Shown: positions 1 to 64,000 of the stretch, piece by piece
Numbering within the stretch: position 1 is the first letter of the stretch
Layout of the letters: each line of letters starts with the position of its first letter
Assembly: GCA_016208415.1 (NCBI GenBank)
Contig: JACQYB010000031.1
Span: forward strand, 47,461 to 111,460
Direction: 5' to 3'
Source: Betaproteobacteria bacterium
GTDB taxonomy: Bacteria; Pseudomonadota; Gammaproteobacteria; Burkholderiales; Rhodocyclaceae
DNA length: 64,000 nucleotides
Made by a program: the position numbers and the translations under genes
Notes under the pieces: model-generated
What the model was told of the DNA's origin: nothing
What the model saw: the letters and a program-made list of their open reading frames with translations, nothing else
Databases searched by the model: none

Positions 1-241
1 GTCGGCGTCTTGGGCGGCATGGCTGCTCACGGGCGGCGTGGGCTTCAGGATTTCGCGAACCTGGCTGAGCGGCAGGGCTCTGCCGCGGTCAACATCGGCA
101 CCACTCCAGCACTTTAGGGGCATGCGTGGTTTTCCGCGATTGCCGCAGCTGGATGAGAACGATCCGATGTTCGAGTTCATCCGGCGCTGCATTCTGCAGG
201 TTCCGCGGGAGCCAGGTGTGCAAAGGGACTTCGCTTGCTAA
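1..241 (+). pseudogene. Remnant of a DegP/HtrA-type periplasmic serine protease (N-terminal part only)
   Basis: The first 117 bases read in frame 1 as a peptide containing DFANLAERQGSAAVNIGTTP, which resembles the start of mature Do-family proteases (DF..LVE..GPAVVNISTT). That frame hits TAG at 115-117. The match continues in another frame from about 109 with LPQLDENDPMFEFIRR and then QVPRE, like the LDENDPMxEFFRRF region that precedes the trypsin-like domain. This second frame stops at 239-241. The catalytic His, Asp and Ser regions and the PDZ domains are absent, since rlmD begins at 299. I read it as a frameshifted, 3'-deleted gene that also runs off the left edge of the window. The family assignment rests on two short motif matches in the right order and spacing; no search was run. 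Confidence 0.6.
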
Positions 242-298
242 AGGCGGTCCAAGGCCCACGACAAGCGCGTGTCTTCCGCATTGCCTGATTAGCCTCCC

Positions 299-1597
299 AT
301 GCCCATCGGTGTGATCGAATCCCTGGACCACGAAGGCCGCGGTGTCACCCGCGCCGACGGAAAGACCGTATTTGTGGAAGGCGCGCTTCCGGCGGAGCGG
401 GTCGAGTACTCGTCTTATCGGCGCAAGCCTTCCTATGAGCTGGCGAGCCTGGCTCGGGTGCTGGCGCGCAGTTCGCAGCGCGTTGAGCCCGTCTGCCCGC
501 ACTTCGGGACCTGCGGCGGCTGCAGCATGCAGCATCTGGAAGCGGCGGCCCAAGCTGCGACAAAGCAGCGGGTGCTGGAGGATGTCCTCTGGCATCTCGC
601 GCGGCTGCGGCCGGGGCAGGTCTACCCTGCGATTTCGGGCGCATGCCGGGGCTACCGGCACCGTGCGCGCCTGTCCGTACGGCTGGTTCCGAAGAAGGGC
701 GGCGTGCTTGTGGGATTCCATGAGCGACGCAGCAGCTACGTTGCGGACATGAGGTCGTGCGACGTGCTTCCGCCCCACGTCGGAAGACTGCTGCCTGAAT
801 TGAAGACCTTGGTGGGGTCACTGTCGATCGCAGATCGGCTGCCGCAGATCGAGGTGGCGGTAGGGGATGAGGTTACCGTTCTCGTGCTGCGCATTCTGCA
901 GCGACTGACGCGCATCGATGAGCAGTTGATTCGCGACTTTGCCGGGCGTCACGGCGTGCATGTCTATCTGCAAACCGGAGGCCCGGATTCAGCAGCGCCG
1001 TTCTTCCCGGAGCGTCCGGCTGAACTCTGGTATGCGCTGCCCGAATTCGATGTGCGGATCGACTTTTCCCCCACGCATTTCACCCAGGTGAATCCCTTCG
1101 TGAATCGCATGCTGGTCAGGCGTGCGATGGCCTTGCTCGACCCTCGCCCCGGGGAACGCGTTTCGGACATGTTCTGCGGGCTCGGCAATTTCTCCCTGCC
1201 CATCGCCCGATGCGGCGCGCAGGTGGTCGGTGTCGAGGGAAGTCCGGCCCTGGTCGCTGCCGCGCAGGCGAACGCGAGGAGAAACGGGCTTGAGGGCAGC
1301 GCCGAGTTTTCCCTCGCCAATCTCTTTGAGACCGATGAGCAAACCCTGTCGGCGCTTGGCAGGCTGGACAAGATGCTTATTGACCCACCGCGGGAGGGGG
1401 CCATCGCACTCGTGAAGGCACTTGGACGAGATGCTCCGCGCCGGATCGTGTATGTGTCGTGCAACCCTGCGACGCTGGCGCGGGATGCGGCGGTGCTGGT
1501 TCACGATAAGGGCTATCGGCTGCGCGGTGTAGGCATCGCCAACATGTTCCCGCACACCTCACATGTGGAATCCGTCGCGCTGTTGGAGCGTGCATGA
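299..1597 (+). CDS. rlmD: 23S rRNA (uracil-5-)-methyltransferase RlmD
   Basis: SAM-dependent m5U methyltransferase of the TrmA/RlmD family, which modifies U1939 of 23S rRNA in E. coli. The 432-residue length fits the family. The N-terminus ([13 protein letters not shown]) is a TRAM RNA-binding domain. Cys66, Cys72, Cys75 ([10 protein letters not shown]) and Cys154 are the 4Fe-4S ligands that mark RlmD. The C-terminal Rossmann domain carries [14 protein letters not shown], the catalytic segment [12 protein letters not shown] with nucleophile Cys388, and DPPREG. An in-frame TAG three codons upstream fixes ATG 299 as the earliest start; I see no good Shine-Dalgarno. Downstream lies a terminator belonging to the convergent membrane-protein gene. 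The alternatives RlmC and TrmA are unlikely given the TRAM domain and Fe-S cysteines. Confidence 0.95.
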
Positions 1598-1619
1598 AAA
1601 AGGCGGCTTGCGCCGCCTT
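1597..1619 (-). terminator. Intrinsic terminator of the Bax-inhibitor-1-like gene
   Basis: Perfect 8-bp stem (1600-1607 with 1612-1619) around the tetraloop ttgc. On the minus strand it is followed by a run of five T (1601-1597). It lies 22 bases beyond the stop codon of the minus-strand gene at 1642 and overlaps the last base of the rlmD stop codon. Confidence 0.85.
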
Positions 1620-1641
1620 GGTAGAGGAGTGGGCGCCCCCG

Positions 1642-2334
1642 TCAATCGCGCTGTCCGGTGAAGGCCAGCAGAAGGTGGAGCAGGCTGACGAACACGTTGT
1701 ACACGTCAAGGTAGATGGCGAGGGTGGCGGAAACGTAGTTGTCCTCACCGCCGTTTACGATCCGGCTTATGTCGAAAAGGATGTAGAGGGAGAAAAGCAC
1801 CACCACGACGGCCGAAATCGTGAGAGCAAACGCGGGAACCTGGAAGAACGCGTTTGCCAGCGCGGCCAGGAGTACCACGATCAGCCCGACGAACAGGAAC
1901 TTGCCCAGGAAGCCGAAATCCTTCCTGGTGACGGTGGCAACCGCAGACAACGTGAAGAAGATCGCACCGGTTCCCGCTCCGGCCATGGCGATCACCGTCG
2001 GGCCGTTGGCGAAACCCAGCGCAACCTGAAGGATGCGGCTGAGCATCAGACCCATGAAGAACGTGAAGCCCAGGAGCAGGGCCACGCCCACGCCGGAATT
2101 CTTGTTGCGCTCGATCCCCCACATGAACGCCCACGCAATGCCCAGGAACAACACGAAAGCCAGAACGGGGCTCCCGGCGAGGAACGAAAAGCCGGCTTGC
2201 ACGCCCACCAAGGCTCCCATCACCGTGGGCACCATGCTCAGTGCCAACAGCAGATAGGTGTTGCGCAGCACGCGATTCTGGCGCACTGAGACGTCCTGGT
2301 AGCCGGTGGTTGCGACGCGAATGTCAGGTTGCAT
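1642..2334 (-). CDS. Bax inhibitor-1 / YccA-family inner-membrane protein
   Basis: A 230-residue, very hydrophobic protein with about seven predicted transmembrane segments, the arrangement of the Bax inhibitor-1 (BI-1/YccA) family. Family features seen are the N-terminal VLRNTYLLLALSMVPT segment and the C-terminal FDISRIVNGGEDNYVSATLA region, which contains the conserved Asp residues near the last helices. In E. coli, YccA interacts with the FtsH protease; bacterial relatives may also act as pH-sensitive Ca2+ leak channels. Neither role can be shown here. The start has GGAGAA four bases upstream of ATG. It is monocistronic, with its own terminator and a plausible promoter at 2366-2394. Confidence 0.9.
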   Translation of the reverse strand: MQPDIRVATTGYQDVSVRQNRVLRNTYLLLALSMVPTVMGALVGVQAGFSFLAGSPVLAFVLFLGIAWAFMWGIERNKNSGVGVALLLGFTFFMGLMLSRILQVALGFANGPTVIAMAGAGTGAIFFTLSAVATVTRKDFGFLGKFLFVGLIVVLLAALANAFFQVPAFALTISAVVVVLFSLYILFDISRIVNGGEDNYVSATLAIYLDVYNVFVSLLHLLLAFTGQRD

Positions 2335-2365
2335 CAGGTTCTCCAGTCAGACCAAACTGGTCGTA

Positions 2366-2394
2366 AGACTAAACGGCGACAGCGAAAGTTTCAA
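2366..2394 (-). promoter_or_regulatory. Candidate sigma70 promoter of the BI-1 gene
   Basis: On the minus strand, TTGAAA (2394-2389), a 17-base spacer and TAGTCT (2371-2366), 31 bases before the ATG at 2334. The rest of the gap up to the tRNA (2395-2553) holds a 7-bp inverted repeat (gacgcgg 2411-2417 / ccgcgtc 2431-2437) but no clear promoter for the tRNA. Confidence 0.4.
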
Positions 2395-2553
2395 GCCGGA
2401 TTGTTGCCACGACGCGGTCTGCGGAGACGTCCGCGTCGGGCGAGACTCCGTGTGGTTCGGCCGACCGCCGGGTATGATGGCAGGCGGGTTGGGGATGTTA
2501 CACTGCGCTCCGCCGATGGCCCGACGCAGGTGATTAAGTTGGCCTGGGGAACT

Positions 2554-2643
2554 GGATGGGTGGCAGAGTGGTCGATTGCACCGGTCTTGAAAACCGGCAG
2601 TCCTTCGCGGGGCTCGTGGGTTCGAATCCCACCCCATCCGCCA
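2554..2643 (+). tRNA. tRNA-Ser (anticodon UGA)
   Basis: Class II tRNA with acceptor ggatggg/cccatcc. The anticodon loop cttgaaa carries TGA at 2588-2590. It has a long variable arm, a T arm (gtggg ttcgaat cccac), discriminator G, and CCA encoded at 2641-2643. Confidence 0.96.
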
Positions 2644-2653
2644 GTAAGACCGT

Positions 2654-3106
2654 TCAGGTGAGATCCTCACGTCGGGCGTCTGCCCAACAATTTGGGGTTT
2701 CATAGAGCCGGACCTGTTCCAGGTGGAGGTGGCTTCCGAAGCGGTCGCGGTAGGCACCGTCGAGAATCCTGAACGCCTCCAATGCCAGGTTCTCGGCCGT
2801 CGGTACGGATTCGAGAACGACGGTCTTGTGGTCCGGCAGGGAACCCAGAAACTCCATCAGGGCGCGGTCGCCACGCCATACCAGGAAGGCGTGGTCCCAC
2901 AGGTCGACGAGCGCTCGCCGCGCCAGCGCCTTGATGTCGGTGAAATCCATGACCATGCCGTTGGAGGATTCCCCAGGTGTGTGGAGAATATCGCCGGAAA
3001 GAGTGATCTCGAGCGCGTAGCGATGCCCATGAACGTTGCGGCAGTGACTTCGATGGTCCGGAATTCGATGCCCGGCGTCGAACTCAAGTCGGCGGGTAAT
3101 ACGCAT
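2654..3106 (-). CDS. queD: 6-carboxytetrahydropterin synthase QueD
   Basis: Enzyme of 7-deazaguanine (queuosine precursor) synthesis that converts dihydroneopterin triphosphate to 6-carboxytetrahydropterin. From the preferred start the protein is 150 residues. Zn ligands His13, His26 and His28 and the catalytic Cys22 lie in FDAGHRIPDH...CRNVHGHRYA, and the C-terminal PTAENLALEAF and LYETPNCWA blocks are also family-typical. An ATG at 3130 would add eight residues, but homologues begin with M-x-ITRRLEFDAGHRIP, so 3106 is chosen; neither start has a clear ribosome-binding site. A TATAAT on the minus strand at 3149-3144 may be its -10. The radical SAM gene at 3219 diverges from it. No queC, queE or queF is in the window. 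Confidence 0.92.
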   Translation of the reverse strand: MRITRRLEFDAGHRIPDHRSHCRNVHGHRYALEITLSGDILHTPGESSNGMVMDFTDIKALARRALVDLWDHAFLVWRGDRALMEFLGSLPDHKTVVLESVPTAENLALEAFRILDGAYRDRFGSHLHLEQVRLYETPNCWADARREDLT

Positions 3107-3218
3107 GGAGGAGCGCGGCCAAGTGCCCATGGGCAGGGCGCAAATTATATCACCCGGTCGGAAACCCCTCGCCCCGGCGTGGGATGCGCGCCAGGGCTAC
3201 ACGTAGGAAACGACGGTC

Positions 3219-4070
3219 ATGCCAGTGCTTCGGCAACTGAGTACTTCGGATCACAGCCGCGACAATGCCGGCCTTCGGTATGTCTACGCGGTGGCGTCTC
3301 GGCGATCGGGCGGGGTCTCGATCGGCGTCAATCTCAATCCGAACAATGCCTGCAACTGGCGATGCATCTATTGCCAGGTCCCCGGATTGGTTCGTGGCGG
3401 GGCGCCGCATATTGATGTTGAATGGCTTGCGAGCGAATTGCGGCAGTTCCTGCACGAGGCGCTGTCTGGGGGGGTTCGTCAGGCGGGTAAGCAGGGTGAG
3501 TCTGCGCGTGTAGTGGACATCGCGTTGTCGGGCAACGGTGAGCCCACCAGCGCGCGGGAATTTCCCGAGGTGGTAAGCCTGATCGGGGCGGCAATCGAGG
3601 AATTTGGGCTGGGCGGATCGGTGACTCCGCGCCTGATCACCAACGGCAGTCTGGTGCTCAGGGAACGGGTGGGAGAAGGGTTGCGGCGGCTTGCGGGCAT
3701 CGGCGGCGAGGTGTGGTTCAAGGTCGATGCGGGTACGGCTGCTGGTTTCGGCCGCATCAACAGCGTGAGCCTCAATTCGGCTCAGGTGGTCCGTTGGCTT
3801 GCGCACTGCTCGTCGTTGTGCAGGACGTGGGTGCAAAGCTGCATGTTCGCCCTGGATGGCGCGGGACCGACGGCTGAGGAGATCGACCGCTACCTGGAAA
3901 TTCTGGCGAGTGCAGAACCACACCGGCTCGCCGGGGTGCACCTGTACGGACTGGCCCGCAACTCAAGCCAACCGGAACGCCCCAGGTTGACACGACTGGC
4001 CGACGATGAAATGAGGAAGATCGCCGCGGCGATCGAGAAAATTGGGCTGACGGTGCGCGTCAGCCCTTGA
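3219..4070 (+). CDS. Radical SAM protein of unknown function (COG0731-like)
   Basis: A 283-residue radical SAM enzyme. The CX3CX2C cluster motif is Cys45, Cys49 and Cys52 (NACNWRCIYCQ). It is followed by the SAM-binding SGNGEPT motif, PRLITNGSL and EVWFKVDAG. The combination of CNWRCIYCQ and SGNGEPT resembles the wyosine-type Fe-S oxidoreductase group (COG0731), whose bacterial members are largely uncharacterised. It is not QueE by sequence, although it diverges from queD with only 112 bases between them. Two Cys in HCSSLC (about residues 196-200) are additional possible ligands. Substrate unknown; a tRNA-modification role is inference from the neighbour only. Confidence 0.8.
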   Translation: MPVLRQLSTSDHSRDNAGLRYVYAVASRRSGGVSIGVNLNPNNACNWRCIYCQVPGLVRGGAPHIDVEWLASELRQFLHEALSGGVRQAGKQGESARVVDIALSGNGEPTSAREFPEVVSLIGAAIEEFGLGGSVTPRLITNGSLVLRERVGEGLRRLAGIGGEVWFKVDAGTAAGFGRINSVSLNSAQVVRWLAHCSSLCRTWVQSCMFALDGAGPTAEEIDRYLEILASAEPHRLAGVHLYGLARNSSQPERPRLTRLADDEMRKIAAAIEKIGLTVRVSP

Positions 4071-4090
4071 CTCAAGCCCCCGCTTCGTCA

Positions 4091-4384
4091 CTAACCCTTC
4101 TTGCGGGCGCCTCGGGCGGCCTTTTTCAGGTTCTTGAACATCTCCGGGTCGGCGCTCTTGAGGTACTCGACGACCTCAAAGTCCTCGCGCTTGACCTTGG
4201 CGGGGTCGATCTGCTCGACATGGACAAGACGCAGCAGGGTCTGTACGGGGCGTGGCATGTTTCGGCCACTCTCATAGCGTGAGCCCCCGCTTTGGGTAAC
4301 TCCGATCTTTGACCAGAACTCTGACTGGTTCATGCCGAGCTTCCGGCGGATTTCACGCGCGTCGATCTTCTCAGGTGCCTTCAT
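4091..4384 (-). CDS. XRE-family helix-turn-helix regulator, 97 residues
   Basis: Small basic protein with a helix-turn-helix at about residues 7-55 (IRRKLGMNQSEFWSKIGVTQ then SRYESGRNMPRP), the layout of Cro/C1-type and HigA-like DNA-binding proteins. The C-terminus is a basic tail (NLKKAARGARKKG). ATG 4384 is chosen because AAGGA lies nine bases upstream and homology to HTH proteins begins just after it; the frame stays open for 65 more codons upstream but through AT-rich, non-coding-looking DNA. A 7-bp inverted repeat lies 74 bases upstream (4458-4475), suggesting autoregulation. No toxin gene is recognisable beside it, so an antitoxin role is not supported. Confidence 0.8.
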   Translation of the reverse strand: MKAPEKIDAREIRRKLGMNQSEFWSKIGVTQSGGSRYESGRNMPRPVQTLLRLVHVEQIDPAKVKREDFEVVEYLKSADPEMFKNLKKAARGARKKG

Positions 4385-4894
4385 ATCCAGTTCCTTGGAC
4401 AGGGGTTTATGGGCATGCCGACCCGTTGCACGGAAAGCAAGGCCATCTGCATGCAGCCTATAACTAAAGTTATAGTGTGTAAAGTATAGACCAATATTCG
4501 GAAACCATACAATCGGGTTTTGGATGATATTTTTCGTTCTGTTGCCCCTAAGCCCGAGCGGTATGACCGGTTTGTCCATGTACGTGAGGTGATGGGGCTT
4601 TTCGCGTCATCGGGGGAGCAGACCAGGCGCGGCTCGCGGCGCGCTAGGCCATCACCGGGGATGACGTGGGGGCTGGCGGAGGTGGCTACTGCTCTTTCCC
4701 GGCGTCGGCGTGGCGTCTATCCGCTGCGGAGGAGTCCCCGGGCGGAGAAAAGGCGCATTTTGACCAGCGCGTGAAGTCCTTGCCGGTGCCCCGGTACTTG
4801 GGTGCGGTGGTGTTGTGGCGTCCGCACTGCGCATCTGCTTGCAGTGTGGAATTCAAGTAAAATTCGCCACCATTTTGGCTCTGCGGATGAACTG
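4385..4894. other. 510-base gene-free gap between the XRE regulator and lysC
   Basis: The left third is AT-rich compared with the rest of the window and holds the palindrome at 4458-4475. The right two-thirds is GC-rich, with short open frames on both strands that have no recognisable domain, no good ribosome-binding site and no consistent codon pattern. I find no convincing lysC promoter or RNA gene here. Confidence 0.5.
4458..4475. promoter_or_regulatory. Perfect inverted repeat, candidate operator of the XRE regulator
   Basis: CTATAAC-TAAA-GTTATAG: 7-bp arms with a 4-base centre, 74 bases upstream of the regulator's ATG. On the minus strand a TTTACA (4484-4479 region) precedes it, so it may sit inside the regulator's promoter. 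The symmetry and spacing suit a dimeric HTH protein. Confidence 0.5.
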
Positions 4895-6124
4895 ATGGCA
4901 CTGATTGTCCAGAAATACGGCGGAACCTCGGTCGGGACGGCCGAGCGCATCAAGAACGTCGCGCGTCGGGTGGCGCGCTTCCACGCCGCCGGGCATCAGC
5001 TCGTGGTTGTGGTGTCGGCCATGAGCGGCGAGACCAACCGGCTGATCGCGCTGGCCAAGGAGGTGCAGGCGAGCCCCGATCCACGCGAACTTGATGTGAT
5101 GGTTTCCACCGGCGAGCAGGTGACCATCGGCCTGTTGTCGATGGCGCTCATGGAGCTTGGCGTCAAGGCACGAAGCTATACCGGTGCGCAGGTGCGCATC
5201 CTGACCGACAGTTCCTTCACCAAGGCGCGGATCGTGAGCATCGATGAGAGCAATGTCCGAGCGGATCTGGACGCGGGGCATGTCGTCGTTGTGGCAGGGT
5301 TTCAGGGCGTCGACGAAAGCGGAAACATCACCACCCTGGGACGCGGCGGTTCGGATACCACGGGTGTGGCGCTGGCAGCGGCGCTGCGGGCGGATGAATG
5401 TCAGATCTACACCGATGTGGATGGTGTTTACACGACCGATCCGCGCATCGTGCCGGAGGCACGCCGGCTCACCACCATCACCTTCGAGGAGATGCTGGAG
5501 ATGGCGAGCCAGGGATCGAAGGTGTTGCAGATTCGTTCGGTCGAGTTTGCAGGAAAGTACAAGGTCAAACTGCGAGTCCTTTCGAGTTTTGAGGAGGACG
5601 GGCAAGGTACGCTGATCACGTTTGAGGAAGACATCAAGATGGAACAGCCGATCATTTCCGGAATCGCGTTCAACCGCGACGAAGCCAAGATCACCGTGTT
5701 GGGGGTTCCGGACCGGCCCGGGATTGCGTACCAGATCCTGGGGCCCATCGCCGATGCCAAGATCGACGTGGACATGATCATCCAGAACGTCGGCCATGAC
5801 GGCATGACCGATTTCTCATTCACGGTGAATCGCAACGAGTTCACTCGCGCCATGGGGATTCTCGATGGCGTCAGGCAACAGGTGGGTGCGCGCGAGGTGG
5901 TCGGGGATAACCGCATTGCCAAAGTCTCGGTGGTGGGAGTCGGCATGCGTTCCCACGTGGGCATCGCCAGCAAGATGTTTCGTACGCTCTCCGAGGAGGG
6001 AATCAATATCCAGATGATCTCCACCTCGGAAATCAAGATCGCGGTCGTGATCGACGAGAAGTACCTGGAACTGGCCGTGCGCGTCCTGCACAAGGCGTTT
6101 GAACTCGACCAGATTTCGGCGTGA
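4895..6124 (+). CDS. lysC: Aspartate kinase
   Basis: Phosphorylates L-aspartate to aspartyl-phosphate, the first step towards lysine/diaminopimelate, methionine, threonine and isoleucine. The 409-residue protein starts at MALIVQKYGGTSVG, the family N-terminal nucleotide-binding motif, so the 31 in-frame codons before it are not used. It contains GRGGSDTTGVALA and YTDVDGVYTTDPR in the kinase domain and two ACT regulatory domains from about residue 265 (ITVLGVPDRPGIAYQILGPI; VVGVGMRSHVGIASKMF). The regulatory C-terminus predicts feedback inhibition by lysine and/or threonine. tRNA-Ser(GCU) follows 54 bases after the stop, an arrangement common in betaproteobacteria. A weak GGATGA precedes the ATG. 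Confidence 0.96.
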   Translation: MALIVQKYGGTSVGTAERIKNVARRVARFHAAGHQLVVVVSAMSGETNRLIALAKEVQASPDPRELDVMVSTGEQVTIGLLSMALMELGVKARSYTGAQVRILTDSSFTKARIVSIDESNVRADLDAGHVVVVAGFQGVDESGNITTLGRGGSDTTGVALAAALRADECQIYTDVDGVYTTDPRIVPEARRLTTITFEEMLEMASQGSKVLQIRSVEFAGKYKVKLRVLSSFEEDGQGTLITFEEDIKMEQPIISGIAFNRDEAKITVLGVPDRPGIAYQILGPIADAKIDVDMIIQNVGHDGMTDFSFTVNRNEFTRAMGILDGVRQQVGAREVVGDNRIAKVSVVGVGMRSHVGIASKMFRTLSEEGINIQMISTSEIKIAVVIDEKYLELAVRVLHKAFELDQISA

Positions 6125-6178
6125 GTTTCGGCGTGAGTTTGACCGCCCTGAGGCGAATCTGTATGATCTGGCGGCTTC

Positions 6179-6272
6179 GGAGAGATGGCCGAGAGGTCGA
6201 AGGCGCTCCCCTGCTAAGGGAGTATATGGGCCAAAACCTGTATCGAGGGTTCGAATCCCTCTCTCTCCGCCA
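6179..6272 (+). tRNA. tRNA-Ser (anticodon GCU)
   Basis: Class II tRNA: acceptor ggagaga/tctctcc, anticodon stem ctccc/gggag with GCT at 6213-6215, long variable arm, T arm gaggg ttcgaat ccctc, and encoded CCA at 6270-6272. Confidence 0.96.
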
Positions 6273-6280
6273 AAGTCGCG

Positions 6281-6286
6281 TATAAT
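6281..6286 (+). promoter_or_regulatory. TATAAT element upstream of tRNA-Arg
   Basis: A perfect -10 hexamer 15 bases before the tRNA-Arg gene. No -35 consensus is present; the -35 position would fall in the 3' part of tRNA-Ser(GCU). It may be a secondary promoter or chance. Confidence 0.3.
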
Positions 6287-6301
6287 GCGCGGCTTTCCAG
6301 G

Positions 6302-6378
6302 GCGCCCGTAGCTCAGTTGGATAGAGTACCTGGCTACGAACCAGGGGGTCGTGGGTTCGAATCCTGCCGGGCGCGCCA
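6302..6378 (+). tRNA. tRNA-Arg (anticodon ACG)
   Basis: Acceptor gcgcccg/cgggcgc, anticodon stem cctgg/ccagg with ACG at 6336-6338, T arm gtggg ttcgaat cctgc with wobble pairs, and encoded CCA at 6376-6378. The first anticodon base is a substrate for TadA deamination to inosine. Confidence 0.96.
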
Positions 6379-6388
6379 AGACATCGAG

Positions 6389-6421
6389 AAGGGCTGAAAT
6401 CGTCGGATTTCAGCCCTTTTT
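6389..6421 (+). terminator. Strong intrinsic terminator after the tRNA-Ser/tRNA-Arg unit
   Basis: Perfect 11-bp stem (6391-6401 with 6406-6416), loop gtcg, then five T (6417-6421). It separates the tRNA unit from the kinase gene that starts 41 bases on. Confidence 0.93.
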
Positions 6422-6461
6422 CCATTCTTGTGTGTGTTCCGCGGGCCGGGAGGACAGCTGT

Positions 6462-7355
6462 TTGGCCGGAATCATCGTCATCGGATCCGTGGCGCGGGAT
6501 GAAATCCTCCGGATGGCGGAGCCGCTGCGGACCGGCTCCCACCTGAACGGCACGCTCTGTGGCTACCGGCTGGGAGGCGGGGGTGCGAATACCGCCATCG
6601 CGCTTGCTGCCGCCGGGCATCGGGTAACGCTCGTGGCCGCCGTGGGACAGGATGCGGCAGGCGAAGCGTTGCTGGCCGAACTTGTTGCGGCCGGCGTGGA
6701 GACGGAGCATGTGGCCCGGGTTCCCCGCCCCACGACCCGATCGCTCATCCTCGTGGACCCCACAGGCGAGCGCACCGTCGTCAATGTGGCGCGCTGCGAG
6801 GAGGAAGAGCCGCCTCGGCGGCTGCTGGACTTGCCCGCCGACGCCATCTACGTGCGCAGCCGCCGCCGTGAACTGGCTCCCCTGCTGGCTGCGAGGGCCG
6901 CGACGACGCTGGTCGTGGCCCACGTTCCGCCGGTGGAGCCGCGCTGCCGACCGGCGCAGGTGCTCGTGGCTTCCCGGTCCGATCTCACACCGGCACAGGC
7001 GGCTGATCCGCTGGGCTTGGGAAATGAGGTCGCCGGGCAGGGCTTGTGCTGGATGGTCGTGACGGACGGCGCGGCGGGCGCGCGGGCCGTTTCAGCGACG
7101 CAATCGCTGACAGCCGCGGCCCAGCTCGTGCAGACCGTGGATACCACCGGAGCAGGGGATGCCTTTGCCGCAGGGTTGGTGCACGGCCTGGTGAGCCACC
7201 TCCCGATGTCCGACGCCCTTGCCCTGGGTGCGCGCTTCGGCACGGAGGCCACCCTGTGGCGGACGTCCGCGCTACCGGCGGAGGCCGTGCGTCGCATACT
7301 CTCGCAATGGGAGGAGTCTGGCCGGAGTTGCGCGCCGCGCCGGAATGGCTGTTGA
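6462..7355 (+). CDS. PfkB-family carbohydrate/nucleoside kinase
   Basis: A 297-residue ribokinase-like sugar or nucleoside kinase. The N-terminal glycine-rich substrate loop is RLGGGGANTAIALAAAG. The C-terminal signature DTTGAGDAFAAGLVHG carries the catalytic base Asp233. The start is TTG 6462: GGGAGG lies at 6448-6453 with eight bases spacing, the domain begins immediately after (GIIVIGSV), and the frame upstream runs back through the terminator and tRNA. The substrate cannot be told from sequence. The next gene (WYL regulator) follows after 108 bases and has its own apparent promoter, so they may not be co-transcribed. Confidence 0.87.
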   Translation: MAGIIVIGSVARDEILRMAEPLRTGSHLNGTLCGYRLGGGGANTAIALAAAGHRVTLVAAVGQDAAGEALLAELVAAGVETEHVARVPRPTTRSLILVDPTGERTVVNVARCEEEEPPRRLLDLPADAIYVRSRRRELAPLLAARAATTLVVAHVPPVEPRCRPAQVLVASRSDLTPAQAADPLGLGNEVAGQGLCWMVVTDGAAGARAVSATQSLTAAAQLVQTVDTTGAGDAFAAGLVHGLVSHLPMSDALALGARFGTEATLWRTSALPAEAVRRILSQWEESGRSCAPRRNGC

Positions 7356-7428
7356 AGTCTCTTGCCGCGAGATGGGCGCAACAGGCTTGTGTGTGGCGGC
7401 GGGGCTTCACCAATTTATACAAACAAAC

Positions 7429-7460
7429 AAGACGTGTCATCAAACGTGCCATATAATGGC
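7429..7460 (+). promoter_or_regulatory. Promoter/operator of the WYL regulator; apparently leaderless
   Basis: TATAAT at 7452-7457 lies seven bases before the ATG at 7464, so transcription should start at or next to the start codon. The -35 position (7429-7434) is poor (AAGACG). Two near-identical 9-mers, ACGTGTCAT (7432-7440) and ACGTGCCAT (7444-7452), repeat at a 12-base period. A 5-bp inverted repeat, GCCAT-ATA-ATGGC (7448-7460), covers the -10. Together these look like a repressor site. Confidence 0.5.
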
Positions 7461-7463
7461 GCC

Positions 7464-8366
7464 ATGAAGACCGTGACCAGCCGTGGCCTGTTCCCCACCG
7501 CGGCGGAAGAACTGAAGTGGGACGTGCGCCAGCGGCTGGCGATGCTGGAGGCCACGGTGCTGTGGGAGGTGCGGGTTACCACCGCAGCGCTCACCCGCCT
7601 GTTCGGCATCTCCCGCGGGCAGGCATCCAAGGATTTCAGCCTTTACCAGCGACTCGCGCCCGACAATTTGCTCTACGACCTCCACCTCAAGGCCTACCGG
7701 GCGTCCGGGTCTTTCGCGCCGCGCTTCATGCTCGGCACGGCGGAGGAATTCCTCTTGCTGGCCGAGGCGGGAAGCGCCCTCGGGCGGTCGGTGGTGGTAC
7801 CGATCACGCCCGGTTGTGTGGCCGTGGAGACGCTGCGCCCACCGGCACGCACGGCAGACCTGGGGGTGCTGCGGGCGATGCATGGCGCGATCCGGGCGGG
7901 ACAGCGCATCTCGGCACCCTACCATTCGCTCACCCGGGAGACCCGCAGCCTCGAACTGGAGCCCCACGCGCTGGTGTTCAACGGCTTTCGCTGGCACGTG
8001 CGGGCGTGGTGCGCCGAGCACGGAGATTTTCGGGATTTTGTTCTGGGTCGGTTCCCGGCGGTGCCGGTGGAGGTAGGACCAGCAAGGCACGGTGCGGCCG
8101 ACGACGACGACTGGCAGTATTGGGAAACGCTGCAGATTGAGCCCCATCCGGGGTTGTCGTTGAAGCAGCAGGCGGCCATCGCCGACGACTACGGCATGGA
8201 GGATGGACGCCTGCTGCTGACGGTGCGCCGGGCGCTGGTGTCCTACGTGCTTTCCATGCTGCGCCTGGATGGATCGGCGCCTTCCGATCCGAAGGCAGCC
8301 CAACTCGTGCTGTCGGCGCGGCAAGCGGCGAAGGCGCCCAGGGCGGGGAGCAACCGTGGGTATTGA
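7464..8366 (+). CDS. WYL-domain transcriptional regulator, BrxR/CapW-like
   Basis: A 300-residue protein with an N-terminal winged helix at about residues 12-75 (LFGISRGQASKDFSLYQRLA then NLLYDLHLKAYRAS), a central WYL domain with FNGFRWHVRAWC and FRDFVLGRF, and a C-terminal WCX-like part. The segment FGISRGQAS.D...YQ.LAP.NL.YD, the length and the domain order match the BrxR/CapW type of regulator, which binds inverted repeats and represses anti-phage operons. No BREX, CBASS or other defence gene is adjacent. It is flanked by the sugar kinase and by the nuclease gene whose GTG start lies inside its 3' end, suggesting coupled translation. ATG 7464 is preferred because the promoter abuts it. 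Confidence 0.8.
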   Translation: MKTVTSRGLFPTAAEELKWDVRQRLAMLEATVLWEVRVTTAALTRLFGISRGQASKDFSLYQRLAPDNLLYDLHLKAYRASGSFAPRFMLGTAEEFLLLAEAGSALGRSVVVPITPGCVAVETLRPPARTADLGVLRAMHGAIRAGQRISAPYHSLTRETRSLELEPHALVFNGFRWHVRAWCAEHGDFRDFVLGRFPAVPVEVGPARHGAADDDDWQYWETLQIEPHPGLSLKQQAAIADDYGMEDGRLLLTVRRALVSYVLSMLRLDGSAPSDPKAAQLVLSARQAAKAPRAGSNRGY

Positions 8367-9792
8367 GCGCATGGTCTTCGTGGATCTGGAGACCACGGGC
8401 GCCGACCCGGTGCGCGACCGGATTACCGAGATCGGCATCGTCGAGGTCACGCCGACGGGCAGCGCGTCGTGGAGCACCCTTGTCAATCCGGGCACGCCAA
8501 TCCCTGAATTCATTCGCCGACTTACGGGCATCAGCGACAACATGGTCGCCGATGCCCCGCCGTTCGAGGCGGTGGCGGGTGAACTGCTTGAGCGGCTGGG
8601 TGGTGCCCTGTTCGTTGCCCACAACGCCCGCTTCGACTATGGCTTCCTGCGCAACGAGTTCCGCCGCGCGGGGCGCCGTTTTCAGGCCGACGTGCTGTGC
8701 ACCGTGAAGCTCTCCCGCAAGCTCTTCCCGGCCTTCCACAAGCACAACCTGGACTCCCTCGTGGAGCGCCACGGGCTGGTGCCGCAAGATCGCCATCGTG
8801 CACTCGCCGACGCCGACCTGCTGTGGCAGTTCTGGCGCCACATCCACGAGGAGTTGCCCGCACAGGCCATCGACCTGGCCATTGCCGAACTGACACGCCG
8901 CCCCAGTCTGCCGCCCCAGCTCAGCGACGGCGTGGTGGACGACCTGCCCGAAGGGCCGGGGGTGTATCTGTTTTTCGGCGAGAATGGGGCGACCCTCTAC
9001 GTCGGCAAGGGCGTCAACCTGCGCCAGCGCGTGCTCTCGCATTTCGCCGCCGATCATGGCCAGCAGCGGGAGATGCGTCTGTCCGGGGAGGTGACGCGGC
9101 TGGAGTGGCGCGAGACCGCGGGCGAAATCGGCGCGCTGCTGCTGGAGGCGGAACTGGTCAAGGCCATGCAGCCCGCCCACAACCGGCGGCTTCGGCGCGG
9201 GGACGACCTGTGCGCCTGGCAGTTGCATGAGGAGGGGCCGGGAGATTTCCGCCCGCGGCTGGTGTGGGCGCGGGACGTGGATTTCGGGCGTCAATCCGAT
9301 CTGTATGGGCTGTTCGTGTCGCAGCGGGAGGCGCGCAATACCCTGGTCAAAATCGGTGAAGCCCATGGACTGTGCCCGGTCGTGCTGGGACTGGAGAAGC
9401 CCGCGGGCAGCGGACGCCCATGTTTCGGACGCCAGCTCGGTCGCTGCGCCGGCGCGTGCGTGGGGGCGGAACCGCGGTCGACGCACAGCGCACGGCTGAT
9501 GTCGGCCCTGGCGCGGCTGCGGATCAAGGCCTGGCCCTTTCCGGGCGCGGTGGGACTGGTGGAGCGGGACGTGATGCGCGGCCGCGAAGAGGTCCATGTG
9601 CTGGACAACTGGTGCTACCTTGGCACGGCCCGCAGCGAGGATGATCTGTGGGCATTGCTTGGAGATGCCGGCCATCGGGCGGCTTTTGAACTGGATACGT
9701 ACAAGATCCTGTCCCGGTGCCTGGCTCAGGGGAAGCTGGAAATTCGGCCTTTGAACCGGGTCGCGAATGACCCGGCGGAAGCCTCGTTCTGA
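8356..9792 (+). CDS. DnaQ-like 3'-5' exonuclease fused to a GIY-YIG (UvrC/Cho-like) nuclease domain
   Basis: A 478-residue two-domain nuclease. Residues 1-170 are a DEDDh exonuclease: Asp10 and Glu12 in VFVDLETTGAD, then HNARFDYGFLRNEF and HRALADADL. A GIY-YIG domain follows (LPEGPGVYLFFGENGATLYV then GKGVNLRQRVLSHF) and continues into a UvrC-N/Cho-like region (EAELVKAMQPAHNRRLR; CFGRQLGRCAGAC). The fusion is known in proteobacteria and is thought to act in DNA repair or damage incision, but its function is not firmly established. GTG 8356 is chosen: GGGGAG lies five bases upstream and it overlaps the WYL gene by 11 bases; ATG 8371 is the alternative. Confidence 0.88.
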   Translation: MGIERMVFVDLETTGADPVRDRITEIGIVEVTPTGSASWSTLVNPGTPIPEFIRRLTGISDNMVADAPPFEAVAGELLERLGGALFVAHNARFDYGFLRNEFRRAGRRFQADVLCTVKLSRKLFPAFHKHNLDSLVERHGLVPQDRHRALADADLLWQFWRHIHEELPAQAIDLAIAELTRRPSLPPQLSDGVVDDLPEGPGVYLFFGENGATLYVGKGVNLRQRVLSHFAADHGQQREMRLSGEVTRLEWRETAGEIGALLLEAELVKAMQPAHNRRLRRGDDLCAWQLHEEGPGDFRPRLVWARDVDFGRQSDLYGLFVSQREARNTLVKIGEAHGLCPVVLGLEKPAGSGRPCFGRQLGRCAGACVGAEPRSTHSARLMSALARLRIKAWPFPGAVGLVERDVMRGREEVHVLDNWCYLGTARSEDDLWALLGDAGHRAAFELDTYKILSRCLAQGKLEIRPLNRVANDPAEASF

Positions 9793-9885
9793 CCCGCCAG
9801 GGGGCGACCAAGGGCCGCCTTTCTGTCATCATCGCGCCTCTGCGGAGGGCGCAGTCCCGGCCTGTGACGACAACACATTGAAAAC

Positions 9886-11853
9886 ATGAGCTATTCAGAA
9901 TCATCCATCCGGGTCCTCAAGGGCCTGGAGCCGGTGCGTGAACGTCCCGGCATGTACACCCGCACCGATTCGCCGACCCACATCATCCAGGAGGTGATCG
10001 ACAACGCCGCCGACGAGGCGTTGGGCGGCTTCGCCAGGAAGATCGCCGTAACGCTGCACGGCGACGGATCGGTGTCGGTGGACGACGATGGGCGCGGCAT
10101 TCCGGTGGGACTGCACCCGGTGGAGGGGGTGCCGACGGTGGAGGTGGTGTTCACCCGGCTGCACGCCGGCGGCAAGTTCGACAAGAAGGCCGGCGGGGCC
10201 TACGCTTTCGCCGGCGGGCTTCACGGCGTGGGCGTGTCGGTGACCAACGCGTTGTCCACGCGGCTGGAGGTGAGCATCCGGCGCGAAGGGCGCATCCACC
10301 GCATGGCCTTTGCCGGGGGTGAGGTCGCGGAGCCTCTTGCCGTGGTGGGAACGGTGGGCGCGCGCAGTTGCGGCACGCTGGTACGGGTGTGGCCGGACGG
10401 GCGCTACTTCGACGCCCCGCGGGTGCGCCGCGCCGAACTGGAGCGGCTACTGCGCGCCAAGGCCATCCTGCTGCCGGGCCTGCGCGTCACCTTGACGGAC
10501 GAGGAGACGGGCGAGGAAAAGGCCTGGCAGTACGCCGACGGCCTGGTGTCCTACCTCGGCGAGAGCCTGCCGACAGGGGACGCGGCGGGCTACGTGAGTC
10601 CCATCTTTGCCGGCGAAGCCTATGCCGGTGCCGGCGATTCCGGCGGCTTTTCCGAAGGCGAGGGCGCGGCCTGGGCGTTGGCCTGGTGCGAGGCGGGCGG
10701 AGCGGGCGAGTCCTATGTAAACCTCATCCCCACGCTCACCGGCGGTACCCACGAGGCGGGTCTGCGTTCGGGCATCTACGAGTCGGTCAAGGAATTCGTG
10801 ACCCACCACGGCCTGTTGCCGGGCAAGGTGAATTTGCAGGCGGAGGACGTGTGGCGGCACGTGCGCTTCCTGCTGTCGGTGCGCATCCTCGATCCCCAGT
10901 TCCAGGGCCAGACCAAGGAACGGCTCACCAGCCGCGACGCGCTGCGGCTGGTGGCCTCGCGCATCAAGGATCCGCTGGATGCCTGGCTCAACGGCCATGT
11001 GGAGGAGGGCAAGCGCATCGCCGAACTGGCCATCAAGGCGGCGCTCACCCGCCAGAAGGCCGGCAAGGTGGTGGAGAAGAGGAAGCAGTCGGGTGCGGCG
11101 GTGCTCCCCGGCAAGCTCACCGACTGCGAGTCCCAGGACATCGCCCGCAACGAGCTCTTTCTCGTGGAAGGTGATTCCGCCGGGGGCTCCGCCAAGCAGG
11201 GGCGCGACCGGGAGTACCAGGCGATCCTGCCGCTGCGCGGCAAGGTCCTCAACACCTGGGAAGTGGCGCGCGGCGAGATCCTGGGCAACAACGAGGTGCA
11301 TGACATCGCCGTGGCTCTGGGTATCGATCCCCACGGTGCAGAAGCGCCGCAGGGCGTGCTGGACAACCTGCGCTACGGCCGGGTCATCATCATGGCCGAT
11401 GCCGACGTAGACGGCAGCCACATCCAGACCCTGCTCCTGACCCTGTTCTTCCGCCACTTTCCGAGGCTCGTCGAGCATGGCCACGTGTTCATCGCCCAGC
11501 CGCCGCTGTACGCCGTGAAGGTCGCAGCCCAGGGCAAGGGCCGCCCGGAGCGGCGCCTTTACGCCCTGGATGAAGCGGAGCGCGACCAGATCCTGGAGCG
11601 CCTGCGCGAAGACCGGGTGCGCATCGACCACGTCCACGTGGGCCGCTTCAAGGGCCTGGGCGAGATGAATCCGGAGCAACTGCGCGAGACGACCATGCAC
11701 CCCGACACGCGGCGCCTGCTGCCGGTGACGCTGCCGCCGGAAGCCCTGGAGCAGGCACGGAGCATTTTCACGCTGCTCATGGGCCGCGGCGAGGCCGCCG
11801 GGCGACGCGCGTGGATGGAGGCCAACGGCAACCTGGTGGAAGCGGACATCTGA
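9886..11853 (+). CDS. parE: DNA topoisomerase IV subunit B
   Basis: ATPase subunit of topoisomerase IV, which decatenates daughter chromosomes. The 655 residues match ParE rather than the longer GyrB. Visible are the GHKL ATPase motifs [19 protein letters not shown] and [15 protein letters not shown], the Lys-loop region QTKERLTS, and the TOPRIM domain with [29 protein letters not shown] and the acidic ADADVDGSH. The C-terminal [13 protein letters not shown] and [10 protein letters not shown] motifs are complete. parC follows after 19 bases, so they form an operon. An alternative reading as GyrB is made unlikely by the length and the parC partner. Confidence 0.95.
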
Positions 11854-11872
11854 AGCGGACGAAGCGGACGAC

Positions 11873-14251
<2,379 letters not shown>

Positions 14252-14384
14252 CTCCCGCAGGGGCTGGCGGGACCGGGACGCCCCCGGCGGGGTTGATCGC
14301 GCAAGGGGGCGTTCCGGCGTCGCCAAGACAGGCGGATACGACGGCGGGCGAGCGCCTGCAATATCGGGTAAGCTTGGATATAGA

Positions 14385-14407
14385 GCGCCGATCACCCTGA
14401 TCGGCGC
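14385..14407 (+). terminator. Hairpin downstream of parC
   Basis: Perfect 10-bp stem, gcgccgatca (14385-14394) with tgatcggcgc (14398-14407), loop ccc. It is followed by a broken T-rich stretch (gttctttcatttt). It may terminate parE-parC, although the U-tract is imperfect and the hairpin is 133 bases beyond the stop. Confidence 0.55.
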
Positions 14408-14450
14408 GCACTGTTCTTTCATTTTCCGCGCGCGAGCCGTTAATCCGTCG

Positions 14451-14891
14451 ATGATCGTCATCAATCTTTCCTGCAGCAAGGGGCACCCCTTCGAGGGTTG
14501 GTTCGCTTCCAACGATGAGTTCACCCGGCAATGGGAGGGCGGGGAACTCGTCTGCCCATTCTGTGGCGACCATCAGGTAAGCCGCTTGCCGTCGGCGCCG
14601 CGCATCCGGCGTCATGGCGCGTCGCAGCAGGGGAGGAAACCCGTCGGCGTGGGCGAGAAGGAACTGGCCATCCGCTCCTTCGACGCACTGGCGCGCATCG
14701 TCGAGCACATCATTGCGGAATCCGAGGACGTGGGGGAGCGCTTTGCCGTCGAGGCGCGGCGCATCCATGGCAACGAAGCGCCACAGCGCAGCATCCGCGG
14801 ACGCTCGACGGTCGCAGAAGCGGTGGAACTGCTGGAGGAAGGAATCGCGGTGCTTCCGCTGCCCGTTCCCCCGACGGGTGAGATGCACTGA
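14451..14891 (+). CDS. DUF1178 family protein
   Basis: A 146-residue protein with the DUF1178 layout: N-terminal CSKGHPFEGWFAS, a zinc-knuckle pair CPFCGD (Cys35, Cys38, together with Cys8 and His12), a variable middle and the C-terminal ESEDVGERFAVEARRIHGNE region followed by EAVELLEEGI. The family is widespread in proteobacteria, and no biochemical function is established to my knowledge. The Cys4/His-type N-terminus suggests a small metal site. It is followed directly by the hairpin repeat array, whose first unit starts at the base after the stop codon. Confidence 0.88.
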   Translation: MIVINLSCSKGHPFEGWFASNDEFTRQWEGGELVCPFCGDHQVSRLPSAPRIRRHGASQQGRKPVGVGEKELAIRSFDALARIVEHIIAESEDVGERFAVEARRIHGNEAPQRSIRGRSTVAEAVELLEEGIAVLPLPVPPTGEMH

Positions 14892-15098
14892 GCACCTGCT
14901 GAGGGTGCGTTTCAACCCGGCACCTGCTGAGGGTGCGTTTCAACCCGGCACCTGATGAGGGTGCGCTTCAACCGAGCACCTGCCGAGGGTGCATCTCAAC
15001 GCAGCCACCTGCCAAGGGTGGCCGGGGGCTTCTCAACCCAACACCCGTGTTGGCGGCGTCTCACTCGGGCACCCCCGCCGGGTGCATGTCAGCGGTTC
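14892..15098. repeat. Array of about seven diverged 28-bp hairpin-forming repeats
   Basis: Unit: GCACCTGCTGAGGGTGC followed by GTTTCAACCCG. Copies start at 14892, 14920, 14948 and 14976 (all exactly 28 bases), then 15004 (with a nine-base insertion), 15041 and 15069 (strongly diverged). Each copy can form a short stem (GCACC/GGTGC). In copy 5 the outer pair is switched to C-G (CCACC/GGTGG), in copy 6 the stem is CCAACAC/GTGTTGG, and in copy 7 GCACCC/GGGTGC, so pairing survives sequence change. The array fills the space between two convergent genes from stop codon to stop codon. There are no unique spacers, so it is not CRISPR. It may serve as a tandem terminator or a REP-like element. Confidence 0.85.
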
Positions 15099-15462
15099 AG
15101 GATTTGTTGCGGCCGTCGGAAACGTAGAGGTCATCCCAGGCCGTCTTGGGCGCGGGATTGACCTTGGTCATGTAGTGTTCCTTCAGGGCGAAGAACTCCG
15201 ACAGGATGGCCAGCGGAAACCCCTGTCGTCCCCCCCGCTGGTCGATCAGCAGATCGTCGAAATAGCGCTCCACGGCGCGCGGATGCGTCCACAGCCTGGC
15301 CAGCCGGTTGATGACGTGGGGAAAACGGTGGGCAGCCTGGGAAGGTCGCACGGATTCCGGCAGGCGCACGAGAAAGCGCAGACCCTCGTCCGTGAGTTCC
15401 TTGTCCTGGGACTTGCGAAGCGCCGAATAATCGGGCTCGTCGGCGAGTTCGTCGTATGGCAT
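15097..15462 (-). CDS. Conserved hypothetical protein, 121 residues
   Basis: I do not recognise a named domain. The sequence is protein-like and charged (DEPDYSALRKSQDKELTDEG; AVERYFDDLLIDQRGGRQGF). The LIDQRGGRQGFP segment and the LWTHPRAVERYF block look like conserved motifs of a small cytosolic protein found in betaproteobacteria. No signal peptide or membrane segment. ATG 15462 is chosen because AAGGA lies upstream at an acceptable distance (12 bases) and the upstream in-frame extension is low-complexity. Its stop codon abuts the hairpin repeat array. It is transcribed away from nothing obvious; the 266 bases upstream (15463-15728) contain no gene I can support. Confidence 0.7.
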   Translation of the reverse strand: MPYDELADEPDYSALRKSQDKELTDEGLRFLVRLPESVRPSQAAHRFPHVINRLARLWTHPRAVERYFDDLLIDQRGGRQGFPLAILSEFFALKEHYMTKVNPAPKTAWDDLYVSDGRNKS

Positions 15463-15728
15463 CAACTCGGATTTCCTTCGCCGGATGGGCTTGTGCGTAT
15501 CTGCCGGCGATGTGGGATTCGGATGTCTGGCGAGTTGGGGAAGGCCCGATGGCGCGGCGATTTTCACGGGCCGTCATCCCCAGGGCCATCGTTTGCATTT
15601 TGGCAGACGGCCGGCAAAATAGGAAGGCGGCGGCGTAGTTGACGACTTGGGGGCCGGAGCCGGCGGGTGCACAGAGGCGATGGCGCACTGTGTCGCCGGG
15701 CGCCGCAAACGGCAGGCGCGGTGGCCGC

Positions 15729-16319
15729 TCAATGAACGATGATCGACTCGACCCAGACGAGCTCGCAGGCTCCGTTGCCCGTGTCCGCACGGGTGAGGGA
15801 GGAGCGCCAGCGCCATCCATCGCTGGCCGTGATCTGGACGAGATATCCCTGAAGGTGCACCACCTCACCCACGCGCACCCGCCGCAGGCGCCGTTCCGTG
15901 GCAGCGTCGGAAGGGATGAGGTGCATGTTTGCACTGTGCCCGGCAATGGCCTGGTGCGGGATGGGTGCCTGGGCGGTGCGCCAGTAGTAGAAACGCGATG
16001 ACTGCGTGATGTCGATGGTGCGCAGGATGGCGCCGTCGGACATGGGTCCCCAGCCCAGCGCGAGGTCGATGGGAACCAGATCGGCGCCACGGTCGAAGCG
16101 GTAGATCTCCCGACCGAGCACCCGGGCCTCGACTTTGAACCGGGCCAGGGCTTCGATCTGGTATCCGGGCCGAATCAGGCGTGGCACCTCCGAAAGGGGA
16201 GTCTGGAGCGGCTCTCCAGGCGCCAGCATGCCATCCGGCCGGTCCATGGGTCGATCCGACCAGGCGGACAGCCCTCCCCACGCGCACAGCGCAAGCAACA
16301 GCACCAACCAGCGCTTCAT
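15729..16319 (-). CDS. Hypothetical exported protein, 196 residues
   Basis: The N-terminus MKRWLVLLLALCAWGGLSAW is a signal peptide or membrane anchor. The mature part contains LARFKVEARVLGREIYRFDR, LGWGPMSD, ITQSSRFYYWR, HSANMHLIPSD, VHLQGYLVQI and WRWRSSLTRADTGNGACEL. The last block is a strongly patterned motif that recurs in uncharacterised periplasmic proteins of proteobacteria. I cannot assign a function. It lies 41 bases downstream of the ETF-QO gene on the same strand and may be read from that promoter, but nothing in the sequence links it to electron transfer. Confidence 0.72.
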   Translation of the reverse strand: MKRWLVLLLALCAWGGLSAWSDRPMDRPDGMLAPGEPLQTPLSEVPRLIRPGYQIEALARFKVEARVLGREIYRFDRGADLVPIDLALGWGPMSDGAILRTIDITQSSRFYYWRTAQAPIPHQAIAGHSANMHLIPSDAATERRLRRVRVGEVVHLQGYLVQITASDGWRWRSSLTRADTGNGACELVWVESIIVH

Positions 16320-16360
16320 CGCCGCGGGGCCTCCCTATCGCCGGTGTCTCGCGACTCGCC

Positions 16361-18004
16361 CTACATGCCCATGTAGAGCGGTCCCTCACCGCCCTGGGGA
16401 GGCATCCACACGATGTTCTGGGTTGGATCCTTGATGTCGCAGGTCTTGCAGTGGACACAGTTCTGCGCGTTGATCTGAAGGCGGGGATTGGCGCCGTCGG
16501 TGTCGCGCACGATTTCGTACACCCCGGCCGGGCAATAGCGCTGCTCCGGGGCGTCATAGACCGCGAGATTGACCGCGATCGGCGTCTGGGCGTCCTTCAG
16601 CCGCAAATGGCAGGGCTGGTTTTCTTCGTGGTTGGTGTTGGAGAGGAAGACCGACGACAGCCGGTCAAAGGTCAACACGCCGTCGGGCCGCGGGTAGTCG
16701 ATGGGGATGCAGCGGGCGGCCGGAAGGAGCTTGGTGTGGTCGGCGTCGAGGTGCAGGGTCCATGGCGCGCGGCCGCGAAAGACGTGCTGGTCGATTCCGA
16801 ACATCGCCGATCCCAACCACAACCCCTTGCTCATCCAGGGCTTGAAGTTGCGGGCGCGATGCAGTTCGTCGTACAGCCACGACTGCCTGAAGCGGCGAGG
16901 ATAGTCGGTGAGTTCGTCGCTGGCGCGGCCCGCCGCCAGCGCCTCGGACACAGCCTCCGCCGCCAGCATGCCGGACTTGATGGCGGTGTGGGACCCCTTG
17001 ATCCTCGATGTGTTGAGGAAACCGGCGTCGTCGCCCACCAGGCAGCCGCCGGGGAAGATCAGCTTGGGCAGGGCTTGCAGCCCGCCGGCGGTGATGGCGC
17101 GCGCGCCGTAGGCAATGCGCCGTCCATCGTCGAAGAAGTCGCGCACCATGGGGTGGGTCTTGAGGCGCTGGAATTCCTCGTAGGGATTCAGATACGGGTT
17201 ACGGTAGTTGAGGCCCACCACCAGCCCTACCGACACCAGGTTTTCCCCGTAGTGGTACATGAAGGAACCGCCGTAGGTCGCTGCATCCAGGGGCCAGCCG
17301 GCGGTGTGCATGACCAGCCCCGAGTGGTGCTTCCCGGGCTTGATCTCCCACAGCTCCTTGATGCCGAGGCCGTACACCTGCGGGTCCGCGCCATGACGCA
17401 GATCGAAGCGCTCCTCCAGTTGCCTGCCGAGATGGCCGCGGCAGCCCTCGGCAAACAGCGTGTACCGGGCGTGCAATTCCATGCCCGGTTGATAGGCGGT
17501 GCCGGGCTTGCCGTCGCGGCCCACGCCCATGTCGCCGGTCACCACCCCCTTCACGGAACCGTCGGCGTGGAACAGCATGCCGGCGCCGGCGAATCCGGGA
17601 AACACCTCCACGCCCAGCGCCTCGGCCTGCTGGGCCAGCCAGCGGCAGACGCTGCCCAGGCTCACCACGTAGTTGCCTTCGTTGCGGAAACAGGCCGGCA
17701 GCAGGGAGGTGGAAAGCGCATGGCCGCCGGTTTCCGTGAGGAACAGGAAGCGATCTTCACCGACCGGCGTTTCCAGGGGCGCTCCCTGTTCGTGCCAGTC
17801 GGGGAGCAGTTCGGTGAGCGCCTGTGGATCCATGACCGCGCCGGAGAGAATGTGGGCGCCGATCTCGCTGCCCTTCTCGATGACGCACACGCTGACGTCG
17901 CGTTGCTCCCGGGCGGCGAGTTGCTTGAGCCGAATGGCCGCCGCCAGGCCGGCGGGCCCGCCGCCGACGACGAGCACGTCGAATTCCATCGATTCGCGGT
18001 CCAT
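16361..18004 (-). CDS. Electron-transfer flavoprotein:ubiquinone oxidoreductase
   Basis: Membrane-associated flavoprotein that passes electrons from reduced ETF (fatty-acid and amino-acid oxidation) to ubiquinone. The 547 residues match the family. The N-terminal FAD motif is VLVVGGGPAGLAAAIRLKQL. Central FAD and ubiquinone-binding segments include PGKHHSGLVMHTAGWPLD and GCLVGDDAGFLN. The C-terminal 4Fe-4S ligands are in NCVHCKTCDIKDPTQNI. ATG 18004 is preferred, with GAGGAGA just upstream; the 20 extra in-frame codons to 18064 are not conserved-looking. It diverges from the thioesterase gene. The etfAB genes are not in the window. Confidence 0.95.
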   Translation of the reverse strand: MDRESMEFDVLVVGGGPAGLAAAIRLKQLAAREQRDVSVCVIEKGSEIGAHILSGAVMDPQALTELLPDWHEQGAPLETPVGEDRFLFLTETGGHALSTSLLPACFRNEGNYVVSLGSVCRWLAQQAEALGVEVFPGFAGAGMLFHADGSVKGVVTGDMGVGRDGKPGTAYQPGMELHARYTLFAEGCRGHLGRQLEERFDLRHGADPQVYGLGIKELWEIKPGKHHSGLVMHTAGWPLDAATYGGSFMYHYGENLVSVGLVVGLNYRNPYLNPYEEFQRLKTHPMVRDFFDDGRRIAYGARAITAGGLQALPKLIFPGGCLVGDDAGFLNTSRIKGSHTAIKSGMLAAEAVSEALAAGRASDELTDYPRRFRQSWLYDELHRARNFKPWMSKGLWLGSAMFGIDQHVFRGRAPWTLHLDADHTKLLPAARCIPIDYPRPDGVLTFDRLSSVFLSNTNHEENQPCHLRLKDAQTPIAVNLAVYDAPEQRYCPAGVYEIVRDTDGANPRLQINAQNCVHCKTCDIKDPTQNIVWMPPQGGEGPLYMGM

Positions 18005-18117
18005 GTTCTCCTCGTTTCTCCGTGGCTTCCTGCTTGTGCGCCAGTAGCCGGGCTTATCGGCCAATGCAGGATTGTGATGGGGATTATAATTCGGCCGATT
18101 TGACTGCTGCGCTGGAA

Positions 18118-18558
18118 ATGGACAAACAAAAGCTTCTACTTCACGTGACCCGCATCCCCATTCGCTGGGGCGACATGGATGCGATGGGGCACGTCAATAA
18201 CACCGTCTACTTTCGCTACGCGGAGCAGGCGCGGGTGGAGTGGTTCGAAGGCATGGGATACGGCGTCAGTCCGCGCCAGGCGACGCCGGTGATCATCAAC
18301 GCAAGCTGCACTTTCCTGGTTCCGCTGACCTACCCGGACACGGTGGAGGTGCGCATGTTTGCCGGGCCGCCGGGACGCAGCAGCCTCCCCACGTTCTACG
18401 AGATGCGGCGCGGGGGCGATGGGCGCCTGTGCGCCGAGGGCTCGGCCAAGGTGGTGTGGATGGACCCGGCCACCGGGCGTTCGGCGCCGCTTCCCGAGGC
18501 GCTACGGGGCCTGTTCGAGGGAAGCGGGGTGCCATCCCCGCATGTGCCGGAACCGTAG
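18118..18558 (+). CDS. Acyl-CoA thioesterase, 4-hydroxybenzoyl-CoA (hotdog) type
   Basis: A 146-residue hotdog-fold thioesterase. The signature [20 protein letters not shown] contains the Asp that is catalytic in the 4-hydroxybenzoyl-CoA thioesterase/YbgC group, followed by the helix [12 protein letters not shown]. It hydrolyses an acyl-CoA of unknown chain. ATG 18118 is used because the fold begins right after it; TATAAT at 18085-18090 would place the transcript start about 20 bases upstream. The stop codon is two bases before the acetoacetyl-CoA synthetase start, so the pair is an operon. Confidence 0.85.
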
Positions 18559-18560
18559 CC

Positions 18561-20522
<1,962 letters not shown>

Positions 20523-20590
20523 GAGCCATCCAGGCGGCGTGGGGCTGCTCTTGGCGCTGCCATCAACAATCAAGCACCCGAGGATCTCCC

Positions 20591-21133
20591 ATGCTCATCG
20601 ATCGTGATCATTCCGCGCTGCTGGTGGTGGACGTGCAGGAACGGTTGCTGCCGCACGTCCACGACTGGCAGCGCCTCCTGGCCAACGTCGTGTGGCTGGT
20701 GCAGGTGGCGCAAAGGCTCGATGTGCCGGTCCTGGCTTCGGAGCAGTATCCGAAGGGGATCGGCCCGACCCACGCCGAGGTGCGCGCGCTACTGCCGGTG
20801 GGCAGCGTCGCCGAGAAGCTGCATTTCTCCTGTGCCGCCGCGCAGTGCCTGACCGGCCTTCCGGGGGCGCAGCGACGCCAGTTGGTCATCTGCGGCATCG
20901 AGTCCCACGTCTGCGTGCTGCAGACCGCCCTGGAACTGCGCTGGCAGGGACGGGAGGTATTCGTGGTGGCCGATGCCGTGTCCTCGCGCGATCCCTCCAG
21001 CCGGGAGTTCGCGCTGGCGCGGATGCGCGCTCACGGCGTGGAATTGGTGACCCGCGAGATGGTCGCCTTTGAATGGCTACGCAAGGCCGGCACCAACGAA
21101 TTCCGCGAGATCAGCAGCACGTTCCTGAAGTAG
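20591..21133 (+). CDS. Isochorismatase-like cysteine hydrolase
   Basis: A 180-residue alpha/beta hydrolase of the isochorismatase superfamily. Catalytic triad positions are visible: Asp in LLVVDVQERLL, Lys in AEKLHFSCAA, and Cys108 in CGIESHVCVLQTALEL. The group includes nicotinamidases and YcaC-like proteins, and the substrate of this one cannot be assigned. GAGGAT precedes ATG 20591 at seven bases. It follows the CoA ligase by 68 bases and precedes pyrG, which has its own promoter. Confidence 0.88.
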   Translation: MLIDRDHSALLVVDVQERLLPHVHDWQRLLANVVWLVQVAQRLDVPVLASEQYPKGIGPTHAEVRALLPVGSVAEKLHFSCAAAQCLTGLPGAQRRQLVICGIESHVCVLQTALELRWQGREVFVVADAVSSRDPSSREFALARMRAHGVELVTREMVAFEWLRKAGTNEFREISSTFLK

Positions 21134-21162
21134 CTGAGGCGCCTCCCATTGTTGTGGTGCGT

Positions 21163-23714
<2,552 letters not shown>

Positions 23715-23718
<4 letters not shown>

Positions 23719-24008
23719 TCGTCCATCTGGTGATCCTCAGCCTGAAGCCGGATGTGCGTCGTGATGACCCGCGGCTCACGCGCGCAGTGGAAGCCATGCT
23801 GGCACTGCCGCAGCAGATTCCACAAATTCGCGCCTTCGAACACGGGTACAACCTGACCGCGGACGAGCAAGCAGGGACATACGGGCTTCGGGCACTGTTC
23901 GACAACGAGGCGGATCTGCATGCCTACTTCGAACACCCGCAGCACGTCCCGGTGGTGATCATGTGGAGCGAGATCGCCGAACTGGTTTTCTGCGACTTCG
24001 AGACCTGA
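23715..24008 (+). CDS. Dabb-domain (stress-responsive A/B barrel) protein
   Basis: A 97-residue protein with the Dabb/ferredoxin-like A/B barrel pattern: [44 protein letters not shown] then HVPVVIMW. Function unknown; relatives are small dimeric proteins in stress or small-molecule handling. It overlaps kdsA by four bases (ATGA) and sits before eno, so it is co-translated with KDO synthesis. Its conservation at this locus cannot be judged without a search. Confidence 0.85.
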
Positions 24009-24100
24009 AGCTCAAACGGGACGACATGGGCGCCCGCATCGCCCAAGCGGCGCGCGGGCTTGTGGCGCCGCTACCGTAGCGGTCGGCGTCGGAGAGATGA

Positions 24101-25414
<1,314 letters not shown>

Positions 25415-25537
25415 ACGGCGCAGCTCCGGTCTGCTCACCCGCCAGGGGACGCCTGACAAAGGATCCCCCGGCGGGCTGCAGTTCGCGGTTTCGCGCGTTG
25501 CAGCCGCGCCATGGCTGTGGCGGGATGGTCGTACATC

Positions 25538-25816
25538 ATGAAGTGGTCCGCCGTCGTGCTGATCATCATCGTCGTTCTGCTGCAATACCCTCTATGGTTC
25601 GGCAAGGGGGGATGGTTGCGGGTGTGGGAGGTCGATCGGCAACTGGCCGCCCAGCGCGCCCTGAACCGGCAGTTGGAGGCCCGAAACGGCGGACTGGATG
25701 CCGATGTGCGCGACCTCAAGAGTGGCTATGATGCGATCGAGGAACGTGCGCGCTTTGAGCTTGGCCTGGTCCGAGGCGACGAGATCTTCGTGCAGGTTCC
25801 CCAGGAGAGGCGCTGA
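25538..25816 (+). CDS. ftsB: Cell division protein FtsB
   Basis: A small bitopic divisome protein that links FtsL and FtsQ. The 92-residue length fits. One N-terminal transmembrane helix (VVLIIIVVLLQYPLW, about residues 6-20) is followed by a coiled coil (EVDRQLAAQRALNRQLEARN) and the C-terminal AIEERARFELGLVRGDEIFV, which is the FtsB signature. ATG 25538 is preferred; an upstream in-frame ATG would add nine residues. The eno-ftsB order is standard in proteobacteria. Confidence 0.93.
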   Translation: MKWSAVVLIIIVVLLQYPLWFGKGGWLRVWEVDRQLAAQRALNRQLEARNGGLDADVRDLKSGYDAIEERARFELGLVRGDEIFVQVPQERR

Positions 25817-25849
25817 CGGCGGCGTGGCCGTGGGGAGTTGGAGGCGGAG

Positions 25850-26581
25850 ATGCGTAACTTGATATCCCTGTTCGCCGTTTCGCCGAATGTCCCCTCGTCT
25901 CCCGCCGCAATTCACCGGCAAGGGGCTTCCCGATCCCGCGTACTCTGGTGGACGGCTGCGCTTGCGGCCTTCATGCTTTCCGGCTGTGCGTCAACGCGCA
26001 TCACCCAGACATGGAAAGACCCCGCCGCCGACATGGCGGTGCGGCGCAATGTCGTGATCGCTGTGGACGATGCCGAGGAGGGCGTCCGTCGTTTCGCCGA
26101 GGATGCAGCCGTGCGGGCGATTTCTCCCGGCACACGCGCTGTGGCCAGCTATACACTTTTCGAACGCCTCGATCCGGATGGCGTACGTACGTCAAGGGCG
26201 CTGGGCGGGAAGGGGTTCGACGGGCTGATCCTGGCGCGCCTGGTGAGCGTTGATCGGCACAACATTCAGTTCCCGCCCCAGCGGGAACTCGTCGGAATCA
26301 GGCCGGTTCTGGTGATGCCGCCGGGGGCGATGCATCCCGTCACCATCTGGGTGGATGAGTACGCCTATGCTCCGGGTCGGATCGTGGAGGTCTCTACTGC
26401 GGTGGTCGAAACGACGCTGTTCACCGTGCCGGACGGACGTCGGATATGGTCGGCGCTGACCGAGACGGATAACGCGGGCTCAACACCCAGGCTGGTGGAG
26501 GAGGTGGTGACGGCGCTGCGCATGCGCCTCCAGGCTGATGGAATGATCGCGCCCGCACCCGCCGCGTCAGTCGGTAAATAG
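25850..26581 (+). CDS. Predicted outer-membrane lipoprotein of unknown function
   Basis: A 243-residue lipoprotein. The lipobox is FMLSGCAS with Cys46, preceded by an unusually long N-region and the hydrophobic stretch VLWWTAALAAFML. The start TRITQTWKDP after the Cys and the later KGFDGLILARLVSVDR pattern recall a group of uncharacterised lipoproteins with a CSTxxxxxWxDP mature N-terminus (DUF4136-like), but I am not sure of the family. GGAGG lies five bases before ATG 25850; TTG 25838 is an alternative. Its last 15 bases overlap the convergent NlpC/P60 gene. Confidence 0.75.
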   Translation: MRNLISLFAVSPNVPSSPAAIHRQGASRSRVLWWTAALAAFMLSGCASTRITQTWKDPAADMAVRRNVVIAVDDAEEGVRRFAEDAAVRAISPGTRAVASYTLFERLDPDGVRTSRALGGKGFDGLILARLVSVDRHNIQFPPQRELVGIRPVLVMPPGAMHPVTIWVDEYAYAPGRIVEVSTAVVETTLFTVPDGRRIWSALTETDNAGSTPRLVEEVVTALRMRLQADGMIAPAPAASVGK

Positions 26582-27061
26582 CGTGCGTGCCGCCTCGAAA
26601 CGCTGGGCGAAGTAGGGCTGGTCGAGGCGCGACACCCGCACGCGTCCGCTGCCGCTGGGCGCGTGCACGAAGCGCCCGTCCCCGATGTAGATCCCCACAT
26701 GCGAGAACGCCCGGTCCAGGGTGTTGAAGAACACCAGATCGCCCGGACGCAGCGCTTCACGATCGACCGGGCGGGTGTTCCAGGCAATCCTTGCAGCGCT
26801 GTGGGGCAGCCGCAGGCCGGCCACGCGCTCATAGATGTGGCTTACCATCCCTGAACAGTCGAGCCCGCCCTCGGGGCTGGTCCCGCCATAGCGATATCCC
26901 GTATCGATCAAGCCCAGCGCGTAGACGACGACGTCGTCGGCCTTGGACGGGTCGCCAACCCTCAAATAGCTGGCAGGAAGCGGAACCGGACGGGGCACGC
27001 TGCCGCATCCGGTGAGCAGCAGCACGGCCGTCGCGAGGCCAAGAAGCACGGTGCGCAGCAT
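26567..27061 (-). CDS. NlpC/P60-family peptidoglycan endopeptidase lipoprotein
   Basis: A 164-residue murein endopeptidase of the NlpC/P60 (Spr/MepS-like) family. Signal peptide with lipobox LLTGC (Cys19). Catalytic residues: Cys69 in GGLDCSGMVSHIY, His121 in AFSHVGIYIGDG and the third polar residue His133 in GRFVHAPSG. It likely cleaves peptide stems or cross-links during cell-wall growth. ATG 27061 starts the signal peptide. It lies eight bases downstream of dtd on the same strand and probably shares its promoter. Confidence 0.9.
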   Translation of the reverse strand: MLRTVLLGLATAVLLLTGCGSVPRPVPLPASYLRVGDPSKADDVVVYALGLIDTGYRYGGTSPEGGLDCSGMVSHIYERVAGLRLPHSAARIAWNTRPVDREALRPGDLVFFNTLDRAFSHVGIYIGDGRFVHAPSGSGRVRVSRLDQPYFAQRFEAARTLFTD

Positions 27062-27069
27062 CGGCACGC

Positions 27070-27507
27070 TCAGGTCTCCAGCCAGAAGGTGACAGGTCCG
27101 TGATTGACCAGGCTGACGCACATCTCCGCGCCGAAACGGCCGGTAGCGACGTCGCCGTGAATGCGGCACACCTGGAGCACGAAGCGTTCGAACAGTTGCT
27201 GCGCCTCGGCGGGCGCAGCCGCGGTGCTGAAGCCGGGACGCGTTCCCTTGCGGGTGTCCGCCGCCAGGGTGAATTGAGGTACCAGCAGCAATCCGCCGCC
27301 CACGTCTGCGACAGATCGATTCATCCGGCCCTCGTCGTCGCCGAACACCCGGTAGCCGACGAGCCGCTGCGCCAGGCGCTCGCCACCGGCCTCGTCGTCG
27401 TGGCGCTGGACGCCGATGAGCGCCAGAAGGCCGGCGCCAATCCGACCGACCTCTTCGCCATCCACTGTGACCCGGGCCTCAAGCACGCGCTGTATGAGAG
27501 CGATCAT
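27070..27507 (-). CDS. dtd: D-aminoacyl-tRNA deacylase
   Basis: Removes D-amino acids, and glycine from tRNA-Ala, as a tRNA proofreading enzyme. The 145 residues match DTD. Signatures: MIALIQRVLEARVTVDG at the N-terminus, GGLLLVPQFTLAADTRKG, RPGFSTAAAP and the C-terminal Gly-cis-Pro motif VNHGPVTFWLET. First gene of a two-gene operon with the NlpC/P60 lipoprotein. Confidence 0.95.
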   Translation of the reverse strand: MIALIQRVLEARVTVDGEEVGRIGAGLLALIGVQRHDDEAGGERLAQRLVGYRVFGDDEGRMNRSVADVGGGLLLVPQFTLAADTRKGTRPGFSTAAAPAEAQQLFERFVLQVCRIHGDVATGRFGAEMCVSLVNHGPVTFWLET

Positions 27508-27539
27508 TAAGAAAATGCTTCTACGCCATGATTTTTATA

Positions 27540-27567
27540 ATCATAGCGGTTCCAGCGATGGCTGCAA
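27540..27567 (-). promoter_or_regulatory. Candidate promoter of dtd
   Basis: On the minus strand TTGCAG (27567-27562), 16-base spacer, TATGAT (27545-27540). An AT-rich inverted repeat, ATGATT-tttat-AATCAT (27528-27544), overlaps it and may be an operator. Confidence 0.4.
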
Positions 27568-27623
27568 GACATGCCCGCAGGTAGCTTCCGTTCAGGGCAC
27601 CCGGGAACGTCCCGGCTTGAGGA

Positions 27624-28316
27624 TCAGTTTTCGATCAGCTCGATCTGGCCGTTCACGCTGACGTTGATCGCCGTCTCCCCCGCCTCGATGGGCATGGGCA
27701 TTGCCTCGGCGGCCATGGGGGCGTGACGTGCCACGGGGAACACGGGCGGGCGCCCGCTCTGGCCGATATTGATGCGCACGATGCGGAAGGACTTGCCAAA
27801 GGCGTCGGCCACGGCCCTGGCGCGGGCGCGGAAGGCGCTCACCGCGTCGAGCGCGGCATCATTTTCGACCTGCCGACGGGTTTCGGGAGCGGGCCGCAGG
27901 ACGATCTGGCCCACCATCATGGTGGTCTGAAGCTTGCCCAGGAGTTCGCCGAGCGCCACGGAATCACGCGTTTCCAGCTGGAGGTCGGAACGCATCCGCC
28001 ACGACGCAATGCGTCCGTCCTTCGAATACACGGGGAAGGTATGCGTGGAACCGCTACGGACCTTGACGGCCGGGGCCGTCCGGGCGGTCTGCAGCGCGCC
28101 GGCGACCCTGGCATTGACGTCGCGCGCCAGTTCGGCGGGACTGGTGGATGTGGCCTCGGTGAAGACCACCGCCGCCGCGAGATCGTTGGGTGCAGTGCGA
28201 GAGGCTTCTGCCGACAGTTCGATGAGGGTGCCGGCGGACTTTGTCGATTCGGCGGCGCTGAGGGAGAACGAGATCAGGGTTGCGGCGACGAGAAATGCCA
28301 GGGACGACTTGCGCAT
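27624..28316 (-). CDS. SIMPL-domain periplasmic protein
   Basis: A 230-residue exported protein with the signal peptide SLAFLVAATLISFSLSAAES. The mature part follows the SIMPL (DUF541) pattern: TLIELSAEASRTAPNDLAAA, LARDVNARVAGALQTAR, the SGSTHTFPVYSKDGRI segment and a C-terminal INVSVNGQIELI. Relatives include E. coli YggE, linked to oxidative-stress protection; the mechanism is not known. GAGGTGG precedes ATG 28316. No operon partner: 128 bases separate it from the carbonic anhydrase-like gene upstream. Confidence 0.87.
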   Translation of the reverse strand: MRKSSLAFLVAATLISFSLSAAESTKSAGTLIELSAEASRTAPNDLAAAVVFTEATSTSPAELARDVNARVAGALQTARTAPAVKVRSGSTHTFPVYSKDGRIASWRMRSDLQLETRDSVALGELLGKLQTTMMVGQIVLRPAPETRRQVENDAALDAVSAFRARARAVADAFGKSFRIVRINIGQSGRPPVFPVARHAPMAAEAMPMPIEAGETAINVSVNGQIELIEN

Positions 28317-28444
28317 GGACCACCTCAATTCAGTTCCGTTTAGACCCCTCCGGCAGCGCGGCAACGGTGCGGTCGACACAAGGCGCGAGCAAGCGACCTG
28401 CGCGCATCCCCACCGGCACGATGCCTCTCACCGTATCGGCAAGC

Positions 28445-28966
28445 TCACCGGGGTTGAAGTTGTTGCTGAAAGCGCCGCCAGTTTTCCACGTAATGACGCG
28501 CACTCTCGCGCAACCGCGCCGCCTCCTCGTCGGCGACCTGCCGCACGACACGCCCCGGCGACCCCATGACCAGGCTCCGATCCGGAATCACCTTGCCCTC
28601 GGGAATGAGGGTATTGGCACCAATGATGCACTCGCTTCCGATCACCGCGTTGTTGAGGACCACCGCCTTGATGCCGATGAGCGACCCGTCTCCCACGGCA
28701 CAACCGTGCAGCATGGCCATGTGCCCGACCGTGACCTCGGAGCCGATGGTGAGCGGAACGCCGAGATCCGTATGCAGCACCGAGCCGTCCTGGATATTGG
28801 TGTTGCGGCCGATCACGATGGGGTCGTTGTCACCGCGCAGGACGCTGTTGAACCATATGCTGACGTTCTCGTGAAGCACGACAGACCCGATCACCACCGC
28901 GTTGTCCGCAATCCAGCACTCGCCGAGGAGTCGGGGCTGGCGATCCCCCAGGGAGAAGAGCGACAT
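28445..28966 (-). CDS. Gamma-carbonic anhydrase family protein (YrdA-like)
   Basis: A 173-residue left-handed beta-helix protein built from hexapeptide repeats (for example VIGSVVLHENVSIWFNSVLR). The three metal-ligand histidines of gamma-class carbonic anhydrases are present: His65 (SVLHTDLG), His82 and His87 (VGHMAMLHGC). The proton-shuttle glutamates of the archaeal enzyme are not obvious, as in most bacterial YrdA/PaaY relatives, so real carbonic anhydrase activity is uncertain. It diverges from the histidine kinase gene with 180 bases between. Confidence 0.9.
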   Translation of the reverse strand: MSLFSLGDRQPRLLGECWIADNAVVIGSVVLHENVSIWFNSVLRGDNDPIVIGRNTNIQDGSVLHTDLGVPLTIGSEVTVGHMAMLHGCAVGDGSLIGIKAVVLNNAVIGSECIIGANTLIPEGKVIPDRSLVMGSPGRVVRQVADEEAARLRESARHYVENWRRFQQQLQPR

Positions 28967-29146
28967 TTTTTCAGCATTGGCAAGTGGAGATCAGGCAAAA
29001 TCATTGCACAAAACAACCAAAGCCGCTTGCGATGAACCGGGGCGGCGCTACATCCGGTATGCAGGGGCGCGGGCTTTGGCTCCGCGGGTGCCGACGGCAT
29101 CATCCGCGCCGCTGCGAATCCGGATGCCACGGAAGGTGCGGCACCG

Positions 29147-30868
29147 ATGGGAAGGACGAATGTCGCCGCGCTCAGGCTGCGGCGGGCGATCGCGGGTGGC
29201 TTCGTGCTGCTTGCACTGATCTTGGCCGCGACGCAATGCGTAGGTTTCTATTTCAGCCTCCGCCGCACAGACGAATCCGCCCGGAGGCATGCCGAGGCCC
29301 TCGCGTTGGCGCTCGAGGAGCGCATGGCCCGCGTGGTTGGCGACGCCGATGCGTATCTGCTCGGCGTTCGCAGCGCGGTCGAAAGGGCGGGTGGCTTGAG
29401 TGCCATCGACGAGTCCCGCCTGGGAAGACTCCTTGCCACGGTGCACGCACGCACGGGTGCGACGCCGGATTCCGCGGTGATCAGACCGTCGGGCCGAATG
29501 ATCGTCGGTGGCGATTTCGCGGGCGTCGCCGGGGAGGCCATCGAAGCGCAACTTCTCAGCCAGCACCGCAACGATCCCGCCAAGGGAATGGCGATCAGTG
29601 TTGCCACCGCCGCCAAAGGCCCTTCGGCAGAGTCAGTCATTCTGTCACGCAGGCTGGTCGGCCAGGACGGATCGTTCGCCGGGGTGGTGGCCGCCGCTCT
29701 TGCGGCGGACGTTCTGGACGGTCTCGACGGGTCGCCGCATGCGCTTTCCACGACGAGCCTCTCGCTCTATCGCAAGGACGATTCGGCGCTGCTGATGCAC
29801 CGCGGGCCGCCGGAGGGCCGATCGGAAGTATCGGTCCGAAGGGACGGTGGACCCGACATCCAGGGCGGCGGGAAGGCCACTGGGGCGGCCGACGCCAACT
29901 ACGCTCTGGCGATACGGAGTCTGCGAGACCTGCCTTTGCTGGTCGTGGCCGGGGTTCCTCGCCACGACGTGGTCCGTGCGTGGTCAGTGGACGGTCTGCG
30001 ACGGTTGCTGGAAACGGGCGTTCTGCTGGTGGCATCGCTGGTCGTGCTGCGGCGGATTTCGGGTGCACGACGAGAGCTGGAGGACGGGCACTCCGCACTT
30101 GAAGCCGTGCTGGAGCAACGTGACGGGGCGCTGCAGCGCGCCCACGGCGAGCTGGAATCGTTCCGCCAGGCCATCGCGCACGATCTGCGTACGCCTTTGC
30201 GGGCCATCAATGGATACGCACAGATCGTGCTCCGGGAACACTCCACCCAACTGGACGCACAGGCCCGCCAGTACCTGGCGCGGGTGGAGAATTCGGCCCT
30301 GCGCATGGCGGAACTGATTGACGGACTGCAGGAACTCGCACGCCTGGCGCGCAGGACGGTGTCGCCGGCCGAAATAGATCTCACCTCGATGGCCGAGGAT
30401 CTGCTTCAGGAACTGCAGGCCCGGGAGCCCCAGCGCCAGGTACGGACCACGGTGGCTGAATGCCTGCATGCCGAGGCCGACGGTGCGCTGGTTCGCAACC
30501 TGCTGCGAAACCTGCTCTCAAACGCATGGAAATACACCGCCGGGCGCAGCGAAGCGCACATTGAAATCGGCGCTAGGCGCGCCAACGGCGAACAGGTGTT
30601 CTTTATTCGCGACAACGGGGCTGGCTTCGACATGGCCCATGCCCGCAAGCTCTTCGGGACTTTCCAGAGACTGCACAATGCCACCGAGTTTCCTGGGCTC
30701 GGTATTGGGTTGGCATTGGCTCACCGCATCGTCAGCCTCCACGGCGGACGAATCTGGGCAGAAGGCGCGCCGCAACAGGGCGCCACCTTCTGTTTCACGC
30801 TTGCGCCTCGGTCAGATCGCGGACAAGCCGTTCAGCCGGGGGCGGAGCCCCAGGCCAGATCGGGCTGA
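29147..30868 (+). CDS. Orphan membrane sensor histidine kinase
   Basis: A 573-residue transmembrane kinase. Helix 1 is about residues 13-33. The periplasmic domain runs to about residue 280 and contains [10 protein letters not shown], a cache-like sensory fold by layout. Helix 2 is about 285-302. A coiled linker leads to the H-box [19 protein letters not shown] with phospho-acceptor His345, the N-box [13 protein letters not shown], the G1 box DNGAGFDM and [14 protein letters not shown]. The linker and box style resemble phytochrome-type or bacteriophytochrome-like kinases without the photosensory part. No response regulator is nearby. The last 37 bases overlap the convergent gcvPB, so the C-terminal tail (after ATFCFTLAP) is coded within the gcvPB 3' end. 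Confidence 0.88.
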
Positions 30869-32289
30869 CGCGCGGCGCGCACGTCGTCGAGCCGCCGCAC
30901 GGGCAGGGTGTAAGGCGCGGCCTTCAGCATCTCGGGCGCGGCACGGGCCTCTTCGAGGATTTCGGCCATGGCTCGCACGAAGGCGTCCAGGGTTTCGCGG
31001 GACTCGGTCTCCGTGGGCTCGATCAGCAGGCACTCCGGCACCAGTAGCGGAAAGTACGTGGTCGGGGCATGAAAACCCTTGTCGAGCAGACGCTTGGCCA
31101 CGTCCATGGCCGTCACACCCGTTTGAGCCTTCAGGGCCTTGAGCGAGACCACGAACTCGTGGGTCGCCCGGCGCGCCGGAAACGCCGGATCGAAGCCCGC
31201 CCGGGCGAGTTCGGCCATCAGGTAGTTCGCGTTGAGCGTAGCGTAGTCGGCCACCCGGCGCATGCCCTCCCGTCCCAGCATGCGGGCATAGACCCAGGCG
31301 CGCAACAGGATTCCGGCATTGCCCATGAAGGCGGACAACCGGCCGATGGACTGCGGCAGGTCGGCCTCGGTCAGCCAGCGGTACCCGTTCTCGTCGCGAC
31401 CCACCACGGGTATCGGCAGGAAGGGCAGCAGCCTCGGCGCCACGCCCACGGCGCCGGAACCCGGTCCTCCGCCGCCGTGGGGCGTGGAGAAGGTCTTGTG
31501 GAGATTGACGTGGATGACGTCGAAACCCATGTCCCCCGGCCGGACCCGGCCCAGGATGGCGTTGAGGTTGGCGCCGTCGTAGTAGCTCAGCCCGCCGGCT
31601 TCATGCACGACGCGCTGCAGCTCGCGGATGGGCCGCTCGAACACCCCCAGCGTGGAGGGATTGGTGAGCATCAGGCCGGCCGTCTGCGGCCCCACGGCGG
31701 CGCGCAGCGCCTCCACATCCACGTCGCCGTCGGGACCGGTGGGCACCTCACGCACCTTGAAGCCGCACATGGTGGCGGTGGCCGGGTTGGTTCCGTGGGC
31801 GGCGTCCGGAACGATGATTTCCGTGCGTGCCGTATCGCCGCGTGCCGCGTGGTAGGCGCGGATCATCGCCACTCCCGCGAACTCGCCCTGCGCACCGGCC
31901 ATGGGCGTGAGGCTCACCCCCGCCATGCCGGTCACCTCCTTGAGGATCTCCTGCAGTTCGTACAGGCAGGACAGGAAGCCCTGGCCGGTCGCCGGGTCGG
32001 CCAGGGGGTGCCGTGCCAGGTACTGGGGCAGCATCGCCAGGGAATTGCAGGCCCGCGGGTTGTACTTCATGGTGCACGAGCCCAGGGGGTAGAAATGGGT
32101 GTCGATGGAAAAATTCCGCTGCGACAGGCGGGTGTAGTGCCGCACTGCGTCGAGTTCCGATACCTCCGGCAGCGCGGGGGTACCGCGGCGGCGCAGGGCA
32201 GGGGGGATGTCGTCCAGGCCCAGGAAGGGTTCGGCGACGAATTGGGCGTGGTTGCCGCGCTGCGGCCGAGACAGTTCGAAGATCAGCAA
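30832..32289 (-). CDS. gcvPB: Glycine dehydrogenase (decarboxylating) subunit 2
   Basis: Pyridoxal-phosphate subunit of the P-protein of the glycine cleavage system. From TTG 32289 the protein is 485 residues, starting [11 protein letters not shown] as in split P-protein homologues. The PLP lysine lies in [18 protein letters not shown], with [14 protein letters not shown] and [13 protein letters not shown] earlier. The TTG is five bases beyond the gcvPA stop, so the start is translationally coupled. Last gene of gcvT-gcvH-gcvPA-gcvPB. Confidence 0.93.
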
Positions 32290-32293
32290 GATG

Positions 32294-33652
32294 TCAGCTC
32301 TCCAGCGCCGCTTGCAGGGCGCGTGCGTAGCGTTGCAGGTCGTCGGCGGTACGGGTTTCAGTGGTGCAGACCAGCATGGCATGGCCCAGTTCAGGGTAGA
32401 ACGGCGCCAGGTCCAGGCCGCCGAGAATTCCCTCCCCGCGCATGCGCCCGAGCACCTGCGGCACCGGCAGGGGCAGGCGCAGCACGGTTTCATGGAACAC
32501 CGGCGCGTCGAACAGGGGGGCAACCCCCGGCACCTGCGCAAGCAGCGCGCCCAGTTCCCTCGACCGCGAATGGCACTGCATGGCGACGCGCTCCAGCCCC
32601 TGCCTGCCGATCAGTGCCAGATGGATGGTGGCGGCGGTGACCATCAGGCCCTGGTTGGTACAGATGTTGGAGGTGGCCTTGGAACGGCGGATGTGCTGCT
32701 CGCGCGCCTGAAGCGTCAGCGCGAAGCCGCTTCGGCCGTCCAGATCGACCGTGCGCCCGACGATGCGCCCGGGCATCTGGCGCACCAGGGCGGATCGACA
32801 GGTGAGGTAGCCCAGGTAGGGCCCGCCCCCGGAGAGCGGGATGCCGAACGGCTGGGCATCGCCGCAGGCGACGTCCGCCCCGTCTTCAGCCCATTCGCCG
32901 GGGGGCGCGATGACCGCCATGGCGAGGGGATTGCACACGCCCACCACCAGGGCTCCTTGCCCATGCGCCCAGTCCGTCACCGCCGAGGCATCCTCCAGCA
33001 CGCCAAAGAAGTTGGGCTGGTTGATGGCCAGGGCGGCGAAGCCCCCCGCGCCCTGGGACTCCAGCGCCGCCGGATCGATGCGGCCGGTGGCGCGGTCGAA
33101 GGCAATCTCCACCACGTCGATGGCCTGCTGGTGCAGAACCGTCTTCAGGGTCGCACGGTAGAAGGGATGCAGATTGCGCGGCACCAGCACCCGTCGCGCA
33201 GCCTGGGGCAAGGCCCGCACGGCCATGAGCAGCGCCTCCGCCAGCGCGGTGGCGCCGTCGTACAGGCTGGCATTGGACACATCCAGCGCGGTGAGCGAGG
33301 CCATCATGCTCTGCCACTCGTAGAGCAGTTGCAGCGTGCCCTGGCTGGCCTCGGCCTGATAGGGTGTGTAGGCGGTGTAGAACTCGCCGCGGCCGGCAAG
33401 CTGCCACACCGCCGCCGGAATGTGATGTTCGTACGCTCCTGCGCCGATGAAATTGAGCCAGCGGCCATCGCCGCTGGCCCGCTCCTCCATCAGCCGCGTG
33501 AGTTCCAGTTCGCTGGCTCCCGGCGCAAGCTGGGGGAGACCGTCAAACCCCAGCTCCGCGGGAACCTCATCGAACAGGTCATCGATGGATCGGACGCCGA
33601 TGGACGCCAGCATCTGGGCCACGTCGTCGGCGGTGTGGGGAATGAACGGCAT
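32294..33652 (-). CDS. gcvPA: Glycine dehydrogenase (decarboxylating) subunit 1
   Basis: N-terminal-type half of P-protein in the split (alpha/beta) form. The 452 residues match. Motifs: [55 protein letters not shown] and [12 protein letters not shown]. It lacks the PLP-binding lysine, as expected for subunit 1. One base separates its ATG from the gcvH stop codon. Confidence 0.94.
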
Positions 33653-33653
33653 G

Positions 33654-34043
33654 TCAGTGCGACTCCGATTCCGCCACCTGCCGATAGGCGCCGGCGTCGA
33701 GCAGGCCGTCCAGATCGGCGACGTTGTCGGGACGAATGCGGAACAGCCAGGCGCCATAGGGATCGCTGTTGACCGTCTCCGGCGCTGCGGCCAGCTCGGC
33801 GTTGGCGGCGACGATTTCCCCTGCCACCGGGGCGTAGATGTCCGAGGCGGCCTTGACCGATTCCACCACGGCGCAATCCTGACCGGCGCTCACCTTGCGG
33901 CCGGGTTGGGGCAGATCGAGGTAGACGATATCGCCCAGCGCCTGCTGGGCATGGTCGGTGATCCCGACGCTGACCAGTCCGTCGGCCTCGAGGCGGGACC
34001 ATTCGTGGCTGGACGTGTAGCGGAGTTCTTCCGGCGTATTCAT
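33654..34043 (-). CDS. gcvH: Glycine cleavage system H protein
   Basis: Lipoyl carrier that shuttles the aminomethyl group between P, T and L proteins. The 129 residues match. The lipoyl-lysine is Lys64 in [17 protein letters not shown]-terminal [10 protein letters not shown] and C-terminal [14 protein letters not shown] are canonical. It starts at ATG 34043, where the conserved reading begins; the in-frame ATG 36 bases upstream is not conserved-looking. Confidence 0.96.
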
Positions 34044-34075
34044 TGCTTTCCCCTCTTGTATCAATGGATTGAAGA

Positions 34076-35179
34076 TCAAAGCTCAACCATGGCATGACCA
34101 TGGCGCACGAACGGCGGCTTCACCACCCGGGCGCGCAGGCTGCGGCCGCGAATATCGACGGTCACTTCCTCGCCGGCGACGCTTCCGGCCGGCAACCGGG
34201 CCAACGCGATGGAACGTTGCAGTGTGGGGGAGAACCCGCCGCTGGTGACGACGCCCTCGCCATGGCGCGTGCGCACCGCCTGGTGCGCACGCAGGACGCC
34301 GGGGTCCAGCAGGAGCAGGCCGAGGAACGCGCGGGGGCTGGCGATGGCAGTCAGGGCGTCACGTCCGATGAAGGCGCGTTCGCCGGAGAGGTCCACCGTC
34401 CAGGCCAGGCCAGATTCCAGCGGCGAGACGCTCTGGTCCATGTCCTGGCCGTAGAGATTCATGCCGGCTTCGAGTCGCAGGGTGTCGCGGGCGCCAAGTC
34501 CGCAGGGGCGGGCGCCGGCGGATTGGAGATCGTTCCATAGCGCCACGGCGCGCTCGGCCGGGAGGAGGATTTCGAAGCCGTCCTCGCCCGTGTACCCGGT
34601 ACGGGCGATGAACAGTTCCGCGAGGGCGGCGGCATGGAAGGGTCGCAGTCCGGCCAGGAGTTCCCGGGCAGCCGGAATGGCGGTGGCCAGTGTCGCCTGG
34701 GCAGTGGGTCCCTGTACGGCGATCATCGCCAGGTCTCGGCGTGCCCGGATTTCCGGCGCTTCACCGCTGATGCCGGCGTGGGCGCGCAACCAGGCCAGGT
34801 CGGCCTCGGCGGTGCCGGCATTGACGACGAGGCGGTAGCAGGCATCGCCCCGGCGGTAACAGATCAGGTCGTCCAGCACGCCTCCGTCGTCGCGCAGCAT
34901 GCAGGCGTAGAGCGCGCGGCCCGCGTGGTCCAGACGGGCCGCGTCGTTGGCGAGCAGGGCGCGGAGAAAGGCAAGCGCGGCCGAGCCTTCCACGTCCACC
35001 GCCAGCATGTGCGAAACGTCGAAGATGCCGCAGGCACGGCGCACCGCGTGGTGCTCCTCGATCTGCGAGCCGTAATGCAGCGGCATGTCCCAGCCGGAAA
35101 ATGGCACCATGCGCCCACCGAGGCTCACATGGACAGGATGAAGCGGTGTTTTCTTCAGGGATTCATCTGGATGGGTCAT
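34076..35179 (-). CDS. gcvT: Aminomethyltransferase (glycine cleavage T protein)
   Basis: Transfers the methylene group from H-protein-bound aminomethyl to tetrahydrofolate. The 367 residues match. Motifs: [46 protein letters not shown] and [20 protein letters not shown] with the catalytic Asp region. First gene of the gcv operon, directly downstream of the glycine riboswitch. No clear Shine-Dalgarno precedes ATG 35179 in the short stretch (35180-35217) after the riboswitch. Confidence 0.95.
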
Positions 35180-35217
35180 GAACTTGAGAGAGCACGCAAA
35201 TAGACTGGAAAGGGTGA

Positions 35218-35432
35218 GCACAGGCTGCTCTGCCCCTTCTGTCCCTTGTACCTGAGAGTTTGCGGCCTGCACATCGTGCCGTTGCCGCGTGCCCCTTCGG
35301 TGGACGGGCCTGCGTGGCTCCCCACGCCCCGTCGCTCTCCAGAGTTCCGTATCGTTCCGCAGTCCTTTTGCCTGAGCGATTCAGGGGGTGATTGCGCCTT
35401 CGGCGGCGGCCATTCCAGGCCGCGCTCTCCCG
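35218..35432 (-). promoter_or_regulatory. Tandem glycine riboswitch of the gcv operon
   Basis: Two consecutive glycine aptamers on the minus strand. Aptamer I (about 35430-35333) runs from GGAGAGCGCGG through CCGAAGGCGCAA, CTCAGGCAAAAGGACTG and ends CTCTGGAGAGCG. Aptamer II (about 35332-35218) contains CACCGAAGGGGCA, AACTCTCAGGTACAAGGGAC and AGAAGGGGCAGAGCAGCC. These are the conserved CTCAGG(C/T)A.AAGGAC cores of the class. Glycine binding should turn on gcvT-gcvH-gcvPA-gcvPB to use excess glycine. I cannot tell whether the expression platform acts on transcription or on translation. Confidence 0.94.
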
Positions 35433-35501
35433 CGGGAACGGGAGCGACTATACCCAGCAACTGCACAGGCTGGCAAGCCGGGCCTGTCAGCGGCCTCGGG
35501 C

Positions 35502-35690
35502 GTGAAGACAGGCCGTTCCGAATGCCTTCGGTTCCACGATGTGCGCTGCCACGTACGAAGTTGGGGAGAGGCGGAGGCGCCCACGATGTTCGCGCTGCAC
35601 GGGTGGATGGATGTTTCGGCGAGCTTCCAGTTCGTGGTGGATGCGCTGCGGCGCGGGTGGCTCTTATGGAGTTCCTGCCGCAGCGAGTAA
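35502..35690 (+). pseudogene. Truncated alpha/beta-hydrolase fold gene
   Basis: From GTG 35502 the frame reads LRFHDVRCHVRSWGEAEAPT, then MFALHGWMDVSASFQFVVDA and LRRGW. This matches the N-terminus of alpha/beta hydrolases (GAPTLFLLHGWMDVSASFQF...DW.VIAPDWRG). It stops at TAA 35688-35690, before any nucleophile elbow. About 60 codons of a normal roughly 280-codon gene remain. In the shifted frame just before the stop, MEFLPQ resembles a hydrolase C-terminus, so an internal deletion may have joined the two ends. The rest of the space to 35800 has no gene. The PHP gene follows. Confidence 0.65.
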
Positions 35691-35800
35691 CCCGGGAGGA
35701 TGTGCTTCGACCGGGCCTGCCTCTCATGTGGAGCGGCCTGAGAGGCGGTGCCCTGCCCGGAAGGGCGGCAGCCGTTCGGCGCGGCTGTTATCATCGGCGA

Positions 35801-36634
35801 ATGCTGCACGTCGATCTTCATTGCCATTCAAGCGTTTCGGACGGATTGCTGGAGCCGGCGGCGCTGGTGCGCCGGGCCGCGGCCAACGGCGTCCAGGTGC
35901 TGGCATTGACCGATCATGACGACACCGCCGGGCTGGCAGAGGCTCGCGAGGCGGCGGCCGAAGCCGGAATCCGCCTGGTCGATGGCGTCGAAGTCTCGAT
36001 CACCTGGGAGGATATGACCCTGCACATGGTGGGTCTGGGGATTTGTCCCACCCAGCCCGAACTGGCGCAGGGACTTGCTGCAATTCGTGCCGGCCGATGG
36101 GGACGCGCGCAGCGCATGAGTGCGGCGCTGGCGCGGCTGGGCATCGACGGCGCGCAGGAGGGGACGGCCCGGCAGGCGCGTGGTGCCTCCATCATCGGAC
36201 GCACTCATTTCGCTCGCTTTCTGTTGGAACGGGGCATCACGCCCGACATGCAGTCGGCTTTCGATCGCTACCTCGCCCGGGGCAAGCCGGCCTACGTGGA
36301 ACATCGCTGGGCGGAACTGGCCGAGGCGGTGGGCTGGATCCGGGCTGCCGGGGGGGTTGCCGTGCTCGCCCATCCGGGACGTTATCGTGTCAGCAGCGCG
36401 ATGCGAAAGCGCCTGTTCGATCAGTTCGTGGCGGTCGGCGGGGAGGCTGTGGAGGTGGTGTCTGGCGCCCATGGCCGCAACCAGCAGCGCGATTTCGCGC
36501 GCGTGGCAAGACACTATGGACTGCTTGCCTCGGTGGCCTCCGATTTCCACGGTCCGGGGGAGAGCGCCCGTGACGTGGGCAGCATGCCCGGCCTGCCCGA
36601 TGGCTTGACGCCGGTGTGGGAGCGGTTCGTCTGA
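35801..36634 (+). CDS. PHP-domain phosphoesterase, RNase AM (YciV/TrpH)-like
   Basis: A 277-residue polymerase-and-histidinol-phosphatase (PHP) phosphoesterase. Metal ligands lie in MLHVDLHCHSSVSDG, LALTDHDDT, VLAHPGRY, and SDFHGPGESARDVG. The length and order match E. coli YciV/TrpH, shown to be a 5'-3' exonuclease (RNase AM) acting on short oligonucleotides and rRNA ends. The next gene is the YciO homologue, the same neighbour as in E. coli, which supports this. Start ATG 35801. The gene upstream is a hydrolase remnant. Confidence 0.87.
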   Translation: MLHVDLHCHSSVSDGLLEPAALVRRAAANGVQVLALTDHDDTAGLAEAREAAAEAGIRLVDGVEVSITWEDMTLHMVGLGICPTQPELAQGLAAIRAGRWGRAQRMSAALARLGIDGAQEGTARQARGASIIGRTHFARFLLERGITPDMQSAFDRYLARGKPAYVEHRWAELAEAVGWIRAAGGVAVLAHPGRYRVSSAMRKRLFDQFVAVGGEAVEVVSGAHGRNQQRDFARVARHYGLLASVASDFHGPGESARDVGSMPGLPDGLTPVWERFV

Positions 36635-36644
36635 ACGTCTTCGC

Positions 36645-37271
36645 ATGGCCCAGTTCTTCACCGTTCATCCCGAATATCCCCAGCCGCGCCTGATCCGCCA
36701 GGCGGCCGAGCTGGTGCAGCGCGGTGGGGTCATCGCCCTGCCCACGGATTCGGCCTACGCCATCGGCTGCGCCACGGGCGACGCGCACGCGATGCAGCGC
36801 ATCCGCCGCATCCGCGGCGTCGATGAACGCCACCACTTCACCCTGATGTGCCGCGATCTGGCCGAGATCTCCTTCTACGCGCGGGTGGACAATGCCCAGT
36901 TCAGGATGCTCAAGGCGGCCACGCCGGGCAGCTATACCTTCATCCTCGAAGGCAGCCGGGAACTGCCACGCCGCATCCTTCACCCGCGACGCAAGACCAT
37001 CGGGTTGCGGGTGCCGGATCACCCGGTGTGTCAGGCCCTGCTGGCGGCGCTGGGGGGGCCGTTGCTCACCTCCACGCTCATCCTGCCCGGCGAGGACGTG
37101 CCCTTGAGCGATCCCTATGAAATCCGGCAGCGTCTGGAGAAGGATCTGGACGTGGTCATCGATGCCGGGGGTTGCGGCACGGAGGTGACCACGGTCATCG
37201 ATCTTACCGGCGGCGCGCCCGAGGTCATCCGCCGCGGTCGAGGCAGCCTGGCCGCGCTCGGCCTGGATTAG
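36645..37271 (+). CDS. yciO: YciO family (Sua5/YrdC-like) threonylcarbamoyl-AMP synthase-like protein
   Basis: A 208-residue YrdC-fold protein. Typical are IALPTDSAYAIGC, RIRRIRG with FTLMCRDLAEIS, GSYTFILEGSRELPRR, KTIGLRVPDHPV and TVIDLTGG. YciO is a paralogue of the tRNA t6A enzymes Sua5/YrdC; its own role is less clear. The N-terminal FFTVHPEYPQPRLIRQA is the YciO signature. It lies ten bases after the PHP gene, as in E. coli, and is followed by the site-2-type protease. Confidence 0.9.
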   Translation: MAQFFTVHPEYPQPRLIRQAAELVQRGGVIALPTDSAYAIGCATGDAHAMQRIRRIRGVDERHHFTLMCRDLAEISFYARVDNAQFRMLKAATPGSYTFILEGSRELPRRILHPRRKTIGLRVPDHPVCQALLAALGGPLLTSTLILPGEDVPLSDPYEIRQRLEKDLDVVIDAGGCGTEVTTVIDLTGGAPEVIRRGRGSLAALGLD

Positions 37272-37309
37272 CCCGTGCCCGCCCGTCTGGTAGAATCCCT
37301 GCTCCCGCC

Positions 37310-37969
37310 ATGGAAGAACTGATCCCCACACTGGCCATCTGGGCGCTGCCCGTACTGCTGGCCATCACGCTCCACGAAGCGGCGCACGGTTACGTCGCGC
37401 GTCATTTCGGCGACCCCACGGCCTACCTTGCGGGACGCATCAGCCTGAATCCGCTGCGGCATATCGATCCGGTGGGCACACTGCTTGTGCCCGCGCTCAT
37501 CCTCATGGCGAGTAGTTTTCTCGGCGGCGGTGGGATTCTTTTCGGCTGGGCCAAGCCGGTCCCGGTCGATTTCTCGCGCCTGCGCCGCCCCAAGGCGGAC
37601 ATGCTCTGGGTGGCCGCCGCGGGCCCCGCGACCAACCTGTTCATGGCCATGTGCTGGGCGCTGATCCTCAAGTCGGCGCTGCTCATGCCCGAGAACGCCT
37701 ATTCGACGCCACTGATGCGCATGGCCGATGCCGGCATCCAGATCAACTCGGTGTTGATGCTGCTCAACCTGCTGCCCATTCCTCCGCTCGATGGGGGGAG
37801 GATTGCGGTGAGCCTGCTGCCGCACCGGGCGGCCTATAACTTCGCACGGCTTGAGCCTTATGGATTCCCGTTGCTGCTGGTGCTGCTGTTCACCGGTCTG
37901 CTGGGCAACATCCTCTGGCCGCTCATGATCGTTTTTCGTCACCTGCTTTCCGCAGTCTTCCAGATCTGA
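37310..37969 (+). CDS. Site-2 protease family (M50) membrane metalloprotease
   Basis: A 219-residue membrane protein with several helices. The zinc motif is HEAAH at residues 22-26 (ITLHEAAHGYVARHFGD), and the second ligand region is NLLPIPPLDGGRI. It is of the short group III S2P type without a PDZ domain and lacks an obvious regulator partner. The substrate is unknown. TAGAAT at 37291-37296 could be its -10, but the -35 is poor. trpS starts five bases after the stop, so the two are co-transcribed. Confidence 0.9.
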   Translation: MEELIPTLAIWALPVLLAITLHEAAHGYVARHFGDPTAYLAGRISLNPLRHIDPVGTLLVPALILMASSFLGGGGILFGWAKPVPVDFSRLRRPKADMLWVAAAGPATNLFMAMCWALILKSALLMPENAYSTPLMRMADAGIQINSVLMLLNLLPIPPLDGGRIAVSLLPHRAAYNFARLEPYGFPLLLVLLFTGLLGNILWPLMIVFRHLLSAVFQI

Positions 37970-37974
37970 CCACC

Positions 37975-39177
37975 ATGTACGGCGAAAAGGTGCTTTCCGG
38001 CATGCGGCCCACGGGCCGGCTCCATCTCGGCCATTATCACGGCGTGCTGAGGAACTGGGTGCGCCTCCAGCAGGAGTATCCCTGCCTGTTCTTCGTCGCC
38101 GACTGGCATGCCCTGACCACCAGCTACGACGAGCCGGCCAGCATCGAGGCCAACGTCTGGGAAATGCTCATCGACTGGCTCGCGGCGGGCGTGGATCCCT
38201 CGATGGCGACGCTGTTCATCCAGTCACGGGTGCCCGAGCACGCCGAACTGCACCTGCTGCTGTCCATGATGGCACCGCTGGGCTGGCTCGAACGGGTTCC
38301 CACCTACAAGGACCAGCAGGAAAAGCTCAGCCACAAGGATCTCACGACGTACGGCTTCCTCGGCTACCCGCTGCTGCAGGCCGCCGACATCCTCATCTAC
38401 CGTGCCAACCTGGTGCCGGTGGGCGAGGACCAGGTGCCCCATATCGAGTTCACCCGCGAGATTGCGCGGCGCTTCAACCACCTCTACGGGCGCGAACCCG
38501 GCTTCGAGGAAAAGGCCCGCGAGGCGGTGAGGAAGCTCGGTTCGAAGCGGGCGAAGCTGTACGAGGAATTGCGTGTGCGCTTCCAGGAGCACGGCGACGC
38601 TGGAGCCCTGGAGCAGGCCCACGCGTTGCTTGAAGATGCTCAGAACCTGAGCCTTGGAGATCGCGAGCGCCTATTCGGCTATCTTGAAGGTGGCGGAAAA
38701 ATGATCCTGGTGGAGCCGGGGTCGCTGCTGACCGAGGCCTCGCGCATGCCCGGACTGGACGGCCAGAAGATGTCCAAGTCGTACAACAACACCATCAACC
38801 TGCGCGAGGAGCCGGAGGTGGTGCGCAAGAAGATTCGCACCATGCAGACGGATCCGGCGCGGGTGAGGCGAACCGACCCGGGCGATCCGGAACGTTGCCC
38901 GGTATGGCAGTTCCACCTCATCTACTCCGACGATGGCACGCGCCAGTGGGTCCAGGAGGGCTGCCGCAGCGCCGCAATTGGCTGTCTGGAGTGCAAGCAG
39001 CCCGTGGTCGAGGCGGTGCTCAAGGAGCAGGAGCCGATGCGCGAGCGGGCGGCGCCGTACGTGGAAGACCCGGGGTTGTTGCGCAATATCGTCGCCGACG
39101 GCTGCGAGCACGCCCACAAGCTCGCCCAGGAGACGATGCGGGAGGTGCGCGACGCCATGGGGCTGAACTATTCCTGA
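37975..39177 (+). CDS. trpS: Tryptophanyl-tRNA synthetase
   Basis: Class I aminoacyl-tRNA synthetase. The 400 residues are longer than the E. coli enzyme (334) and match the longer type common in betaproteobacteria. HIGH-like motif: TGRLHLGHYHGVL. KMSKS motif: DGQKMSKSYNN. Tryptophan pocket and dimer regions are present (FFVADWHALTTSYD; GYPLLQAADILIYRANLVPV). The last 11 codons (QETMREVRDAMGLNYS) are the family end. Stop at 39175-39177, immediately followed by a hairpin element resembling the DUF1178-downstream repeat. Confidence 0.95.
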   Translation: MYGEKVLSGMRPTGRLHLGHYHGVLRNWVRLQQEYPCLFFVADWHALTTSYDEPASIEANVWEMLIDWLAAGVDPSMATLFIQSRVPEHAELHLLLSMMAPLGWLERVPTYKDQQEKLSHKDLTTYGFLGYPLLQAADILIYRANLVPVGEDQVPHIEFTREIARRFNHLYGREPGFEEKAREAVRKLGSKRAKLYEELRVRFQEHGDAGALEQAHALLEDAQNLSLGDRERLFGYLEGGGKMILVEPGSLLTEASRMPGLDGQKMSKSYNNTINLREEPEVVRKKIRTMQTDPARVRRTDPGDPERCPVWQFHLIYSDDGTRQWVQEGCRSAAIGCLECKQPVVEAVLKEQEPMRERAAPYVEDPGLLRNIVADGCEHAHKLAQETMREVRDAMGLNYS

Positions 39178-39220
39178 GCAGGATGTGTTTCAACCCGCGG
39201 CTGCCCTCAGGGCACGCCGG
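39178..39220 (+). repeat. Possible single degenerate copy of the 28-bp hairpin element
   Basis: Starting at the base after the trpS stop codon it contains GTTTCAACCCG (39187-39197), an exact match to the tail of the repeats at 14892-15098, followed by a hairpin (tgccc tca gggca, 39202-39214). Both sites share TGAGCA at the junction with the upstream stop codon. The match is short, so the relation is tentative. Confidence 0.45.
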
Positions 39221-39240
39221 GCGTTCCGGTGACAGGGCAA

Positions 39241-40065
39241 ATGGCAGGTAACGTCGAAGCAGGCATCATCGACTCGGTATCGGCGCCGCGGCTCTACGGC
39301 CAGCCCATGGCGCAGTTGCCGCATGATCTGTACATTCCGCCGGATGCCCTGGAGGTCATACTCGACGCCTTCGAAGGCCCACTGGACCTGCTGCTCTATC
39401 TGATCCGGCGCGCCAACATCGATGTCCTCGACATTCCCATGGCGCAGCTCACGGCCCAGTATCTCGGCTACGTGGAGGCGATGCGCACGACAAATCTGGA
39501 CCTGACGGCCGAATACCTGGTCATGGCGGCCATCCTGCTGGAGATCAAGTCCCGCATGCTCCTGCCGCGCCCATCGAGGAGCGAGGCGGAGGAGGCCGAC
39601 CCGCGGGCGGAACTGGTGCGGCGGTTGCTGGAATATGAACAGATGAAGCAGACCGGCGCCCGGCTCGACGAGCTTCCCCAAGCCGGAAGGGATTTCGAGC
39701 GCATCGGCGTGTGGGTGGCCGGGGAGGTGGTGCAGCGACAGCCGCAGGTCAGTCTCAATGACCTTCAGGCCGCATGGCTCGATCTCATGCACCGTGCCCG
39801 GGTGCATCAGCACCACCGGGTGCGGAAGGAAGAGCTCTCGGTGCGCGAGCACATGGGTCTGATCCTGCGCAGGTTGAAACCCCTGTCGGGTTTCGTGGAA
39901 TTCAGCGCACTCTTCGACGTGGCCCTCGGGGTGGCGGGACTGGTGGTCAGCTTTCTCGCGGTACTGGAGTTGGTGCGCGAGGGGCTGATCGAGTTGGTGC
40001 AACGGGAGCTTTTCGCCCCGATCTACGTGAGGTCGGCCGATGCTGCAACTGATACCCCGGACTGA
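39241..40065 (+). CDS. scpA: Segregation and condensation protein A
   Basis: Kleisin subunit of the Smc-ScpAB condensin complex. 274 residues from ATG 39241; an in-frame GTG at 39229 is the alternative. Typical are [20 protein letters not shown] near the N-terminus, [52 protein letters not shown]-like text and the C-terminal winged-helix [20 protein letters not shown] with [13 protein letters not shown]. scpB overlaps its last 26 bases. Confidence 0.93.
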
Positions 40066-40654
40066 AGGTTCCGATTCCGGGCGGTCTGTGCTCGCCGAAC
40101 CCCTGGCGCCGGCGCAACTCAAGATCGTGCTGGAGACGGTATTGCTCGCGGCCGACGAACCCATGACGGTGGCCGACCTGCGGCATGCGTTCGAGCTCGA
40201 TCCGGGCGCGGACACGGTGCGCGCCCTGCTGGACGAGTTGCGGGCCGAGTGGGCCGGTCGTGGCGTGGAGCTGGCTCAGGTCGCCTCGGGGTGGCGCTTC
40301 CAGACGCGCCCGGAATTCCAGCCGTTCATCTCGCGGCGCTCGGGTGAGAAACCGCCGCGTTACTCCCGCGCCGTACTGGAGACGCTGACCATCATTGCTT
40401 ACCGCCAACCGGTGACGCGGGGCGACATCGAGGATATCCGCGGAGTGGCGGTATCGACAAATGTGCTGAAGACGCTGGAATCGCGCGGATGGGTCGACGT
40501 GGTGGGGCATCGCGACACGCCGGGACGCCCGGCACTGTACGCGACGACCCGGGTCTTTCTCGACGATCTGAGGTTGCGCAGTCTGGCTGAACTCCCGCCG
40601 TTGGCGGAGATTGAGAAGGTGATGGACCTTGCGCAAACGCTTCCCCAATCATAA
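40040..40654 (+). CDS. scpB: Segregation and condensation protein B
   Basis: Winged-helix dimer partner of ScpA in bacterial condensin. 204 residues. Motifs: [58 protein letters not shown] then [20 protein letters not shown] and [15 protein letters not shown]. It starts inside scpA (26-base overlap) and overlaps rluB by 26 bases, so the three are translationally coupled. Confidence 0.94.
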
Positions 40655-41573
40655 GCGCGAGGGCGAATCCGGCGCCGGAACTCCGGCTGCCGCACCCGAT
40701 ACGCCGCAAGGCCGCAGGACTGCGCCCCCCAGGCGCGCACCGGGTGGCGACGCCGTACCCGCGGTGAGGCTGCAAAAGGTGCTGGCCGAGGCCGGCTTCG
40801 GGTCGCGCCGCGAGATCGAGGAATGGATCAGCGCCGGACGCATCCAGGTCAACAACGAGCCGGCTCAACTCGGCCAGCGCCTGTCCCCCGGCGACCGCGT
40901 GCGGGTCAATGGGCGGATCGTCAAGCTCCGGTTTGCTCCACGGCTGCCACGGGTCCTCGTGTACCACAAGCCGGAAGGAGAACTCGTGACGCGGGACGAT
41001 CCTTCCGGCCGCGCCACCGTATTTGACGCATTGCCGCCGATCAGGGGAGGGCGGTGGATCGCCGTCGGCCGGCTGGACATCAATACCGAAGGTCTGCTCC
41101 TGTTCACCACCAGCGGAGAGCTTGCCAACCGCCTGATGCATCCGCGCCATGGCCTCGAACGGGAATATGCCGTGCGTGTCGTCGGGGAGCTTTCCGATGC
41201 ACAGCGCAACGAGTTGCTGAAGGGCGTGCAACTGGAGGATGGCCCGGCACGCTTCAATACCCTTGAAGACGCAGGCGGAATGGGCTCCAACCACTGGTAC
41301 CGGGTGAGCCTGGGCGAGGGACGAAATCGCGAAGTTCGGCGCATGTTCGAAGCCGTGGGCGTCATGGTCAGCCGCCTCTTGCGCGTGCGCTATGGCCCGA
41401 TTCGTCTGCCGCCGCAGTTGCGCCGCGGCATGATTCATGAACTGCCACGTTTCGAGGTGCAAGCGCTGCTCCGCACAGACGAGGCCGTGGCGGACACGAC
41501 AGATGGGAGTGCCGGAGCACCGGTCACCACCCCGCCAAAGCCGAAGCGATTTACTCGAAGTCGCCGGGAATGA
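40629..41573 (+). CDS. rluB: 23S rRNA pseudouridine synthase RluB
   Basis: Pseudouridine synthase that modifies U2605 of 23S rRNA. 314 residues, with a basic disordered N-terminus (1-45), an S4 domain ([20 protein letters not shown]) and the catalytic domain with Asp150 in [15 protein letters not shown]. Further motifs: [34 protein letters not shown] and [12 protein letters not shown]. The start is TTG 40629 with AAGG about eight bases upstream, inside the scpB 3' end. The C-terminal tail is poorly conserved. Confidence 0.93.
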
Positions 41574-41579
41574 TAGAAT
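41550..41579 (+). promoter_or_regulatory. Candidate promoter of the rimP-nusA-infB operon
   Basis: TTTACT (41550-41555), 18-base spacer and TAGAAT (41574-41579), with TG one base upstream of the -10 (extended -10 form TGATAGAAT). It overlaps the rluB stop codon. Expected start about 41586, giving a leader of about 100 bases before rimP. Confidence 0.6.
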
Positions 41580-41621
41580 TTCAAGGATTCTTGGCTGGCA
41601 CCAGCCGAGGAGGGGGCGCAA

Positions 41622-41696
41622 ATGGGCTCCTTCCGAAAACAAGAATGGGCGTTTCGCCCATTTTTTATTTGTGCTGCCGGTAGAGCATGCAGGTAG
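41622..41696 (+). CDS. Putative 24-codon leader peptide of the rimP operon
   Basis: ATG 41622 follows a strong purine-rich ribosome-binding site (GAGGAGGGGG, 41607-41616; eight bases spacing). The product reads MGSFRKQEWAFRPFFICAAG then RACR. The frame passes through the whole terminator hairpin (41644-41666) and stops at TAG 41694-41696, ten bases into rimP (ATG 41687) in another frame. Translation should therefore disrupt the hairpin and may couple to rimP. Expression is inference; the peptide has no recognisable domain and its sequence may be secondary to the act of translation. Confidence 0.5.
   Translation: MGSFRKQEWAFRPFFICAAGRACR
41644..41670 (+). terminator. Intrinsic terminator inside the rimP leader
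   Basis: Stem aatgggcg (41644-41651) with cgcccatt (41655-41662), three-base loop ttt, then tttt and an AT-rich tail. It lies between the predicted promoter and rimP, so it can only act as an attenuator of this operon or as terminator for rluB read-through. A second AATGGGC at 41621-41627 could pair with the same GCCCATT (41656-41662) as an alternative. Confidence 0.75.
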
Positions 41697-42115
41697 AAGG
41701 CGTCGTCGAACGCGCGGTCAGTGGCCTCGGTTATGAGCTGGTGGACTTCGAGTCAAGTCCCCGGGGGCGATTGTTGCGCGTCTTCATCGACAGTCCCCAG
41801 GGAATCACGGTGGATGACTGCGAGCGGGTGAGCCACCATCTCACGCGCTTGTTCACCGTGGAGAACGTGGATTTCGATCGGCTGGAGGTGTCCTCGCCAG
41901 GCCTGGATCGAGTCCTCAAGAAGCCTGCGGACTTTGCCCGCTTTGCGGGGCACGAGGTGCAGGTCAGGCTGCGCCTGCCGATGAACGGCAAGCGCAATTT
42001 CACTGGCGTGCTGCGGGGCCTGGAGGATGGGCAACTCCACCTCGACGTCGGTGGCACGATGACGCAATTCGAGCTTGCGCAGGTCGAAAAGGCGCGGCTG
42101 GTGCCGAAGCTGTAA
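41687..42115 (+). CDS. rimP: Ribosome maturation factor RimP
   Basis: Needed for 30S subunit maturation. 142 residues with the RimP N-terminal domain (LGYELVDFESSPRGRLLRVF), VDDCERVSHHLTRLF, the VSSPGLDRVLKKPADFARFA motif and the C-terminal Sm-like domain (GKRNFTGVLRGLEDGQLHL). First confirmed gene of rimP-nusA-infB. The ATG lies seven bases before the end of the leader ORF. Confidence 0.96.
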   Translation: MQVEGVVERAVSGLGYELVDFESSPRGRLLRVFIDSPQGITVDDCERVSHHLTRLFTVENVDFDRLEVSSPGLDRVLKKPADFARFAGHEVQVRLRLPMNGKRNFTGVLRGLEDGQLHLDVGGTMTQFELAQVEKARLVPKL

Positions 42116-42142
42116 CGGGTTCGCATTGTTTGGAGGTGGGAA

Positions 42143-43615
42143 ATGAGTCGTGAGATCTTGTTGCTGGTGGATGCGCTGGCGAGGGAGAAGAATGTCTCCA
42201 AGGACATCGTCTTCGTCTCGCTGGAATCGGCGCTGGCCTCCGCCACCAAGAAGCGTATCGACGACGAGGCGGACGTGCGCGTTTCCATCGACCGCGAAAC
42301 CGGCGAGTACGAGTCCTTCCGCCGCTGGCATGTGGTGGACGACGAAGCGGTGGAAAACCCGGCCAGCGAGGTGGGGCTGACGGCAGCGAAGGACAAGGTG
42401 TCCGACGTGCAGCTCGACGAGTACATCGAGGAGGCACTGGAGCCCATCGAGTTCGGGCGCATCGGCGCCCAGGCCGCCAAGCAGGTGATCCTGCAACGCA
42501 TCCGAGACGCCGAGCGCGAACAGATTCTCAACGACTTTCTGGAGCGCAAGGAGCATCTGGTCACCGGCCCGATCAAGCGCATGGAGCGGGGCAACGCCAT
42601 CATCGAGGTCGGGCGGCTCGAGGCCGTGCTGCCGCGCGACCAGATGATTCCGAAGGAGAATCTGCGGGTGGGGGATCGGGTACGCTGCTGCCTGTTGCGG
42701 GTGGAGCGCGGCGGGCGCGGTCCGCAGCTCATCCTGTCGCGAACAGCGCCTCAACTCATCATCAAGCTGTTCGAACTGGAAGTGCCGGAGATGGAAGACG
42801 GGCTGCTGGAAATCAAGGCGGCAGCGCGCGACGCCGGGGTGCGCGCCAAGATCGCCGTGAAATCCAACGACCCGCGCGTCGACCCCATCGGCACCTGCGT
42901 CGGCATGCGCGGATCCCGCGTTCAGGCGGTCACCAACGAGCTTGGGGGCGAGCGCGTGGATATCGTGTTGTGGTCGGCGGATCCGGCGCAATTCGTGGTG
43001 GGGGCCCTATCACCCGCGGAGGTGACCAGCATCGTCGTGGATGAGGAATCCCACAGCATGGACGTGGTGGTGGACGAGGACAACCTTGCCATGGCCATTG
43101 GCCGCAACGGACAGAACGTTCGCCTGGCATCGGAACTCACCGGCTGGACCATCAACCTCATGACGGTCGAGGAGTCCCAGCGCAAGGCCCAGGAGGAGAC
43201 CGTCTCGATTCGCAGTCTGTTCATGGAAAGGCTGGACGTGGACGAGGATGTCGCGGATGTGCTCATCGAGGAGGGCTTCTCGACCCTCGAGGAGGTGGCG
43301 TACGTGCCGCTTTCCGAAATGCTGGAGATCGGAGCCTTCGATGAGGACACCGTCCACGAACTGCGCAACCGCGCGCGCAACGTCTTGCTCACCGAAGCGA
43401 TCGTCGACGAGGAGCAACTCGAGAACGTGGCCGAGGATCTCCTGAACCTCGACGGCATGGATAAGCCATTGGCGGCCAAGCTCGCCCGCGCCAACGTGCG
43501 CAACCGCGACGAGCTCGCGGATCTGGCGGTGGACGAACTTGTGGAGATCTCAGGAATTGACTCAGAGCGTGCGAAGTCGTTGATCACGACTGCCCGCGCA
43601 CACTGGTTCCAATGA
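42143..43615 (+). CDS. nusA: Transcription termination/antitermination factor NusA
   Basis: Pausing, termination and antitermination factor bound to RNA polymerase. 490 residues. N-terminal polymerase-binding domain ([20 protein letters not shown]), S1 domain ([18 protein letters not shown]), KH domains ([37 protein letters not shown]) and two C-terminal acidic helical repeats ([20 protein letters not shown]-like; [17 protein letters not shown]). Strong GGAGGTGG precedes ATG 42143. In E. coli NusA autoregulates its operon, which is relevant to the leader upstream. Confidence 0.97.
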
Positions 43616-43631
43616 CGGCGGAGGTGGGCGT

Positions 43632-46190
43632 ATGGCGCAGATGAGTGTGACTGAATTCGCGACCGAGTTGAAGATGCCTGCGGCGGCACTCCTGGAGCAA
43701 CTTCAGCGGGCCGGGGTGGAAAAACGAAACGCGCAAGATACCCTGAGCGAACAGGACAAGACCAAACTGCTGGAGTACTTGCGTCGCGCCCACGGCAGTG
43801 GCGCACAGGCGCGCGCCAAGATCACGCTGACGCGCAAGCAGACCAGCGAGATCCGGCAATCCGATTCCACAGGAAAGGCCCGCACCATCCAGGTGGAGGT
43901 GCGCAAGAAGCGGGTGCTGGTGAAGCGCGATGTGCCCGAGCAGGCTGCCGCGACCGTCGAAGCCCCGACATCGGTGATCAACGAAGAGGAATTGGCGCTG
44001 CGCGAGCGCGAATCCCAACGCCAGTCCGAGCTGTCGTCTCGCCAGGCGCAGGAAATCAAGGAAAGGCAGGAGCGCGAGGCGCGCGCCCGGCAGGAAACCG
44101 AGGAGCGGCTCGGGACTCAGCAGGCGGCAAGCGAAGCCGCGGAACGGGCGGCGCCAGCGGAAGTGCCGGCGACGCTGGTGCCCGAAGCGGCACCGGTCGC
44201 TGCGGCACCGGCGAAGCCCGCCGTCAAGCCTGAGGTGCGGGCAGAGAAGAAGGAAGAGAAGAAGCCCGCCGTAAAGAAGCCCGCCACCAGTTGGAAGGAC
44301 GACGCGGCACGCAAGCGCGGCATCAAGACTCGCGGGGATGCAGGCGCTGCCGGCTGGCGTGGGGCGCGTCATGGCCGGCACGGGCGCGGTGCGGGCGAGC
44401 ATCATCCCGCCGCGGCGCCCGTGGAACAGATGGTCCGCGAGGTTCTTGTCCCCGAGACAATCACGGTTTCCGAACTGGCCCACAAGATGGCCGTGAAGGC
44501 CGCTGAAGTCATCAAGACGATGATGAAGCTGGGCTCCATGGTGACGATCAATCAGGTGCTGGACCAGGAGACGGCCATGATCGTCGTGTCTGAAATGGGC
44601 CACGCGGCCAAGCCGGCGAAGCTGGACGAACCCGACGCGTTCCTGGCCGAGGAGACGCAGCAGCACGGCGACGTGGCGGTGGAGGCGCGCGCGCCGGTGG
44701 TGACCGTGATGGGCCACGTGGACCACGGCAAGACGTCGTTGCTGGACTACATCCGCAAGAGCCGCGTGGCTCACGGCGAGGCAGGTGGCATCACCCAGCA
44801 CATCGGTGCCTATCACGTTGAAACGCCGCGCGGGATGGTCACCTTCCTCGACACCCCCGGTCACGAGGCCTTCACGGCCATGCGCGCACGCGGTGCCAAA
44901 GCCACCGACATCGTTATCCTGGTCGTGGCCGCCGACGACGGCGTGATGCCCCAGACGCGGGAAGCGATCCACCATGCCAAGGCCGCGAATGTTCCTCTGG
45001 TGGTGGCAATCAACAAGATCGACAAACCCGGCGCCAATCCCGATCGCGTCAAGCAGGAACTGGTGGCCGAAGGGGTGTTGCCCGAAGAGTATGGCGGCGA
45101 CGCGATCTTCGTGCCGGTGTCCGCCAAGACGGGGCAGGGGATCGACGAGTTGCTGGAAAGCGTGCTGCTGCAGGCCGAGGTGCTGGAACTGAAAGCGCCC
45201 AAGGAGGCCCCGGCCAAGGGACTGGTGATCGAGGCCCGGCTGGACAAGGGTCGCGGCCCGGTGGCGTCGATCCTGGTGCTCTCCGGCACGCTGCGCCGCG
45301 GCGATGTTGTGCTTGCCGGTGCGACCTTTGGGCGCGTACGTTCGATGAACGATGAGTCGGGGGGATCCGTCGACGTGGCCGGTCCGTCCATTCCAGTGGA
45401 AATCCAGGGGCTTTCGGACGTGCCCAGCGCCGGGGATGATGCCATCGCGTTGTCCGACGAGCGCAAGGCACGCGAGATTGCGCTTTTCCGCCAGGGCAAG
45501 TTCCGGGACGTCAAGCTCGCCAAGCAACAGGCGGCGAAGCTGGAGAACATCTTCGACCAGATGGGTGAGGGGGAGGTGAAGTCCCTTGCGCTGATCATCA
45601 AGGCCGACGTGCAGGGCTCGCAAGAGGCGCTTGCCCATGCGCTGCAAAAGCTCTCCACCGATGAGGTCAAGGTCAATATCATCCACGCCGCAGTAGGCGG
45701 GATCACGGAGTCGGACGTCAATCTTGCGACGGCTTCCAAGGCCGTGATCATCGGTTTCAACACCCGTGCCGACGCCCAGGCGCGCAAGCTCGCGGAACAC
45801 TTCGGGGTGGATATCCGCTACTACAACATCATCTACGGCGCCGTGGACGAGGTTCGCGCCGCCATGGCGGGCATGCTGGCACCGGAGCGCAAGGAAAACG
45901 TCATCGGCCTGGTCGAGATTCGGCAGGTGTTCCGCATCTCCAAGGTGGGTGCCGTGGCCGGCTGCTATGTTCTCGACGGTATCGTGCGCCGCAGTGCCCA
46001 CGTGCGGCTGCTGCGGGCAAACGTCGTGGTCCATACCGGGGATCTGGAATCCCTCAAACGCTTCAAGGACGACGTGCGCGAGGTCAAGGCTGGATTCGAG
46101 TGCGGACTGTCGCTGCGCAACTACAACGACATCCAGGAAGGCGACCATCTGGAGGTCTTCGAGATCCAGGAAGTCGCCCGCACGCTCTGA
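43632..46190 (+). CDS. infB: Translation initiation factor IF-2
   Basis: GTPase that brings initiator tRNA to the ribosome. 852 residues: IF2-N domain ([20 protein letters not shown]), a long charged and alanine-rich linker, a second IF2-N-type segment ([20 protein letters not shown]), then the G domain from G1 GHVDHGKTS at Gly361 through DTPGHEAF and [11 protein letters not shown], and the C-terminal fMet-tRNA-binding region ([14 protein letters not shown]). GGAGG precedes the ATG. No internal frameshift. It sits 16 bases after nusA. Confidence 0.97.
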
Positions 46191-46193
46191 CCC

Positions 46194-46574
46194 ATGGTGC
46201 ACAGGCCCCATCGCGGCGAGCGGGTCGCGGAGCAGATCCGGCGGGAGTTGGCGGAGTTGATCCGCCTCGAGATCAAGGACCCGCGGGTGCGTATGGTGAC
46301 GCTCACCGACGTGGAGGTTACCCCGGACTATGCCCATGCCCGGGTCTACTTCACGTCGCTGTCCGCAGAGGAGCATCTCCCGGAGCTTCAGGCGGGGTTC
46401 AAGCGCGCTGGCGGGTTCCTTCGCCATGAACTCGGGCGGAGGATCCGTCTCCACACACTGCCCGAACTTCACTTCGTCTATGACGAATCCGTGGAGCGGG
46501 GGGCACGACTGAGCAGGCTGATCGACGAGGCGGTGAAGGCTCCGCCTTCGGACGATTCCGACGGCCACTCGTGA
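46194..46574 (+). CDS. rbfA: Ribosome-binding factor A
   Basis: Late 30S assembly factor. 126 residues of KH-like fold: RVAEQIRRELAELIRLEIKD, VRMVTLTDVEVTPDYAHARV, YFTSL and the C-terminal LGRRIRLHTLPELHFVYDES. It begins three bases after the infB stop. The C-terminal tail is short and acidic. Confidence 0.95.
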   Translation: MVHRPHRGERVAEQIRRELAELIRLEIKDPRVRMVTLTDVEVTPDYAHARVYFTSLSAEEHLPELQAGFKRAGGFLRHELGRRIRLHTLPELHFVYDESVERGARLSRLIDEAVKAPPSDDSDGHS

Positions 46575-46602
46575 CTTCCCGGTCACCCGGATCCTGTGTG
46601 AC

Positions 46603-47502
46603 ATGAACGGCAAGAGCAGGTGGACGCGCGTCGACGGCGTGCTGCTTCTTGATAAGGACGCCGGGATCACTTCCAATGCCGCGCTCCAGACCGCCCGCCG
46701 CCTTTTCCGCGCGGCCAAGGCAGGCCACACCGGCACGCTCGATCCGATGGCCACCGGTCTGCTTCCCTTGTGCTTCGGGGAAGCGACAAAATTTGCCCAG
46801 TCCTTGCTCGACGCGGACAAGGAATACCTGGCAGTGGTGCGCCTGGGCGTAACCACGAATACCGGCGATGCGGAAGGAGTGGCCGGCCCAGCGAGGACCG
46901 TGGATTGCAGCGTTCGGGACGTCGAGGAAGTGCTCGGGCGATTCCGGGGGGCCATCCTGCAGATTCCACCCATGCATTCCGCCATCAAGCTTCGAGGAAA
47001 GCCGTTGTATGAACTTGCCCGCCAAGGACTCGAGGTCGAACGTGCTCCGAGAAGGGTGACCATCCTCGAGCTGGAATTGAGGGACTTTGCGAATGACTGT
47101 CTGGATCTGCGGGTGCATTGCAGCAAGGGAACCTACATTCGCTCCCTCGCCATCGACATCGGCGAAGCTCTGGGTTGCGGGGCTCACCTTGCGGCCCTGA
47201 GACGCACGCGAATAGACCGGTTGATGGTGGCGGATGCCCACTCGCTGACCCGGCTGCAGGAGATGCCGGATGGGAGCCGTGAAGCACTCCTGCTGGCGCC
47301 AGATGCGTTGCTTGGTGGCTTTCCAGAGCTTCGCCTTGACGGCGTCCCCGCTTCCCGCTTCAGGGATGGACAGACGGTGCCTTGCGCTCCCGCGCAACGG
47401 TGGTCCGGCTCCGTCAGGGTCTACGACGGCGGTGGTTTTGTCGGAGTGGGTCGGTGCGATGAGGGGCAAAGGCTCGTGCCGGTTAGACTGATTTCGAAAT
47501 AG
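46603..47502 (+). CDS. truB: tRNA pseudouridine-55 synthase
   Basis: Makes pseudouridine 55 in the T loop of tRNAs. 299 residues. Catalytic Asp47 in AGHTGTLDPMATGLLP. Further motifs: KEYLAVVRLGVTTNTGDAEG, QIPPMHSAIKLRGKPLYELA-type block, VHCSKGTYIRSLAIDIG and GAHLAALRRTRI. It carries a C-terminal PUA-like domain (GQTVPCAPAQ and later). Last gene before a fresh promoter for rpsO. Confidence 0.96.
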   Translation: MNGKSRWTRVDGVLLLDKDAGITSNAALQTARRLFRAAKAGHTGTLDPMATGLLPLCFGEATKFAQSLLDADKEYLAVVRLGVTTNTGDAEGVAGPARTVDCSVRDVEEVLGRFRGAILQIPPMHSAIKLRGKPLYELARQGLEVERAPRRVTILELELRDFANDCLDLRVHCSKGTYIRSLAIDIGEALGCGAHLAALRRTRIDRLMVADAHSLTRLQEMPDGSREALLLAPDALLGGFPELRLDGVPASRFRDGQTVPCAPAQRWSGSVRVYDGGGFVGVGRCDEGQRLVPVRLISK

Positions 47503-47525
47503 GGGCGAGGGAATTGCTGGAAACC

Positions 47526-47555
47526 TTGAGACCGTCATCGCGCTAACGTTATAAT
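47526..47555 (+). promoter_or_regulatory. Sigma70 promoter of rpsO-pnp
   Basis: TTGAGA (47526-47531), 18-base spacer, TATAAT (47550-47555). Predicted start about 47562, leaving a leader of about 34 bases before rpsO. Good consensus match. Confidence 0.75.
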
Positions 47556-47595
47556 CACGGATTCAAGAAAACGGTCGTAACTTCGAGAACACGGA

Positions 47596-47865
47596 ATGGC
47601 TATTGACACCGCAGACAAGGCGAAGATCGTGTCCGACTACCAGCGTGCCGCTGGAGACACCGGATCGCCGGAGGTTCAGGTTGCGCTCCTGACGGCGCGC
47701 ATCAATGATCTGACCGGGCACTTCAAGGCCCACATCAAGGACCATCACTCGCGCCGCGGTTTGCTGCAGATGGTCAATCATCGCCGCAAACTGCTGGACT
47801 ACCTGAAGCGCGAGAGCGTGGACCGGTACCGTTCGCTGATTGAACGGCTCGGTCTGCGCAAGTAG
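47596..47865 (+). CDS. rpsO: Ribosomal protein S15
   Basis: 30S protein that organises the platform by binding 16S helices 20-22. 89 residues. Conserved [40 protein letters not shown] and [20 protein letters not shown]. Directly followed by the pnp gene after 169 bases, the universal proteobacterial order. In E. coli S15 represses its own translation; the short leader here could do the same but no pseudoknot is verified. Confidence 0.97.
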
Positions 47866-47882
47866 GCAGAGACACTTCATGG

Positions 47883-47911
47883 AATGCCCGATTCCGCTCG
47901 GTGCGGGCATT
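47883..47911 (+). terminator. Hairpin between rpsO and pnp
   Basis: 8-bp stem aatgcccg (47883-47890) with cgggcatt (47904-47911) and a 13-base loop; no T run follows. A second GC-rich foldback with a T-rich loop lies at about 47946-47970. They may be processing signals as in the E. coli rpsO-pnp region rather than a full terminator. Confidence 0.4.
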
Positions 47912-48034
47912 GTTCGAGACGCCGGCGTTGGCCTGGAGGCCCGCGCCGGTTTCTCGTTTTTGGGCCGGCAAGGGACTGCATCAGGCGATGCCCGCCGTGC
48001 CCTCATTGATCCCCTTTGACACGAGGATTCCCCC

Positions 48035-50146
<2,112 letters not shown>

Positions 50147-50192
50147 CGTGTGTGCCAGGGCCCCGACGGCGCCCTGGCCCCGGAACCATCAT

Positions 50193-50221
50193 GCAAAGGC
50201 GGACTGCGGGTCCGCCTTTGC
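50193..50221. terminator. Hairpin between convergent pnp and the RND outer-membrane gene
   Basis: Perfect 12-bp stem gcaaaggcggac (50193-50204) with gtccgcctttgc (50210-50221), loop tgcgg. No long T run on either strand. It probably ends pnp and the efflux operon from both directions. Confidence 0.6.
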
Positions 50222-50244
50222 GCATTCTGGAGGTCGTCGGGAAC

Positions 50245-51666
50245 TCAGCGCGCGGACTGCAGGCCGTCCCATCCCCCGCCAAGAACGCGGATCAGTTGCG
50301 TGCTTGCCACCAGATGGCGCGCCTGAATGTCGTTGGCCGCACGTTCGTTGGCCAGAGCGGCCGTCTGCACGTTGATGACGTTCTGGAAGCTCACGGTGCC
50401 GGCCCGGTAGGCGTTTTCAGTCAGGCGTACGGATTCGCGCGCCGCCGCCACCGCCTCTGACTGCACCGCTGCCTCCCTCTCCAGCAGACGTACGGCAGCC
50501 AGTGCGTCCTCGACTTCGCGAAAGCCATTGAGCACGATCTGACGGTATTGCTCCGCCGCGGCCTCGAACCCCGCTTCGGCCTGCTCGACTTGCGCGCCGC
50601 GCAAGCCGCCGTCAAACAGCGTCTGGACGGCGGCGGCACCCAGTGCCCAGAACCGGCTCGGAGTGGTGAGCCAGGTGGCGAAGCTGGCGCTCTCGAATCC
50701 TCCCGAGGCGGTGAGCACCAGGGACGGGAACCGGGCGGCGCGGGCAATGCCGATCTGGGCGTTCGCGGCCGCCACACGGCGTTCGGCCGCGGCCACATCG
50801 GGGCGGCGCTCAAGCAATTCGGACGGCACGCCTACGGGCACGGCAGGCACAGAAGCGGCGAATGCTGACCGCGGAAGGCTAAAATTGGCGGGCGCCTCCC
50901 CCACCAGAACGGCAATTGCATGCTCGAGTTGGGTACGCTGCAGATCGATGTCGATCGCCTGCGCCTGCGCGCTCATGAGTTGGGTCCGGGCCTGCGCCAC
51001 TTCAGCCTTCGAAGCGACACCCACGGCGTAGCGGTTGCGCACCAGTTCGAGCGAGCGTTCGTAGGCTGCGACGGTGTCGTCGAACAAAGCCTTCTGGGTA
51101 TCGGCGGCGCGTAACTGGAAATAGCTCTGCGCCAGTTGCGCCACCAAGGACAGCCGCACGGACTCCAGATCCGCGCCGATCGCCTCGGCGTAGGCTTCCG
51201 CGGACTCCACGGTACGCCGCACCCGGCCCCAAAGGTCGGCCTCCCATGAAGCGTCGAGAGAAAGACTGCGCTGGCTCGCAACGCCGCCGGAGGATGACGC
51301 GCGCGAACCGAGGGTAGTGGAGCCGCGGCCACGATCCCAGGACACGCCGGCCTCCGCTACCGGATAAAGCCCCGACCTTGAGGCGCGAAGCATGGCGCTG
51401 GCCTGGCGGTACTGTGCCGCGGCAACGCGCAGGTCGTGGTTGGCGGCAATGGCCCGGTCGGCCAGCGTGTTCAGTTCGGGGTCGCCGTAGATCTCCCACC
51501 AGCGGCCACGATTGATCTGATCCCGGGGCTCGGCAGGGCGCCAGGTGTCGGGCAGTTGCTTGTACGCACCGGGCACATCCACGCTCGGGCGCGTGTAGTT
51601 GGGTCCGGCGGCACATGCCCCCAACAGCAGGGCCGTGGCCGCAATGGTGCAGCGCCGCGCGATCAT
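50245..51666 (-). CDS. RND efflux outer-membrane lipoprotein (OprM/NodT type)
   Basis: Outer-membrane channel of the tripartite pump encoded upstream. 473 residues. Lipobox LLLGACAAG with Cys18; mature start [16 protein letters not shown]. Outer-membrane-efflux repeats include [40 protein letters not shown] and [20 protein letters not shown]. The start overlaps the stop of the transporter gene by four bases (ATGA). Confidence 0.93.
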
Positions 51667-54600
51667 CGGATTCCCCGCCGTGGCGCAGCGGATACCACCC
51701 GCGCGGCTTCTCGCAGGCGCCGTCCGCTCCAGCACCGAAGACGGTCAAGGTAAAGGTACACGACCGGCGTGGTGTAGAGCGTGAGAACCTGACTCACCAA
51801 CAGACCGCCGACGATGGAAACGCCCAGCGGTCGGCGCAGTTCCGCGCCGTCCCCGCTTCCCAGCGCGAGCGGTACTGCCGCCAGGAGCGCAGCCACGGTG
51901 GTCATCATGATGGGACGAAAGCGCAGTACACAGGCCTCGAAAATCGCGTCCCGTGGCGACAATCCCCGTTCCCTTTCCCCGCTCAGCGCGAAGTCGACCA
52001 TCATGATCGCGTTCTTCTTCACGATGCCGATGAGCAGGATCACGCCGATAAACGCCACGATCGAGAACTCGGAACCCGACGCCATAAGTGCGAGCAGCGC
52101 GCCAACGCCGGCGGAGGGCAGGGTGGAGAGGATGGTGAGCGGATGTATGTAGCTCTCATACAGGATGCCAAGCACGATGAACACGCTCACCAGAGCAGCC
52201 AGGATGAGCCATGGCTGGCTCGCCAGGGAGCGCTCGAACTCCCCCGCCGTACCGCCGAAGACGCCGTGGATCGAGGAGGGCATGCCCAGTCGCGCGACGG
52301 CATCGCCGACGGCACGGGTCGCATCCGATAGCGAGATCCCGGGTTCCAGGTTGAAGGAGATCGTGCTGGACGCAAACTGGCCGTCGTGGCTCACCCCCAG
52401 CGCAGTATTGGTCGGTGCAAAACTCGCGATGGCTGCCAGCGGGATCTGCGCCCCCTGCGGCAATTGCGCCCCGGGCGGCACGCTGACGTACGTGGATTTC
52501 AAGGTCTCCGGGCTCTGCCAGTACGGAGGGGCGACCTCCAGGACCACCTGGTACTGGTTCAGGGGGTTGTAGATCGTCGCCACCTGCCGCTGGCCGAACG
52601 AATTGTTGAGCGCCGTATCGATCATCTTCGGCGTGACCCCCAGTCTAGCCGCCGCGTCGCGATCAATGGTAACAGTGGTCTGCAGGCCCTTGTCCTGCTG
52701 GTCGGTGTCCACGTCTTGGAGGATGGAGATCTGTCCCAGGGCCTTACGCACCATCGGCTCCCAGGCGCGAAGCTGGGCAAGGTCGTCAGCCAGCAGGGTG
52801 TATTCGAACTGGGAACTCGACCCGCGGGCGCCGATACGCACGTCCTGCACCGCGCGGAAGAACAGGCTCGCCCCCGGCTCCTTTGAGAGCTTCGCGCGCA
52901 GCCGCTTGATCACCTGATCGGCCGAAGCCCTGCCTTCGGCGCGGGGCTTGAGCGCCACGAACATGACCCCGCTGTTGCGCTGCCCGCCGCCGGTATAGCC
53001 GACCACACTCGCCACGTCCGGATCGCTGCGCACGATCGTCATGAAATCGGCGAGCTTGCGCGACATGGCCTGAAACGAAATGCTCTGGTCGCCGCGGATG
53101 CTGCCGACCAGCCGCCCGGTATCCTGTTGAGGGAAAAACCCTTTCGGGATGGCAACATAGAGATAGATGTTAAGAAGCACTGTGAGAAACAGTAGAACCA
53201 GAATCACGGGGCCGTGCTGCAGCGCCCAAGACAGCGAACGACGATATCCCCGCAACAGACGCTCAAATGTTCTCCCGCCGCCGATGACGCCCCGGCGCGT
53301 GGCGTCCACGTCGGGCAAGGGGCGAAGCAGGCGTGCGCACATGGCCGGCGTGGTGGTCAGCGAGACCAGAAGCGACACAAGGATGGCTGCCGACAAGGTC
53401 ACGGCAAACTCGCGGAACAGGCGCCCCACGATCCCGCCCATGAGCAGGATGGGGATGAACACTGCCACCAGCGACAGGCTCATGGACAGCACCGTGAAGC
53501 CCACCTCCCGCACGCCCTTGAGCGCGGCAACCGCCGGTGTTTCACCCCGCTCCAGATGGCGCGACACGTTCTCGACCACGACGATGGCGTCATCGACGAC
53601 GAAACCCGTGGCAATCACCAGCGCCATGAGCGACAGGTTGTCGAGGCTGAATCCAGCCAGATACATGATGGAGAACGTGCCGATGACGGATACCGGCACC
53701 GCCACGCTGGGAATGATCGCCGCGCGCGCATTGCGCAGGAACAGGAAGACCACCATCACCACCAGCGCCGCCGCAATGAGCAGGGCCTTTTCCACCTCAC
53801 GCAGGGAAGCCCGGATGGTGGGGGTACGGTCGGAGGCGAGTTCAAGATTGATCGCCGCGGGAATCGCGGCCCGCAGTTGGGGTAGCAGTTCCTTGACCCG
53901 ATCCACGGTGGCGATGATGTTCGCACCGGGCTGGCGCCGCAGGATCAGCATCACCGCCGGGCGACCGTTGGATGAACCGGTGTTGCGCAGATCCTGCACC
54001 GAATCCACCACCTGTGCGACGTCGGCAAGCCGCACCGCGGCGCCGTTGCGGTAGGCCACGATCAGCGGCAGGTATTCGGCAGCGGTCTTCGCCTGGTCGT
54101 TGGCGGCGACCTGCCATCGCCGGTCGTCGTCCTCCACAATGCCCTTCGGCCGATACGCGTTGGCGCCCACGATGACCTCGCGCACGGCGTCGAGGCTGAT
54201 GCCGTAGCTGTTGAGGACCGTCGGATTGGTCTCCACGCGTACCGCGGGCAGGGAGCCGCCGCCGATATCCACCTGCCCGATACCTTCGACCTGCGAGAGG
54301 CTCTGCACCAGGATCGTGGAAGCCACGTCGTACATCTGGCCCCGGGTCATGGTGTCCGACGTCATCGCCAGGATCATGATCGGGGCGTCGGCGGGATTGA
54401 CCTTGCGATACGTGGGGTTGCGCGGCAGTCCGGTGGGCAGCAGGCCGCGGGCCGCGTTGATGGCTGCCTGTACGTCGCGCGCCGCACCATCGATATTGCG
54501 ATCGAGGTCGAACTGGAGCGTCACCCGCGTCGATCCCGCGGTGCTCCAGGAAGTCATCTCCGTGACGCCGGCGATGCGGCTGAAAGCCCGTTCCAGCGGC

Positions 54601-54794
54601 GTGGCCACCGTGGCGGCCATGGTTTCCGGGCTGGCGCCCGGCAGCGACGCCGACACCGAGATCGTCGGAAAGTCCACCTGCGGAAGCGGCGCCACCGGCA
54701 GAAGCCGGAACGCCAGCGCGCCGGCCAGCACCGGACCCAGCGTCAGGAGGCTCGTACCTACGGGCCGGTTGATGAACAGTGCAAAGAAATTCAA
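51663..54794 (-). CDS. RND multidrug transporter, MdtC-like
   Basis: Inner-membrane proton-driven efflux pump subunit, 1043 residues with 12 predicted helices. The N-terminus [20 protein letters not shown] is typical of the second subunit of MdtBC-type pumps. Core motifs include [29 protein letters not shown]-type porter loop ([20 protein letters not shown]), [19 protein letters not shown] and the helix-4-like Asp residues there. Substrates cannot be predicted from sequence. Confidence 0.93.
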
Positions 54795-54807
54795 GGCCGC
54801 ACCCTGC

Positions 54808-57800
54808 TCATCGGCCGGGGACGACTCCGGCGCGGCGCCGTGCCGCGAGGCGGCCGCCCAGCCGGTCGAATGCGAGATAGATCACCGGCGTGGTAAACAG
54901 CGTCAATACCTGGCTGACGATCAGCCCCCCCACCATGGTGATGCCCAGCGGCTGGCGCAACTCGGACCCCACACCGGTCCCCAGCATCAGGGGCAGGGCG
55001 CCCAGCAGCGCCGACAGGGTGGTCATCAGAATGGGACGGAAGCGCAGCAGACAGGCCTGGTAGATCGCTTCCCGCGGCGCCAGGCCCTGCTCGCGCTGCG
55101 CCTCCAGGGCAAAGTCGATCATCATGATCGCGTTCTTCTTCACGATGCCGATGAGCAGGATGATGCCGATCACGCCGATGATGCCCAGTTCGGTGCCGGA
55201 TATCAGCAGGGCGAGGAGGGCACCGATTCCCGCCGACGGCAGCGTGGACAGGATGGTGACCGGATGGATGTAGCTTTCGTACAGTATCCCCAGCACGATA
55301 TACACGGTTACCACCGCCGCCAGGATCAGCAGCAGGGTATCGGTCAGCGATGCGCGAAAGGCCTGGGCCGCACCGCGGAAACTCGTCCGGATGCTCGCCG
55401 GGAGTCCGATTTCCCGCTCGGTCGCCTCGATGGCTGCCACCGCCGCCCCCAGCGAGCTGCCCGCAGCCAGGTTGAAGGAGATGGTGGCCGCGGGAAACTG
55501 GCCGAGATGGTTGATGACCAGCGGAGCGGGGCGCTCCACCACGCGCGCAATCGAACCCAGCGGGACCTGCCGGCCACCCGCCGCCGGGACATGGATGTCG
55601 ATGAGAGCCTGCGGCCCGCGCTGGAACTGGGGCATGACCTCCAGCACCACGCGATACTGATTCGACTGGGTGAAGATGGTCGAAACCAGTCGCTGCCCGA
55701 AGGCATCGTAGAGCGCATCGTCGACTGCCGCCATGCTGATGCCCAGGCGGCCCGCGGCATCGCGGTCGATTTCCACGTAGGCCTGCAGACCGTTTTCCTG
55801 CTGGTTGCTGGCCACATCCGCCAGTTCGGGCAACTCACGCAGGCGCTCCAACAGGTGCGGAACCCAGGCCGACAGTGCCGCCGGGTCGGGTGATTCCATC
55901 TCGAACTGGTACTGGGTACGACTGACCGTGTCCTCGATGGTCAGATCCTGCACCGGTTGCATGTACAGCGAGATGCCGTGCACCGGCTCCACGCGTGCCT
56001 TCAACCTCCGGATCACCTCCAGGGCGTCGGCGTCGCGCTGCGAGGCGGGCTTGAGGTTGATGAACATGCGTCCGCTGTTGGGCGTGGTGTTGACGCTATC
56101 GACCCCGATGAACGAAGAAACGCTTGCCACCGCGGAGTCTTCCAGCACCGCCCTGACCAGCGCCTGCTGGCGCTCGGCCATGGCCGAGAACGAAATGGAC
56201 TGCGGACCCTCGGAAATGCCCTGAATGAGTCCGGTATCCTGGGACGGGAAGAAGCCCTTGGGCACCACCACGTAGAGCAGCACCGTGACAGCAAGCGTCG
56301 CCACCGCCACCAGGAGTGTGGCGCCTTGTCGCTCCAGCACCCAGTCCAGCATGCGGCCGTAGCGCACGATCACGCCATCGAAAAAGCGACCGCCGGCGCG
56401 CTGGAAGCGGCTCTGCTGCGCCTCGGGTACGCGTTGCAGCACTCGCGCACACATCATGGGCGTGAGGGTGAGTGACACCACCGCCGAAATGAGGATGGCG
56501 ACGGCCAGCGTGATGGCGAACTCGCGAAACAGCCGGCCCACCACCTCACCCATGAAGAGCAGGGGAATCAGTACCGCCACCAGAGAAAACGTCAGCGAGA
56601 TGATGGTGAAGGCGATCTGGCGCGAGCCCTTCAACGCCGCTTCCAGAGGTGGCTCACCCTCCTCGATGTGCCGGGCGATGTTTTCGATCACCACGATGGC
56701 GTCGTCCACCACAAAGCCCGTGGCGATGGTGAGCGCCATCAACGTCAGATTGTTGATGCTGAATCCGGCCAGATACATGACCCCGAAGGTGCCCACCAGC
56801 GACAGGGGCACGGCCACCGCGGGAATGACGGTGGCGGACAGGGTGCGCAGGAACAGGAAGATCACCATGACCACCAGCGCCACCGCCAGCGCCAGCTCGA
56901 ACTGGACATCGCGCACCGAGGCGCGGATGGTGACCGTGCGGTCGGTGAGGGTGGTCAGTTCCACGCTTCCCGGAAGGCTCGCCTGCAGTTGGGGGAGCCG
57001 AGCCTTGATGCGGTCCACCACCTCGATGACATTGCCACCGGGCTGACGCTGGACGCTGAGGATCAACGCGGCACCCTGGTTGGCCCACGCCGCCAGCCTG
57101 GTGTTTTCGGCATCCTCCAGCACTCGCGCCACATCGGCCAGGCGCACCGGCGCGCCGCCGCGGTAAGCGACGATGAGGCGTTCGTATTCCAGGGCCGAGC
57201 GCAACTGGTCGTTGGCATCGATGGTTGAAGAACGGGCAGGGCCGTCGAATCCGCCCTTCGCTTCATTCACGTTGGCGTTGCAGATGGCCGTGCGCACGTC
57301 CGCCGAGGACAGCCCGTAGGCGGCAAGCGCCGTGGGATTGACCTGTACCCGCACCGCCGGGCGCTGCCCGCCGCTCAGGCTCACCAGGCCCACACCCGGC
57401 AGTTGCGAGATCTTCTGGGCAACGCGCGTCTCGACCAGATCCTGGACGCGGTGCAGCGGCAGCGTCTTCGACGTGATGCCCAGCGTGAGGACGGGGGCGT
57501 CGGCCGGGTTGACCTTGCTGTAGATCGGGGGCGCCGGCAGGTCTCGAGGCAACAAGCTGCCGGCGGAATTGATGGCGGCCTGGACTCCCTGTTCCGCCGT
57601 ATCCAGCGCCAGATCGAGCGAGAACTGCAGCGTGATCACCGAGGCGCCACCCGAACTGGTCGAGGACATCTGTCGCAGGCCGGGCATCTGCCCAAACTGC
57701 CGCTCCAGTGGCGCGGTAATCGAAGACGTTACCACCTCGGGTCCGGCCCCCGGGTAAAGGGTGACCACCTGGATCGTCGGATAGTCGATCTGGGGGAGGG

Positions 57801-57906
57801 CGGAAATGGCCAGCACCCGGTAGGCCACCGCGCCCGCCAGCAGGATTGCCAGCATCAGCAAGGTCGTGGCGACGGGGCGCAGGATGAACGGGCGCGAAGG
57901 ATTCAC
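54808..57906 (-). CDS. RND multidrug transporter, MdtB-like
   Basis: First of two paralogous RND subunits, 1032 residues. [20 protein letters not shown] is the MdtB-type N-terminus. [60 protein letters not shown] and [17 protein letters not shown] are the family blocks. It probably makes a mixed trimer with the MdtC-like protein encoded 13 bases downstream, the arrangement of mdtABC in E. coli. Confidence 0.93.
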
Positions 57907-57953
57907 TTCAGCGACTCTGCCTCAAGACGTCGCCCACCGGCGCGCCGCCCCCA

Positions 57954-59192
57954 TCATGGCTTGGCTGACCGCTGGCGCGGGTATTGCCCGTCCTTCCCGC
58001 CGGAGTCGGCTGCGCGCGCCGCAGCGTCCTCAGACACGAGTTCAACCGACGCCCCCTCCTTGAGCTTGTCAACGCCATCAACCACCACGAGTTCACCCGC
58101 AGTGACCCCGTTCTCCGCCACCGTCATGTCCCCCTGAACCGGTCCGGGCTTTATCGCCCGCACCGTTACCGTCCGGTCAGCCTTAACCACGTACACGTAG
58201 GCGCCAAGAGTCCCCTGCTGGATCGCAGCCGAGGGGACCACCGTCGCGGCCCTGCGGGTCTCGACCTGCAACCGCACATTCACGAACTGGTTGGGAAAGA
58301 GGTTCGATGCTTCGTTCGACAATCGCGCCTTGAGTCTGATGGTGCCCGTCGAGGGGTCGATCTGGTTATCCACGGTCAGCAGGGTACCGGTGGCGAGCCG
58401 GGTGACCTGCTCGCGACCGAACGCGTCGACGCGCAGCTTATCCCCGCCGTGGAGCCTCTTCATGACCTGCGGCAGGCTGTCCTGGGGAATCGAAAACACC
58501 ACATCTACCGGCCGGACCTGCGTAATGACCGCAAGGCCGTTGGCGTCCGACGCGCGGATCATGTTTCCCACATCCACCTGCCGAAGGCCGATCCGACCCG
58601 CGACCGGGGCAGAAATACGCGTATAGGAAAGCTGGAGGCGGGCATTGTCCAGTTGACCTTCGTCGACCTTCACGGTCCCCCGATACTGGCGCACCAGGGC
58701 GTCCTGAGTATCAACCTGCTGCTTTGCGATGGAATCCTGGGCAAGCAGAGTGCGGTATCTCTCCAGATCGAGCTCGGCGTTCTGCAGCAGGGCGAGATCA
58801 CGCGCCAGTTGCCCTTCGGCAAGCTTAACCTGTACCTCGAAAGGGCGAGGGTCAATTTCCGCAAGCAGGTCGCCGCCTCTTACGTCCTGTCCCTCCCGAA
58901 AGGCAACTCTGACGAGCTGCCCATCCACCCGGGATCTCACCGTGACCGAACTGATCGGCGTGACCGTGCCCAGCCCGGAGAGGGAGACCTCCACATCCTG
59001 CGCTGTGATCGGCACGGCCCGCACCGGCAACCGCTTATCGGCAGCCCGTCGCGCGTCGGGAAGCGGCCCCCGCTGACCATCCTCGGAACTGCGTATCGCA
59101 ACAAAGATGATCATCCCAGCGGCTAAGAAGACGAGAGGCCATACCCAGCGGGGGGGCACAAGTCCCGACCCGCGGGACTCCGAATTGCGCAT
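57954..59192 (-). CDS. RND periplasmic adaptor, MdtA-like
   Basis: Membrane-fusion protein of the efflux pump. 412 residues. One N-terminal helix (WVWPLVFLAAGMIIFVAI), then the MFP domains: VRAVPITAQDVEVSLSGLGT, the lipoyl-like DVRGGDLLAEIDPRPFEVQV, a hairpin region (ELDLERYRTLLAQDSIAKQQ) and ISAPVAGRIGLRQVDVGNMI. ATG 59192 has AAGGAG about nine bases upstream. First gene of the operon adaptor-RND-RND-OM channel; no MerR/TetR/BaeR-type regulator gene is adjacent. Confidence 0.93.
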   Translation of the reverse strand: MRNSESRGSGLVPPRWVWPLVFLAAGMIIFVAIRSSEDGQRGPLPDARRAADKRLPVRAVPITAQDVEVSLSGLGTVTPISSVTVRSRVDGQLVRVAFREGQDVRGGDLLAEIDPRPFEVQVKLAEGQLARDLALLQNAELDLERYRTLLAQDSIAKQQVDTQDALVRQYRGTVKVDEGQLDNARLQLSYTRISAPVAGRIGLRQVDVGNMIRASDANGLAVITQVRPVDVVFSIPQDSLPQVMKRLHGGDKLRVDAFGREQVTRLATGTLLTVDNQIDPSTGTIRLKARLSNEASNLFPNQFVNVRLQVETRRAATVVPSAAIQQGTLGAYVYVVKADRTVTVRAIKPGPVQGDMTVAENGVTAGELVVVDGVDKLKEGASVELVSEDAAARAADSGGKDGQYPRQRSAKP

Positions 59193-59666
59193 CAATGACA
59201 GCTCCTTGTCGTTCGGGCCTTCCTCGACAGCACGATCTTCCAGCAATGCAGACGCCTATTGGCTTTTCCGAAATCCACTCGGGCAAACCCTCCGCTAGCA
59301 TGCCATCCAGGAAATCCGGCGCGCAGTGCTTACGATGCACACGCATCTCGCGATGCGTTTAGCCGCCATGGTGCCAAATCCGGGCAGCACCGTGGAGCCT
59401 TCCTGGAGATCGGCGGAGCCACGCGAACCTCCATACTCCCTACGTGGATTCGACCATACTCATAATTCACGGCAACATAATACAGATTATGCGTCGTCAG
59501 CACGTCTTCCGAACGATCTTTGTCAAGAGCTTCTCACGATAGCAACGCAACTGCGTACTTCCCATTTGGAAAACGCCAACGCACCGGTTCAGTGCCCTTG
59601 ACCGGCGATGCGATCGTCTTTCTCCCGGATCGTAATCACTCATAACCCGCCTGTTACCGACCACCC
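59193..59666. other. Gene-free region upstream of the efflux operon
   Basis: About 470 bases without a gene I can support. A locally AT-rich patch (about 59440-59495) contains a perfect inverted repeat CATAAT-ACAG-ATTATG (59476-59491) and several -10-like hexamers on the minus strand. It is the likely location of the efflux-operon promoter and of an operator, with a long 5' leader if so. Small open frames on the plus strand lack a ribosome-binding site and domain. Confidence 0.45.
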
Positions 59667-59668
59667 AA

Positions 59669-59699
59669 AGAAAAACGGCCTGCATCGCTGCAAGCCGTT
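59669..59699 (-). terminator. Intrinsic terminator after tRNA-Glu
   Basis: On the minus strand: AACGGC (59699-59694), inner tgca/tgca pairing, GCCGTT (59679-59674) and a T run (59675-59671). It lies directly after the tRNA-Glu 3' end. Confidence 0.8.
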
Positions 59700-59707
59700 G
59701 AATTTGT

Positions 59708-59783
59708 TGGCGTCCCCACGGGGATTCGAACCCCGGTTACCGCCGTGAAAGGGCGATGTCCTAGGCCTCTAGACGATGGGGAC
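59708..59783 (-). tRNA. tRNA-Glu (anticodon UUC)
   Basis: Acceptor gtcccca/tggggac, anticodon in cctttcacgg (TTC), T arm ccggg gttcgaa tccccg-like pairing and encoded CCA (59710-59708). 76 bases, four bases downstream of tRNA-Ala. Confidence 0.95.
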
Positions 59784-59787
59784 TTCG

Positions 59788-59863
<76 letters not shown>

Positions 59864-59877
59864 ACGCGGGAGCGCGC

Positions 59878-59906
59878 ATTATACGTAGGGGGGTTGGGGA
59901 AGTAAA
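59878..59906 (-). promoter_or_regulatory. Sigma70 promoter of the tRNA-Ala/tRNA-Glu unit
   Basis: On the minus strand TTTACT (59906-59901), 17-base spacer and TATAAT (59883-59878). The start lies about eight bases before the mature tRNA-Ala. The spacer is GC-rich near the -10, and a GC-rich discriminator follows the -10, as in stringently controlled stable-RNA promoters. Confidence 0.8.
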
Positions 59907-59977
59907 CATTGGCTCATTGCTCCCCAGGGAAATCGCCAGCCTGCACCTTGATTGTGTGGCCGGGTCGTCAGTGGCGA

Positions 59978-61393
59978 TTAAAGCACCTTCCCGGGGTTCA
60001 TAAGACCGCGGGGGTCCAAGGCGGTCTTGATGCGCCGCATGAGATTCATTTCCAGAGGGCTCTTGTGGCGAAGGATTTCCACTCGCTTGAGTTGCCCCAG
60101 TCCATGCTCCGCGCTGATCGACCCCCCGAGGTTGGACGCAAGATCATAGACGATACGATTTACCGCTTGGGACTGTTCGATGAGTACGGCATTGTCCTCG
60201 GAGACTGGCCGCGACAGGTTGTAATGGAGGTTGCCATCGCCAAGATGTCCGAACACAACCACTCTCACATTACCGAACTCGCGGATCAGTGCCCTTGCGG
60301 CAGCGTCGAGAAATTCCGGGACGCGAGCGACGGGCAATGAAATGTCGTGCTTGATGGAAAAGCCCTCGATGCGCTGTGCCTCGGAAATATTCTCCCGCAG
60401 CCGCCAAAGCTCGCGCGACTGTCCCAGATTCTGCGCCAGCAGCACGTCGCGCAGATGCCCCGCGCCCAGTTCCGCCGCAAGGGCGTCAGCGAGCATGCTC
60501 TCCAGGGGGCTGTCGAGAAGCGTATCGCACAATTCCACGAGAACATGCCACGGATGCGCCGCCTTGAAGGGATTGCGACTGCCGGGAACATGCTGCAGGA
60601 CGAGTTCGAGGGCCGCACGTCCGACCAGTTCGAAGGCGTTGAGCCGCTCGCCGAAACCATCCTGCAGGAGGGCAAATAGCCTTACCGCCGCCGACGGATC
60701 ATCCAACGCGATCCAAGCAAGCGCCGTAGACCGCGGCCGGGGATGGAGCGCCAGCACCGCCGAAGTGATGATCCCCAGCGTCCCCTCCGCGCCAATGAAG
60801 AGCTGCTTCAGGTCATATCCGCTGTTGTCCTTGCGAAGACGGCGCAGGCCGTTCCAGATCTGCCCGTCGGGGAGGACCACCTCCAGACCCAGGGTCAGGT
60901 TGCGCATGTTGCCATACCGAAGGACATGCACACCTCCCGCATTGGTGGACAGGTTGCCTCCTATTTCGCAACTACCCTCTGACGCGACTGACAGCGGAAA
61001 CAGCCGGCCTGCCGCCTCCGCCGCCGCCTGCACGGCATGAAGGGTACAGCCGGCCTCGGCCGTTAGGGTGTTTCCCGCGGTATCCACGTCTCGAATGCGG
61101 TTGAGGCGGCTGAGGCTGACCACGACTTCGCGGCCGGAGGCGTCCGGCGTGGCGCCCCCGCATAGCCCCGTGTTCCCCCCCTGCGGCACCATGCCAACGC
61201 CTGCTTGACTGCAGCATGCGACCACAGCGGCCACTTCGGCAGTGGACGCGGGACGCACAACGCAGCGCGCGCGCCCTACGTATCGCCCGCGCCAATCCCG
61301 CTGGTGGGGAGCCATGTCCGCCGGGTCGGTGAAAATGCCTTCCCGCCCCACCACATTGGCGAGCATGTCAATGAAGGGATCAGGTCCTGTCAC
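59978..61393 (-). CDS. FAD-linked D-2-hydroxyacid dehydrogenase/oxidase
   Basis: Flavoprotein of the vanillyl-alcohol-oxidase family, 471 residues. FAD-binding region: RYVGRARCVVRPASTAEVAA, VPQGGNTGLCGGATP, SVASEGSCEIGGNLSTNAGG then VHVLRYGNMRNLTLGLEVVL. The C-terminal cap ends VVVFGHLGDGNLHYNLSRP, SISAEHGLGQLKRVEIL and MNPGKVL. This pattern fits D-lactate, D-2-hydroxyglutarate and glycolate-oxidase-type enzymes; the substrate is open. The start is GTG 61393 with GAGGAA six bases upstream. It belongs to a same-strand group phaR-rimO-patatin-oxidase. Confidence 0.9.
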   Translation of the reverse strand: MTGPDPFIDMLANVVGREGIFTDPADMAPHQRDWRGRYVGRARCVVRPASTAEVAAVVACCSQAGVGMVPQGGNTGLCGGATPDASGREVVVSLSRLNRIRDVDTAGNTLTAEAGCTLHAVQAAAEAAGRLFPLSVASEGSCEIGGNLSTNAGGVHVLRYGNMRNLTLGLEVVLPDGQIWNGLRRLRKDNSGYDLKQLFIGAEGTLGIITSAVLALHPRPRSTALAWIALDDPSAAVRLFALLQDGFGERLNAFELVGRAALELVLQHVPGSRNPFKAAHPWHVLVELCDTLLDSPLESMLADALAAELGAGHLRDVLLAQNLGQSRELWRLRENISEAQRIEGFSIKHDISLPVARVPEFLDAAARALIREFGNVRVVVFGHLGDGNLHYNLSRPVSEDNAVLIEQSQAVNRIVYDLASNLGGSISAEHGLGQLKRVEILRHKSPLEMNLMRRIKTALDPRGLMNPGKVL

Positions 61394-61472
61394 GCAACGT
61401 TCCTCGTCGACGGATCGAAGTATCGGTCGGTGCTCCCCGGACTGACGTCGGGAATGGCGTGCCCGCCGACGG

Positions 61473-62387
61473 TCACTGGCCAATGACGTCGCGGATCAGG
61501 GGCATGAGGCGTTCGACCGCCGCCTCGCCCGCGGCAATGGATTCTGCCCCGCGATGGTAGTCAAACAGGCCCACCCGTCCGACCCTGGGCCCGATGAGCA
61601 TGTCGGCGGGCTCGCCCGCCAGGCGGCTGCGTGCGATCCGGATCTGCATGATGTTGATGCCGGCACTCATGACCGTAATGAGCGACGGCATCCGCCCGGA
61701 TTCATTGACATCGCCATTGGCGTTGCCATTGCCGCGCAGGCGCGAGAGCAGGCGTGCCGTCCAGGATGCTTCGGTCTCGGCCGGCTCGGCAGCCTCCCTC
61801 CCCTCCTCCAGATGCCGCCGGGCGAAGTCCGCGCCCAGATCCACCGCAATCACGATGTCGGCCCCAAGTGCGCGGCACAGCGACACCGGCACGGGATTGA
61901 CCAGCCCGCCATCGAGCAGGAAACCGCCCTCGTATGGAACCGGCGTGAGCACGCCGGGCATGGCAATGGAGGCGCGCACCGCCCGCCCGATGCTGCCTTC
62001 GCGCAGCCAGACTTCGCGCCCGGTATCCAGGTCCGTGGCCACCACTCCGAACGGCCGGCCAAGGGCGCTGAATTCGCAATCAACGAACCGGCTCATGAAG
62101 AACTGGATGATGCGCTCGCCCTTGAGCAGCCCGCTCTTGAAGCTGACGTCCAGCAAGGACACCACGTCTTGCCAGGTCAGCTTGCGTACCCACGACTCCA
62201 GCCGCTCCAGGTCTCCGTCCACGTAAGCGGCGCCGACAAAGGCGCCCACGGAACAGCCGCACACCACATCCGGCACGATGCCGTTGCGTTCGAGGGCCTT
62301 GATGACGCCGATATGGGCCCAACCGCGCGCCGACCCGCTGCTCAGTGCCAGTCCGATGCGGGTTTGTTGTCGGCGGGGAACGCTCAT
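61473..62387 (-). CDS. Patatin-like phospholipase (RssA type)
   Basis: A 304-residue acyl hydrolase. Oxyanion glycine motif SSGSARGWAHIGVIKAL, nucleophile Ser46 in GCSVGAF (GxSxG), catalytic Asp in FLLDGGLVNPVPV. The family includes E. coli RssA. It likely hydrolyses membrane phospholipids or acyl esters; the substrate is unknown. ATG 62387 is preceded by GGGAGG at five bases. Confidence 0.92.
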   Translation of the reverse strand: MSVPRRQQTRIGLALSSGSARGWAHIGVIKALERNGIVPDVVCGCSVGAFVGAAYVDGDLERLESWVRKLTWQDVVSLLDVSFKSGLLKGERIIQFFMSRFVDCEFSALGRPFGVVATDLDTGREVWLREGSIGRAVRASIAMPGVLTPVPYEGGFLLDGGLVNPVPVSLCRALGADIVIAVDLGADFARRHLEEGREAAEPAETEASWTARLLSRLRGNGNANGDVNESGRMPSLITVMSAGINIMQIRIARSRLAGEPADMLIGPRVGRVGLFDYHRGAESIAAGEAAVERLMPLIRDVIGQ

Positions 62388-62406
62388 CGCCGCCTCCCGG
62401 TGCCCC

Positions 62407-63744
62407 TCACTCCCGGGCGACCGCGGCGTAAAGGTCATGGATGTCGCAGTCCGTGACGGTTACCCGAGCGAACTCGCCCGGCGCCAGATCCCCGCCGTCG
62501 GTGACGACCACCATGCCGTCGACTTCCGGCGCATCGTAGCGCGAGCGGGCGATGGCACCTTCCTCGGTGATGTCATCGACCAGTACCTCGATGGTCTGCC
62601 CGATGCGCGCCTCCAGGCGACGGGTACTGATGTCTTCCTGCAGTTCCATGAGCTGCGCGCGGCGCTGTTCCTTCACTTGCTCCGCGACCTGATCGGGCAA
62701 GTCGTTGGCACTGGCGCCGGCCACGGGCGAATACGTGAAGCAGCCGACCCGGTCCAGTTCGGCGGCTTCCAGAAATTCCAGCAACTGTTCGAAGTCGGCA
62801 TCGGTCTCGCCCGGGAAACCGGTAATGAAGGTGCTCCGGATGGCCAGATCCGGGCAGATATCCCGCCAGGCGCGCACCCGGGCCAGGCTGTCCTCCGCAC
62901 TTGCCGGGCGTTTCATGAGGCGCAGAATCCTTGGGCTGGCGTGTTGGAACGGCACGTCCAGGTAGGGCAGGATGAGCCCCTCGGCCATGAGTGGCAGCAG
63001 CTCGTCGACGTGGGGATAGGGGTAGACATAGTGCAGGCGAATCCACACTCCCAGTTCTCCCAGTGCCCTGCAGAGGTCGAACATCCGGGTGCGTAGCGGC
63101 CGTCCTCCCCAGAAGCCGGTCTGGTAGCGCACATCCACCCCGTAGGCGCTGGTGTCCTGCGAGATCACCAGCAGTTCCCTGACCCCTGCATCCACGAGCT
63201 TTTCGGCCTCGCGCATCACCTCGCCAATCGGTCGGCTCACCAGGTCGCCGCGCAGCGACGGGATGATGCAGAACGCACAGCGATGGTTGCAGCCCTCCGA
63301 AATCTTCAGGTAGGCGTAGTGCTGCGGCGTGAGCTTGATGCCCTGGGGGGGAACCAGATCCACAAATGGATCATGCGGCCGCGGCAAATTGCGGTGCACG
63401 GCCGCCATCACGGCGTCCGTCTGATGGGGCCCGGTCACTGCCAGAAGCTGCGGAAACGCCCGCCGTACCATGTCGGCTCGGGCACCGAGGCAGCCGGTAA
63501 CCAAGACCTTGCCGTTCTGGTCCAGCGCTTCGCCGATGGCATCGAGGGACTCTTCCACCGCGGCATCGATGAAGCCGCAGGTATTGACCACTACCAGATC
63601 AGCGCCTTCGTACGAGGGGGAAATGTCGTAGCCTTCAGCCCGGAGCCGGGTGAGGATCTGCTCGGAGTCCACCAGGGCCTTGGGACACCCCAGTGAAACA
63701 AATCCGATACGTGGCACGCGCAGCGCTGCTGGAGCTTCATTCAT
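62407..63744 (-). CDS. rimO: Ribosomal protein S12 methylthiotransferase RimO
   Basis: Radical SAM methylthiotransferase that modifies Asp88 of S12. 445 residues. N-terminal second-cluster domain with Cys20 ([15 protein letters not shown]), Cys in [15 protein letters not shown] and [13 protein letters not shown]. Radical SAM CX3CX2C in [18 protein letters not shown]-terminal TRAM domain ([16 protein letters not shown]). The [11 protein letters not shown] and IIPSLRG segments match RimO rather than MiaB. Confidence 0.95.
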
Positions 63745-63774
63745 GCTGCGCCGCTCCGAGCGCCTGGCACAAAT

Positions 63775-64000
63775 TCACTTCTTGCCGGGTCCTTGTTCGT
63801 CCCGCCCCTTGGGGTCACCGCCCACTCCGGGGAAAGTGAATGTGGAGAGCAGACTGCGCGTCTGGGTTTCCACCTGTTCCTGCATCTGCATGAACATCTT
63901 CTTGCTCTGCTCGACATAGGCACCCATCATGCCCTGGAGCGCCGGCCCCTGGAAATTCAGGAACTGCGCCCACAGATCCCTGTTCATGCTGTTGCTGTCG
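63775..64000 (-). CDS. phaR: PhaR-type polyhydroxyalkanoate synthesis regulator, 3' end (partial)
   Basis: The C-terminal part of a protein that continues past the right edge of the window. Visible: RDLWAQFLNFQGPALQGMMG, AYVEQSKKMFMQMQEQVETQ, TRSLLSTFTF and a short charged tail. This matches the C-terminal domain of PhaR (AYLEQSKNMF-type repeats), a repressor of phasin and PHB genes that senses PHB. The N-terminal PHB/DNA-binding domain lies outside the window, so the call rests on the C-terminus. An ATG at 63987 is internal, not the start, because the frame stays open to the edge. Confidence 0.75.
   Translation of the reverse strand, partial: DSNSMNRDLWAQFLNFQGPALQGMMGAYVEQSKKMFMQMQEQVETQTRSLLSTFTFPGVGGDPKGRDEQGPGKK

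Follow-up and report, generated by a model that had tools for sequence, protein, structure and literature searches.

A probable rimP-leader transcription attenuator before the rimP-nusA-infB operon of a betaproteobacterium

What decides whether an RNA polymerase that starts before the rimP-nusA-infB operon also reads it, when an intrinsic terminator and a short open reading frame (ORF) lie in between? The question arises in a stretch of 64,000 nucleotides from a Betaproteobacteria bacterium (GCA_016208415.1, contig JACQYB010000031.1), here called the window, for which an earlier note proposed that translation of a 24-codon leader ORF makes the decision. Our analysis points instead, with good confidence, to a rimP-leader transcription attenuator made of a promoter and a terminator, with probable feedback by NusA and with no translation switch.

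In the window the upstream gene, named rluB from its own translation, ends at 41573. The operon follows on the plus strand with rimP (41687-42115) as its first gene and nusA (42143-43615) as its second, and then a frame at 43632-46190 which, from its translation and place, we take to be infB, encoding IF-2. Between rluB and rimP lie a promoter-like site, two leader hairpins and an intrinsic terminator. The predicted sigma-70-type promoter (41550-41579, plus strand) consists of TTTACT and TAGAAT separated by 18 nt, with a TG before the -10, and overlaps the end of rluB; the promoter scan found this one site where 0.1 were expected in shuffles, which bears out the promoter claimed ahead of the leader, and transcription would start near 41586. 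The terminator (41641-41666, plus strand) has its stem at 41641-41665, with the core GGGC GTTTC GCCC, and a T run up to 41666. A terminator scan is weak by itself here, with two terminator-like sites against 0.9 expected, one of them the minus-strand mirror; the fold of 41586-41700 has a z of -3.96, and none of 200 shuffles folds as well. A 37-codon frame is also present (41570-41683), whose ATGA start overlaps the rluB stop and which crosses the terminator and ends 4 nt before rimP; by reading of the sequence, the corresponding ATGA frame in the near relative G010 (the same locus as L067) stops before the terminator.

Relatives were compared at the family level; the set of 61 genomes holds no genome of the window's own genus besides the window's. 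The NusA of the window is 83% identical (best segment) to those of Rhodocyclaceae bacterium SB9, Candidatus Desulfobacillus denitrificans and others, and by this comparison its nearest named relatives are Rhodocyclaceae. A rimP match was found in 58 of the 61 genomes and the leader was read in 56, G047 and G060, both with the strict motif described below, being left out. Together with 80 named loci these gave 136 regions. Four of them (L077, L092, L096 and L141) do not reach the leader, which leaves 132 regions and 125 distinct leaders, the window's genome included. Of the 125 distinct leaders, 109 have a -10 with at least five of six matches no more than 130 nt before the stem, against 31.0 expected in shuffles. 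These 109 leaders are the set for the counts of ORFs, RTGGGC copies and upstream hairpins below, and since the start of each was taken from the predicted -10, single starts may be wrong. Shuffles kept base content only in these tests, in the -10 test and in those of the window leader, and kept dinucleotides in the test of 5'-arm pairing.

The motif GGGY..RCCC followed by a T run is present in 132 of the 136 leader regions, the remaining four being cut by contig ends. The invariance of the stem is partly by construction, because the search pattern demanded GGGY..RCCC and a T run, yet no complete region failed. The pair inside GGGC/GCCC varies (GC 56, TA 16, TG 9, AT 9) and is paired in 94 of 118 cases; three TG pairs at offset 3 result from a pattern that started 4 nt early, at GGGTGGGC, in G003, G012 and G056. 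A strict form that includes a TTTGT tail occurs as a single copy in each of 40 of the 61 genomes, always on the rimP strand and 6-87 nt ahead of the rimP match, and the reversed strict motif, used as a control, has no match in the 61 genomes. The other 21 genomes lack the strict pattern: three have no rimP match, and looser forms of the motif are present in the remaining 18. In a class-wide sample the search covered a related strict pattern only, and found it in just 17 of 143 genomes (the window's genome being one of them), a count that speaks against the attenuator reading; 16 of the 17 sites adjoin rimP and nusA, L190 being the exception. The pattern GCCCATT is too short for a genome-wide search to be informative.

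Judged by these features, the window terminator is of a kind already known, the general rimP-leader attenuator that Naville and Gautheret published in 2010 (PMC2965389). They describe a GGGc..gCCC stem and a T run before rimP-nusA-infB, and rimP ranks first among the attenuated genes that they list. The rimP-leader section of their paper reports no larger conserved element, proposes a protein as regulator, with NusA as the best candidate, and describes a tandem form in several Gammaproteobacteria (PMC2965389). The window has the GGGc..gCCC stem (41647-41659), a T run 20 nt from the start codon (the published range being 4-130 nt before the gene) and rimP as the first gene of the operon; the premature terminator before the NusA and IF-2 operon, for which the earlier note had suggested a feedback role, thus matches the known leader. 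It differs in an added ATTTGTG tail, conserved in these Betaproteobacteria and absent from that section (PMC2965389), and in 5' hairpins and an ORF that are particular to the window's genome. With the Rfam family RF01770, the tandem form of Gammaproteobacteria, the window has the operon and the downstream (second) terminator in common, whereas the upstream CCCg..cGGG terminator is missing. Membership in RF01770 (gathering cut-off 47 bits) was rejected, the window giving no match at E up to 10. The same search matched its E. coli positive control and found no RF01770 at the rimP leaders of the 61 genomes, with one sub-threshold match away from rimP.

Cases from other bacteria bear on how such a leader may act. 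In Streptococcus agalactiae, a single start before rimP is reported to give both short and long transcripts, with termination 31 nt farther down, and feedback by NusA is suggested there (PMC4448216). According to a review, the NusA of Bacillus subtilis controls its own expression by stimulating termination in the 5' leader (PMC12288461). In both cases transcription ends early at an intrinsic terminator ahead of the NusA operon, as proposed for the window; both are Firmicutes with transcript or depletion data, whereas the window is known from sequence alone. For E. coli, two terminators ahead of rimP and repression of the operon by NusA are described (PMC6511841), and the enterobacterial rimP leader is named among ProQ-associated, attenuator-derived RNAs (PMC5391140). 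Two E. coli results count against the attenuator reading: the northern patterns presented for cold shock are not consistent with antitermination at the rimP leader (PMC6511841), and a Rho mutant gave lower values for reporter fusions to the rimP 5' UTR and ORF, a drop which that report leaves unexplained (PMC7815308). Extending the S. agalactiae, B. subtilis and E. coli mechanisms to the window relies on the shared motif.

Besides the motif, its conservation and its one-copy link to rimP, which are observed, the attenuator reading includes steps at the RNA level in the window (where transcription starts, that it terminates in vivo and that NusA is the sensor) that we infer. Transcription would begin near 41586, and a share of the polymerases would come to a halt at the hairpin and its U run, which ends at about 41666-41670. 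A premature stop would leave a leader RNA of about 80-85 nt, and read-through would give the rimP-nusA-infB mRNA. The regulated step would probably be the stopping efficiency of the elongation complex; NusA would stimulate termination and in this way hold down its own operon, and a translation switch would be unnecessary.

An alternative that we consider unlikely is that attenuation varies by lineage and works through an alternative RNA structure or a ligand in the 5' part of the leader. The window leader is unusually well folded (z of -3.53 for 41586-41645), and an upstream terminator-like hairpin with a T run is found in 25 of the 109 leaders against 1.4 in shuffles (L068, L110, L118-L121, L123, L124, L126, L127, L130, L131, L133, L134, L136, L137, L140, L142, L143 and L145; G003, G012, G016, G020 and G031), the window not among them. 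Among the titled records with this hairpin, 14 of 20 are Dechloromonas, Azonexus/Azonexaceae or Propionivibrio, and this arrangement resembles the tandem form of Gammaproteobacteria, also seen in E. coli K-12. Against such a mechanism, the 5' part differs between lineages; the first hairpin of the window leader (41591-41608, plus strand, GGCTG..CAGCC) is by eye not conserved in relatives. Nor is pairing of the terminator 5' arm enriched before the 3' arm exists: in 101 of the 109 leaders, eight very short ones being omitted, the mean is 0.614 against 0.659 in shuffles, and pairing is above the shuffled value in 43. A general antiterminator that holds the 5' arm was rejected on these figures. 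In the window the predicted folds show a transient pairing of the leader 5' end with the terminator 5' arm in transcripts ending at 41650-41658, which is gone by 41662 and, in the transcript ending at 41650, differs from the other fold by no more than 0.1-0.2 kcal/mol.

Less probable still is translation-coupled attenuation, in which a ribosome translating the 24-codon ORF determines the fate of the terminator and a second AATGGGC serves as the alternative partner of its 3' half. The elements of this proposal exist. The ATG frame of 24 codons (41622-41696, plus strand) runs through the terminator and ends inside rimP, as had been described, 10 nt into the gene, and it has an AGGAGG (41608-41613, plus strand) 8 nt before the ATG. 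AATGGGC occurs at 41621 and 41644, and GCCCATT at 41656. Of 20,000 mononucleotide shuffles of the window leader, 1.0% contain an ATG frame that crosses the terminator and has a Shine-Dalgarno (SD) match of at least 6, and 0.6% contain an AATGGGC, both features having been picked after the fact. The ribosome-binding site, which the earlier note rated as excellent, is paired in a strong hairpin: in the second leader hairpin (41609-41634, plus strand, -18.2 kcal/mol, with the ATG at the loop) 41609-41617 pair with 41626-41634, and the predicted pairing probability of the SD is at least 0.996 at 41609-41617 and 0.91 at 41608. The 3' arm of this hairpin (41626-41634) comes right after the ATG and would therefore form before full ribosome binding is possible.

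A leader-ORF attenuator of the trp type would have a conserved ORF with a usable ribosome site and a competing antiterminator pairing; the counts, fold energies and 5'-arm pairing in these leaders point to neither. ATG frames that extend past the terminator and have an SD match of at least 4 are found in seven of the 109 leaders, the window's included, against 11.6 in shuffles, so the ORF is not conserved in relatives. Any ATG is found in 26 leaders against 49.2, and ATG, GTG or TTG frames with an SD in 20 against 38.5. The leaders look, from these counts, purged of start codons and not built around one. The second AATGGGC (41621-41627, plus strand) lies within the second hairpin, and its role as a pairing partner is likewise unsupported: upstream RTGGGC copies occur in four of the 109 leaders (G000, G010, L116 and L128) against 4.5 in shuffles, and by the earlier note's own refuting condition, loss of the partner in relatives, the translation model fails at the family level. 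Both copies can be written against GCCCATT, as the earlier note had it, but with the 41621 copy forced onto it the fold lies 16.3 kcal/mol above that of the terminator, and the pair probability is about 5e-12. Near relatives do supply some evidence against the no-switch reading. A GTGGGC copy is present in G010, at a different position, together with a TTG frame, and L066 has a GTG frame; the SDs of both frames are weak, with matches of only 4, and both frames are counted among the 20. Titles, abstract starts and passages of the literature, drawn largely from outside subscription papers, yielded no report of a leader ORF for rimP. A role of the ORF specific to the lineage is possible, because the comparison set has no genomes of the same genus; the 24-codon frame is, on the comparisons made here, probably a coincidence of the window's genome, as the second AATGGGC also seems to be, and the idea that translation decides read-through of the operon is not supported.

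That the terminator merely ends rluB transcripts and has no regulatory role for rimP would fit its position after rluB (ending at 41573) but is very improbable, given that the -10 sites of 109 of the 125 leaders lie between the upstream gene and the stem, that the motif occurs once per genome and always with rimP, and that a form of it precedes rimP in E. coli too, where metY lies upstream.

With the attenuator as the preferred reading, the tempting leader-peptide model is removed and the Rhodocyclaceae and other Betaproteobacteria are placed firmly in the rimP-leader group. The tail ATTTGTG (41667-41673, plus strand), which follows the T run, offers a concrete target for mutation. Its three T's are kept in 124, 124 and 114 of the 125 distinct leaders and its first G in 112, and the exact ATTTG follows the stem in 92 of the 125. 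In E. coli the T run is followed by ATGTC, so the tail is not universal; its distance to rimP is variable, which makes it unlikely to be a ribosome site only. We tentatively speculate, with more doubt than confidence, that the rimP terminator is a sequence-specific sensor, whose GGGC/GCCC core and conserved UUUUUUAUUUGUG run, present as one copy per genome and before rimP only, may be read by NusA or another factor of the elongation complex, so that a minimal circuit of promoter and terminator would set the level of NusA and IF-2.

The terminator also bears on the Rfam family RF02420 (Bp1_162, a Burkholderia sRNA), of which the window has a weak match at the terminator (41621-41668, minus strand). 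The match scores 30.5 bits on the minus strand and 22.1 on the plus strand, both below the cut-off of 50, and membership was rejected. In the family of G154 the search covered 60 genomes, and 25 of them have matches at E up to 0.001 (L147 and L150-L173), 19 of them over the cut-off. All 25 lie opposite the rimP strand and directly upstream, 79-221 nt from where the rimP match starts, and the rimP strand has the GGGC..GCCC-T motif at 24 of these places (190 nt examined), L163 being without it. A sample of the order gave matches in three of 120 genomes, two of them (G154 and G054) antisense to rimP and the third (G040), below the cut-off, at a place without rimP or nusA. According to the part of the original report that concerns it, the sRNA was predicted on the minus strand with SIPHT and tested by oligo-dT-primed cDNA and PCR (PMC3521395), an approach which would not by itself settle the strand. 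The simplest reading of the matches is that RF02420 is probably the rimP leader read on the wrong strand, and a true antisense RNA is possible. If it is the attenuator on the wrong strand, the Rfam entry would need correction.

Elsewhere in the window, a glycine riboswitch (RF00504, 67.4 bits in Rfam) lies at 35350-35442 on the minus strand. It stands upstream of a gene on the same strand (34076-35272) that we take to be gcvT-like, an ordinary arrangement.
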